This document shows, in pieces, positions 1 to 46,012 of a DNA stretch of 46,012 bases. A program made the position numbers and the translations under genes. The stretch is taken from assembly GCA_022712895.1 (NCBI GenBank), contig JAFLJS010000016.1, forward strand, positions 1 through 46,012, written 5' to 3'. Every line of letters starts with the position of its first letter. Positions within the stretch are counted from its first letter, which is position 1. Source of the DNA: Desulfocapsa sp. Lineage in GTDB: Bacteria > Desulfobacterota > Desulfobulbia > Desulfobulbales > Desulfocapsaceae. The notes under the pieces were generated by a model. The model ran no database searches. It saw nothing but the letters and a program-made list of their open reading frames with translations, and was not told where the DNA came from.

Positions 1-804
1 AACGTCCCTGCGATTTTAAGTGTATTGCGCAACCCTCGTTCTCCACAGTTCAAGGTAACACCTAAAGACACCAATCTGGCCGAGGACTCGGTGAGCCCGC
101 TGGTAACACCATTTTATATAATGCTTGGCCTTTTTTCCGTAATGTACCCGGTTGCTTTTTTTCGAGCCGTCAGTAATCCGCAGTTACTTGGTTCCATTGT
201 AATCTGTACTGTCTGGGGTACCTTTAATCTCCTTCTTTTGCTACTCTGTCTCGGCGTGGTGTGGGAAAGACGGCAGATCAGGAAAAAATATCGTATGCCC
301 GTAAAAGAGCCGATTCTCATAAGAGTTCAAAATGCTGAAGACAACAACTGGTTGAACGGTTTGGCCACAGACCTTTCGGAAGAAGGTATGGGAATTATTC
401 TGGATGGAAAGACATCACTAACCGAACAAACAATAATAGAAATCAAGACGGAAAATAGTGCCGGAAGACGTTTTCTTTTTACCGCTGAGATTGTCAGGAT
501 AATGAAACACAAGGACGGGGTCCAGCTGGGTTGTCAGTATCAGTTCGAAGATGAAGAAAGTTTTCTTGCCATTACCAACTATCTATATGGTGAAAGTGAC
601 AGATGGGAAAAGTTATGGAAAGGACGTCAGCATAAGGTACCCATTATTGCCGGTTTTATTTTTGTGCTCAAACTTGGTTTTACAGGAACGTATCACCATT
701 TTAGAGGATTAACTCAAATCTATTGGAAAAAAATACATATATATCAGGAGAAGATATGGAGCAGATTTGCTGCAAAAAAGACAAAACGTTCTGGTTGTTC
801 CTAG
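1..804 (+). CDS. bcsA: Cellulose synthase catalytic subunit BcsA, C-terminal part (5' end outside window)
   Basis: The frame is open from base 1, so this is the last 267 codons of a longer gene whose glycosyltransferase domain lies upstream. Visible are the conserved segment RNPRSPQFKVTPK that follows the catalytic domain in BcsA, a pair of membrane helices (about residues 30-85 of the fragment), then a PilZ domain with the arginine motif RRQIRKKYR and the DLSEEG (D/NxSxxG) motif, which in this family bind cyclic-di-GMP and release autoinhibition. The protein polymerises UDP-glucose to beta-1,4-glucan at the inner membrane with BcsB. The stop (802-804) lies inside bcsB, which starts 49 bases earlier, so the two are probably translationally coupled. 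Identity is secure from the domain order and the bcsB-bcsZ-bcsC genes that follow. Confidence 0.93.
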   Translation, partial: NVPAILSVLRNPRSPQFKVTPKDTNLAEDSVSPLVTPFYIMLGLFSVMYPVAFFRAVSNPQLLGSIVICTVWGTFNLLLLLLCLGVVWERRQIRKKYRMPVKEPILIRVQNAEDNNWLNGLATDLSEEGMGIILDGKTSLTEQTIIEIKTENSAGRRFLFTAEIVRIMKHKDGVQLGCQYQFEDEESFLAITNYLYGESDRWEKLWKGRQHKVPIIAGFIFVLKLGFTGTYHHFRGLTQIYWKKIHIYQEKIWSRFAAKKTKRSGCS

Positions 805-2996
805 TAACTGGAAGCCTTTTGTGTGTCCTGCTGTTTGGGACGGTTCCCGCATATTGCCAGGAGCCGCTCAGGCTTCCATTAACCAAGTTCAATGCACCGG
901 GAATTGTTACACTTAACGATACAGAAGACACTTACAGCCTGAAGATTCCGACACCAAGACGCTGGCAGATAGAGAGTGCAACTTTGCAGCTTGCTTACGT
1001 CAACTCAACGGCTCTTTTACCCAGCCGTTCTCGTCTGGTCATCATGTTTAATGACTATCCTCTGGCCCAGGTAACTCTTGAACCCGGAGCGCCTGAAGGG
1101 CTTGTTACCGTAGCCATCCCTGCCCGTCTCTTTAAAGTTGGGTATAACGACTTGCAAATTCAAGTCGTACAGGCTTTTAAGGATGAAGGCTGTATTCCCT
1201 TGAATCCACCAGAGGTCTGGACAACTCTTAAGTTTATTGATTCCACTCTTCAATTTTCTTTTACTCAAAAAGAAGTCCCTCTGAGTCTGGCTTCCGTCGC
1301 AGATTTTCTCTTTGACCCAAAAATGAGTGGAGATAACCACGTCCATATTGTGACAGAGACCATGGACAATACGGATGTATACCTTGCGGCAGTGACTGCT
1401 GCTGCCGTTGCTCAGCGCTTTGATTATCGTCCGGTACAGTTCTCAACCGGGCAGGAGTTGTTGCCGGGGAAAGACAATATCGTTATCGGCAGACGTTCAT
1501 TCCTCCAGGAGGTTACAGGAGCTGATGATGTGCAGGGCGACCTGGGGATATTCCCCATGCCAGGGAAGAATGGTACTCCTGATCGCTTTCATGGCCTGAT
1601 CTATCTTGGGGGGGATGGGAAAGAGGAAATTTTGCAAAGTGTCACCGCGTTTTCTGTTCTTTCTCTGCCATTGCCAAATCGGCAGTTTTGTCAGATCACC
1701 GAGGTTCAGTTGCCACTTATCTCTCCCTATTCAGGTAAAAATCGCCTGGCACCCGAGAAACGATATACCTTTCAAGAGCTTGGACTTACAACAGCAACAT
1801 TTCGAGGAATTCAAAGCAGTCCACAATCAATCCAATTTACCCTGCCTACCAGTTTCTTACTGGAGGGCAATCGAGATATTCTTCTCCGCCTGAACTTTTC
1901 CTATGCAGCAGCCATGCGTGAGGATTCTGTACTCTCTCTGGAGGTAAATGGAAAGTTCGTTGCATCCATACCTCTTAATTCGCCATCCGGCGGGCAATAT
2001 CAGGGCTATACCATCCGTCTCCCTCTCAGCTATTTCACCCCTGGCCGTAATGTGCTTCAGCTTAGCGCCATCATGACACCGCTGCAGACAACAGCCTGTG
2101 AGACACCGCAAACCGATCATCTGGCACTAACCCTCTTTGAGAGCTCAACAGTTCAGGTTCCCAAGCTGTTACGGTGGGTCAAGCTGCCACAGCTCAGTTA
2201 TCTCTTTAATGATGGGTTCCCTCTCACTGCTGCACCGGATTTCTCACAGACCGCCTTAGTATTACCACAAAGAGATCGAAAAATTTTAACAGCAGCACTC
2301 CATCTTATTGCAGGAATAAGCCAAGAAACCGGTGTACTCCCCTATGGGTTAGCAGTTACCGACACGGCGTCAGAAACTGAAGATAAAAATCTTCTTGTGA
2401 TTGGCTCTCGGGCCGATTTACCTGAAAAAATTATGCACGCGTCCCCACTGGCAAAGAACATTTCAATGCCTGTCCATGGCAGGCTGCCCGGAACTCTGCG
2501 TATTGAAGACTGGAAGGACAAACTGTGGCAAATTCTGTTTGATGACGTGACAGAACTTGCCCCTGTCACACCTGACATTGCCTCTCTGGGAACTGACATT
2601 CGATTCCGACCGCAACAGGCTGTCCTCTGTGAGTTTGAATCACCATTTAGTCCCATGAAGACAGTGGTACTGTTGTCCGCTGAAACCGCAGAAGATGTGC
2701 TTCAGGCCTCCTTACTTCTACAGGAAGACGAAGTGACTCAGCAATGTCGTGACGGCTTTGTTGTCATTAACTTTGATGGAAGAAAACCTGTTGTGCAAAC
2801 GGCTGCCCTGAGTTCATCCTATTCCGTGGGTGAGATAACATCACGTAACCGAATAAGTTATCTGATAGATACATACCGCTGGCTCTTTATTGGTCTTCTT
2901 ACCGGCCTGCTGGTCTTTATCTCCCTGGGCTTGACAATCCTTTTAAAAAGACGGCGTAACAGGCGACTGCAAGCAATGGTTGGGGATAACGAATAA
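756..2996 (+). CDS. bcsB: Cellulose synthase periplasmic subunit BcsB
   Basis: About 746 residues, the usual length for BcsB. I chose the ATG at 756 because AGGAG sits a few bases upstream (746-750) and it gives a clean signal peptide (FWLFLVTGSLLCVLLFGTVP then AYCQ); an in-frame TTG at 723 is possible but less likely. The long periplasmic part is of the BcsB type (alternating carbohydrate-binding-like and ferredoxin-like domains) and it ends in one membrane anchor, WLFIGLLTGLLVFISLGLTI, followed by a basic cytoplasmic tail. BcsB guides the nascent glucan through the periplasm and activates BcsA. Its stop overlaps the bcsZ start by one base (TAATG), so the genes are co-translated. Confidence 0.92.
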   Translation: MEQICCKKDKTFWLFLVTGSLLCVLLFGTVPAYCQEPLRLPLTKFNAPGIVTLNDTEDTYSLKIPTPRRWQIESATLQLAYVNSTALLPSRSRLVIMFNDYPLAQVTLEPGAPEGLVTVAIPARLFKVGYNDLQIQVVQAFKDEGCIPLNPPEVWTTLKFIDSTLQFSFTQKEVPLSLASVADFLFDPKMSGDNHVHIVTETMDNTDVYLAAVTAAAVAQRFDYRPVQFSTGQELLPGKDNIVIGRRSFLQEVTGADDVQGDLGIFPMPGKNGTPDRFHGLIYLGGDGKEEILQSVTAFSVLSLPLPNRQFCQITEVQLPLISPYSGKNRLAPEKRYTFQELGLTTATFRGIQSSPQSIQFTLPTSFLLEGNRDILLRLNFSYAAAMREDSVLSLEVNGKFVASIPLNSPSGGQYQGYTIRLPLSYFTPGRNVLQLSAIMTPLQTTACETPQTDHLALTLFESSTVQVPKLLRWVKLPQLSYLFNDGFPLTAAPDFSQTALVLPQRDRKILTAALHLIAGISQETGVLPYGLAVTDTASETEDKNLLVIGSRADLPEKIMHASPLAKNISMPVHGRLPGTLRIEDWKDKLWQILFDDVTELAPVTPDIASLGTDIRFRPQQAVLCEFESPFSPMKTVVLLSAETAEDVLQASLLLQEDEVTQQCRDGFVVINFDGRKPVVQTAALSSSYSVGEITSRNRISYLIDTYRWLFIGLLTGLLVFISLGLTILLKRRRNRRLQAMVGDNE

Positions 2997-4045
2997 TGCT
3001 TAATTCCCGGTTCATTGCCTTTCTATCCATATTTCTTCTTTCTTGCTGCCTGCCTGTGAGCGCTTCTGCCACTGAACCTGGTACGTGGCCCGGCTTTAAA
3101 GAAGAATTTATCACTTCTGATGGACGGGTAATCGATCACAGTCAACAGGGAATCAGTCATTCCGAAGGACAGGGCTACAGTATGTTGTTAGCTGTGGCTT
3201 TTGGAGATCTGGAAACATTCTCCCTGCTTTGGCAATGGACAAAAAATCATCTCCAGGTCAGAAAAACGGATTCTCTCAGCGTCTGGAGCTATGGTGAATT
3301 ACCCAATGGTGTCGTGGCACCCATTGATTTTAACAACGCCACAGATGGAGATATCTGTATAGCATGGGCCCTTTTTCTGGCCAGGGAGCGATGGAACCTG
3401 CCGGGGCTCGAAGATGAAGCGCGAAAGATAATGGCAAGTATCCAGCGCTATCTATTGCTGGAAAAATTTGGGAAGACGACCCTTCTTCCCGGCTATTATG
3501 GATTTACACAACGAGATGCGATGATTATCAACCCATCGTATCTGGTCTTACCAGCCTTCAAGGTATTTGGCCGCTATGGTGATTGGATACTATGGCAACG
3601 AGTCTATAATGAGAGCCTATCGTTATTGTCAGAAAATTCCTTTGGCCGTTGGCAACTCCCGGCAGATTGGTTTCTTGTGAATAAGGATAGCGTCACCATT
3701 CTTGCCGATAAACCACCCTTATTTGGCTACGAGGCCATCCGGGTGTTTTTATGGGCATTCTGGGATGAATCTCTTGCTAAACTTTCCGGGGCAGAAATGT
3801 TGCTCAACCTGATCGAATCCAGTGGCAGCCTGCCGGTAACAATTAATTTAAATGACGACAGCCTCAATGAGCAGGAGGCTCCCGCCGGGTTTATTGCTAT
3901 TGCTGCAAACTGTGCGCAGCAATTGGACAGAAGACAACAGGCGGAAAAATTATGGCTTCACGCTGAAAAGAAGATTCAGGTGGAGGAAAAAAACTATTAT
4001 TCGCAGGTCTTGTACCTTCTGGCTCGTTCTCGGAGAATTCAATGA
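2996..4045 (+). CDS. bcsZ: Endo-1,4-beta-glucanase of the cellulose operon, GH8 family (BcsZ)
   Basis: 349 residues with an N-terminal signal peptide (cleavage near VSASA-TEPG). Glycoside hydrolase family 8 features are plain: SEGQGYSM at about residues 56-63, containing the likely acid catalyst Glu57, and NATDGD at 114-119 followed by IAWAL. BcsZ is a periplasmic cellulase that trims glucan during export and is typically encoded between bcsB and bcsC, as here. ATG at 2996 shares its A with the bcsB stop, and the TGA overlaps the next ATG (ATGA, 4042-4045), indicating translational coupling on both sides. No key residue appears missing. Confidence 0.93.
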   Translation: MLNSRFIAFLSIFLLSCCLPVSASATEPGTWPGFKEEFITSDGRVIDHSQQGISHSEGQGYSMLLAVAFGDLETFSLLWQWTKNHLQVRKTDSLSVWSYGELPNGVVAPIDFNNATDGDICIAWALFLARERWNLPGLEDEARKIMASIQRYLLLEKFGKTTLLPGYYGFTQRDAMIINPSYLVLPAFKVFGRYGDWILWQRVYNESLSLLSENSFGRWQLPADWFLVNKDSVTILADKPPLFGYEAIRVFLWAFWDESLAKLSGAEMLLNLIESSGSLPVTINLNDDSLNEQEAPAGFIAIAANCAQQLDRRQQAEKLWLHAEKKIQVEEKNYYSQVLYLLARSRRIQ

Positions 4046-6837
4046 GTCGCCCGACTGGATTCTTTCTTTGTATTGCAGGACTCTTCTTGATTTGCTTGCT
4101 GCCTGGTACGGGAAAAGCCCAGCCCGAACTATCCATGTCCGTGGAAAAAAAACAGAATCAGGCAACAGTTATTTATCAGAAAGAGCAGAAATCCATTTTA
4201 AAATCAAAAGATAGATCTGTGGTTAAAGAACCCCAGGAGCAAAAGCAGACCGGGGTATCCAGATCACCACAACTGTTTCTCCAGGAATTGCCGCAACCTG
4301 AAATAAAAGAGCCGGAAAAAGCCTCTATAGATCCATTTGCAACTATTCTTGCCTATGGTTGGCAAGAATATGGTCTGGAGAATTATAGCCAGTCGAAGGT
4401 GTTTTTTTTACAAGCAGTGGCCTCGAAAAATGCTACAAATCGCCGTAATGCCAAGTATGGACTGATGTATAGCTACCTCAAACTTGATGACACGATTGCA
4501 GCCCTGCCCCTGCTGCAAGACTTTGTTGCCCAGGGAGAACAGCTTGAATCAACAGCCCCGGTATTGGCTGCAATCCTTTTTGAACGAGGAGACATTGACG
4601 CTCTTCAGCTATTACTTCCCAAACTCTCCCCAACACAACAAAAAGAGTGGCGAGAACAAATTGTTTTTTCTCAATTTCAGCAGGACATCGCTGCAATAAA
4701 TAAAAAGAGTAAACGAGAGGCAATCAATGATTTTCTTCAGCAATACAAATTAATCCTTGAAGAATGCCAGCAGCCGGAGCAGTTTTTTCGGGTGGCTTCT
4801 TTTCTTGAGGCAAATAGTCCTGATTTGGCAAAGAAAATTTTTGCAGACTTGAGTCGATGCCTATTGGACGATCAGCATTGGCAGGAGCGGGTTTTACGTG
4901 AACAGTTACGTTTAATGAATAAGAAAGAACTACTCGCGATAGCAATAAATCCCTCTGATGGGAAAATATCAGAACCTGCCTGGAAAAGCTTGCTTCAGGA
5001 TACCCTTTGGCAGATGCTGGATCAACTTGAGCCACAAGATCCCGAATATGATACTTTTGTTCAAGTACTCTATGAGCAAAATCCCAGTAACCACGAAGTA
5101 GCTTCAATGGCAGCTTGGTCCTGTTATCAACGAGGGGAATATAGCTGCGCCAGGGATATCTTTTCTGCCTTGGTGCAGGGCAATCCTACGGATGATGCAC
5201 TGCTTGGTCTTGGATACGCTCTGCAAAAACAAGGTGCGTTAACTGAAGCACTTGCCCTCCTGGATCAGCATCCAAACAAGGAGGGCAAGCTCTTTAATCA
5301 ACTGCGCCACGATCTCCATGCAACTCGTGGCGGGGTCCTCTATGCAAATAAAAGCTACCAAGAAGCCATTGTACATCTAGAGCAGGCATTGCTGTATCAG
5401 CCAGAAGATGTGGATCTTACAAAGATGCTCCTCTGGAGTCGTTATCACCTGGGAGAGACTGAGCCGTTAGTGGAATTTCTCTGGCAGCAATATCAGGAGA
5501 AGGGGGCAAGTGATGATGCAAAGTTATTGTCAAATTTACTCGGGACACTAGACGACCCAATTTTTACCAGAGAGGTGATCAAGGCTTTTGCTGAATCTGA
5601 AACGGCAGAGATACAGAAGATTGCTGGTGATTATACTTTTCAACAGAATCATCCGATACTAGCTGACCAGATCTACCAGGGGCCAAGCCCATATGCCGGC
5701 AGTGCTGCTCCTGCATTCGATACCATGTTTCATTTTCGTAACAAGGGTGGAGATGATGGTACCTCCAGCTTGCGTGTGGCAACGCTTATTGTACGACAAA
5801 AGTTTTCCAGTGATTCTGGAAAAACATGGGCGATTTCTATTTACCCCCTATCTCTTGATTCCGGTCTCCTGGGCGCTGGTGTCCCTGTTGGAAGTGCGTA
5901 TCGTTCACCCGATGAATCGCCGTTGCTGTCGGGACTGTGGGAAGAAGAGATTCTTGCCTGGGGCTGGCGTGGCACCTTGCAAATTGAGGGAAACCTTGAC
6001 TGGGATATTGGGATCGGCAGCACACCTATAAATGGAGTGGTAAATCCGACTCCTGTTGGAAAAATACAAGGCCGTGGATCTGATTGGTTTATTGCTGTAG
6101 AACGTGACTCAGTCAAAGAATCCATACTTTCATGGCTTGGCCAAACAGATCCATACAGTGGACGTAAATGGGGAAGAATAGTAGAAACAAATCTGAGTGG
6201 ATCTAAAACAATTTCCTTCAGTGACTGGTGGCTTAGCATTGAAGGAAAGTATGGCTGGTATGATGGGGAGAGTGTAGAGCAAAATAGTTCCCTGACAGCA
6301 TCGGTCAGTGGCGGATACACTACGAACTGGAAGGATTTCGAACGATCAACCGGACTCTTTCTCTTTGCTCGTGGATTTGAGCGCAATTCCAACTTTTACA
6401 CCTTTGGCCATGGCGGCTATTACAGCCCTGCACAACAAATTATTGCCGGACCGTTTTTTCGTTTAGCAACATCAAAAGCGACTGATTATTGGTTGGAGGC
6501 CTCCTGTTCTGCTGGTCTTAATTATCGTAAAACAGACGAGGCACCCCACTACACTGAGCTGGGGACTGTCGAAATAGGACCTGAAGATCCAGGCTGGCAG
6601 GATCTACTCGGGACATACCCAGGAGAAAGTGAAACCGGACTGGGGCTGGACGCACGGCTTCGTGGTATTCTACCGCTTTCCAGAGGATGGTTTGTTGGCG
6701 GAGAAGCATCCATTAATAATGTCGCAGATTATACTCAGTGGCAGATGGCTGTTACTCTTCGTTACCGTTTTGGTAAAGGGATGGGGCTTGGTTTACCGGA
6801 TAAGGATTTTTCAATGTTAACGGATCTAACTCAATGA
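4042..6837 (+). CDS. bcsC: Cellulose export outer-membrane protein BcsC (TPR plus barrel)
   Basis: 931 residues. A signal peptide (about 1-26) is followed by a polar linker, a long helical TPR region (about residues 100-560, with recognisable repeats such as the stretch around ALLYQPEDVDLTKMLLWSRY), and a C-terminal BcsC-type domain from about residue 565 that ends as a porin-like barrel (LRYRFGKG near the end). The segments RGSDWFIAVERDSVKESIL, LGQTDPYSGRKWGR and TFGHGGYYSPAQQI are typical of the BcsC C-terminus. It forms the outer-membrane exit pore for cellulose, the TPR part scaffolding the periplasmic path. It is shorter than the roughly 1150-residue enterobacterial form, mainly through fewer TPRs. 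The ATG overlaps the bcsZ stop and its TGA overlaps the next gene's ATG (6834-6837). Confidence 0.92.
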   Translation: MSRPTGFFLCIAGLFLICLLPGTGKAQPELSMSVEKKQNQATVIYQKEQKSILKSKDRSVVKEPQEQKQTGVSRSPQLFLQELPQPEIKEPEKASIDPFATILAYGWQEYGLENYSQSKVFFLQAVASKNATNRRNAKYGLMYSYLKLDDTIAALPLLQDFVAQGEQLESTAPVLAAILFERGDIDALQLLLPKLSPTQQKEWREQIVFSQFQQDIAAINKKSKREAINDFLQQYKLILEECQQPEQFFRVASFLEANSPDLAKKIFADLSRCLLDDQHWQERVLREQLRLMNKKELLAIAINPSDGKISEPAWKSLLQDTLWQMLDQLEPQDPEYDTFVQVLYEQNPSNHEVASMAAWSCYQRGEYSCARDIFSALVQGNPTDDALLGLGYALQKQGALTEALALLDQHPNKEGKLFNQLRHDLHATRGGVLYANKSYQEAIVHLEQALLYQPEDVDLTKMLLWSRYHLGETEPLVEFLWQQYQEKGASDDAKLLSNLLGTLDDPIFTREVIKAFAESETAEIQKIAGDYTFQQNHPILADQIYQGPSPYAGSAAPAFDTMFHFRNKGGDDGTSSLRVATLIVRQKFSSDSGKTWAISIYPLSLDSGLLGAGVPVGSAYRSPDESPLLSGLWEEEILAWGWRGTLQIEGNLDWDIGIGSTPINGVVNPTPVGKIQGRGSDWFIAVERDSVKESILSWLGQTDPYSGRKWGRIVETNLSGSKTISFSDWWLSIEGKYGWYDGESVEQNSSLTASVSGGYTTNWKDFERSTGLFLFARGFERNSNFYTFGHGGYYSPAQQIIAGPFFRLATSKATDYWLEASCSAGLNYRKTDEAPHYTELGTVEIGPEDPGWQDLLGTYPGESETGLGLDARLRGILPLSRGWFVGGEASINNVADYTQWQMAVTLRYRFGKGMGLGLPDKDFSMLTDLTQ

Positions 6838-8051
6838 GTCATATGACTGTGGCAACGGATTTTTCAGACAACAGGATTTTGGTTGTTGATGACAACCCGG
6901 TCAACAGAAAACTTCTGGCATCAATTGTACAGAAAGCCGGTTATCAGGTTGTCACTGCTACAGGAGGCAAAGAAGCTCTGGCGCTGGCCAGACAACAATC
7001 CTTTGATCTTATCCTACTTGATATCATTATGCCGGAGATGGATGGTTTCACCGTGTGTAAAGCCTTGCAGAAGGATCAACAAACCAGCAATGTACCAATC
7101 ATCATGGTTTCTTCTCTTGATGTTTCTGAAACGAAAATCCAGTGTTTTGAGCTGGGGGCTGTGGACTATATAACCAAGCCCTTTCATAAGGGAGAAATTC
7201 TTGCCAGAATACGTTCACAACTCGGTATCCAAAACCTGACAGCATCGTTACAGAAAAGTAATAAACAACTGCGGGATAGGCAGCATGTTATTGATCAGGA
7301 TCTGTTGGCGGCGGCAGCAATCCAACGGGCATTACTGCCAAAGCTTCTTCCGTTCACGGATCGCCTCCAGACAGAATACATTTTTCACCCCTGTGAACGT
7401 ATCGGCGGGGATATTTTTAACGTTTTTGCGCTGGACGATCATTCTGTTGGGATATATATAGTCGATGTCTGCGGGCATGGTGTGCCAGCTGCCATGATTG
7501 CGACACTGGTTTCACAAGCCTTGTCACAGAGTGGAAATATTGTCTGTTCGATTTTCAAAGAGGAAAAGTGCTCCCAGATAAAAAGCCCGCTACTGGTGCT
7601 TGAGCTGCTTGACAGGCTCTTTCCGATTGAACGCTTTGATCGCTACTTTACCATATCGTATATGACCCTTGATTTACGAAATGGTTCATACTCTTACAGC
7701 AGTGCCGGGCATCCCCCGATTTTACTACAGAAAAAGAATGGAGATGTTGTTCTTTTGGAAGCCGGTGGCCCGATAATAGGCTTGGGTGAGCTTGCACCAC
7801 AACGGGAAGAGGAGTCGGGACAGCTTTCCCCAGGAGACAGACTCTTTTTGTATACCGATGGCATTGTTGAACTTGAAAATGCGACGGGAGAAATGTTTGG
7901 TGTGGAAAGAATCAAACGTCTGGTAAAACAACAAAAAGGTATCTCTCTTGCTCACTATGCTTCAGCTATTGAGCAAAGGCTTGAAGAATTTACCGACGTT
8001 GGTGTTGCCAGCGATGATATCAGTCTACTTTGCCTCGAATACTTACGCTAG
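6834..8051 (+). CDS. Response regulator with SpoIIE/PP2C-type serine phosphatase output
   Basis: 405 residues. Residues 13-130 are a receiver domain: acidic pair D19-D20, phosphoacceptor D63 in LILLDIIMPEMDG, and K115 in TKPF. A short coiled linker (about 135-155) leads to a SpoIIE-type PP2C phosphatase with metal-binding motifs GGD (191-193), DVCGHG (211-216), AGHPP (about 291), YTDGI (340-344) and a terminal DD (394-395). Such RsbU-like proteins dephosphorylate STAS anti-sigma-factor antagonists or similar partners when their receiver is phosphorylated. Its ATGA overlap with bcsC makes it the last cistron of the cellulose operon, so it probably senses a phosphorelay signal that bears on cellulose production. 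No STAS or anti-sigma kinase gene is in the window; its target is unknown. Confidence 0.9.
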   Translation: MSHMTVATDFSDNRILVVDDNPVNRKLLASIVQKAGYQVVTATGGKEALALARQQSFDLILLDIIMPEMDGFTVCKALQKDQQTSNVPIIMVSSLDVSETKIQCFELGAVDYITKPFHKGEILARIRSQLGIQNLTASLQKSNKQLRDRQHVIDQDLLAAAAIQRALLPKLLPFTDRLQTEYIFHPCERIGGDIFNVFALDDHSVGIYIVDVCGHGVPAAMIATLVSQALSQSGNIVCSIFKEEKCSQIKSPLLVLELLDRLFPIERFDRYFTISYMTLDLRNGSYSYSSAGHPPILLQKKNGDVVLLEAGGPIIGLGELAPQREEESGQLSPGDRLFLYTDGIVELENATGEMFGVERIKRLVKQQKGISLAHYASAIEQRLEEFTDVGVASDDISLLCLEYLR

Positions 8052-8432
8052 AGTTTGTAGTGTTCAGTCAAACACGTACCTCTCCTCCCAACAGTAGGTC
8101 TGTTGGTAATAGTGGCAGTCAGCTGTTTTCTCATACTGTTCTGTGTACGCCGCATATTTTACAGTCTCTCTACGACCATAAACGAACGACACAATTTCTC
8201 TTCCAGAGGCCGAAAGCACTGCAATTAACCGAGAGCTGGAAGACATATTTAAGGTCTCGTTGAACGGAATATGGGGTACATCTGATTTTTTAGCATATTA
8301 GACAGGCTATACTAGTTTGTTAATAACTGGATTAAATACTTTACCACAAGAAACAATAGGTCAAATCACCATATTATGATAACATGGTGTGATAACAAGC
8401 ATTGCAACACTAACTACACAAAGGATCGGTGC
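8052..8432. other. Intergenic gap after the cellulose operon, no clear gene
   Basis: About 380 bases without a convincing gene. A minus-strand open frame of 60 codons (8064-8246) encodes a Tyr/Glu-rich, Cys-containing peptide with no recognisable domain and no good ribosome site; it might be a gene remnant. The 3' half (from about 8280) is AT-rich and is where a promoter for the small membrane protein at 8433 would lie, but I see no -35/-10 pair close to consensus. I see no strong terminator right after the operon. Confidence 0.4.
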
Positions 8433-8693
8433 ATGGATTATCTATCTAGCTTTGTCTTGTCGTACATATTGGTAGGAGTATCTGCTGGTTTAATGGCAAT
8501 TTTTATTAGAAAACCATACCATAAAATGGCTCCCCATGACCTTAGTATTGCTCAAAGAGCTGTCCGAGACGGGAGAGCTACAATTTCCGAAAGAATCGGG
8601 TTATTTTTTATAACCTTTACGGGGTGTATATTGTCACCCATACATATAGGGTTTATAGTTTTTCTGGGCGTGGCAATCAGCTTATTATCTTGA
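8433..8693 (+). CDS. Small hypothetical membrane protein
   Basis: I chose the ATG at 8433 (86 residues) because AAGGA lies 7 bases upstream (8421-8425); an in-frame ATG at 8376 would add 19 polar residues with Cys. Two hydrophobic segments are visible: one near the N-terminus (SSFVLSYILVGVSAGLMAIF) and one at the C-terminus (IHIGFIVFLGVAISLL, preceded by LFFITFTGCIL), separated by a basic, charged loop (HKMAPHDLSIAQRAVRDGR). I do not recognise the family. It stands alone between the cellulose operon and the tRNA gene. A good ribosome site and coherent membrane topology support it as real. Confidence 0.55.
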   Translation: MDYLSSFVLSYILVGVSAGLMAIFIRKPYHKMAPHDLSIAQRAVRDGRATISERIGLFFITFTGCILSPIHIGFIVFLGVAISLLS

Positions 8694-8701
8694 AAATAAC
8701 C

Positions 8702-8765
8702 TTTTCATAGCTACAACAGTATCATCCAGGAATACACTCCTTTAGCTGCGTTTAGGCTATGAAAA
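8702..8765. repeat. Perfect 10-bp inverted repeat, wide loop
   Basis: TTTTCATAGC (8702-8711) and GCTATGAAAA (8756-8765) are exact reverse complements, separated by 44 bases. It lies between the stop of the small membrane gene and the 3' side of the tRNA gene. It could act as a transcription end for either side, or be the ends of a small decayed element. No T-run follows directly. Confidence 0.4.
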
Positions 8766-8833
8766 CACCAGAGGGCAATGCCGAGGGCAGTCATTTCCAT
8801 AACTGCCTTCACCTGCCGCAAACCCTTTGTAGC

Positions 8834-8910
8834 TGGTGGGCGAGGAGGGATTCGAACCCTCGACCTTCGGCTTCGGAGGCCGACACTCTATCCAGCTGAG
8901 CTACCCGCCC
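8834..8910 (-). tRNA. tRNA-Arg, anticodon CCG, CCA end encoded
   Basis: On the minus strand the sequence begins GGGCGGGTAGCTCAGCTGG and folds as a standard tRNA: acceptor stem GGGCGGG pairing with CTCGCCC (one G-T pair), D-arm stem GCTC/GAGT, anticodon stem TCGGC/GCCGA with loop CTCCGAA giving anticodon CCG (plus-strand 8874-8876), and T-arm GAGGG-TTCGAAT-CCCTC. The discriminator A is followed by an encoded CCA (8834-8836). The anticodon reads CGG, an arginine codon. No duplicate of its 3' end is seen nearby, so there is no sign of an integrated element here. Confidence 0.97.
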
Positions 8911-8945
8911 AAACTCTATTCTTCGCTTACTGTGTGTACAGGATA

Positions 8946-9587
8946 CTACTTCGTTGCCGGAACAACAGTATAAATATATTCACCTATCAACATACCAAAA
9001 TCAGATGGCAGAGACTGATCACTTGAGCCACCAGAATAGGACGCTGCCCATGCATTATTAGACGTTGATAATACTTTTTTATGGATAACTTTACCAGTTG
9101 TAATATCGGTGAATGTAATCAAAACATCCATAAAGGAACTACCTGCAAACGCTCCTCCGAACATTCTGGCTGTGCTGCTTGTTATTCTCATATCAAGAAT
9201 TTCAAGACTGATTTTCACACTCTTCGCTTTTACTTTTTTTGCTGTGTCTCCTGAAACAGACAGGTAGTTTTTCTTTTCCTTTAACTGCTTCAGAATTTGT
9301 GTTCTGCAATCGTCGCCAGCCGTGGGATAATCTGTTTTAATCTGTTCACTAAATTCGAGATTTCCTATCAGCAGAGCTTTAAATCCCACTGGCACCTTAT
9401 CAACCTTTGGCATCTCTTCAATGTAACCCAGCTCTATCTTCTCAACACCGTCAACCATTTCTTTCTCGACCGGGGCTTCTTCCTGAGTAATAGTCGAACT
9501 CTGTCCGCCACCATTGACACAAGCGCTTAAAAGTGCAAAAACACAAAAAGTTGCAAACAGGACAAGTGAGCGTATAGGCAGTTTCAT
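8946..9587 (-). CDS. Putative lipoprotein, DUF4410-like
   Basis: 213 residues, ATG at 9587 preceded by GGAGAG. The N-terminus is a lipoprotein signal: MKLPIRSLVLFATFCVFALL then the lipobox LSAC, so the mature protein would start at Cys23 and be lipidated. The rest is a periplasmic domain with alternating charged and beta segments; the region ARMFGGAFAGSSFMDVLITF followed by TDITTGKVIHKK and a Gly/Ser-rich stretch resembles DUF4410-type lipoproteins, whose function is unknown. It is monocistronic, between the tRNA gene and the folC/HNH operon. The family assignment is by recall of pattern only. Confidence 0.75.
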   Translation of the reverse strand: MKLPIRSLVLFATFCVFALLSACVNGGGQSSTITQEEAPVEKEMVDGVEKIELGYIEEMPKVDKVPVGFKALLIGNLEFSEQIKTDYPTAGDDCRTQILKQLKEKKNYLSVSGDTAKKVKAKSVKISLEILDMRITSSTARMFGGAFAGSSFMDVLITFTDITTGKVIHKKVLSTSNNAWAASYSGGSSDQSLPSDFGMLIGEYIYTVVPATK

Positions 9588-9682
9588 TTTCTCTCCAAAA
9601 GAATCATTTATAAAAAAGTTTTTCGAACGGTATGAAAGAATGCTTTTAGCAGGAATGGATGAATTTGTGAAGTAAAATCAAG

Positions 9683-9997
9683 CTATTTGGAATTACTTAT
9701 GGAAATTGTTTCCAGATACGCTTCCCACTCAAGGGGCAACATACTTTTCTTTTTGGTGTTACATGGTTTGCAACAGGGAACAATGTTATCTTTTGTTGAA
9801 CGCCCCCCCCGGGCCAATGGCACGAGATGATCCATGGTGATGTCTTTGAATTTAACTTTTTTCCCGCAAAAATAACATTTACCGGGTGCTGTTTTTTGCT
9901 GCCACCAACGGGTTTTACGTAAATCCCTGGCATTAGCCCGTTCTGTTCTGATCTGTGCCTCATCCGGTGCGTCAAAATCAAAAAATTCTCTACTCAT
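9683..9997 (-). CDS. Small HNH endonuclease family protein
   Basis: 104 residues from ATG 9997, which overlaps the folC stop (ATGA, 9994-9997) and has GGAGAA 8 bases upstream; a longer frame running back into folC is a shadow. The core is a zinc-binding HNH nuclease: CYFCGKK, then DHLVPLARGG (DH pair of the catalytic loop), then NIVPCCKPCNTKK, giving two Cys pairs for structural zinc and a terminal Asn/Lys motif. Such stand-alone HNH proteins cut or nick DNA or act in repair or defence; the role here is unknown. Coupling to folC and the helicase upstream is consistent with a housekeeping or repair role rather than a mobile one. An eight-G run encodes part of the ARGGR motif. Confidence 0.82.
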   Translation of the reverse strand: MSREFFDFDAPDEAQIRTERANARDLRKTRWWQQKTAPGKCYFCGKKVKFKDITMDHLVPLARGGRSTKDNIVPCCKPCNTKKKSMLPLEWEAYLETISISNSK

Positions 9998-11295
9998 GTA
10001 ACAAGTTCTCCAAGGAGAATTTTCCTGCATGCTCCCACCAGATACAATGATCCGGCGATCAGAATAAGATCTTCTGAAGATGCTAGGTTTTCTGCCCAAC
10101 TGATAGCGGATTCTACCTTTGGCAAGAGCGTGCATTTATTTGTATAGGCCACGGGAATATTTTTCAGTAAAAGTTCAGGATCTGCGGAACGCTCACCAGC
10201 TGGTTTTGTGAGCACTATACTGTGGGCAAGCTCTGCCACTACAGCAAGGGTCGTTTGCAGGTCCTTGTCTGCCATCGCTCCCCAGATCACAATTAATTTA
10301 TTGTAACTAAATTCTTTCTTCAGAGTCTGAACCAGACTCTCCACACCCGCAGGATTGTGGGCGCCATCGAGTAGATAGTGTATCTCTTTCCCCGTCTGTT
10401 CAAGGCTAAAGGACTCTAAACGACCGGGCCATTGTACAGAAGCCATCCCTTCTCGAACAGCATTATCAACAACCTGAAAATCATGCCCCTGTAGAAGTTG
10501 AATGGTGGCAAGGGCAAGGGATACATTTTCTATCTGATAATCACCTTTCATGGAACAGTGTAGTTCAGAATATTTGCTACTCGATAAGGATTCCGTCGTG
10601 CTCCACTGCCAGGAGTTATCAGGCCTAATGGTTGCGAAAAAGTCCTCTTCATAACGATATAACAGAGCATTCTTTTTCTTACATGCTGCCCGTACTTCAG
10701 CAAGACCTGCACCTTCTTTTACAGCAGTCACAACCGGCACGGATTCTTTTATAATCCCTGCTTTTTCTCCTGCAACAGCTGCTATTGTATTGCCCAGATA
10801 CGCCTCGTGATCCATTGACACATTGGTGATTATCGAGACAAGGGGATTTACGATATTTGTTGCATCCAGCCTGCCACCCAGCCCGGTTTCAAGAACGACC
10901 AGATCCAGTTTTTCTTCGGCAAACCAGAGAAAGGCGATGGCGGTGGTGAACTCAAAATAGGTTATCTTTTCGTCACCTAATATTCCCCGTATTTGCGTTG
11001 CAATACGGGCAAAGCTATTCTCACTGATAAAAGTATTCCCGATACGAAATCGTTCTCTCACTGAGCTCAAATGTGGAGAGGTATACAGCCCCACCCGATA
11101 TCCTGCTTCAGATAAAAGTGTCATCAGTGTTACACTGACAGACCCCTTGCCGTTGGTTCCAGCAACATGAACAGTTTTCAATTGTTGTTCAGGATTGTCC
11201 ACCCGCGACATAAAGGAACGCATGGCGTCAAGACCGAGCTTGATTTTATGAAATTGCAGACCATCGAGATAGTCCCAGGCTTGTTGATAGTTCAT
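9994..11295 (-). CDS. folC: Bifunctional folylpolyglutamate synthase / dihydrofolate synthase
   Basis: 433 residues, the normal length. The Mur-ligase-type P-loop GTNGKGS is at residues 46-52, followed by SPHLSSVRERF, the conserved ETGLGGRLDATN (about 136-147), the NVSMDHEAYLG segment and AGEKAGIIK; the C-terminal half has the ligase domain including DGAHNPAGV. The enzyme adds glutamate to dihydropteroate and to folates in the cytoplasm. It starts 6 bases after the helicase stop and its own stop overlaps the HNH gene, so the three form one minus-strand unit. Confidence 0.95.
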   Translation of the reverse strand: MNYQQAWDYLDGLQFHKIKLGLDAMRSFMSRVDNPEQQLKTVHVAGTNGKGSVSVTLMTLLSEAGYRVGLYTSPHLSSVRERFRIGNTFISENSFARIATQIRGILGDEKITYFEFTTAIAFLWFAEEKLDLVVLETGLGGRLDATNIVNPLVSIITNVSMDHEAYLGNTIAAVAGEKAGIIKESVPVVTAVKEGAGLAEVRAACKKKNALLYRYEEDFFATIRPDNSWQWSTTESLSSSKYSELHCSMKGDYQIENVSLALATIQLLQGHDFQVVDNAVREGMASVQWPGRLESFSLEQTGKEIHYLLDGAHNPAGVESLVQTLKKEFSYNKLIVIWGAMADKDLQTTLAVVAELAHSIVLTKPAGERSADPELLLKNIPVAYTNKCTLLPKVESAISWAENLASSEDLILIAGSLYLVGACRKILLGELVT

Positions 11296-11301
11296 CTGTT
11301 T

Positions 11302-13500
11302 TTATATGAGACTGAGTTTCGCGTAATCAAGATGCAAGGTTTTGATACCGTGACGAGGAAAGGCAACATCCACGGAGCGTCCCTGTAGATCCTTGCTCAC
11401 TATCCCTTCTCCGAAGAATGGATGGCGCACACGTACACCAATGCGTAAATCATCCACAGACAATTTCTCTCTTTTCTTCTTGGCGGGCAGTGCGGTGTCG
11501 CTTGCAAAATCCGGTTCTTTAGAAAAAAGAGCCGTTGTCGAATATGGCTCCTGCTCAAGACGTTCATAGAGTCCAGCCCGCAGTTCACTCAGAAAAGGAG
11601 ACATCGCAACCGTGTGAAATTGTCTGTCCGGGGTCATCAATCTCCTGGGATAGGTGAGGTACAGGTATTTTTTGGCTCTTGTTGCTGCCACATACAGAAG
11701 ACGTCTCTCCTCTTCCCACTGCTCGCCAAATTGCGCCTTGGAGTGTGGGAACCTGCCATCGGCAAGACCAATAATAAAGACGGCGTCCCATTCCAAACCT
11801 TTGGAAGAGTGAATGGTGGAAAGAATCATCTTCTTCTGATCTTCTGCATGCAATCCACTAGTAGTTTCCGGAGGATCAAGGGTGGTATCGTCCACAAAAC
11901 TCTGCACATCTTTATAGCCTGTGATAATAGACTTTAACTCATCCAGATCTTTCTGACGTTTGGGATAATCATCACGGTAAGCCTTTTCAAACAGTGGCTG
12001 ATAATAGAGCAGTACCTGTTCATACAGGGTTCCTGGATTCGTTTCCCGACGCATATCCTGTAATAGCTGAACAAGTTTTTCCATACCGGCCTTCCATGGC
12101 TTGCCACAGGGGTAATCGGGCAATGCCAGGACAGGGTCGTCGGTGGCTGTGATGGTATCTACTATCTTTCTGGCAGTTTTGGGACCCACCTTCTCAAGAT
12201 GTAATAAAATTCGATTCCAGGATAAACTGTCGTAAGGGTTCTCCTGTAGACGCAGGAAAGCTATCACATCCTTCATATGAGCAGTCTCAGTGAGTTTCAA
12301 ACCGCCCCGCTTTTCAAAATCCACAGCCCCTGCGTTTAATTCAAGTTCCAGTTTGTAAGAGTGAAAGCCAGAACGGAATAACACCGCGATATTTTGCAAT
12401 TCCGTTCCATTCTTACGTAAAGCAGCAATTTTCTGTGCAATAAAATCCGCCTCTTCCCGTTCATCTTTTGCAACAAAGAGCCGTGGTTTTACATCCCCTT
12501 CTATCTTGGTAAAGAGGGTTTTCGTATATTTTTCTTCTGCGTTACGAATGATATCATTAGTAAGGGATAAAATGGGCTGACTGGAGCGATAGTTCTCCTC
12601 AAGCTTTATCACCTCTGTCCCAGGAAACACCTTGGGAAAACGCATAATGTTATAAAAATCAGCTCCCCGAAAGGAGTAGATCGACTGTGAATCATCACCC
12701 ACCACCATCACATTCTGATGACCATGGGCAAGCAGGCGCACAATATCAGCCTGGATCAAATTTGTATCCTGATATTCATCCACCATAACATAAGAATATC
12801 TGGCAGCAATCTCCGCCTGTGCTTCCGGAACTTCCGCAAGGAGTCGCTTCCAGTTCACCAGAAGATCATCGTAATCCATGAGTCCATTATTGAATTTGAA
12901 CTCTTTATAATGCTTTTCAAGATTTTTTATATCGTCAACATGTTCACTAAGGTGGGCATAACTGTCATAAATCAGATCCTCAAGAGCTATGGATTTGTTC
13001 ACAGAACCAGACAACATATTGACAAGAACCCGTTTACTGGGAAACTGTCTATCACGGCCAGTGAGCCCGAGAGAGCTCTTGAGAAGATTCACAATTCCTT
13101 CTGCATCACCACGATCAATAATGGTAAAAGATGAGCCAAAACCCAAATGATGTCCGTGTCTCCGTAAAATCGTATTGGCAATGCCGTGGAACGTTCCCCC
13201 AACTACACGGCGGCAGGTATCATGTACCAATTGCCCAGCACGCCATAACATTTCCTGGGATGCTTTGCGGGTAAAGGTGAGTAAAAGTATGTTTTCAGGA
13301 CGCACACCCTGCTCCAGCAGATAGGCGACACGATAAACAAGAGTCCGCGTTTTACCACTACCGGCACCTGCAATAACAAGTACAGGCCCTTCTGTGGTGA
13401 CAACAGCCTGACGCTGAGAGGCATTGAGCTCGTCCAGATTAACAGAATCCTGCCTGCACTCTGGAGCTATTTGAAAGGGATCATTTTCCATGGGCGGCAT
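11302..13500 (-). CDS. UvrD/PcrA-type superfamily 1 DNA helicase
   Basis: About 732 residues. Helicase motifs in order: LNASQRQAVVTTEGP (Q motif), Walker A GAGSGKT, LLTFTRKAS (Ia), VDEYQDTN (II, DEYQ), GDDSQSIYSFRGA (III), LEENYRSS (IV), STIHSSKGLEWD (V) and YVAATRAKK (VI). The C-terminus (GVRVRHPFFGEGIVSKDLQG and on) is the Tudor-like RNA-polymerase-contact domain of UvrD/PcrA. Role: 3'-5' DNA unwinding in repair and replication-conflict resolution. Start choice is uncertain: ATG at 13500 or at 13491; a TTG at 13527 also opens the frame but none has a clear ribosome site. First gene of the helicase-folC-HNH unit. I do not assign uvrD versus pcrA versus rep. Confidence 0.92.
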   Translation of the reverse strand: MPPMENDPFQIAPECRQDSVNLDELNASQRQAVVTTEGPVLVIAGAGSGKTRTLVYRVAYLLEQGVRPENILLLTFTRKASQEMLWRAGQLVHDTCRRVVGGTFHGIANTILRRHGHHLGFGSSFTIIDRGDAEGIVNLLKSSLGLTGRDRQFPSKRVLVNMLSGSVNKSIALEDLIYDSYAHLSEHVDDIKNLEKHYKEFKFNNGLMDYDDLLVNWKRLLAEVPEAQAEIAARYSYVMVDEYQDTNLIQADIVRLLAHGHQNVMVVGDDSQSIYSFRGADFYNIMRFPKVFPGTEVIKLEENYRSSQPILSLTNDIIRNAEEKYTKTLFTKIEGDVKPRLFVAKDEREEADFIAQKIAALRKNGTELQNIAVLFRSGFHSYKLELELNAGAVDFEKRGGLKLTETAHMKDVIAFLRLQENPYDSLSWNRILLHLEKVGPKTARKIVDTITATDDPVLALPDYPCGKPWKAGMEKLVQLLQDMRRETNPGTLYEQVLLYYQPLFEKAYRDDYPKRQKDLDELKSIITGYKDVQSFVDDTTLDPPETTSGLHAEDQKKMILSTIHSSKGLEWDAVFIIGLADGRFPHSKAQFGEQWEEERRLLYVAATRAKKYLYLTYPRRLMTPDRQFHTVAMSPFLSELRAGLYERLEQEPYSTTALFSKEPDFASDTALPAKKKREKLSVDDLRIGVRVRHPFFGEGIVSKDLQGRSVDVAFPRHGIKTLHLDYAKLSLI

Positions 13501-13533
13501 TCTAGCACAGTGCCTGACACCACGCAACGTTGG

Positions 13534-13561
13534 TTGACAGGAATTGCAGGTAGCTTATAAT
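13534..13561 (+). promoter_or_regulatory. Consensus sigma70 promoter
   Basis: TTGACA (13534-13539) and TATAAT (13556-13561) both match consensus at six of six positions, with a 16-bp spacer. It points to the gene at 13630, giving a predicted start near 13568 and a leader of about 60 bases. It lies between the divergent helicase gene and the short conserved gene. Confidence 0.8.
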
Positions 13562-13629
13562 ATGAAAAAATTAAAATTGGCGATCGGTATATGCCAAGCA
13601 AACATTCCCTTTAACCTTATTAAATCACT

Positions 13630-14022
13630 ATGAACCCAAGTAAAATCGACGCACTTTTCACCACAGATGCCCTCCTGCAGATGTTCCCTAAAGAACGCAG
13701 TGATGAATTTTTCGATGCCCTTTTTGGCGATGCCAGCGAAGGAGCCTATGACATTGAACTTGCCTATGGCGGAACTGATGGGAACAACCTGACCATGGAG
13801 TTGAAACTTCGCGAACGTCCCGGTTGCTGCCTTGCCTGTAATCTTACGCAAGGTTTACCTCAGGTATTCAGCAGACATCCGATTATTAACGTCAAGGGTG
13901 TGGTGGAAGATGTGGACAAACTCTTAGGAGATGAAGCAACCTGCGCAGAATGGTCGTTAGGATTTACAGAACAACGCGAGAAAGCGATGCATATTATCCC
14001 CATCAATATCAGCCTTACATAA
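13630..14022 (+). CDS. Conserved short protein of unknown function (Desulfobacterota type)
   Basis: 130 residues, soluble, acidic, no signal peptide or membrane segment. Motifs: FFDALFGDASEGAYDIELAY near residues 27-46, a Cys pair with RPGCCLACNLTQGLP (about 62-76), then VFSRHPIINVKG (77-90). I recall near relatives as conserved short proteins in sulfate-reducing Desulfobacterota, sometimes carrying a misleading eukaryotic homeobox name in databases; that recall is not checked. The CCLAC cysteines could bind a metal. It is monocistronic behind a consensus promoter at 13534-13561, which suggests strong constitutive expression. No strong ribosome site precedes the ATG. Confidence 0.8.
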   Translation: MNPSKIDALFTTDALLQMFPKERSDEFFDALFGDASEGAYDIELAYGGTDGNNLTMELKLRERPGCCLACNLTQGLPQVFSRHPIINVKGVVEDVDKLLGDEATCAEWSLGFTEQREKAMHIIPINISLT

Positions 14023-14036
14023 CACCTACTCTGCAA

Positions 14037-16325
14037 TCAGGAATGTAAGAGTTGAGCCACGGCTTTACAAAGCATTTGCAGACCGTATGGCTTTTGAATG
14101 AAGCCCTTGACTCCCATGGTCAGGGCTTCTTGTGCCCGTTCATCGTGTACAAAACCTGAAGCCATCAGTACCTTCACTTGCGGATTTATAGCTTTAATAT
14201 TCTTGAACACCTCGTGCCCCTGCATTTTGGGCATAACCAGATCCAACAGTACTCCTGCTATCTCCTGCTCATGTTCACGATACATTCGCACTCCCTCCTC
14301 ACCATCATCGGCAAGTAATACACTATACCCTGCCTCTTCAAGAATAGTCCGGGTAATACTGCGAACGATCTCTTCATCGTCAATAACTAGAATGGTTCCA
14401 CTTCCGTACACAATTTCTACCTCGTCAGAGGCCGGTGTCAACTCCTTTTCCTCTTCAAAAACAATGGACGGCAGATACAACTCAAAGATCGTTCCTTTAC
14501 CTGGAACAGATTGTACCTCAACAAATCCGCCATGCTGCCGGATAATTGAATACGCAACGGATAAGCCAAGACCTGTACCGCTACCATGTTCTTTGGTGGT
14601 GAAGAAAGGATCAAATATTTTATCGAGTACCGCACTACTCATTCCGACACCGGTATCCTGAATACTCACGCACCAGTAATCCTCCTGTCGGGCATCACGT
14701 TTCTGTCTACAGAAAGACTCATTCGCTTCAAAGGCATCTACAGCTATGGTTAATGCGCCCCCCCAACTACTGTGCTCACCATGCATAAATGTCATGGCAT
14801 GGGAAGCATTCACACAAAAATTCAATAAAACCTGTTCTATCTGTGCTGGATCGGCATTAATCATTGCAGATCCGCTTGCATACTGGGCGGTAATTTCAAT
14901 ACTCTTATCAAAGGAATTATGCGCGATATTGACTACATGACGAAGAGACTCATTGAGATCCATCTCCTGCAAGGCCGTCTTTTGCTTACTGGAAAGTACC
15001 AGCAACTGATTCACTAGCTCAGACGCTCTCCCCGCAGACTTTTCGATGGTTTCGACACGCTCCATCAATATATCCTTATTGAGCTTGTCCGATACCATTT
15101 CATATTTTAACAAAGAAGACGTGCCGACAATACCCGCCAGAATATTATTAAAATCATGGGCAATACCACCAGCCAACGTACCAATGGTTTCCATTTTTTG
15201 TGCCTGCTTAAGCTGTTCATCCATTTTATACAACTCGGACATATCGTCAATACGAACCACTGCTCCAACAGCGCCATCTGATAAAGGGTATATAAAGATA
15301 TTAAACTGCTCGTTATCAGTTTCAGTCAATTTCTGGCGATACAGCTCGGCTGGTACACCATTCCTGATGACATTATCCACCTGAGGCAAAAGCTGTTTAA
15401 AGAATGGAATAAACTCGCAAATACTCCTTCCCACAGCTTTTGATTCCTGAAGATCCATATAATCAACAGCCGCCTGATTCAACTCTGTAATATTTCTGTC
15501 CTGGTCAACAGAAATCACCATGGAGGACATGGCATCGATGATATTTTTCAGATAGGTCCTCATGGACCGTATCTGTTCACTCTTTCGTTCAATCTCCGAA
15601 TAAGATGCATGCAGATCATTGGCCATACTATTAAATGTGCTGGCAAGATCTCCGATCTCATCTTTGCGGTCAATATCCATACGTTGATTAAAATCACCCA
15701 GCGTGATTTTCTGCATTAAATCACGCAAAGTGATAATGGGCCGTATTACAGTACGACTCATCCCGTAAGTAACTGCGCCCCCAAGAGCCATAAGAGCCAT
15801 AATCAAAAAGAAGAAGAAAAAGAAGAAGGACTGCTGTTTCTGACGAACCATATCATCCAGCAAATAATATACCTGGACAAAGCCCATACGTTCACCAACG
15901 ACTTTGATTTCATATATATAACGAAGCATTGTGTGGCTGTTCAGATGCACCACGTCAACTGCTATACCTCCTGCCCTGAGGACACTCTCTGACAAAAGCA
16001 GTTGTCCGAAATCTGCAAACACGCCTTCCCGAGCTATAATTTTTCCTTCGTCATCATGAACACTGATATTGGAAACGCCACCCACGGCCATCATATCTTC
16101 CAATCGCATCTGAATTGCCTTATGACTTGAATCGAAGATATTATTAGCAATATCATTCTTGTCGCGCTCTATCAATGTGCGAACAAGCAGGGTATTACGT
16201 TCAAGGGTTGCAGAACTGATGCGGTTCTGGAATGGAATATAAATTGCGCTGAACACAATTGTCAGCAGAACAAAACTCAGCAAAATCAGGAGGTAAACTT
16301 TCTGTTTTAAACCGAATCGAAGCAT
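14037..16325 (-). CDS. Hybrid sensor histidine kinase (periplasmic sensor, HAMP, PAS, kinase, receiver)
   Basis: 762 residues. TM1 about 10-30, a periplasmic sensor domain (about 31-163), TM2 about 166-188, HAMP (about 190-240), PAS (about 258-365), kinase with H-box AGGIAHDFNN (phospho-His390), N-box near LLNFCVNASHA, G-boxes DTGVGMS and GSGTGLGLS, and a C-terminal receiver with D646-type acidic pair (VIDDEE) and phosphoacceptor D695 (LLDLVMP). The AHDFNN-type kinase with a fused receiver is a common bacterial form. TM2 begins with seven consecutive Phe residues, encoded by a TTC/TTT tract. The gene follows the binding-protein gene by 20 bases on the same strand, so the binding protein probably delivers the ligand signal. 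The output partner is not evident. Confidence 0.92.
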   Translation of the reverse strand: MLRFGLKQKVYLLILLSFVLLTIVFSAIYIPFQNRISSATLERNTLLVRTLIERDKNDIANNIFDSSHKAIQMRLEDMMAVGGVSNISVHDDEGKIIAREGVFADFGQLLLSESVLRAGGIAVDVVHLNSHTMLRYIYEIKVVGERMGFVQVYYLLDDMVRQKQQSFFFFFFFLIMALMALGGAVTYGMSRTVIRPIITLRDLMQKITLGDFNQRMDIDRKDEIGDLASTFNSMANDLHASYSEIERKSEQIRSMRTYLKNIIDAMSSMVISVDQDRNITELNQAAVDYMDLQESKAVGRSICEFIPFFKQLLPQVDNVIRNGVPAELYRQKLTETDNEQFNIFIYPLSDGAVGAVVRIDDMSELYKMDEQLKQAQKMETIGTLAGGIAHDFNNILAGIVGTSSLLKYEMVSDKLNKDILMERVETIEKSAGRASELVNQLLVLSSKQKTALQEMDLNESLRHVVNIAHNSFDKSIEITAQYASGSAMINADPAQIEQVLLNFCVNASHAMTFMHGEHSSWGGALTIAVDAFEANESFCRQKRDARQEDYWCVSIQDTGVGMSSAVLDKIFDPFFTTKEHGSGTGLGLSVAYSIIRQHGGFVEVQSVPGKGTIFELYLPSIVFEEEKELTPASDEVEIVYGSGTILVIDDEEIVRSITRTILEEAGYSVLLADDGEEGVRMYREHEQEIAGVLLDLVMPKMQGHEVFKNIKAINPQVKVLMASGFVHDERAQEALTMGVKGFIQKPYGLQMLCKAVAQLLHS

Positions 16326-16345
16326 AAAGCGGAATAAGCTCTCTG

Positions 16346-17449
16346 TTATGGGATCACTGCTTTGATGAATGATGAAGAACCATTTTCCAGCCGGAGAATC
16401 ACAACAGGTTTCATGGGGTCGCCCTTTGCGTTAAAACTTATGGAACCAGTGGCTCCAGGGAAGTTTTCGGTGGCAGCCAATGCATCCCGGATGGCATCCC
16501 TGTCAGTACTTTGAGCCCGTTTGATGGCATCAACCAGTACCATCAAGGCATCATAAGCTAAAACCAGACGGCCACCTTTAATGTTTTCATTGCCATAGCG
16601 AGCCAGCAGTTTATCACTTATTGGGTTTGGATTTTGTGGATGCCAGTGTGTGGTATAATAATTTCCGTCGATTTCATGACCTGCAAAGTCATACATATCT
16701 ACGTTCCAGCCATCACCGCCTAAAAACTGTACATGACCATTCATTCGACTACATTGAAGGATAATAAGCGTTGAATCTCGGGCATAACTGGACAGGTAGA
16801 CAACATCTGGCTTCAGTCTATGTATGCCTTCAATTTCGGAAGAGAAATCGGTTTTTAAACGAAGGTAATCATAATTAGCTAATACTTTACCACCCAGACG
16901 TTCAAATGAACGACTGAACTCTCTGGATAAACTCTGACTAAACACGCTGTCCACATTGGTGAAGACAACCGCAGTTTTCGCTGACAAATCAGCCCGTGCA
17001 AACTTAGCCATAACTTGCCCCTGAAATGGATCGGTATAACAGACGCGGAAGATGTAATTACCCACTTCGGTAACATCGGGCTTCGTTGCCAGGGGAGTAA
17101 CGAGGGGAATCCCCTCTTTCTGGAAAATTTCAGCAATGACTTTCGTATTAGAACTCCATGACGAGCCAAGAACTGCAACGACATTGGCCTGAAGAGTGTC
17201 CAGACCTGCCTTCTTTGCACCAAGGGAAGTACTGAAGTTGTCAAACTCGACCAATTCAATCTGGCGACCGATCACACCACCAGAAGCATTGAGATCTTCC
17301 ACAAGCAGATGAATCGCTTTAAAAAAGTCTTTACCCACTCCCGCAGCCCGACCAGTTTTCGCAAAAATCACTCCAATACGCACAGGTTCAGCAAAGGCTG
17401 TTGATGCAAAAAAACTACAAAGCAATCCGATCAGTATCAGTTTTCTCAT
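16346..17449 (-). CDS. Periplasmic branched-chain amino-acid type binding protein (LivK-like)
   Basis: 367 residues, ATG at 17449 with AGGAGTGGAGA upstream. Signal peptide MRKLILIGLLCSFFASTAFA, then a type I periplasmic-binding fold: EPVRIGVIFAKTGRAAGVGKDF at the N-terminus, NASGGVIGRQIELVEFDN, VLGSSWSSNT, and a C-terminal LAYDALMVLVDAIKRAQ. These are hallmarks of the Peripla_BP_6 / LivK group. No permease or ATPase gene is nearby; instead it sits between an MscS channel (25 bases upstream) and a membrane hybrid kinase (20 bases downstream). I infer a sensing rather than transport role. The ligand cannot be told from sequence. Confidence 0.9.
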   Translation of the reverse strand: MRKLILIGLLCSFFASTAFAEPVRIGVIFAKTGRAAGVGKDFFKAIHLLVEDLNASGGVIGRQIELVEFDNFSTSLGAKKAGLDTLQANVVAVLGSSWSSNTKVIAEIFQKEGIPLVTPLATKPDVTEVGNYIFRVCYTDPFQGQVMAKFARADLSAKTAVVFTNVDSVFSQSLSREFSRSFERLGGKVLANYDYLRLKTDFSSEIEGIHRLKPDVVYLSSYARDSTLIILQCSRMNGHVQFLGGDGWNVDMYDFAGHEIDGNYYTTHWHPQNPNPISDKLLARYGNENIKGGRLVLAYDALMVLVDAIKRAQSTDRDAIRDALAATENFPGATGSISFNAKGDPMKPVVILRLENGSSSFIKAVIP

Positions 17450-17474
17450 TCTCCACTCCTTTTACCTGTGATTC

Positions 17475-19820
17475 TTATATGCCCCCCATACCTGACCCGC
17501 TCCCTCCACTGCTGCTGCCTGCTGCTTTTTTATCATCCTCAAGCTGGGTAATTTCTGCGGCGGCACCAGCTTCCAAAAGTTTTTTCTTCTCTTCCAGAGG
17601 AGCATCTTTCATACTATCAGGCAGTTCCACAATAACCTTGCGATGAGCATAGAATATGCCCTGCGCATTGAGTGCTTCAGTGATACGGCGATAAGCCTCA
17701 CGGCGAATAACAAAATGTGTACCGGATTTTGCTTTAAATTTAACCCGGATGGTCATCACCGATCCCTTTATTTCTCGCACACCCGCTGACTTAACCGGAT
17801 TTATAAAATCATCTGCAAACTCTTCGTCATCCAGCATTTTCTGACCGACTTTCTTAATAACCTTTCGGATTCTATCAACATTGGCATCATATGGAAATTC
17901 CAGATTAAATTTCACAATAATACCGCCACGCATAAAGTTGGTGATGGAACCTAGATCACTATGGGGTACGATCTGTAGCATTCCCCGATGATGACGCAGC
18001 ATCACATTTCTAAGCGTTATGGATTCAACAGCTCCTGAAACAGAACCTGCCTGAATATATTCTCCCACGCGAAAGGCATCATCGAGCAGGTAGAAAAAAC
18101 CGGAAAACACATCACTGACCAGTTTCTGTGCACCAAAGCCAATGGCCAGACCGACAACACCAGCTCCGGCGAGCAGCGGCCCGATATCAACGCCAAGAGA
18201 GGAGAGCACCACAAGACTCACCGTAACAAGAAGTACAGTAGCCATAACCTTTCGTACCATCGGCAACAGGGTATAACTTCGCCCTCGTTGGGCAGCCCCT
18301 CCGAACTCATCATCTCCTGAGGTTTCTTCTTCTTTCGGTGTCGATTCAGCAATTTTCCGTTCGATATAGCTGGAGATAAAACGCCAGGCGATAAGCCCTA
18401 AAGCCATGGCCGTCAGTGATTGAAAAACAGCTCCTGCAATAGTAGAAGCATAAGGGATATTATAGCCCCAGAGACTCATGGCCCAGATCAGCAACGCAGC
18501 AAGAACCAGCAGACGCACACAGCGACTTGCTGTCACCGTAATTTTTCGTTCCCGTTCCTTTGCCGCAATGAGCGTCGCTTTCATCTCCTCATCAGCATCT
18601 TCCATGGCACCAGGATTGTAGAGTCGAAGGCTGGCCATTGAGTTACGAACCACCCATTGCCCAACAGCATCAAAGATCAAAAAAAGTGGCAACGCCGTCA
18701 GACTCAATAAAAATGCAGGACTTTCCTGCTCCACACCGGCAGCCTGGCTATTTATAAGTATGGCAAGGCTCATGAGAAAGTACAAAATCGTTGGCACATG
18801 CCAGTATTTTGCCACTTGCTCCACGACCCAGTTTTTAGTTTTATTCCGTTCGCTCTGCTGCAAAATTCGTTCTCTCACAGCAGTACGATTCTTTAAAATA
18901 CCAAGAATAATCAATCCAATCAGTACGAAAGCCGAAAGATTTGCCATAAATATGAAGTTGGAGTTACTACAATCTAACACCGTCAACAGAGCTAAAAATA
19001 TCACAACCGCAGAGGTATAACTGCAGAGAATGACGATAGCCCTGTGCATAGTTATTGCGGTCTTGTCAAGCATGGGTAACACTCGTAATTCAGGGGTCTT
19101 TGGAGCAGAAACAATAAGAGAGAGTTGATTAATAATACGAAAAAATACAATTGAAAAAAGCAATGCCAGAAAAAGGTAACGTCTCCCCCCACTTTCACTG
19201 CCCGGAAGAATCTGAAAAAGAACAAGAGCAGCTACGCAATACACAAGAATATGGATAAAAGTTGGAATAGAACGCATTACTCCTGCGATAAAACGCATGG
19301 GGCCATCAAGATCAGGAATAGCCTGCTCTTTAAATTGTTTGCTGAATTCTGCAGTAAAACGCCTGGTGCCCAGCTCTGCAAGAAAACCTACGCCAAGTGC
19401 TGCGGCAATAAGAATAAATGAAAGTAAGAGTCCGCCCACGGTACCATTCCCAACATTTTTTGCCATTTGCCTGATATCGCTGCCCATACTGATTAGGGGA
19501 ATATCATCAGCACCTGAGCCTGCCCGCTTATCTTCATCAAGCATATGTAACCAGCCCGCTGCTTTGGGAATCAGGCCACCACCGTTACTCGTTGCTTTTG
19601 CCATCGCTTGTGCATCTTTAGTAAGTTCTGCAATCAGCAAACTCCGAACCTGTTCATCGCTCAGTTTTGCAAGTGTAGAATCAATTGCCCCGGGAGGGAT
19701 CTCGATGGTTACGCTGTCACTGGCAGTGAATGGCTCGGCTGCAAAGGATGTGTCTACAGCGAATGTTAATGAGATAATGAGTAAGAGACAGGCCAGCATA
19801 CTTTTGTTCAAAGATATCAT
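17475..19820 (-). CDS. Large MscS-family mechanosensitive channel
   Basis: About 781 residues from ATG 19820, chosen because AAAGG precedes it and it gives a signal peptide (SMLACLLLIISLTFAVDTSFA); in-frame starts up to 19889 are less likely. After a periplasmic N-terminal segment there are many membrane helices, then the MscS core: pore helix GVVGLAIGFGAQKLVSDVFS, then the beta domain LLDDAFRVGEYIQAGSVSG and TLRNVMLRHHRG, and a C-terminal alpha/beta part. It ends in a Gly/Ser-rich tail (GSSSGGSGSGMGG). Such channels release solutes on hypo-osmotic shock. It is the first gene of a probable channel / binding protein / kinase unit, an unusual association. Confidence 0.9.
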   Translation of the reverse strand: MISLNKSMLACLLLIISLTFAVDTSFAAEPFTASDSVTIEIPPGAIDSTLAKLSDEQVRSLLIAELTKDAQAMAKATSNGGGLIPKAAGWLHMLDEDKRAGSGADDIPLISMGSDIRQMAKNVGNGTVGGLLLSFILIAAALGVGFLAELGTRRFTAEFSKQFKEQAIPDLDGPMRFIAGVMRSIPTFIHILVYCVAALVLFQILPGSESGGRRYLFLALLFSIVFFRIINQLSLIVSAPKTPELRVLPMLDKTAITMHRAIVILCSYTSAVVIFLALLTVLDCSNSNFIFMANLSAFVLIGLIILGILKNRTAVRERILQQSERNKTKNWVVEQVAKYWHVPTILYFLMSLAILINSQAAGVEQESPAFLLSLTALPLFLIFDAVGQWVVRNSMASLRLYNPGAMEDADEEMKATLIAAKERERKITVTASRCVRLLVLAALLIWAMSLWGYNIPYASTIAGAVFQSLTAMALGLIAWRFISSYIERKIAESTPKEEETSGDDEFGGAAQRGRSYTLLPMVRKVMATVLLVTVSLVVLSSLGVDIGPLLAGAGVVGLAIGFGAQKLVSDVFSGFFYLLDDAFRVGEYIQAGSVSGAVESITLRNVMLRHHRGMLQIVPHSDLGSITNFMRGGIIVKFNLEFPYDANVDRIRKVIKKVGQKMLDDEEFADDFINPVKSAGVREIKGSVMTIRVKFKAKSGTHFVIRREAYRRITEALNAQGIFYAHRKVIVELPDSMKDAPLEEKKKLLEAGAAAEITQLEDDKKAAGSSSGGSGSGMGGI

Positions 19821-19942
19821 GATTACCTTTCCGGTTGAAATTCCACTCTTCATGGGGGTGAGGAATTGTTGTAGCAATATGCATTGCACATAACATTACT
19901 GCTGTATTTTACACAATATAAGCAACAAAACAAATTTCTTTC

Positions 19943-20668
19943 TTATTCGTGAGTAAACACATACCCTAGAGAACGTCGACTTATAAAATACTGCGGTTCT
20001 TTGGGATTCTTTTCAAAATAGCGACGCAGACGAACTATATAGTTATCCACGGTACGAGTCGATGTTCCCTTGCTGTAGCCCCAGCCGATCTCAAGCAATT
20101 TGCTCCGCGACAGAGGTTTTCCTCTGTTGGTGATAAAGAGTTTGAGTAATTTAAGTTCCTGCTCGGTCAATTGAATGCTTTCTGTCCGGTTTTTGGCAAT
20201 ACCTGTAGTAAAATCAATTGCATTGCTACCAAAGCAATAGGGTACAGATTCACTTCCACTGGTTTTAAACGGATTTTTCTGTTCCTGTAGCCACTGATCT
20301 CTGGTCAACAACCGTTTAATGCGCAATAACAATTCTTCAAGGTTGAAAGGTTTGGTCATATAATCGTCAACGCCATCCACAAAACCATCAATTTTGTCAT
20401 TCGGATCGCCTTTGGCAGAGAGAATCAGGATGGGTAGACGCTCATCTTCCAGACGGATATTCTTGAGAATCTGCATACCATCCATACCGGGCAGCATCAG
20501 ATCAAGCACAATCAGATGTGGGCACCACTGTTTCCAGCTGGCTATCCCCTCCAGTCCATTCCCGGCAATCTTCACATCGTACCCCTCAATCTCGAGATTT
20601 AGGGCAATTCCCTCAGAGATATGGAGATCATCTTCAATTAGTAAAATTCGTTTTTTGTCTTTACTCAT
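19943..20668 (-). CDS. OmpR/PhoB-family response regulator
   Basis: 241 residues from ATG 20668, which has AGGAG about 8 bases upstream and overlaps the kinase stop by 8 bases; a longer frame back to 20743 is read-through into the kinase gene. Receiver domain with D13-D14 acidic pair, phosphoacceptor D56 (LIVLDLMLPGMDG), and K in TKPFN; C-terminal winged helix with LTEQELKLLKLF and the recognition segment RTVDNYIVRLRRYFE, ending GYVFTHE. A transcriptional regulator partnered by the adjacent kinase. Target genes unknown; the MscS gene starts 122 bases downstream on the same strand. Confidence 0.94.
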   Translation of the reverse strand: MSKDKKRILLIEDDLHISEGIALNLEIEGYDVKIAGNGLEGIASWKQWCPHLIVLDLMLPGMDGMQILKNIRLEDERLPILILSAKGDPNDKIDGFVDGVDDYMTKPFNLEELLLRIKRLLTRDQWLQEQKNPFKTSGSESVPYCFGSNAIDFTTGIAKNRTESIQLTEQELKLLKLFITNRGKPLSRSKLLEIGWGYSKGTSTRTVDNYIVRLRRYFEKNPKEPQYFISRRSLGYVFTHE

Positions 20669-21641
20669 CACCGATCTCCTTGTGTTCCAGTTCAACCCTT
20701 GGCAGGGAGACAACAAATTCTGAACCTTTTCCAGGTCCCTCACTGTGGGCTGTGACTTTCCCTTTGTGCAGTCTCACCACTTGATCAACCATATACAACC
20801 CCAGTCCGGTTCCACCGGCTCGAGTCAGTTCCTGCTGCTCAATCTGAAAAAACTTTCTAAACACTTTCCTGGCCTGGGATTTTTCAAAGCCTACACCGTT
20901 ATCAACAATGGCCAGTTGAATATTATTTCCTTCCTCACAAAAGCTTATATCTATTTTCGGACGAGCATTTTCATTGTAGCGAATGCCGTTGGACAACAGA
21001 TTCATCAGCACCATCTGGAAAAGTGCCTGATTGATGGAACAGTAATATTTTTGCCCTTCCGATTTGTTCACCTGAATATCACTCTCGCGGAATAACTGCT
21101 CATTCTTCCTATAAAATTCTACCACTTCCTCCACCAGATCCACAACCACAAATTCAACCCCCTGCACCTTGGCCTCAAGACGGGCGAGATTAAGAATTCC
21201 ATTAATATTATTGGTCAATCTTGAGACATCATCCAGCATATAGCCCAGATATTTTTTCTGCTTATCCCTTGGCAATTCGACCCTGACCATGGTTTCCAGA
21301 TACAACTGTAGTGAAGTCACGGGAGTCTTCAGTTCATGGGTAAAACTATTTATAAATTTATGCTGCGAGCGATACAGGAAAAGCGTTTTTCGTTGATAGA
21401 CAAATACAAAGATAATACCAAGAAGAATAATGCCCACCAGAATCGACAAAACCATGATAACCACCCAGGTCTGCCAGGCAACAAACTGCTCAGCATCAAG
21501 ATTGGTTTTAGCGATCACCCTCTGCAGACCACTGCTCACCTCAACATACCAGTAGATATACAAAAATAGGGACAGAGCAAGGGCAACGATAGAATAGACA
21601 AAGATGGCAATGGGATGAATAAACCAGAATGTACGCTTCAT
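20661..21641 (-). CDS. Sensor histidine kinase, partner of the OmpR-type regulator
   Basis: 326 residues. Two membrane helices (about 9-30 and 58-82) flank a short periplasmic loop of about 27 residues; there is no HAMP or PAS. H-box SFTHELKTPVTSLQLYLE with phospho-His102, N-box MNLLSNGIRYNE, G-box DNGVGF and GTGLGLYMV. The tiny loop suggests it senses membrane state or a partner protein rather than a soluble ligand. First gene of the pair; its stop overlaps the regulator start. A classical cognate two-component system. Confidence 0.93.
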   Translation of the reverse strand: MKRTFWFIHPIAIFVYSIVALALSLFLYIYWYVEVSSGLQRVIAKTNLDAEQFVAWQTWVVIMVLSILVGIILLGIIFVFVYQRKTLFLYRSQHKFINSFTHELKTPVTSLQLYLETMVRVELPRDKQKKYLGYMLDDVSRLTNNINGILNLARLEAKVQGVEFVVVDLVEEVVEFYRKNEQLFRESDIQVNKSEGQKYYCSINQALFQMVLMNLLSNGIRYNENARPKIDISFCEEGNNIQLAIVDNGVGFEKSQARKVFRKFFQIEQQELTRAGGTGLGLYMVDQVVRLHKGKVTAHSEGPGKGSEFVVSLPRVELEHKEIGDE

Positions 21642-21773
21642 ATCTGCCTACTGTTTTGTAAAAGAATTGTCATTCGTTTTTCTTCACTATCTTTAATTAG
21701 ATTAGGGTTTTATCCTCATGTTTATTAACAGACACAAAACGTCTCTATCCATTTACACAATGAGGTTACCCTA

Positions 21774-23552
21774 ATGGCTACTACACATCCTATCCATCAT
21801 CTTGGCACAAAGGCAAAAATTCTCCTTTCCAGTGTTTTCGGTCCTTACGCTCAGGATGACGAATTTGGCAGCAGTAAAATCAATCCCATGGAACTGTACC
21901 ATAATCAAGTGACCCGTGCACAGGGGGTGTTCTCATTACGGATGTTCCATCGTTCATTTGGGCTGCTGATGATTCAGGAAAACATAGATGCACCCTGCAC
22001 CCTGCTCGATTTTCCTGATCTATCACGCTTTATCGATACCATCCGCAACAACGACTATGATATCATTGGCCTCAGTTCTATTATTCCAAATGTGGGCAAA
22101 GTGAAAAAGATGTGTGAACTGATCCGGGAATATCAACCAAAAGCGACAATTGTGGTTGGCGGCCATATCAGCAATATGGATGATGTTGATGAGGTACTTG
22201 ATGCAGATCACATCGTCCGCGGAGACGGAATCGAATGGTTCAGGCGTTACCTGCAGCAGGATATGAGTGGAGCAGTCAAACATCCGGCGGTTTCCTCTGC
22301 CACAAAAACCCGTATTTTAGGGCACACGCTTTCGGAGACTCCTGCCGAAACAGCAGCCATCGTTGTCCCATCTGTAGGATGTCCCATGGGCTGTAATTTC
22401 TGTTCAACTTCTGCCCTGTTTGGCGGTAAGGGAAAATTTAAAAACTTTTACGACACAGGAGAAGAACTTTTTGATGTTATGAACGAACTGGAGGAAAAAC
22501 TCAAAACAAAATCATTCTTTATTCTTGATGAAAATTTTCTCCTGCACCGGAAAAGGGCTCTCGGTCTGCTTGAACAACTGAAAAAGCATAACAAGAGTTG
22601 GGCAATTTATGTGTTCAGCTCAGCAAAAGTTCTTCGTTCATACAAGATAGAGCAACTTGTTGAACTGGGTATTTCCTGGGTATGGATGGGACTTGAGGGT
22701 AAAGAAAGTCAATACGCAAAACTTGCAGGAATTGAAACCAGAAAACTGGTATCAGATCTTCAGGAACATGGTATTCGTGTTCTTGGGTCTTCAATTATAG
22801 GCCTTGAAGAACACACCCCTGAAAACATAGCTCAGGTTATCGATTATGCGGTTTCTCATTCTGTTGATTTTCATCAATTCATGCTCTATACAGCCAACCA
22901 TGGAACACCACTCCATGCCCAGTTGAAAAAGAGTGGAAGACTGCTGCCGCAAGATGAGTTCAAGCTCTCTGACAGCCATGGTCAGTACCGCTTCAACCAT
23001 CGACATCCTCATATTCCCGCAGGTGTAGAAGAGGGATTATTGCTGGATGCCTTTAAACAGGATTTTGAAAAGAACGGGCCAAGTCTTTTCCGACTGATCA
23101 GGACGACCCTTAAAGGCTGGAAACACTATCAGTTCACCACCGACAAAAGAGTTCGTGATCGTTTTGCTGAAGAGGTGAAACCATTGCGCAGTATGTACGC
23201 AGGTGCTGTCTGGGCCATGAGAAAATGGTATCGCCACGACAAAAACATGCATCAACAACTTGATGATCTTCTACATGATATCTACCGCACTCTGGGTCTA
23301 CAGCCGAGATTGATAGCACCGGTGGTTGGTCGATATATTTACCATGCAATGAAAAGGGAAAACAAAAGGATGGCTGAAGGCTGGACCATTGAACCCGAAA
23401 CAGTTTTTGAAAAAAACAAGGCGGCCTTGGCCGAAAAAGCAAACAGCTCAGCCACCGTGGTTCAATCGACTCCCATACAGGATCTCGCAGACCTGCCACA
23501 ATCATCATTGGCTATATCAGGTGTGAAAGGAAGCAAATTGCAACGCACTTGA
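21774..23552 (+). CDS. B12-binding-domain radical SAM protein
   Basis: 592 residues. The N-terminal half has a Rossmann-like cobalamin-binding-type domain (about 60-165; DYDIIGLSSIIPNVGKVKKM, TIVVGGHISNM, HIVRGDGIEWF). The radical SAM cluster motif is GCPMGCNFC with Cys203, Cys207 and Cys210 (CxxxCxxC), followed by FFILDENFLLHRKRA and LGISWVWMGLEG. No DxHxxG cobalamin ligand is visible, so if B12 binds it does so base-off without His, as in many of this class. GAGGTTACCCTA precedes the ATG. The C-terminal 170 residues are basic and helical. The substrate is unknown; relatives act in methylations and in hopanoid, pigment or antibiotic synthesis. Confidence 0.88.
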   Translation: MATTHPIHHLGTKAKILLSSVFGPYAQDDEFGSSKINPMELYHNQVTRAQGVFSLRMFHRSFGLLMIQENIDAPCTLLDFPDLSRFIDTIRNNDYDIIGLSSIIPNVGKVKKMCELIREYQPKATIVVGGHISNMDDVDEVLDADHIVRGDGIEWFRRYLQQDMSGAVKHPAVSSATKTRILGHTLSETPAETAAIVVPSVGCPMGCNFCSTSALFGGKGKFKNFYDTGEELFDVMNELEEKLKTKSFFILDENFLLHRKRALGLLEQLKKHNKSWAIYVFSSAKVLRSYKIEQLVELGISWVWMGLEGKESQYAKLAGIETRKLVSDLQEHGIRVLGSSIIGLEEHTPENIAQVIDYAVSHSVDFHQFMLYTANHGTPLHAQLKKSGRLLPQDEFKLSDSHGQYRFNHRHPHIPAGVEEGLLLDAFKQDFEKNGPSLFRLIRTTLKGWKHYQFTTDKRVRDRFAEEVKPLRSMYAGAVWAMRKWYRHDKNMHQQLDDLLHDIYRTLGLQPRLIAPVVGRYIYHAMKRENKRMAEGWTIEPETVFEKNKAALAEKANSSATVVQSTPIQDLADLPQSSLAISGVKGSKLQRT

Positions 23553-23555
23553 ATC

Positions 23556-23720
23556 TAGGGTCGTGTCCATGATGAATTGTCGTAATATTGCGCAGTAATT
23601 TTTTGTGCCTGTTGATTTCCAACTTAAGATGTATAGTTGGGCTATGTAGCTTAAGTTGAAAATCAACAGGCGCGAAAAAGGACAAGCAAGATGCGACAAC
23701 TCAGCGTTGATACGACACTA
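23556..23720. repeat. Nearly full-length palindromic element, about 165 bp
   Basis: The whole stretch reads as an imperfect inverted repeat around a 21-base centre (23629-23649). Inner arms 23607-23628 and 23650-23671 match at 21 of 22 positions (GCCTGTTGATTTC... with ...GAAAATCAACAGGC). Outer arms also pair: the ends TAGGGTCGT / ACGACACTA, with TTGTCG (23577-23582) opposite CGACAA (23694-23699). It starts 3 bases after the radical SAM stop and ends 60 bases before the next gene. It could be a non-autonomous transposon-like unit (MITE), a REP-like element or a large RNA hairpin that ends transcription. No transposase and no second copy lies in the window. Confidence 0.75.
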
Positions 23721-23780
23721 AGCTATACTCATTGACAAAGAAATCAAAAACAGATTTCGCTACGTTTACAGCAGGAAAAC

Positions 23781-24968
23781 ATGGGCCACCACCTGGACAG
23801 CAAAAACAGCATCGTTCCCCTTATCGATCGATTGAATAAATACCCGATAGGTCTGCCAGACAATGAGAAACTCAGGCAGATTCTAGCGATTCTCTTTTCA
23901 GAAGAAGAGGCCTATATTGCCTCACGGTTTCCCCTTGAGGAATCCACCATTGAAGAGTTAATCCGTGCGACCGGTTGGGAGCAAAATCGTCTGGAAATAA
24001 AACTTGAGGAAATGGCTGACAAGGGACTGGTCATGGATCTAAACTATAATGACCAGACATTTTATATCCTGATGCCTGGTTTGATTGGATTCTTTGAATT
24101 CACCTTTATGAAACGACGTCAAGATCTTCCTGTGGCAGAGCTTGCGCAACTCATGCATGAGTATCTGCTGGGCGACCCCAAACAGAAAATGGGTCGGGAG
24201 TTCTTCGGAAGCAAAACGCCACTTACCCGCACTCTTGTGTATGAAGAGCACATTCCCGTCAGTTCCACCATTGCTACATATGAAAGTGCCAGAGAAATAA
24301 TTACACATGCAGACTATGGTGCCATCGCCATGTGCTACTGTCGCCATAAGAAAGAGCATTTACAGCAAAACTGTGAGAAAGGTGCTCCGACACAGGAGAT
24401 ATGTATCTCTTTAGGAACTGCGGCACGATTTATGGTACGACGAGGTTTTGCTGAAAAGAGAAGTAGTGATGAATTGCTCGCTATTCTCAAAAAGGCAAGG
24501 GATCTGAATCTAACCCATATTACGGATAATATACGCCACAAGCCTTCCTTTATTTGTAACTGCTGCTCCTGCTGCTGTGAGTTACTTGGTGGAATTAATC
24601 GGGGATTTCCAATGGGAGTCGCCAAAACAAATTTCAGTCTGCACATTGACGTAAAAAGCTGTATTGGCTGTGGGCTCTGCAAAAAAGCCTGCAATGTCAT
24701 GGCACTGAAATTTGTTGATGCCCCGGAGAAAAAGAATGGAAGACGAATGGAGGTTACCAGTGGTCACTGTCTTGGCTGCGGTGCCTGCATCTCCGTATGC
24801 CCGACACAATCATTATCACTCACTCCTCTACAGCGCCCTCACCCTCCGAAAGAAAAGAGAGACCTTTTCAAACAGATTCTCAAAGAGAAAAAACGCCTGA
24901 GTCCGTTTATCATCAGTGGAGTTAAAAAACAACTGCGAATACTCTGGAAAAAGATCCCCTTCTCTTAA
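23781..24968 (+). CDS. Double [4Fe-4S] ferredoxin-domain protein with Cys-rich middle
   Basis: 395 residues, AGGA before the ATG. An N-terminal helical, winged-helix-like part (about 28-90) is followed by a middle region with MCYCRHKKEHLQQNC (about 184-198), CISLGTAARFMVRRGFAE, and ICNCCSCCCE (258-267), then two ferredoxin motifs CIGCGLCKKAC (294-304) and CLGCGACISVCP (330-341). It is soluble until a basic C-terminal tail. This matches a family seen in anaerobes such as sulfate reducers and clostridia, whose role in electron transfer is not defined. The seven closely spaced Cys of the middle motif could hold a third metal site. It stands 60 bases after the palindromic element. Confidence 0.87.
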   Translation: MGHHLDSKNSIVPLIDRLNKYPIGLPDNEKLRQILAILFSEEEAYIASRFPLEESTIEELIRATGWEQNRLEIKLEEMADKGLVMDLNYNDQTFYILMPGLIGFFEFTFMKRRQDLPVAELAQLMHEYLLGDPKQKMGREFFGSKTPLTRTLVYEEHIPVSSTIATYESAREIITHADYGAIAMCYCRHKKEHLQQNCEKGAPTQEICISLGTAARFMVRRGFAEKRSSDELLAILKKARDLNLTHITDNIRHKPSFICNCCSCCCELLGGINRGFPMGVAKTNFSLHIDVKSCIGCGLCKKACNVMALKFVDAPEKKNGRRMEVTSGHCLGCGACISVCPTQSLSLTPLQRPHPPKEKRDLFKQILKEKKRLSPFIISGVKKQLRILWKKIPFS

Positions 24969-25012
24969 GGACTGAAGGGTTCGTAATCAGCTGGTGAAAT
25001 GAGTGGCAGACT

Positions 25013-25537
25013 TTAGAAAAAATGAAACTTCAAGCCAATATTAGCATTTAATCCACTGGCATCCAGATTATCACCGTCAATATTATCGATATCACTAAAA
25101 CGATACATCACCTCTCCAAAGAGTTTAAAAAAAGAACTTCCAAGTTCCATATCAATACCGGCTCCGAGATAGCCTCCAAATGTAGAGTCAAGATTCAAAT
25201 ATTTTGCATCGACATAATTATAGGAGATCCCACCCAGTACATAGGGATCAAAACTCCCACCAGGCATCAGATGAAGTTGTGCCCCTAAGTCAAAGGGGGT
25301 AACGGTAACCTCATCACGTCCGTAGTCACTGTCGGCAAAATAATGGACTCGACCATCAATTCGCAGCGCATCAATAATAAAGGGTAAACTGACACCAATA
25401 CCTGTGCCATACGTACCGTCCACGTCACCTTTTTCCCAGTAACTCCCAAAGCCATACACATCAACTGCCATCGCCTGGGAACTGCAGCAGAGAAGACTGA
25501 ACAACAAACCGGTAAAAATAATTTTAACTTTTTTCAA
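25013..25537 (-). CDS. Small outer-membrane beta-barrel protein
   Basis: 174 residues if it starts at the TTG at 25537, which has AGGGAG 6 bases upstream and directly gives a signal peptide (KKVKIIFTGLLFSLLCCSSQAMA); an upstream GTG at 25558 would add 7 residues containing the ribosome site itself. The mature part alternates aromatic and hydrophobic residues in about eight strands (YGFGSYWEKG, GIGVSLPF, RIDGRVHYFA, DLGAQLHLMP, YVLGGISYNYV, GGYLGAGIDMEL, FKLFGEVMYRFS) and ends NANIGLKFHFF, with a terminal aromatic as in barrels. It resembles OmpA/OmpW-like small barrels. Function unknown; monocistronic. Confidence 0.82.
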   Translation of the reverse strand: MKKVKIIFTGLLFSLLCCSSQAMAVDVYGFGSYWEKGDVDGTYGTGIGVSLPFIIDALRIDGRVHYFADSDYGRDEVTVTPFDLGAQLHLMPGGSFDPYVLGGISYNYVDAKYLNLDSTFGGYLGAGIDMELGSSFFKLFGEVMYRFSDIDNIDGDNLDASGLNANIGLKFHFF

Positions 25538-25644
25538 AACACTCTCCCTTTCAATCACTTAACATTCGCATATCAATTTATCTATTCTACTTACCATAAA
25601 ATGCAGCCTATCTATATAGAACATTAAACAAGCTCCTGCAAAAC

Positions 25645-25684
25645 ACAAAAAAAAGGGATGACCCTTTGCAGGACCATCCCTTTT
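25645..25684 (-). terminator. Rho-independent terminator after the diguanylate cyclase gene
   Basis: Read on the minus strand, AAAAGGGATG (25684-25675) pairs perfectly with CATCCCTTTT (25660-25651), with a 14-base loop, and the 3' arm runs into eight T's. It lies 27 bases past the stop of the gene at 25711-26724. Confidence 0.85.
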
Positions 25685-25710
25685 ACACTTCAACACTGGC
25701 AGTTGTACTA

Positions 25711-26724
25711 CTAGCCGCAGTTGACTCTGGATCTACCATCAGATTTTGCACTGTAGAGGATATCGTCAACCCGTTCCAACCATTCGTCCAGATCTTCTTC
25801 TTTATTCCACTCGGTCATACCGATGGAAACACCTAGATTTCTTTTCTCACCAGCCTCAACTTCCATCTCACTGACAGCCTCACAGAGTCTGTCAGCAAGG
25901 ATTTTGCCACTTTCCAGATCGGTATCATCCATAACCAGTAAGAACTCATCACCACCAATGCGAACCAACAGGTCTGTGGAACGGATGGCCTTACGAAATA
26001 CATTGGCAACCTGCCTGAGAACGGCATCGCCCTTCTGGTGTCCGTGATTGTCATTAACCAATTTAAAGAAATCAAGATCAAGAGATGCCATGGTAAGAGG
26101 ACGCTTATAGCGTTTAGCCCCCATCATAATATCATTAATTCGTTCATCAAAAACACGTCTGTTAGCAAGACCGGTGAGAACATCTTTTCTGGCACTTTCA
26201 AATAATTCTTCATACTCAATGCCGCGACGCAACGACTCAGCAAGAATAATAAGCGATTCATTAATCAGGTCAATTTCAACTTCTGTAAGAGCATTTTTAT
26301 CTTTTAAGATAATCAGAATACCTGCATCTTCTGCTGTTTCAATAAGCCATTTATGTGCATAGTGCCCGTCTTCACTGGTATACCCTTTAGCATTTTGTTC
26401 ACTATTACTCAAAAGCTCTTCAGCAAATGCGATGATTGAACGACGTTTAGGACCATGTCCTGAACAGTAGAGATGTTTCTTGGATCGAACCTGATTTCGG
26501 TATCCTACCAACTCATGCTCAACGTGTGGCATAAGCCATACAGAGTAAGCTTCAATCATTGCTGAGATATCGAGTACACCAGCCATACGGCCATGCAATT
26601 TAATCATGAGATCAAGGCGTTCACTCTGACGTCTAAAATGATCGAGTTCAACCATAACCTGGTCAATCCCGTTGATTTTATTGTCATCTGCTGTATTTTG
26701 TGAGAGAGTCGCTGTTATGCTCAT
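25711..26724 (-). CDS. Diguanylate cyclase (GGDEF) with unknown N-terminal sensor domain
   Basis: 337 residues. The C-terminal GGDEF domain (about 178-337) has DVLTGLANRR, the active-site RIGGDEF (255-261), the inhibitory I-site RSTD (248-251) exactly five residues before GGDEF, and DDILYSAKSDGRSRV at the end; it should make cyclic-di-GMP and show product inhibition. The N-terminal 175 residues have no membrane helix and look like a soluble GAF-like or similar sensor, with YCSGHGPKRRSI and a segment AGILIILKDKNALTE. AAAAAGGA lies before the ATG. A sigma54-type promoter is at 26817-26831 and a terminator at 25645-25684, so it is a stand-alone unit. Confidence 0.93.
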   Translation of the reverse strand: MSITATLSQNTADDNKINGIDQVMVELDHFRRQSERLDLMIKLHGRMAGVLDISAMIEAYSVWLMPHVEHELVGYRNQVRSKKHLYCSGHGPKRRSIIAFAEELLSNSEQNAKGYTSEDGHYAHKWLIETAEDAGILIILKDKNALTEVEIDLINESLIILAESLRRGIEYEELFESARKDVLTGLANRRVFDERINDIMMGAKRYKRPLTMASLDLDFFKLVNDNHGHQKGDAVLRQVANVFRKAIRSTDLLVRIGGDEFLLVMDDTDLESGKILADRLCEAVSEMEVEAGEKRNLGVSIGMTEWNKEEDLDEWLERVDDILYSAKSDGRSRVNCG

Positions 26725-27117
26725 TTCATATCCTTTTTGTATTATTCCTTTTGGCTAATACTCTTATCGGCTTGTCTCAATAAAAGATTTAGGAATTCCC
26801 TACGCTTTATCTTTAAGCAATTAGCATGCCACCCCTATCACGGCAAGATATGTCAAAAATAGCGCGACAAATCATCATTCTTTTTATATTTTATTTCAGC
26901 AGCTTAAAGACATCCGCAACCACACCGACCCTTTTCGTTCATTTTTTTGACACCTGCTGGCTACATTTTAAAAGCAGCAGGAGCGCCCCTCTCTCAACCG
27001 TCAACATCTTGACAGCCGCTAACTTTAAAGGCGCATTTTTTGTGTTCTATTCTTGATAATTTCAGAGTGATACGTTAGAAAAGAGCAAACTTAATCAGCT
27101 CAGCACAGGCAAAATAT
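26725..27117. other. Divergent intergenic region between the diguanylate cyclase gene and nagZ
   Basis: About 390 bases. On the minus side it holds the sigma54-like site at 26817-26831. On the plus side there are two TTGACA hexamers (near 26949 and at 27009-27014), but neither has a good -10 at 16-18 bases. A plus-strand frame of 76 codons at 26826-27056 has no ribosome site or recognisable domain and I do not call it. No hairpin of note. Confidence 0.5.
26817..26831 (-). promoter_or_regulatory. Sigma54 (-24/-12) promoter candidate for the diguanylate cyclase
   Basis: The minus strand reads TGGCATGCTAATTGC, followed by TT. The invariant GG and GC dinucleotides are separated by exactly 10 bases, and TGGCA and TTGC match the consensus TGGCAC-N5-TTGC except for one base. 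Transcription would start near 26805, about 80 bases before the ATG at 26724. Confidence 0.6.
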
Positions 27118-28155
27118 ATGGAACTAAAACAGAAAATCGGTCAACTCTTTATGTTTGGTTTTCAGGGAACCAAACTTTCGGTTAACAGCCCCATCGTTGA
27201 CGACCTTTGCAAAAACAACCTGGGAGGAGTTATTCTCTTCGACAAACTACTGGCAAAAAAAGAAGCAGAAAACAATATCAAGAACCCTGCTCAACTAAAA
27301 GCATTAACCACAAGTCTACAGCAATATGCGTCAAGTCCACTGCTTATAGCTCTTGACCAGGAGGGTGGATTAGTTCGACGTCTGAAAAGTGAAACAGGAT
27401 TTCCTGAAACAAAGAGTGCGCAGGCCCTTGGTGAGGCAGATGATACAACACTGACCACAATCCATGCCTCCTGCACTGCTGTGACCCTTAAAGCCCTAGG
27501 AATCAACCTCAACCTATCACCATGCGTTGACCTTAACTGCAACCCGGACAACCCGATAATCGGGAAGCTGGGTCGTAGTTTTTCAGCTGATGCTGACACA
27601 GTTTGCCGCCATGCTGCAATCTGGATTAAAGAACACCGAAAGCAGCAGATCCTCACCTGTCTCAAACACTTTCCTGGTCATGGCAGCTCTCAGGCAGATT
27701 CCCACCTGGGATTCACAGATATATCCAAGACTTGGCATAAAAAAGAATTGCTTCCCTTTAAATATCTTATTGAAAAAAATCTTGCAGATTGTGTGATGCC
27801 CGGGCATCTCTTTCACAGCGATTTTGATAGCAGCTACCCAACCAGTCTCTCGCCGACTACTATTCGTTCGATTTTACGTAAAGAACTGGCTTTTGATGGT
27901 TTAGTCATCACTGACGATCTCCAGATGAAGGCGATCACAGATAGATACGGACTTGCAGAATCTGCATGCCTTGCACTTGCCGCTGGAGTCGACATGATTA
28001 TTATTGGAAATAATCTTGAATATGACCCACATTTATTAGGGACAATCATCCCAACGGTGATTACGGCCATCGAGAAAGGAAAAATATCCACGGCTCAAAT
28101 AGATCAAGCACTGCGGCGAGTTGAAACAGTAAAAAGAAAAATACACTACTCATAG
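27118..28155 (+). CDS. nagZ: Beta-N-acetylhexosaminidase NagZ (GH3)
   Basis: 345 residues, no signal peptide, matching cytoplasmic Gram-negative NagZ in length. Family 3 motifs: KIGQLFMFGF at the start, IALDQEGGLVRRL (about 77-89), NLNLSPCVDLN, the catalytic-loop KHFPGHGSSQADSH (183-196; Asp194-His196 dyad) and VITDDLQM (263-270) with the nucleophile Asp. It releases N-acetylglucosamine from anhydromuropeptides in cell-wall recycling. It is followed after 11 bases by the double TM2 gene. GH3 glucosidases are an alternative, but the KHFPGHG...DSH signature favours NagZ. Confidence 0.93.
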   Translation: MELKQKIGQLFMFGFQGTKLSVNSPIVDDLCKNNLGGVILFDKLLAKKEAENNIKNPAQLKALTTSLQQYASSPLLIALDQEGGLVRRLKSETGFPETKSAQALGEADDTTLTTIHASCTAVTLKALGINLNLSPCVDLNCNPDNPIIGKLGRSFSADADTVCRHAAIWIKEHRKQQILTCLKHFPGHGSSQADSHLGFTDISKTWHKKELLPFKYLIEKNLADCVMPGHLFHSDFDSSYPTSLSPTTIRSILRKELAFDGLVITDDLQMKAITDRYGLAESACLALAAGVDMIIIGNNLEYDPHLLGTIIPTVITAIEKGKISTAQIDQALRRVETVKRKIHYS

Positions 28156-28166
28156 GAATCACAGGA

Positions 28167-28574
28167 ATGGAACAAATAAACACAGACGATTCACACCCCA
28201 CAGTAATTGGCTATATTCTCTGGATTTTCGGCTTCCTTGGTGCCCATCGTTTTTATTACGGACGCCCCATAACCGGTACCATTTACTTCTTTACTCTGGG
28301 GCTCTTTTTTATTGGCTGGATAGTTGATCTTTTCCTGATTCCTGGAATGAGCCGGGAAGCGAGGCAAAAATTCAGGGAGGGGCCCATTGATTACAACATT
28401 GCATGGTTGTTACTTACTTTTCTAGGTGCATTTGGGATTCACCGTTTTTATCAGGGAAAATGGATTTCAGGAATCATATACCTGCTGACAGGCGGAGTTT
28501 TCCTTATTGGTATAATCTACGACTTCTGGACAATGAACGAACAGATTGATGTAATTAATAGCGGACAAAAGTAA
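28167..28574 (+). CDS. Protein with two TM2 domains
   Basis: 135 residues. Two tandem copies of a two-helix module: first GFLGAHRFYYGRPITGTIYF then LGLFFIGWIVDLFLIPGM (about 20-60), second FLGAFGIHRFYQGKWISGII then LLTGGVFLIGIIYDFW (about 88-125). The pattern G-x-H-R-F-Y-x-G and the D after the second helix define TM2 domains. Four membrane helices with short polar ends. Function of bacterial TM2 proteins is unknown. It is 11 bases downstream of nagZ and likely co-transcribed. Confidence 0.9.
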   Translation: MEQINTDDSHPTVIGYILWIFGFLGAHRFYYGRPITGTIYFFTLGLFFIGWIVDLFLIPGMSREARQKFREGPIDYNIAWLLLTFLGAFGIHRFYQGKWISGIIYLLTGGVFLIGIIYDFWTMNEQIDVINSGQK

Positions 28575-28794
28575 TCTTGATTAACAGTCACTGCTCTCTC
28601 CTGGGTTCTCCTTCCTTTGAGAATTCCTGTAAAAACTCGTAAGTACGATATTTATTTATGCGGTAATTAGCGACACTGTGTTAATATAGATAACCACTCC
28701 CAGACTCTTAAACGAAAATAGTGCCGTCAAAAAGTACCGATATATATTGCCAAAGCATACTACTTTTGTAAAAGTTCTCCCGAAAATTGTCCCT

Positions 28795-30075
28795 ATGAAT
28801 CAGCTGACCATTACTGAATTACTCAAAAAGAACGAAATTCTTGGAAAAGAAAATGAGACACTGCGACATGAGAGACAGGAAACCAAAAAGCATTTAGAAA
28901 CCTATCGGATCATACTAGACAATATCCAAGCACTGGTCTTCTTGAAAGATGCCGCCGGGAAATACATCCTGATTAACAAAAAATATGAATATTTAACTGA
29001 TACCACTCTAGTACAGATAAAAGGTAAAACGGATTTTGATATATTCCCAACACCTGTCGCAGAACTATTTCGCAGCCAGGATGAAGCTGTTAAAAAGCAA
29101 AAGATCCCTCTGGAGTTTGAAGAAACAGTATCTTTAATTGATGGCGAACACACTTTTATCACACTAAAATTCCCAGTTCCTGACATTTACGGCAACATCT
29201 CTGCCGTTGGAGGGTTTTGCACTGACATAACAGAACGCATGGAATTTGAAAAAGAGAAGGAATGTTTAATCAGAGACCTTCGCAAGACACAAATGTCGTT
29301 GTATGAAGAAATAGAGAGAAGACGTGAAACAGAACAGAACCTTCTAGTAGCTAAAAAAGGGGCCGAGGCTGCGAATAGTGCTAAATCAGAATTCTTGGCA
29401 AATATGTCTCATGAAATGCGAACGCCTCTGCACGGTATACTCGGCTATGCGAATGTCGGCCAAAAAAATACCGAGAAAGTGCCAAGGCAACGTCTGGGTG
29501 AATACTTTTCTTTGATCCATGAAAGTGGTGAGCGATTACTGATGTTTTTGACGGATCTGCTCGATCTTGCCATACTTGATGTTGAAAAAGATCGCTACAA
29601 TATCCAACCATATGATCTCTGCCTGAGTATCACCAGAATAATTGACGAAATCCGATTTAAACTCCATGAAAAGAATATATGCGTTTCTTTCCACAGCCAA
29701 AAAGCACATGTCGCACAATTTGATCGCAATAGGATTATTCAGGTTTTACACAATATTATGGGAAATGCTATCAAGTTCAGTCCACCGTCAACTACCATTG
29801 CAATTACAGTTAACGATGTGGAAATTGAAGGAGTAACATTTCAACAGATACAGATAAAAGATCGAGGAGTTGGGATTCCTGAATCAGAGCTTGAAATGAT
29901 ATTTGATAAATTTCATCAGAGCAGTAAGACAAAAAATGGAGCAGGAGGTACAGGTCTTGGCCTTGCGATTTGCAAAGGCATACTAGAGGCGCACTCAGGA
30001 AGGATCTGGGCAGCAAACAACCCTGATGGTGGTTCATCATTTTACTTTACTTTACCGACCCTCCCTGCCAAGTAG
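28795..30075 (+). CDS. Soluble PAS-domain histidine kinase
   Basis: About 426 residues from ATG 28795; an in-frame TTG at 28747 is possible and neither has a strong ribosome site. A coiled N-terminus (about 5-35) leads to a PAS domain (about 40-160: IILDNIQALVFLKDAAGKYI, then VGGFCTDITERMEFE), a coiled linker, then the kinase: H-box ANMSHEMRTPLHGILGY, N-box IMGNAIKFSPPS, G-boxes KDRGVGIPE and GTGLGLAICKG. No membrane segment is seen, so it is cytoplasmic. No receiver is fused and no partner regulator is adjacent; the nearest receivers are in the convergent genes at 30127-34268. A strong terminator follows immediately. Confidence 0.9.
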   Translation: MNQLTITELLKKNEILGKENETLRHERQETKKHLETYRIILDNIQALVFLKDAAGKYILINKKYEYLTDTTLVQIKGKTDFDIFPTPVAELFRSQDEAVKKQKIPLEFEETVSLIDGEHTFITLKFPVPDIYGNISAVGGFCTDITERMEFEKEKECLIRDLRKTQMSLYEEIERRRETEQNLLVAKKGAEAANSAKSEFLANMSHEMRTPLHGILGYANVGQKNTEKVPRQRLGEYFSLIHESGERLLMFLTDLLDLAILDVEKDRYNIQPYDLCLSITRIIDEIRFKLHEKNICVSFHSQKAHVAQFDRNRIIQVLHNIMGNAIKFSPPSTTIAITVNDVEIEGVTFQQIQIKDRGVGIPESELEMIFDKFHQSSKTKNGAGGTGLGLAICKGILEAHSGRIWAANNPDGGSSFYFTLPTLPAK

Positions 30076-30128
30076 TGCTTACCACTCAAGCTTAGCTAAG
30101 CATGTCCTGTGGTAATCACAGTTTTTTT
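30075..30128 (+). terminator. Rho-independent terminator with nested palindrome
   Basis: Arms GTGCTTACCAC (30075-30085) and GTGGTAATCAC (30109-30119) pair at 10 of 11 positions and are followed by seven T's (30122-30128). The loop contains a perfect 12-bp palindrome, GCTTAGCTAAGC (30090-30101). The stem begins at the last base of the kinase stop codon and the T-run touches the stop of the convergent HD-GYP gene. Confidence 0.85.
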
Positions 30129-31164
30129 ATTTCACTCGAGCATACACTTCTTCTATTTTGGAATAATTTTCTTCAAACAACTCCACAATATAAGGGTCAA
30201 AATGAATACCCTTTTGTTCCAGGACCACCTTCTTCGCTTCTTCAAGCGGCCAAGCCTCCTTGTAAGGGCGTTTGGAAGACAGGGCATCAAAGACATCACA
30301 AAGAGCCGCAATTCGCCCGGCAAATGGAATTTCATCAGCAGCTAAGCCAAGAGGGAAACCTGTACCATCCCATTTTTCATGATGGGTTAGAGCGATAAGA
30401 TGGGCCATATTCATCAGCTCATTATCAGGCCCATACAACAAATCGGCCCCAATCAATGTGTGCCGTTTCATTTCATCAAACTCATCGGGTGTGAGTGTCC
30501 CCTTCTTGTGTAAGATTGCATCACTGATTCCGAGTTTTCCGATGTCATGCATGGCACTGGCATGGAAAAAGAGGGTCAGTTCATGCTCCTTCATGCCATG
30601 TGCTCGAGCAAGTACCACACAATAGTGTGCCATTCTTGTAATATGACGACTGGTCTGCTGGTCATGATACTCAGCAGCCTGCACCAGACGATTGGTAATT
30701 TCTATCTGCGTTTCACGCAGTTCACGGGTACGCTCGAGAACCATATCCTCAAGTTCATCTCGATGCCTCTGCAGTTCGCGCTGTGCCATACATAATGCAA
30801 TATGTGTCTGCACCCTGGCCTTTACGATGACAGGGTTGACTGGCTTTATAATATAGTCAACGGCACCAAGCAGAAAACCACGAGTCTCATCTTTCTCCTC
30901 ATTCATTGCTGTAACAAAGATCACAGGAATAGATGCCGTCTCCGATCGTGTTTTCAGAGCCTTACACACCTCATAGCCATCCATATCCGGCATCATCACA
31001 TCCAGAAGAATAAGATCCGGTCGTTTTTCACATGCGGCCTTGAGCGCATCCCTGCCATTGGTGGCCACAAGCAGGCTGTAATTATCACGTAGCGCACTTA
31101 CCAATATCTTGATATTGGCCGGAATATCATCAACAAGAAGAACCGTATTTTTCACTCTAATCAT
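30127..31164 (-). CDS. HD-GYP response regulator, probable cyclic-di-GMP phosphodiesterase
   Basis: 345 residues. Receiver domain with D12-D13, phosphoacceptor D55 (LILLDVMMPDMDG) and K107; a coiled linker (about 125-160); then HD-GYP: HD pair H206-D207 in AMHDIGKLG, KRHTLIGADLL, and HHEKWDGTGFP (261-271). The last motif reads GFP instead of GYP, a tolerated variant. It should break cyclic-di-GMP when phosphorylated. Its ATG overlaps the stop of the hybrid kinase (ATGA, 31161-31164), so the phosphorelay kinase is its likely partner. It is the last gene of the TonB receptor / binding protein / kinase / HD-GYP set. Confidence 0.93.
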   Translation of the reverse strand: MIRVKNTVLLVDDIPANIKILVSALRDNYSLLVATNGRDALKAACEKRPDLILLDVMMPDMDGYEVCKALKTRSETASIPVIFVTAMNEEKDETRGFLLGAVDYIIKPVNPVIVKARVQTHIALCMAQRELQRHRDELEDMVLERTRELRETQIEITNRLVQAAEYHDQQTSRHITRMAHYCVVLARAHGMKEHELTLFFHASAMHDIGKLGISDAILHKKGTLTPDEFDEMKRHTLIGADLLYGPDNELMNMAHLIALTHHEKWDGTGFPLGLAADEIPFAGRIAALCDVFDALSSKRPYKEAWPLEEAKKVVLEQKGIHFDPYIVELFEENYSKIEEVYARVK

Positions 31165-34100
31165 ACTGCCACCTCTTTCAGCATACGCTCTATTCTGCCG
31201 ATAAAATCAGCAACACGCTCAAAATTGTAATTTCGCAGATGGTTTTCCATTCTGGTAATTTCCTCGTCAACATCATGCCCTTGAAAAGCATTTTTATTTT
31301 CGAACCAGAATTCTTCTGCCATGGGATCAAAAGCTTCGCTCATATTTTTTAACTGTGCCAGAATTTCAAGTAAACCTTCCCGGTTAACTTCAATCTCGCT
31401 AGACGATGTGGCAGATTTTTTGGGCTTGGCAAACAGTGTATTAAGTTGCGTCAGGGACGAGTCCAACTGTGCAAGTTTATTCTCAATCAACACAGAGTAA
31501 TGTTCCACCACCAATGCAGCTTGTTCACTGGCATTTTCCTCATCATTATTCTCAGCAATTTTCCGTAAAGCCTGCTCAAATTCCAGGCTTACTTCCTGCA
31601 GTTCTATTGCTGACAGATTTGCAGCTGTCCCCTTCAGGGTATGTGCTTCCCTTATAGCCAGGGCCAGATCTTCTTTCACGAACTGCTCCATTTTACCGAT
31701 TGTCGCAACGCCAAAATGGAGCAGATCTTTTAACATTCTGCAGTAGGCTTTCACATTTCCTGCCATTCTGGCCACTCCAGATTGCACATGTATTCCGGGT
31801 AACTCTTCAGGCAACTCCACACCATCTTCAAGATGTCTAAATGATGATTTTTTCTCACGATAAAGGCTATCAACATGATCGGGTCGTGTCCACCGCGTCA
31901 GTACAGAAAACATTAGCTCGGGAGTAATGGGTTTTGCCACGTAATCATTCATACCAACCTTCATGCATCTTTCTCTATCACCCTGCATGGCGTGAGCAGT
32001 GACCGCAATAACTACAAGATCAGCCAGTGCCGGGTTTGCACGAATGATTCTAGTGGCCTCGAAACCATCCATCACCGGCATCTGGATATCCATGAGCACC
32101 GCATCAAATTCCCCACCACGATCCTGTAGAATATTGACTGCCTCCTGTCCATTATTAGCAATCTCTACAATGATACCTACACTCTCCAGAAGCTCAACGG
32201 CAACATTCTGGTTGATACGATTATCTTCTGCCAGCAGAATTCTAACTCCGGATAAATGCTCAGAACTCACCAGTTCAACTCCAGATATACGGTCATCCAA
32301 ACTTGCATGCATGGCTTCAGGATAATTGAAAATATCCATAATGGTATCGAAAAGCAGAGATTGCTTCACAGGTTTGGTAAGGAAATAATCCACCCCCGCT
32401 TCCTTGGCTAGCACCAGTTCCCTGTCGTCTCCAAAAGCGGTCATCATGATAATAGGAACCTGCTCAGCACCACTCATTCCCCTTAACTTGCCGACGCACT
32501 CAATACCATCAACGTCGGGCATTCGCCAATCAACAAGAATAAGATCATATTTATCAGTTGTTGTTCGCAGCAACTCCTCAGCGTCAGAACAGGACGAGAC
32601 AGCTTCAGACTGAAAATGAAACGATTCCAGCATTTTCATAGTAATGCAACGGGCAGTGGCATTGTCATCGATAACCAGGACATTGAGGCCTCTGATGGTT
32701 GCAGGAACCACATATTGAATTTCTCGCCCCTCTGGCTGTTTGGTAAACTCAATGGTGAAATGGATGGTAGCCCCTTCCTCCTTGGCACTATCCACCCAGA
32801 TTTCACCACCGTGTAAATTAACAAGACGCCTACAGATTGAGAGTCCAAGTCCAGTTCCACCATACTCTCTGGTCATGGAGCCATCGGCCTGGGTAAAAGG
32901 TTCAAAAAGGGATTCGTACTGTTCCTTTCCAATCCCGACACCAGTATCATTGACAGAAAACAAGATCTTCAAACTATCATCTGTTTCTGAATCCAGGGTG
33001 GCATGCAAAAAGATCATCCCCTTTTCTGTAAATTTTACAGCGTTGCCAAGGAGATTTATAAAAATCTGTTCAAGGCGCAGGGGATCACCACAGAGAGCAA
33101 CTGGAGTTCCCGGTTCTATGCCAATGACCAGTTCCACATCTTTTGATGTCGCCTGATCACCGAAAAGATCTGCCAGTTTATCAAAGAGCTGATGCAGTTG
33201 AAAATCTACCTTCTCAAGACGAATTTTTCCTGCTTCAATCTTTGAGAAATCAAGGATATCATTGATAATAGCAAGAAGAGATTCTGCCGATGAGCGTACC
33301 GTCAGCATATATTCACGAAGTTTAGGACTTAACTTTTTGTTAAGCGACAGCCCAACCATCCCAATAATAGCATTCATGGGTGTTCTGATCTCATGACTCA
33401 TATTAGCAAGAAAACTTGACTTTGCCTCATTGGCTGTCTGCGCCTCAAGCATTGCATTTTCAAGCTTCTCGGTGCGCTCTTTTACAAGATCATGGAGAGA
33501 ATCATTCAACTCATGCAGCTCGTAATCACGTTGTCGAACCGCCTTGCGCATGGACTCAAAGGCAGAGGCCAGTTTTCCTATCTCATCTTTTGCACCGAGT
33601 GGAACAGGATGACTGAAATCGCCACCCTTCATGGCATCTGTTGCCTCCACCAAACCATCAACACGCCTGATCCAGTCGCCAATAAACTTGATAATTAAAA
33701 ATATCCCAAAAGCCGCTGCAACATGTGCAGCCAGCAGAGAGACCAAAGCCTGATGCAGTTGAGCCTTTCGAACGGCACTGACAGAAAGCGCAACAAGTAC
33801 CTTCCCCACCACTTTTCCTTCAGACCCTCCTGTTTCCATAGAATCAGGAGTCCATGCAGAAAACTCTTTGTCTGTCCGAAAAATGATCGCTTGATCAACA
33901 ATCAGGGACTGGCCAAGGTCACCACTCTGGGTGAACAGAGTAAAAGGATATTCGTCTAAAATTCGCTGGGCAACAATTTCACCCACATTGTTATAAATTA
34001 GGAGGAACTGAATCTGCTCATTCCAGAGAAAGCCGTCAAGCAACCTGTCGAGTTCCTGTACATCCTGAACAATCAGAGGTAATTCTGCAGCCTGAGCAAG

Positions 34101-34268
34101 ACCCTGAACAATTGACTCAGCAGATTTCTTCTGCTCCACTGCGATAAGCTTGTTCGTCTGAAAAATATTAATGCCGGTGGCAAGTGAAAGGGACACCAAC
34201 ACTACGGATACGACAATAAGTGTTGCTTTAGTTCGAAGAGAATAGCTTGTGGAAAAAAAAGTAACCAT
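31161..34268 (-). CDS. Hybrid histidine kinase with two receivers and an HPt domain
   Basis: 1035 residues. TM1 about 13-33, periplasmic sensor region (about 34-170), TM2 about 175-196, HAMP (about 197-250), coiled coil, kinase with SHEIRTP (phospho-His292), N-box LLGNAVKF, G-boxes NDTGVGIG and GGTGLGLS; receiver 1 with D580 (LILVDWRMPDVDG), receiver 2 with D727 (AVLMDIQMPVMDG), then HPt with AHTLKGTAANL (His876) and a C-terminal helical tail of about 100 residues of unknown role. A full BarA/EvgS-like phosphorelay. Its start overlaps the binding-protein stop (TGATG) and its stop overlaps the HD-GYP start, so sensing, relay and output are encoded as one translationally coupled unit. Confidence 0.94.
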   Translation of the reverse strand: MVTFFSTSYSLRTKATLIVVSVVLVSLSLATGINIFQTNKLIAVEQKKSAESIVQGLAQAAELPLIVQDVQELDRLLDGFLWNEQIQFLLIYNNVGEIVAQRILDEYPFTLFTQSGDLGQSLIVDQAIIFRTDKEFSAWTPDSMETGGSEGKVVGKVLVALSVSAVRKAQLHQALVSLLAAHVAAAFGIFLIIKFIGDWIRRVDGLVEATDAMKGGDFSHPVPLGAKDEIGKLASAFESMRKAVRQRDYELHELNDSLHDLVKERTEKLENAMLEAQTANEAKSSFLANMSHEIRTPMNAIIGMVGLSLNKKLSPKLREYMLTVRSSAESLLAIINDILDFSKIEAGKIRLEKVDFQLHQLFDKLADLFGDQATSKDVELVIGIEPGTPVALCGDPLRLEQIFINLLGNAVKFTEKGMIFLHATLDSETDDSLKILFSVNDTGVGIGKEQYESLFEPFTQADGSMTREYGGTGLGLSICRRLVNLHGGEIWVDSAKEEGATIHFTIEFTKQPEGREIQYVVPATIRGLNVLVIDDNATARCITMKMLESFHFQSEAVSSCSDAEELLRTTTDKYDLILVDWRMPDVDGIECVGKLRGMSGAEQVPIIMMTAFGDDRELVLAKEAGVDYFLTKPVKQSLLFDTIMDIFNYPEAMHASLDDRISGVELVSSEHLSGVRILLAEDNRINQNVAVELLESVGIIVEIANNGQEAVNILQDRGGEFDAVLMDIQMPVMDGFEATRIIRANPALADLVVIAVTAHAMQGDRERCMKVGMNDYVAKPITPELMFSVLTRWTRPDHVDSLYREKKSSFRHLEDGVELPEELPGIHVQSGVARMAGNVKAYCRMLKDLLHFGVATIGKMEQFVKEDLALAIREAHTLKGTAANLSAIELQEVSLEFEQALRKIAENNDEENASEQAALVVEHYSVLIENKLAQLDSSLTQLNTLFAKPKKSATSSSEIEVNREGLLEILAQLKNMSEAFDPMAEEFWFENKNAFQGHDVDEEITRMENHLRNYNFERVADFIGRIERMLKEVAV

Positions 34269-35233
34269 CAGGGAGTGCCGACAATGTGTGCTTTGGCAAG
34301 CAGTTCAGCAGACAACTTTATTCCCAGCCTCTCTGCAACCACCAGGTTGACTGACAGCGTCACCCCTGAGGACAGAGGGCAAAATTCTTCACTGGTTAGT
34401 CCGAGACAGCCTTTGACAAGCAAGGCGGCATATTTCCCCTGAGTCACCGGATCTGCATCCAGGCCCAGCAGTGCCCCTGCCTTCACAAAAGAGCCTGAAA
34501 AGCCAAATACCGGAATACCGCTTCTAAGTGATGCCAGGAGCAAGCTCTTCACTATAGCTCTGTTATAAATAGAGGAATCAGCAGAAGTCCAGACCAGATC
34601 ACTTTTCCGTTCAAAGAGCTCCTGAATTGCTGCGGCTTGTGATTTCATTGAATCAATGTCCACAGCTTCAAGTTTCCACCCTTTTGGCAACTGCTTCTTT
34701 ACATCGTTAAGCGTTTGAACGGACTGTTCGGAAGTCGAACGGTAAAGCATGGCAATTGAATCAAGGGTGGGCATGGCAGTTTTTATGATGGAAAATTGTT
34801 CCACCACTGGTTTCACAACTGACACACCAGCGACCAGTCCACGAGCCGGATCAATCCCGACTTTTTGTGGATTAACGACCATACAGTAGACAAGGGGCAC
34901 AGTGTGAGGAATCAGTTTATTGACCTGTGCCGCTGCTCGACTGCCAATGGCCACCCATATTATTGGTAAGTATTGTTTCTGCAAGACATCATAACTCTGC
35001 GATTCAAGCTCTTGGGATATGACAGTCACACTCTTAATTTTTTGGTCGGCAAGGGATAACTCAAGGGATGTTGCGGCCTGTCGGTAAGGTAATGCGTCGG
35101 AGCTCAATACCAGTAGCACTTGATCTGCGGCTTGAGCCTGGATGGAAAGACAACACAAAAGAGTAGCCACAAAGATCCATAAGACCTTCTTCCTCGCAAC
35201 CCCACGTGCTCTACTTGCCTGTTGGTACGCCAT
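34268..35233 (-). CDS. ABC-type periplasmic substrate-binding protein (PF04392-like), sensor partner
   Basis: About 321 residues from ATG 35233, chosen because it opens on a signal peptide (ARKKVLWIFVATLLCCLSIQAQA then ADQ); an in-frame TTG at 35332 would add 33 residues. The mature part has the fold pattern of the ABC_sub_bind group: QVLLVLSSDALPYRQAATSL, PIIWVAIGSRAAAQV, VPLVYCMVVNPQKVGI, SIAMLYRSTSEQS, and IPVFGFSGSFVKAGALLGLD. No permease or ATPase is nearby. It ends one base into the hybrid kinase gene and begins 195 bases after the TonB receptor, so I infer it presents a ligand to the kinase rather than feeding an importer. The ligand is unknown. Confidence 0.85.
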   Translation of the reverse strand: MAYQQASRARGVARKKVLWIFVATLLCCLSIQAQAADQVLLVLSSDALPYRQAATSLELSLADQKIKSVTVISQELESQSYDVLQKQYLPIIWVAIGSRAAAQVNKLIPHTVPLVYCMVVNPQKVGIDPARGLVAGVSVVKPVVEQFSIIKTAMPTLDSIAMLYRSTSEQSVQTLNDVKKQLPKGWKLEAVDIDSMKSQAAAIQELFERKSDLVWTSADSSIYNRAIVKSLLLASLRSGIPVFGFSGSFVKAGALLGLDADPVTQGKYAALLVKGCLGLTSEEFCPLSSGVTLSVNLVVAERLGIKLSAELLAKAHIVGTP

Positions 35234-35427
35234 ATTTACTATATCAATCGAAAATGATGGACGGTTTTCATTCACATGCAGTATATGTTTTTCACTACGC
35301 AAAAACAAATTATTTCCTAACACTGTTGACAAATTGTGAGCCCGTATTTAGTGCAGTACCCCTTGAGAGGGGGTATGTACTTTCGCCACATTCTTTTCAA
35401 GAAAAACAGGAAAGAATCTACAAAGTA

Positions 35428-37410
35428 CTAAAAAGTATATTGTAAGCGTGCAAAAAAGGTCCGGCCGGGAATTTTATTTCCAGCCGTCTGGTCAATTCCC
35501 ACAAGGGGATCATAATCTTTATTTAACAGATCCTTCACACCCAGCATAATTTCACCTTTCTTATTCAGGAAGCTTTTAGCAACAGTAAGGTCCATATGAT
35601 TTGAGGAAGATAAGGAATCATCTGAAATATCTTCTTTCACACCGTCAGCATAGACATATTGTCCATTTAAGGTCCAGCTTTCAGCAATGGTCCACCGACA
35701 TTTCACACCGACTTTATTCGTTGCCGGTAAAAATGCCCTGATGGACTGGTGCGGGTATTCCGTTTCAAAATTACTGTAACCGTACCAAGCCGTCCAGAGC
35801 AGAGCACCCGATTGATACTCAAGTTGTACTTCACCGCCAAAGCCATCGGCATCACCGGTATTGGTAATGTCGACAAATACAGCTGTTGCTCCAGAACTTG
35901 TTATCTCCCACTCTCCCTGGCCACCAATCAGATCTTTATACCACATATAGTAGAGATCGGTTTTCAATTTCAACTGTTGCTGTATATTCCAGGAATACCC
36001 GGCCTCAAGAGACCATGCCTGCTCAGGATTCATATCCGAATCCACTCTGTAGTGTTGCTCAAACGGCAACGTACCAGGAGACGAGTCATAAATAGCATTT
36101 CGGATAAAGCCCACAGGTTGCCTGTACGATTTGGCTACACTTAAACGCAGGACATGATCCATTTCAGCATCTATTCCATAGATCGACGAGAAACGACCGG
36201 ACCAGTCAGCATCACCTTCGGAAAAATAATCCATCCGTAACTGTGACTCAATGGCCAGCTGTCTCGAATATTGGTAACGATCAAGAGCAAATATGCCTCC
36301 CCAACGCTCATAAATATCATCATCTACAAGAGTAAAAATCTCATATTCATAGGCACGTGAGGAAAAACGAGTGCAACGAAAATTTCCTCCCAGAGCAATG
36401 GAGTGGTTATCAAGACCACTGAAGGATACCTGCCCTTCAAAATCATTCTCCCGTACTTTATATTGTGCATTCCCATAGGATGGTCGATCCATATCCTGAT
36501 AACGCCCCACCCAACGCAGATAGCCTTCCATACTGGAATTAAATTTCTTATCTGCTCGAAGATACGTATTCGCACTATCCAGTTCATTCTCTTCATAAGA
36601 CTGAATACTGGAAGTTTCAAAAGCACCTCTTGCTGTACCTGTTATTCCAGCACCAAAGGAAAGCTTCAGACCAGTTGCTGTTTCGTAAATAAAAGCGGTG
36701 CGTGCAAGTGTCCGACGCATAAAGTCATCTGCCGCCTGCTCTTCTTTTAAGTCAAGTGCATCAGCAGAAGACTTCAAATCTTCATAAGCAGCAGAAATAA
36801 GCCAGCGCCAGTCGCCACTGCTTTCGGCATAACGAACCTGAGAGAAACTATCACCAAAGTTACTCACACTACTGCTCACAAACATCCCCGGTATTGAACC
36901 CGGATCTTTGGTTATTATATTGACAACGCCACTCAGAGCATTCGCTCCCCAGGCACCACCACCAGAGCCACGTACAATCTCTATACGTTCAATATCTTCG
37001 ATGGTTACAGGAAGTGAAGAGAACTCAGGGCCACCAAAAGCAGGACTGTCGGCAGGCATACCATCAACAAGCGTCATCATCCGATCCGAAAACATACCTT
37101 GCAGACCATGAACCCCCACCCCGTAACGACTCCTGTCCATTCGCAACACATCTACTCCTGGGGCAAAACGAAGGGCTTCTGAAATTGATGTGTACCCGCC
37201 ATAATGAAGATCATCGCTGGTCAAAACAGTTACCGGTACCGACAACTGATCCTTAGACTGTTGGAGTCTTGATGCAGTAACCACCAGATCCATATCCTGA
37301 AAAAGCAGCAGTTCATCGGCCTCGACAAACATATCTTGTGCTTCAGCAAAAGAAGACATGATAAAAAAAAGACTAAAAGAAGATGAAAAAATTGACCTGT
37401 ATATACCCAC
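35428..37410 (-). CDS. TonB-dependent outer-membrane receptor
   Basis: 660 residues. GTG start at 37410 with GAGGAGG just upstream. Signal peptide (FSSSFSLFFIMSSFAEA), a TonB-box-like DLVVTASR (about 41-48), plug domain (about 50-165: SISEALRFAPGVDVLR, VDGMPADSP, ERIEIVRGSGGGAWGANAL, GVVNIITK), then a 22-strand-type barrel ending in RTFFARLQYTF with a terminal Phe. It takes up a bulky ligand such as a siderophore, cobalamin or other chelate using TonB energy. First gene of the set leading to the HD-GYP regulator. A Fur-like site lies about 135 bases upstream. There is no N-terminal signalling domain of the FecA type. Confidence 0.92.
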   Translation of the reverse strand: MGIYRSIFSSSFSLFFIMSSFAEAQDMFVEADELLLFQDMDLVVTASRLQQSKDQLSVPVTVLTSDDLHYGGYTSISEALRFAPGVDVLRMDRSRYGVGVHGLQGMFSDRMMTLVDGMPADSPAFGGPEFSSLPVTIEDIERIEIVRGSGGGAWGANALSGVVNIITKDPGSIPGMFVSSSVSNFGDSFSQVRYAESSGDWRWLISAAYEDLKSSADALDLKEEQAADDFMRRTLARTAFIYETATGLKLSFGAGITGTARGAFETSSIQSYEENELDSANTYLRADKKFNSSMEGYLRWVGRYQDMDRPSYGNAQYKVRENDFEGQVSFSGLDNHSIALGGNFRCTRFSSRAYEYEIFTLVDDDIYERWGGIFALDRYQYSRQLAIESQLRMDYFSEGDADWSGRFSSIYGIDAEMDHVLRLSVAKSYRQPVGFIRNAIYDSSPGTLPFEQHYRVDSDMNPEQAWSLEAGYSWNIQQQLKLKTDLYYMWYKDLIGGQGEWEITSSGATAVFVDITNTGDADGFGGEVQLEYQSGALLWTAWYGYSNFETEYPHQSIRAFLPATNKVGVKCRWTIAESWTLNGQYVYADGVKEDISDDSLSSSNHMDLTVAKSFLNKKGEIMLGVKDLLNKDYDPLVGIDQTAGNKIPGRTFFARLQYTF

Positions 37411-37541
37411 AAACCCTCCTCTTACAAACTGACACCCCTAAATATTTAAAGGCATTGACGTACCTGAGCATATGCAACATAGCAGCAACCCATTCTCTTT
37501 GCCAAGAGAAATATTAATTTTTAGGTGTAATTCAGGCCAGA

Positions 37542-37556
37542 TGAGACTCATTGTCA
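37542..37556 (-). promoter_or_regulatory. Fur-box-like operator upstream of the TonB receptor
   Basis: The minus strand reads TGACAATGAGTCTCA, matching the 7-1-7 Fur consensus TGATAATGATTATCA at 12 of 15 positions. It is 132-146 bases before the receptor start codon, so it would overlap a promoter with a leader of about 100 bases or more. No clear -35/-10 pair was found next to it. Confidence 0.45.
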
Positions 37557-37742
37557 CACAGCGGAATTTTTCATATCTGCCCCTCTCCAAGAGCCCCTTT
37601 TAACGTTCCGCCCAAACTTGCCTAACCAACATATGACCTGATACCAGACAGGATAGTTTCAAATATAAATCGAATTCACGGATCGTCATTTAACCAAAGC
37701 ATAAAAATAATCCTTTAATATTTATCGTAGCTGTCCTTTGTC

Positions 37743-37771
37743 TTGACTCTTCAGGCATGGCTCGGTAAATT
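37743..37771 (+). promoter_or_regulatory. Sigma70 promoter candidate
   Basis: TTGACT (37743-37748) and TAAATT (37766-37771) with a 17-bp spacer; five of six and four of six consensus positions. Predicted start near 37778, giving a leader of about 58 bases before the DUF493 gene. Confidence 0.5.
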
Positions 37772-37835
37772 CCACAATATTTTATTTCTTCCTAATCTTC
37801 GTGCTTGATTGCTTTTCATATAGAGACAAAAACTA

Positions 37836-38120
37836 ATGAATCTGGATCCATTTCCAAAACCATTTTGCTGCAAGGAAAAGCCCAAAATAGACTATCCCTG
37901 TTCCTGGCTCTACAAGGTCATAGGCACTGATGAAACGGCTCTTCGAGCTGCCATTGAAACAGTTCTTGGCACCGAGAACCTGCTCATCACCAGTTCCCAT
38001 TCATCCACTGGTGGGAAATACATTAGTTTAAATGCAGAAATCATCGTGACCGATGATGAGTCAAGACTGAGTGGCTATCAAAATCTTAAAAATCATGCTG
38101 CAGTGAAGGTGGTAATGTGA
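37836..38120 (+). CDS. DUF493 (YbeD-like) family protein
   Basis: 94 residues, soluble. After a Cys-containing N-terminus (PFCCKEKPKIDYPC) comes a compact alpha/beta domain WLYKVIGTDETALRAAIETV ... SSTGGKYISLNAEIIV ... VKVVM, which has the strand-helix-strand pattern (ferredoxin-like fold) of DUF493/YbeD proteins, thought to be ACT-like regulatory modules. The stop overlaps the next gene's GTG start (GTGA, 38117-38120). First gene behind the promoter candidate at 37743. Confidence 0.78.
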   Translation: MNLDPFPKPFCCKEKPKIDYPCSWLYKVIGTDETALRAAIETVLGTENLLITSSHSSTGGKYISLNAEIIVTDDESRLSGYQNLKNHAAVKVVM

Positions 38121-38623
38121 GCAAAAAGAACAAAAACTCGCGCTTGATCCCCATTCTCCGGGAAGGTGTGGCAGTCATTCAGATGGTTTTCTTTAAAAAC
38201 CTCAAACAGGTCATTGGCAGGAAACATCCTGAACTTGCCGGTTCTGAACAGATTATGCTCGCTGGTGCCATCACCAATGAAATCTTTGGTTCCCACAACA
38301 AAGATGCAAAATTCCTGCAATTCCAGGCAAAACACCGTGGAGCTATTGAGCAGGAGCTATTGGCCATCAAAGATGAACTACCACAATTAGTTGATCCCCT
38401 TGCTGATGCGCTACGTATTCAAGTTTTATGTGACAAGCAGGAAGAGAACGATTCAAGCAACACCCTGCAACTGGCTGACAGTATCAATCTGCTGCCACCA
38501 GATCGTGAGGTGCCTATGCCCTCTGCATTTATGGAGACGGTGCGAACACTTGGCACGCTCTATAAACTCATTGTCCCACTCGTTGAAATTGACATAGCAG
38601 AAGAACAAGATTTACTACAATAA
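38117..38623 (+). CDS. Conserved hypothetical protein
   Basis: 168 residues from the GTG at 38117, with GGTGG a few bases upstream and overlap with the DUF493 stop. It is soluble and mostly helical: LIPILREGVAVIQMVFFKNL, then IMLAGAITNEIFGSHNK, KFLQFQAKHRGAIEQELLAI, and a C-terminal FMETVRTLGTLYKLIVPLVE. I do not recognise a domain. It is coupled to the DUF493 gene and sits 43 bases before the binding protein of the nucleoside-type importer, so it may be part of that operon. Confidence 0.72.
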   Translation: MSKKNKNSRLIPILREGVAVIQMVFFKNLKQVIGRKHPELAGSEQIMLAGAITNEIFGSHNKDAKFLQFQAKHRGAIEQELLAIKDELPQLVDPLADALRIQVLCDKQEENDSSNTLQLADSINLLPPDREVPMPSAFMETVRTLGTLYKLIVPLVEIDIAEEQDLLQ

Positions 38624-38666
38624 TACGTTTTTTATTCACCCCAATTCTTCCACAAGGAGAGAGAAG

Positions 38667-39848
38667 ATGCACAAATTTTTTACTGGTCTGGCCGTAGTTG
38701 TCGCCGCCGTAGCTTTCGTACTGAGTCCGGTTCAGAGCCACGCCTCAACCGACACCTTTACTTTCGGTTTGCTGATGGTAGGTCCTTCCAATGACCATGG
38801 CTGGAGCCAGGCTCACTTTGAAGCAGGCAAAGAGATAGAAAAGAACATTCCCGGCAGCAAAATGATCTATATCGACAAGGTCAACCCTGCCGACAGACCC
38901 GGCGTAACCGTTCCTTTTTTAGTCGATGATCTCGTTGGTAAGGGTGCCACACTTATCATCGCTAACTCAGATGACATGAAAGATGGTATTCGGGAAGCCG
39001 CCATGCTTCACCCTGACATTAAATTCCTCCACATTTCAGGTGATGATGCAAAGAAACAGGACTCCCCCTCCAACCTTGCCAACCTGATGGGCAAAATGGA
39101 ATATGGACAGATGATGGCTGGTTTTGCCGCTGCCATGACTTCCAAAACAGGAAAGATAGGGTACCTCGGACCTCTGATTAATGATGAAACCAAACGTCTG
39201 GCGGCCTCCTGCTTTCTTGGTGCACGTTATGCCTGGACTGAAGTATTAAAAAAAGATCCCGCCAAACTCAGCTTTAAAGTCTCATGGATTGGCTTTTGGT
39301 TTAACATTCCAGGTGTTACCTCTGACCCGACCCAAGTTGTGAAAAACTTCTTTGATGCCGGAGCCGATGTTGTAATTTCAGGGATTGATACCACTGAAGC
39401 CCTGATTGTTGCAAATCAGCGTAAAAAAGAAGGCTCAGATGTTGCTGCCATCCCATATGACTTTTTAGGTGCCTGTGAAACAGCACCTGACGCCTGCCTC
39501 GGTGTTCCCTATTTTAACTGGGTTCCCGGATACACCCATTTTATTTCCGCTGCAATAGATAACAAGTGGAACAAAGAATGGTTGTGGCTTGGCCCAGACT
39601 GGAAAGATATGAACAATATGATGAGCTCTTCCATTGGCTTCCAGAATGGTAAAGCACTGTCTGCCGACAACGCTAAAGCTCTTGCTGCCTTTTCTACAGG
39701 GCTTGGTGATGGCACCGTGGATCTCTTTTCCGGTCCTCTCAACTATCAGGATAAAACAGTGTTCCTTAAAGCTGGCGAAAAAGCCACAGATGAGCAGATC
39801 TGGAACCTGCCGCAACTCCTTGAAGGAATGAAAGGCGCCTCCAAATAA
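38667..39848 (+). CDS. BMP-family periplasmic binding protein (nucleoside-type importer)
   Basis: 393 residues, AAGGAGAGAG before the ATG. Signal peptide to about residue 26 (VLSPVQSHA). BMP/PnrA features: FTFGLLMVGPSNDHGWSQAH at the mature N-terminus, VDDLVGKGATLIIANSDD, FLHISGD, NLANLMGKMEYGQMMAGFAA, GKIGYLGPLINDETKR and FFDAGADVVISGIDTTEA. Members of this family bind purine nucleosides or related compounds. It is the first gene of a four-gene importer; the ATPase starts 6 bases downstream. Confidence 0.93.
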   Translation: MHKFFTGLAVVVAAVAFVLSPVQSHASTDTFTFGLLMVGPSNDHGWSQAHFEAGKEIEKNIPGSKMIYIDKVNPADRPGVTVPFLVDDLVGKGATLIIANSDDMKDGIREAAMLHPDIKFLHISGDDAKKQDSPSNLANLMGKMEYGQMMAGFAAAMTSKTGKIGYLGPLINDETKRLAASCFLGARYAWTEVLKKDPAKLSFKVSWIGFWFNIPGVTSDPTQVVKNFFDAGADVVISGIDTTEALIVANQRKKEGSDVAAIPYDFLGACETAPDACLGVPYFNWVPGYTHFISAAIDNKWNKEWLWLGPDWKDMNNMMSSSIGFQNGKALSADNAKALAAFSTGLGDGTVDLFSGPLNYQDKTVFLKAGEKATDEQIWNLPQLLEGMKGASK

Positions 39849-39854
39849 TCTGGA

Positions 39855-41318
39855 ATGGATGTAGAATTCCAACATATCTCCAAGCGCTTTGGCTCTGTTC
39901 AGGCGCTCAGTGACGTAAGCCTTACTGCAAAGCAGGGCACCATTCATGGTCTTATTGGCGAAAATGGTGCCGGCAAGTCTACGTTAATGAAAATCCTCAC
40001 CGGGTATCAGGCGAAATCCGGTGGGGATATTTTAATTAATGGAGAGAAAATTGCGCTGAAGACACCCGATGATGCTGCACAGATAGGCATCGGTATGCTC
40101 TATCAGGAACCCATGGACTTCCCACATCTTACGGTTCTTGAAAACTTTTCTCTTGGTTGCCCTGTTCTGTCAAGGGAACGATTTGCAGCCTCTCTGAAAC
40201 ATCTCGCCTTCGCCTTTGGATTTCAGCTCGCCCCTAAACGCCGAGTAGAGCTTCTGACTGTTGGCGAACGTCAACAGATCGAACTATTACGCCTGATCCA
40301 TTGTGAAACCAGTGTCTTGATTCTTGACGAACCCACAACCGGTATTTCACCAGCTCAAAAAGCACTTCTTTTTCCAGCTCTCAAAAAACTTGCAACAGAA
40401 GGTATGACAATCCTTCTTGTCTCCCACAAACTTGAAGAAGTGGCAAGCCTCTGTGATGAGGTGACGGTTCTACGACATGGCAATGTCACCCACCACACAT
40501 ATGCTCCTTTTCGTTTCCCTGAGTTACTTGAAGCGATGTTTGGCGCCGTTCCTGAACAGAAGGAAAAACCTGTAGCCAGAGCAACAGGAAATGCAGTTCT
40601 CACCATGAATAACATCCAGGCAGGTGGAGAACGACAGGGCCTGGAACTGAAAAATTTTTCCGCAAAAAGTGGTGAAATAATCGGACTTGCCGGACTTGAC
40701 GGGGCAGGACAGGCGACATTTTTACGTCTGGCAGCTGGCCTCACAATTCCTGAGCAGGGAGATATGCAACTCTTTTCAACAAAGCTTCCCACATCCAAAA
40801 AAGCAAGTCGGATTGCAGGAAAGCTACAAACTGTTTTCCTACCGGCAGATCGTCTTGAAGAGGCACTCTTCACAGATATCAGCCTCAGTGAACATTTTAG
40901 TTTACGTGATCCCAAAAGCTCTTTTTGGCAAAAGACGGAAACAAACAGACAACGGGCAGCAGAAGCCATCAAAACCTTTTCCATCAAAGGACAATACGAC
41001 GATACTGCCGACAATCTTTCCGGCGGCAACCAGCAGCGCCTGTTACTTGCTCTTCTTGACCCACAATCAAAACTAATATTACTGGAAAATCCAACCCGGG
41101 GGCTTGATATTCGTTCAGGACAATGGGTATGGGAGTATCTAACCCAGACACTATCCCCTGAGGCCTGTATTATATTTTCGTCTCCGGAACTCGATGAGAT
41201 CCTTCACTACAGCGATCGTATTCTCGTTTTCTATGATGGCGATATCGTATTGAATAGTTTAACAGCTGAAACAGATCATGGCAGTGTCGCAGCTGCAATG
41301 ACCGGGATGCGTTCCTAA
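39855..41318 (+). CDS. Double-domain ABC transporter ATPase, nucleoside/sugar type
   Basis: 487 residues with two ATPase halves. First half: Walker A GENGAGKST (35-43), signature LTVGERQQIELL, Walker B VLILDEPTTG, H-loop LLVSHK. Second half: Walker A is degenerate, GLDGAGQATFL, while the signature LSGGNQQR is intact and Walker B reads LILLENPTRGLD with Asn after the catalytic Glu position. This asymmetry, with one weak nucleotide site, is usual for the RbsA/NupO class. It energises import through the two permeases that follow. The stop shares one base with the next start (TAATG). Confidence 0.94.
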   Translation: MDVEFQHISKRFGSVQALSDVSLTAKQGTIHGLIGENGAGKSTLMKILTGYQAKSGGDILINGEKIALKTPDDAAQIGIGMLYQEPMDFPHLTVLENFSLGCPVLSRERFAASLKHLAFAFGFQLAPKRRVELLTVGERQQIELLRLIHCETSVLILDEPTTGISPAQKALLFPALKKLATEGMTILLVSHKLEEVASLCDEVTVLRHGNVTHHTYAPFRFPELLEAMFGAVPEQKEKPVARATGNAVLTMNNIQAGGERQGLELKNFSAKSGEIIGLAGLDGAGQATFLRLAAGLTIPEQGDMQLFSTKLPTSKKASRIAGKLQTVFLPADRLEEALFTDISLSEHFSLRDPKSSFWQKTETNRQRAAEAIKTFSIKGQYDDTADNLSGGNQQRLLLALLDPQSKLILLENPTRGLDIRSGQWVWEYLTQTLSPEACIIFSSPELDEILHYSDRILVFYDGDIVLNSLTAETDHGSVAAAMTGMRS

Positions 41319-42334
41319 TGAAACAGCTCATCCAGGATATATTCGTTGCGGTTTCACTGGTTTTTGGCTTCACCTCTCTGGTTCTGTTGATTGCTGACGC
41401 ACCAGTTCTTGATGCATTCAAAAACATATGGCTCGGCTCTTTTGCCTCCACCATGAAGTTCAGTCAGGTTCTTACTGTCTGGGTTCCCCTTGTACTCTGC
41501 TCCTGTGGACTGTTATTTACTTTTCGGGCAAACCTTTGGAATATTGGTATCGAAGGCCAAATTATTATGGGTGCAATTGGTGGCATGGCTGTGCTTCGCA
41601 TGCCAGGCCTTGAGAACCCTGCTCTTATTCTCTCACTGTCTTTTGTTGCTGCCATACTTGGCGGCGGTGCCTGGGGACTTTTAGCCGGACTCCTAAAGAC
41701 ACGAGGCGGCGTACATGAAATCTTTGGCGGGCTTGGCCTCAACTTTGTTGCCCAGGGATTTATCCTGTGGCTCATCTTCGGCCCTTGGAAACGTCCGGGC
41801 ATAGCATCCATGAGCGGTACTGAGCTCCTGCCCCTCAAACTCTGGCTCAGTTCACCTCCAGGCTGGAGAGTTGCCTATGCAGGGCTGGCCATAGCCATTA
41901 CTGCACTTATTCTTACTTGGCTGTTTCTCTATAAAAGTAAACTGGGACTCAAACTCAAAGCCATTGGCAAAAATCCAAGGGCAGCAGTACTTTATGATAT
42001 TTCTCCAGAAGGCTACTATCTGCTCTCCATCATCATAGGCGGCGCATTTGCCGGTATGGCTGGTTTTATGCAAATCACAGCGGTCTACCACCGCTTAATC
42101 CCAGCCATCTCCAGTGGCTATGGCTACCTTGCCCTTCTTCTGGTAATGCTTGCTGGTTACCGAATTGTTCCCATCCCCTTTCTTGCCCTCTTTTTTGCAG
42201 GTTTGAATGTGGGTTCCATTCAACTTCCGATAGTACTTCAGGTAGACTCCACCCTTTCAGGAGTTATTCAGGGATGTTGCGTATTGAGCGCCCTGTTTGT
42301 TCTGGGTATGCGACAGAGGCGCAAACAATCATGA
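41318..42334 (+). CDS. ABC permease, first subunit (BPD_transp_2 type)
   Basis: 338 residues with about eight to ten membrane helices. Motifs of the NupP/YufP group: LLFTFRANLWNIGIEGQIIMGAIGG near residue 70, LLKTRGGVHEIFGGLGLNF, GLKLKAIGKNPRAAVLYDIS (the cytoplasmic coupling loop), and GGAFAGMAGFMQI. It forms the channel with the second permease. Overlaps both neighbours: the ATPase stop at the start, and the second permease's ATG at the end (ATGA). Confidence 0.93.
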   Translation: MKQLIQDIFVAVSLVFGFTSLVLLIADAPVLDAFKNIWLGSFASTMKFSQVLTVWVPLVLCSCGLLFTFRANLWNIGIEGQIIMGAIGGMAVLRMPGLENPALILSLSFVAAILGGGAWGLLAGLLKTRGGVHEIFGGLGLNFVAQGFILWLIFGPWKRPGIASMSGTELLPLKLWLSSPPGWRVAYAGLAIAITALILTWLFLYKSKLGLKLKAIGKNPRAAVLYDISPEGYYLLSIIIGGAFAGMAGFMQITAVYHRLIPAISSGYGYLALLLVMLAGYRIVPIPFLALFFAGLNVGSIQLPIVLQVDSTLSGVIQGCCVLSALFVLGMRQRRKQS

Positions 42335-43314
42335 TTGGTGATATTCCCTTGTCAGTTCTTGTGGCATCAGTCCTTGCTGCCAGTGTTCCGTTAATTATTA
42401 TTGCCCTTGGTGAGATGATTACCGAGAAAAGCGGGGTAATTAATCTGTCTCTGGATGGTGCCGTTTTATTCTCTGCCATGGTGGCATTTGTGGTGGCTAA
42501 AGAATCTGATTCTCTGATAGTTGGCTTTCTGGCTGGTGGCTGCGCCGGAATGGTGACTGGTCTAATTGTTGGATATTTTTCAATCTACCTGCATCTTTCC
42601 CAGGTGGCCGTTGGCTTTGCCCTTTCTCTACTCTGCCGGGATCTTGCCTATTTTTTAGGAAACCCATATAGCCGGGTACAGGGGCCAACTCTTATCTCCT
42701 CAAAACTTCCGTTCCACGACATGCTTCCGGATTTTCTACAAAAGATAACCACCCAACCGCTTACAGTTCCCTTTGCCTTAGGGCTCATTGTTCTGCTGGT
42801 TTGGTTTTTCAAATCGTCCAGAGCAGGACTGCAAGTGCGATCAGTAGGTGAAAATCCGGCTGCCGCATTTGCCAGAGGTCTGAATCCAAATAGAATCCAG
42901 ATGCTTACCGTTCTTGCCGGATCATTTCTGGTTGGCATCGGTGGTGCCGCCTACTCGCTTTCTCTCAAACCGGGATGGGGAAGACCACAGGGTGCAGAAG
43001 GTATCGGCTGGATTGCACTTGCCCTTGTGATTTTTGGAAGTTGGCAACCATCCCGTGTGGCATTGGGTGCTCTGTTATTTGCTTTTTTACAGGTGTCCGG
43101 CATTGGACTGCAAAGTCTCTTTCCCACAATCCCCTCACAGGTATTTCAAACAGCGCCATTCCCGCTGATGATTTTCACCCTTATTATCATGCATTATTCC
43201 ACCAGCAAGACACGGAAACATGGTGAAAAAGATAGTGGACTGCACAAGTGGCTGGGAATTCTATTTATGTCCCGTGCTCCTAAATCATTGGGAAAAAGTT
43301 ATCGGCAAGAATGA
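42331..43314 (+). CDS. ABC permease, second subunit (BPD_transp_2 type)
   Basis: About 327 residues from ATG 42331, which overlaps the previous stop (ATGA); a longer frame from 42274 is read-through into the first permease. About eight to nine membrane helices, with ITEKSGVINLSLDGAVLFSA (the counterpart of NLGIEGxM), LQVRSVGENPAAAFARGLN (coupling loop) and GGAAYSLSL. It ends in a basic cytoplasmic tail. Last gene of the importer; no clear terminator follows, only a short GAATA/TATTC hairpin near 43363. Confidence 0.92.
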   Translation: MIGDIPLSVLVASVLAASVPLIIIALGEMITEKSGVINLSLDGAVLFSAMVAFVVAKESDSLIVGFLAGGCAGMVTGLIVGYFSIYLHLSQVAVGFALSLLCRDLAYFLGNPYSRVQGPTLISSKLPFHDMLPDFLQKITTQPLTVPFALGLIVLLVWFFKSSRAGLQVRSVGENPAAAFARGLNPNRIQMLTVLAGSFLVGIGGAAYSLSLKPGWGRPQGAEGIGWIALALVIFGSWQPSRVALGALLFAFLQVSGIGLQSLFPTIPSQVFQTAPFPLMIFTLIIMHYSTSKTRKHGEKDSGLHKWLGILFMSRAPKSLGKSYRQE

Positions 43315-43479
43315 AGTTCTTGGGTAACGGTTGCTTGTAACATTAACACGGTGATATAAGGGAATATCAGTATTCTCTTTGATACCGAGCAGGATCATAA
43401 TTACAAAACGTCCATTAGATATTTTTCTGATTCGTTAAAATAGCTTACCTAGGGCACAACTCGATTGGAGAAGGAGCAA

Positions 43480-44091
43480 ATGAAAAAGCTTACACAGCGA
43501 CCTTTCATGTCTTTTCTCATTAATTTTTTACTCATACTGGCTTTATTGGCAATTCCTGCCAGTGGGGTTGCAAAAGAAGCATCCTTTAAGCTCTCCATGC
43601 CTACAGAATTCATCCCTGCCATGGATAAAGATGGCTCCCCTCAATACATAACTGCTGAGCAAATAGAAAAGACTTTGCAACACCATAGCAAGGGGTTCAA
43701 AAAGTTATATTGGAATAAAACAATTAAACATTTCATACTCACTCGCCATGGATGGCTGAAGGAACTCTTAGCAGTCTACAACATCATGCTTAACGACATT
43801 AACGTACACGCCAAGGCAGATGTCTGGGATTGCGAAAATTTCAGCTCATTTTTAAACGCACTTGCTACCGTAAGAATCTGGAAATCGGGATATTACGATA
43901 CACGTGGTGCCATAGGTTGGATGCGGGTAGATGCGAAAAAAGAATGGGCCGGACTACCTCCGGTAATGCATGCTCTGGTCTTCGCCGTGACAGAATATGG
44001 CCTACTTGTTATCGAACCGCAAAATGGCCAAATCGTAGAGCTTAAAGACTACCCGAACAAAGAATTCATACAGGAGGCATTTTTATTTTGA
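43480..44091 (+). CDS. Secreted protein with a putative Cys-His hydrolase fold
   Basis: About 203 residues from ATG 43480, which has AAGGAG 5 bases upstream; a TTG at 43465 is less likely. Signal peptide (SFLINFLLILALLAIPASGVA). A possible catalytic core resembles transglutaminase-like or papain-like enzymes: WDCENFSSFLNAL (Cys in a helix start), then PVMHALVFAVTEYGLLVIEP (His on one strand, Glu on the next). The order Cys, His, acid fits that fold, but no family name is certain. Likely periplasmic. The stop overlaps the next gene's start (TTGA), and that gene is a diverged homologue. Confidence 0.7.
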   Translation: MKKLTQRPFMSFLINFLLILALLAIPASGVAKEASFKLSMPTEFIPAMDKDGSPQYITAEQIEKTLQHHSKGFKKLYWNKTIKHFILTRHGWLKELLAVYNIMLNDINVHAKADVWDCENFSSFLNALATVRIWKSGYYDTRGAIGWMRVDAKKEWAGLPPVMHALVFAVTEYGLLVIEPQNGQIVELKDYPNKEFIQEAFLF

Positions 44092-44693
44092 AACATCCCT
44101 TCACAATAAAAAAGATCTGCATCAACCTCTCTGTCCTTATCGTCTTTTTTGGCTATACCGAATCTCATGCTGCTGATACGATGTTCTTACAAAAAGCCCC
44201 ACCCCCAGAGATTATAGCCGTAAGCGGTAAGGCTAAACTCCTTTATGGAAATTTTATCAGGAAACAATTACAAAAAAGATTTCCGACCTTAAAAACCATA
44301 GTTGTTGGCGATAAGCGCTATATGTTTATCACAGAGAAATGGTTTAAAGGTGTCATTGACTGGACAGAATACTTTATCACACAGCAGGTTCCTGAGATCC
44401 ATCAGCTGGAAAATCTGCCCCTCGCATATGAGGCAACATTCACGATGTTGATGTCCAATATAGCCAATATTGCAGTGTCCAAACGCTATAGTGTTAATGG
44501 CTCCGTCTTAATCGGATTAATGGTGGCAAAAAGTGAAAAACCATGGGGAGCAATCCAGGCAGACGGAAAACCTCGTCAATATGTCATTGGACTAACAGAA
44601 AATGGTTCCATGATTTACCATATCCCCACCCGACAAATCTCTACTGGAAAGGATTTCCCTAATAAAGACCATACGTCCGGGATTATTTTTTGA
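44088..44693 (+). CDS. Secreted paralogue of the preceding gene with substituted putative active site
   Basis: 201 residues. TTG start at 44088, with AGGAGG (44072-44077) ten bases upstream, overlapping the previous stop. Signal peptide (INLSVLIVFFGYTESHA). It aligns with the preceding protein over the C-terminal 90 residues: both have an aromatic-rich helix, then a strand TEYG in the first and TENG in the second, then NGQIVELKDYPNKE versus TRQISTGKDFPNKD. In this alignment the putative Cys becomes Glu (YEATF for DCENF), the His becomes Arg and the Glu becomes His. I infer a pseudoenzyme partner. No assigned function. Confidence 0.68.
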   Translation: MKHPFTIKKICINLSVLIVFFGYTESHAADTMFLQKAPPPEIIAVSGKAKLLYGNFIRKQLQKRFPTLKTIVVGDKRYMFITEKWFKGVIDWTEYFITQQVPEIHQLENLPLAYEATFTMLMSNIANIAVSKRYSVNGSVLIGLMVAKSEKPWGAIQADGKPRQYVIGLTENGSMIYHIPTRQISTGKDFPNKDHTSGIIF

Positions 44694-44744
44694 GACAGTG
44701 GCTAAGACCATTTCTATAGATGAAAAGAGTAATACATACCCCGG

Positions 44745-45782
44745 CTATTTGGCCAGGTCCCCTCTCAATCCTCTTAGCATCTGTATCACGGTAACAACAT
44801 CAGCATCAAGATCAAAGCCATTAAGGGTCAGGTAAGAAATTTCCTGATTCTTTCGTTTATCAAGACCTCGGTTGTAATAATAATCGTAGTAACCAAGCAG
44901 GATCTTGCAAGCACTGGCAAAATCATCATTTTCAATAAATGTGGTCACTTCCTGCAGTTTAGGTTGGGTCAGTTTTTGGGCAATTCGCTGACAAGCCTCA
45001 ATAAGTTGTTGTCGATCTGTACTTGTGTACTCTCTTACCAACCGATCAATTCGTGCCTGCAATGGTATATCAATAATCAACAGGGGTGCAGCCCGCATCT
45101 GCTGCAGCAAAGGTGGTGGAAGATGCACCGATCCGATAACATAACTTTCGTTTTCTAGAAGCAGCAGCTCTTCAGGGTTGATCAGTCGCAATTCTTCGCA
45201 AAAAACATTTTCAAACTGTTCAGTGCTGGGTTGTTCTTTTTCGTTAATATGCCCGAAAACTGATCCTTTGTGATGTGCCAATCCCTCAAGATCAATAATC
45301 TGCACTTTCCGTTCTTTAAGGGCGAGCAGTAGATCGGTTTTACCACTGCCGGTTTTGCCACCTACCATCAATAATTTCAGGGGCCTTTCAATAAAACTTC
45401 TGATTTCCCTCCGATACTCCTTGTATCCCCCCTGAATACGTCTGGCTGCTGTTCCAGATTCATTTACCAGACGACACACTTCTGTGCTGCGTTTCCCGCC
45501 ACGCCAGCAGTAGATGACAAGCTTTGCCGGGTGGAAACTTTTAATTTGAGCCAAAATTGCGTCTACTTTAGGACGTGCAATTTTCTCCCCCAGCTGCAAC
45601 GCCTGGGTTTTCCCCACCTGTTTATAGATGGTGCCAATTTCAGCTCGCTCTTCATCAGCAAACAGGGGGATATTCACGGCACCCGGGATATGGCCCTTAA
45701 CAAACTCAATGGGTGAACGAACATCAATGAACTGTACGCCATCGTCAGATGTGATTTCTGAAAAGCTTACAGAATAGGTCAC
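44745..45782 (-). CDS. mnmH: tRNA 2-selenouridine synthase MnmH (SelU, YbbB)
   Basis: 345 residues, ATG at 45782. N-terminal rhodanese domain (about 5-125) with VQFIDVRSPIEFVKGHIPGA and the active-site loop YCWRGGKRS (Cys92); then a P-loop domain with GGKTGSGKTDLLLAL (about 141-155), LIDLEGLAHHKGSVFG, and a C-terminal helical part with GYYDYYYNRGL. This is the full MnmH architecture: it replaces sulfur by selenium in the wobble 2-thiouridine of tRNAs via a geranylated intermediate. It implies that the host makes selenophosphate. Stands alone, convergent with the secreted pair. Confidence 0.95.
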   Translation of the reverse strand: MTYSVSFSEITSDDGVQFIDVRSPIEFVKGHIPGAVNIPLFADEERAEIGTIYKQVGKTQALQLGEKIARPKVDAILAQIKSFHPAKLVIYCWRGGKRSTEVCRLVNESGTAARRIQGGYKEYRREIRSFIERPLKLLMVGGKTGSGKTDLLLALKERKVQIIDLEGLAHHKGSVFGHINEKEQPSTEQFENVFCEELRLINPEELLLLENESYVIGSVHLPPPLLQQMRAAPLLIIDIPLQARIDRLVREYTSTDRQQLIEACQRIAQKLTQPKLQEVTTFIENDDFASACKILLGYYDYYYNRGLDKRKNQEISYLTLNGFDLDADVVTVIQMLRGLRGDLAK

Positions 45783-46012
45783 GTGATCTCCTCAATAAGA
45801 CGCACCGCAACAATACAGCAAACAGTGTCCAGGAAAACGTATTCCTTTTCGTTTGCTAAGGAAGCGAGCAGTCTGTTCATTTTTTATTTCCAACGGCTTC
45901 ATGCTGTTCCTTCTAGCAATTCAAGAAGGAATTACAAGTAAAAATACGAAGCACCCCCCCCCCTACATCATTTTATTTGTCGCCACTCATAACTCCAATC
46001 AATACTTGCGTC
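45783..46012. other. Upstream region of mnmH at the window edge
   Basis: 230 bases with no gene called. It contains a perfect 8-bp hairpin, TTCCTTCT / AGAAGGAA (45907-45914 and 45924-45931), with no T-run on either side, and a run of ten C's (45954-45963). Any promoter for mnmH should lie here, but no consensus pair was found. Confidence 0.4.

Follow-up and report, generated by a model that had tools for sequence, protein, structure and literature searches.

Two overlapping genes on a Desulfocapsa sp. contig raise the question of whether they encode an enzyme together with a catalytically dead copy of it, to which protein family the two products belong and whether these products act separately or as one enzyme. 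The window (i.e. the whole stretch of 46,012 nucleotides that was analysed) is an entire contig of a genome of 3.7 Mb.

An overlapping pair of exported-looking proteins

The original prediction placed the overlapping pair at 43480-44693. These coordinates are right, with the stop of the first gene (A) at 44091 and the TTG start of the second (B) at 44088, giving a 4-nt overlap, TTGA. MOA (Marasmius oreades agglutinin), a mushroom defence lectin with a protein-cutting half, is the protein to which residues of the pair are related in the following features.

43471..43476, + strand: Shine-Dalgarno-like AAGGAG of A (sequence, by eye)
43480..44091, + strand: gene A, 203 aa from an ATG start; predicted to encode an exported homologue of MOA-type papain-like cysteine proteases
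43480..43572, + strand: putative signal peptide of A, residues 1-31 (translation; cleavage site by eye)
43831..43833, + strand: Cys118 codon of A, aligned to MOA Cys215 (sequence, alignment)
43969..43971, + strand: His164 codon of A, aligned to MOA His257 (sequence, alignment)
44014..44016, + strand: Glu179 codon of A in the EPQ motif, aligned to MOA Glu274, with Gln181 aligned to Gln276 (alignment)
44072..44077, + strand: AGGAGG ahead of B, located within A's final codons; spacing of ten bases to the TTG in 6/6 loci
44088..44693, + strand: gene B, 201 aa from a TTG start and overlapping A by TTGA; predicted exported paralogue that lacks the catalytic residues
44088..44174, + strand: putative signal peptide of B, residues 1-29 (translation, by eye)
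44310..44321, + strand: Asp75-Tyr78 of B, the D-x-x-Y hairpin corresponding to MOA Asp183-Tyr186 (motif counts, alignment)

Hydrophobic N-termini, judged by eye, were present on both proteins, which are exported-looking as had been proposed. A lipobox-like Cys was seen by eye in three of the six complete B proteins (G057, G030 and G455) and is absent from B of the window. The conserved C-terminus of A, I-Q/E-E-x-x-L-F (window 44069-44091), overlaps with B's AGGAGG and TTG in 6/6 loci, so that its conservation may be partly due to dual coding. A promoter scan gave one site versus a shuffled mean of 4.0.

A PnrA/BMP-type ABC transporter lies upstream of the pair in the window and a convergent rhodanese-domain gene downstream. 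The latter region (44745-45782, - strand) encodes a rhodanese plus P-loop protein that resembles a tRNA 2-selenouridine synthase by eye, with only the Rhodanese domain being matched. A cellulose-synthesis-like cluster occupies 1-6837 (+ strand) and contains genes for a PilZ-type synthase C-terminus, a BcsB-like protein, a GH8 protein and a BcsC-like protein, of which the GH8 protein is a Pfam hit and the others were named by eye.

The pair is constant while its neighbours mostly vary

The distribution of the pair was examined with profiles of A and B. The A profile matched six of the 93 genomes of the family, in three of 18 genera, and the B profile matched seven, namely the six with A plus G463, where the end of the contig truncates B and leaves its A out of view. 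Among 395 genomes sampled from the phylum, the own genome was the sole match to the A profile. Constant co-occurrence of the pair in relatives, posed as a check by the original prediction, was borne out among the 93 family genomes: all six A loci have B directly after A, joined by the identical TTGA overlap, and AGGAGG precedes the start of B by ten bases.

The BMP transporter adjoins the pair in the window and in G455. Elsewhere the neighbours are a Glucosaminidase-domain gene and, farther away, polysaccharide deacetylase and PgaA genes (G035), pgaA-like and pgaB-like genes (G057), nitroreductase-like and adenine-deaminase-like genes (G030, named by eye) and a MerR-like regulator (G453, named by eye). 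The neighbours therefore mostly vary between loci and the constant element is the A-B pair. Within G035, the Glucosaminidase-domain (Bax-like) gene stops 53 bases ahead of A (L014:4844-5875). Genes for pgaA and polysaccharide deacetylase occur near two of the six pair loci (G035 and G057; L012:1674-7191, and L014 with G035:C120:24561-25373). A link to poly-N-acetylglucosamine export was rejected, pgaA being nearby in 2/6 pair genomes versus 5/87 others (P = 0.06, not significant), and a PgaA match is absent from the window genome.

Two complete predicted domains that fold independently would suit separate proteins that each form their own homodimer and are merely co-transcribed. Persistence of the pair although its neighbours mostly differ, the identical overlap in 6/6 loci and the complementary motifs described below argue against such an arrangement, which we regard as very improbable.

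B is a paralogue of A that has lost the triad

A BLASTP comparison of A with B (a single comparison) produced an alignment of 201 columns with 21% identity and an E-value of 8e-6, and a comparison of the A and B profiles gave 97.4% with an E-value of 9e-12. Paralogy, originally proposed from a region of about 90 residues, is upheld and the alignment spans almost the full length. A and B share two segments that are absent from the MOA-type rows described below, namely a stretch at the N-terminus and a lengthened loop ahead of the His column.

In A, C118 falls within WDCENF, H164 within MHALVF and E179 within VIEP. These are the predicted triad places, the three residues aligning to MOA Cys215, His257 and Glu274, and spatial clustering of the three is inferred from the alignment to MOA and PSL1a. 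The replacements of Glu, Arg and His assigned to B of the window hold in one alignment, with the Cys column being alignment-dependent (Glu or a gap). Whatever the alignment, none of the B sequences has Cys in this column, which reads E, E, D and T in four aligned rows, a gap in two other alignments and, by eye, P in G453, K in G455 and D in G463. The His column holds Arg in 6/7 B sequences and Met in G455, while the Glu column holds His in the window and Asp in 6/7 (last three rows by eye for both columns).

Motif counts gave the same division of the three columns, which A retains and B lacks, as envisaged. The motif DC[DE][DN][FY] occurs in 5/5 A, 7/7 MOA-type rows and 0/7 B, the sixth A being left out of this count as N covers the motif, and EPQ occurs in 6/6 A, 7/7 MOA-type rows and 0/7 B. 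Among A proteins as divergent as 38% identity, the triad residues and EPQ do not vary. Paralogy and the pseudoenzyme status of B are well supported.

A tree of 18 rows put A and B each on one side of a branch (support 98/96 and 100/100), which fits a single duplication before the pair diversified. This tree carries long-branch warnings, has a weakly supported MOA-type group (77/62) and places neither the duplication relative to the MOA-type rows nor A as nearer to B or to these rows. The identities of A and B correlate (r = 0.91), as expected from shared descent, and dN/dS was unusable owing to saturation of synonymous sites in 22/25 pairs.

Both proteins have a predicted papain-like fold of the MOA/PSL1a type

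AlphaFold models were obtained for A (pLDDT 88.2, pTM 0.85) and B (pLDDT 90.2, pTM 0.87). All Foldseek matches at E ≤ 0.001 were to MOA or PSL1a (10/10 for A and 7/7 for B). The best PDB match in VIA was likewise MOA/PSL1a, with Z 13.0 over 139 residues at 2.7 Å for A and Z 11.1 over 134 residues at 3.3 Å for B. LapG entries were the next best fold in VIA (Z 7.0 for A; 5.9 and 5.7 for B), at values below 8 that may reflect a common arrangement only. The alignment used for the A model included three phage MOA-type rows, and that for B held A and B rows only, such that the fold result for B is more independent than that for A. Structure prediction, suggested as a check that might yield unrelated folds, instead gave the same papain-like fold for both proteins.

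Profile libraries were less informative. Neither A nor B is covered by a Pfam or NCBIfam model, and NCBIfam searches of relatives gave matches far under the cut-off only. Neither protein matched PF18021 up to E 10; the own genome was also without a match, and this model matches two of the 395 phylum genomes. Transglutaminase-core and NlpC/P60 families were rejected, with no Pfam profile match up to E 10 for A, B or relatives of A. The same applied to BTLCP (PF06035, Peptidase_C93), for which no match up to E 10 was found among the window proteins and A relatives; PF06035 is absent from the window genome, and the control was detected in Caulobacter. DUF7660 matched one of four A members at E 0.018, short of its cut-off, the best PHROGs E-value for A members was 0.068 and no better on further search, and PADLOC found nothing for A or B. 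Of the suggested transglutaminase/papain-like site, the papain-like part is consequently retained by predicted fold and the transglutaminase part finds no profile match. Similarly, the statement that no named family is recognised holds for Pfam and NCBIfam models, with the MOA/PSL1a papain-like family now named through the predicted folds; PF18021 and PF18022 are classed as papain-like in the text available of PMC10318531.

A was not filed as an Agglutinin_C member, as it lacks a profile match, the oxyanion aromatic and D-x-x-Y. This exclusion does not affect the model-based statement that A shares the fold and probably acts in the same manner. Relatives, triad columns and both predicted folds support the proposed enzyme and pseudoenzyme in a conserved, coupled pair, and A and B almost certainly have the MOA-type fold and form such a pair. 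In evolutionary terms, the A-B pair is a distant, divided and exported version of an MOA-type protease.

Single-gene Agglutinin_C proteins of bacteria and phages

Sequence relatives were sought in genome and viral contigs. A genome-contig scan with the A profile retrieved three loci of its own kind plus two Lentzea proteins, which pass the Agglutinin_C cut-off (E 6e-18 and 1e-18) and one of which matches PSL1a and MOA in the PDB. Viral contigs gave zero matches to A's or B's own profile; once the Lentzea rows were added, one phage protein was found that passed the Agglutinin_C cut-off (E 5e-7). Searches by tblastn with A in phage and plasmid collections, and with the phage relative in the phage collection, gave no match. 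A five-row MOA-type profile of phage and Lentzea proteins matched the A profile at 97.7% (E 2e-12) and the B profile weakly (28.7%, E 6e-4). No MOA chain was found in a PDB search with the A profile alone, and the mixed profile retrieves the MOA chain largely by construction, so it served for residue numbering only. On the sequence comparisons, the bacterial and phage Agglutinin_C proteins bridge the gap between A and MOA.

The word IEPQNG served to retrieve the Lentzea rows and the first of the phage rows, which carry it, and agreement at this word therefore counts for less; later phage rows were retrieved with words of the first phage protein, DCDDF among these, and D-x-x-Y was absent from every search word. 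The seven MOA-type rows include two pairs of close relatives. The bacterial and phage Agglutinin_C proteins compared with the pair are two Lentzea (L015, L016), two Desulfobacterota (G212, G258) and three phage (L025, L027, L029) proteins. They combine DCDDF, H, EPQ and D-x-x-Y, having the catalytic motif and D-x-x-Y within one protein, unlike A and B, and no second copy was seen in the stretches listed.

G212 and G258 have a DUF5648 plus Agglutinin_C architecture (L050:919-1827 and L051:1447-2289, in two genomes of the Desulfobacterota phylum), in which DUF5648 is a different, sugar-binding-like front end to the same protease domain. One phage Agglutinin_C gene lies immediately ahead of a Pam3-type holin gene (L025:4971-5778), a position that hints at a role in lysis. 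When the A model was compared with viral models, the best matches were a Klosneuvirus protein, an unnamed protein and, third, an Agglutinin_C-domain protein of Pyrobaculum filamentous virus 1; as modelled, the MOA-type domain is scattered over very different viruses.

A and B retain complementary parts of an MOA protomer

MOA is a homodimer, the papain-like L-domain of which borrows elements of the other protomer: S1-S3 sit on the dimer interface, and S2 and S3 are lined by the partner's Leu182 and loop Ile181-Gly184, according to the text available of both sources (PMC8244254, PMC4764322). The partner contacts named there are loop 181-184 and Leu182, and not Asp183 or Tyr186. In the mixed-profile alignment, the Asp of a D-x-x-Y falls on MOA residue 183. 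This motif was found at the hairpin in 7/7 B, 7/7 MOA-type rows and 0/5 A; other D-x-x-Y matches, in two A rows, one B row and the Lentzea, G212 and G258 rows, were not counted. At the hairpin place, A has N-x-x-I-x-x-F, which is two residues longer than B in some alignments. As aligned, B is more than an enzyme with its site lost, for it retains a partner-facing D-x-x-Y hairpin that is missing from A.

With the DC motif and EPQ only in A and the hairpin D-x-x-Y only in B, each paralogue keeps one part of an MOA protomer, and the simplest reading of this complementarity is a heterodimer with one active cleft. Duplication would have produced an enzyme half, A (Cys118-His164-Glu179, Gln181 and D-C-E/D), and a catalytically dead half, B, that pair like two MOA protomers as an obligate heterodimer. 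The single working cleft would comprise the triad of A and the D-x-x-Y hairpin of B, A would be inactive without B, and translational coupling would hold the two at similar amounts. A lipoprotein-like B would tether the enzyme to a membrane. By analogy with MOA, A and B quite likely bind each other, a heterodimeric protease in which A requires B has an even chance of being correct, and a composite site that includes the hairpin of B is put forward tentatively. The route from a homodimeric shared-cleft protease, through duplication and complementary loss, to an obligate heterodimer with one composite active site per dimer is possible and is offered with similar reserve.

Strict co-occurrence and coupling would suit any tight partner, and B might instead be a regulator (i.e. 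an inhibitor, chaperone or substrate adaptor) acting outside the active site, with A active alone or as a homodimer. Such a role is consistent with a fold devoid of catalytic residues and with the lipobox-like Cys of three of the six complete B proteins, but it leaves unexplained that the D-x-x-Y hairpin, which faces the partner's cleft in MOA, is kept in B and lost in A. A purely regulatory B is thus considered rather unlikely.

Chemistry of the predicted site

The heterodimer proposal predicts a protease, and the residues of A were compared with those of solved enzymes. MOA needs calcium or manganese, and its catalysis involves Cys215, His257, Glu274, Trp208 (oxyanion hole) and Gln276 (PMC8244254). 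A retains counterparts of Cys215, His257, Glu274 and Gln276 and has D-C-E/D. The aromatic seven residues ahead of Cys, Trp or Tyr in 7/7 MOA-type rows, is missing from A, which has Ala, Ala, Gly, Ser and Gly (5/5; all by eye). A also has DC[ED]N versus DCDD in the MOA-type rows, the second Asp being replaced by Asn. The oxyanion site tolerates change, as activity of MOA W208A is reported to be lost only in part (PMC8244254) and LapG is described as having a Tyr in the role of Trp208 (PMC4764322). By comparison with these enzymes, the oxyanion hole of A would have to be built otherwise, possibly with the help of B.

The D-C-E/D motif of A resembles the calcium motif of LapG-type proteases, and the putative protease site is probably calcium-dependent. 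Changes flanking the Cys (D316A/E318A) are reported to give an inactive form of DvhG, the calcium-dependent protease of a different sulfate reducer (PMC13090378). Proteolytic activity of A-B is thus inferred by analogy, the likely reaction being the calcium-dependent cutting of a protein in the periplasm or on the cell surface.

Lack of the oxyanion aromatic could also accompany another kind of enzyme on the same fold, such as a peptidoglycan peptidase, deamidase or amide transferase, in line with the Glucosaminidase-domain gene right upstream in one of six loci (G035) and the phage relative that adjoins a holin gene. This neighbour is limited to a single locus, however, the solved relatives sharing the triad and EPQ are calcium-dependent proteases (PMC8244254), and the closest solved folds beyond MOA/PSL1a are LapG proteases, making a different chemistry improbable. 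The missing aromatic might also suggest that A, whose activity is predicted, is inactive like B and that the two serve in binding or as a structural module. Against this stand the unchanged triad and EPQ of A proteins, even at 38% identity, and the alignment of the conserved residues with catalytic residues of solved proteases, and we consider an inactive A extremely improbable.

Comparison with known systems and significance

The papain-like C-terminal domain of MOA and PSL1a (PF18021, PF18022) resembles A in predicted fold, in Cys-His-Glu and in the Gln two residues after Glu. MOA and PSL1a are fungal chimerolectins with a sugar-binding domain, encoded by one gene and homodimeric; A is accompanied by a dead paralogue, the DC motif and D-x-x-Y hairpin being divided between the two, and differs in being without the lectin domain, the -7 oxyanion aromatic, D-x-x-Y and a Pfam match. 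No match to a lectin family such as the beta-trefoil domain was found in A or B, each of about 200 aa. LapG and DvhG (BTLCP, Peptidase C93, PF06035) are exported calcium-dependent papain-like proteases, LapG entries gave the next best fold after MOA/PSL1a, and DvhG has D-C-E around its catalytic Cys, as in A, according to the text available of PMC13090378. They differ in having a C-H-D triad versus the C-H-E of A and in a lower Z (7.0), and PF06035 matches neither A nor B. CspC:CspA of Clostridioides difficile is a heterodimer with pseudoproteases that can be likened to the pair by description; in the available source text, both partners are called pseudoproteases and the context is spore germination (PMC12880746). 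No pair of the A-B kind was recognised in a literature search of open-access papers.

These results give a family to two proteins left unnamed by the Pfam, NCBIfam and PADLOC libraries. They also carry the MOA protease fold over to bacteria, in exported proteins whose evolution produced one enzyme and one dead twin. What is new, from the aligned sequences, is the apparent survival of the catalytic motif only in A and of the D-x-x-Y hairpin only in B. As A is protease-like and B is a dead twin keeping a part that A lost, the pair probably functions as a single enzyme. If the composite site is true, it would be a clean example from nature in which two genes split a shared active site, and the reason for MOA's protomer-shared cleft would become directly testable, with two halves that can be altered separately. 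The sulfur-cycling bacterium that hosts the pair would then possess a secreted relative of a mushroom defence protease, with one composite site per dimer.
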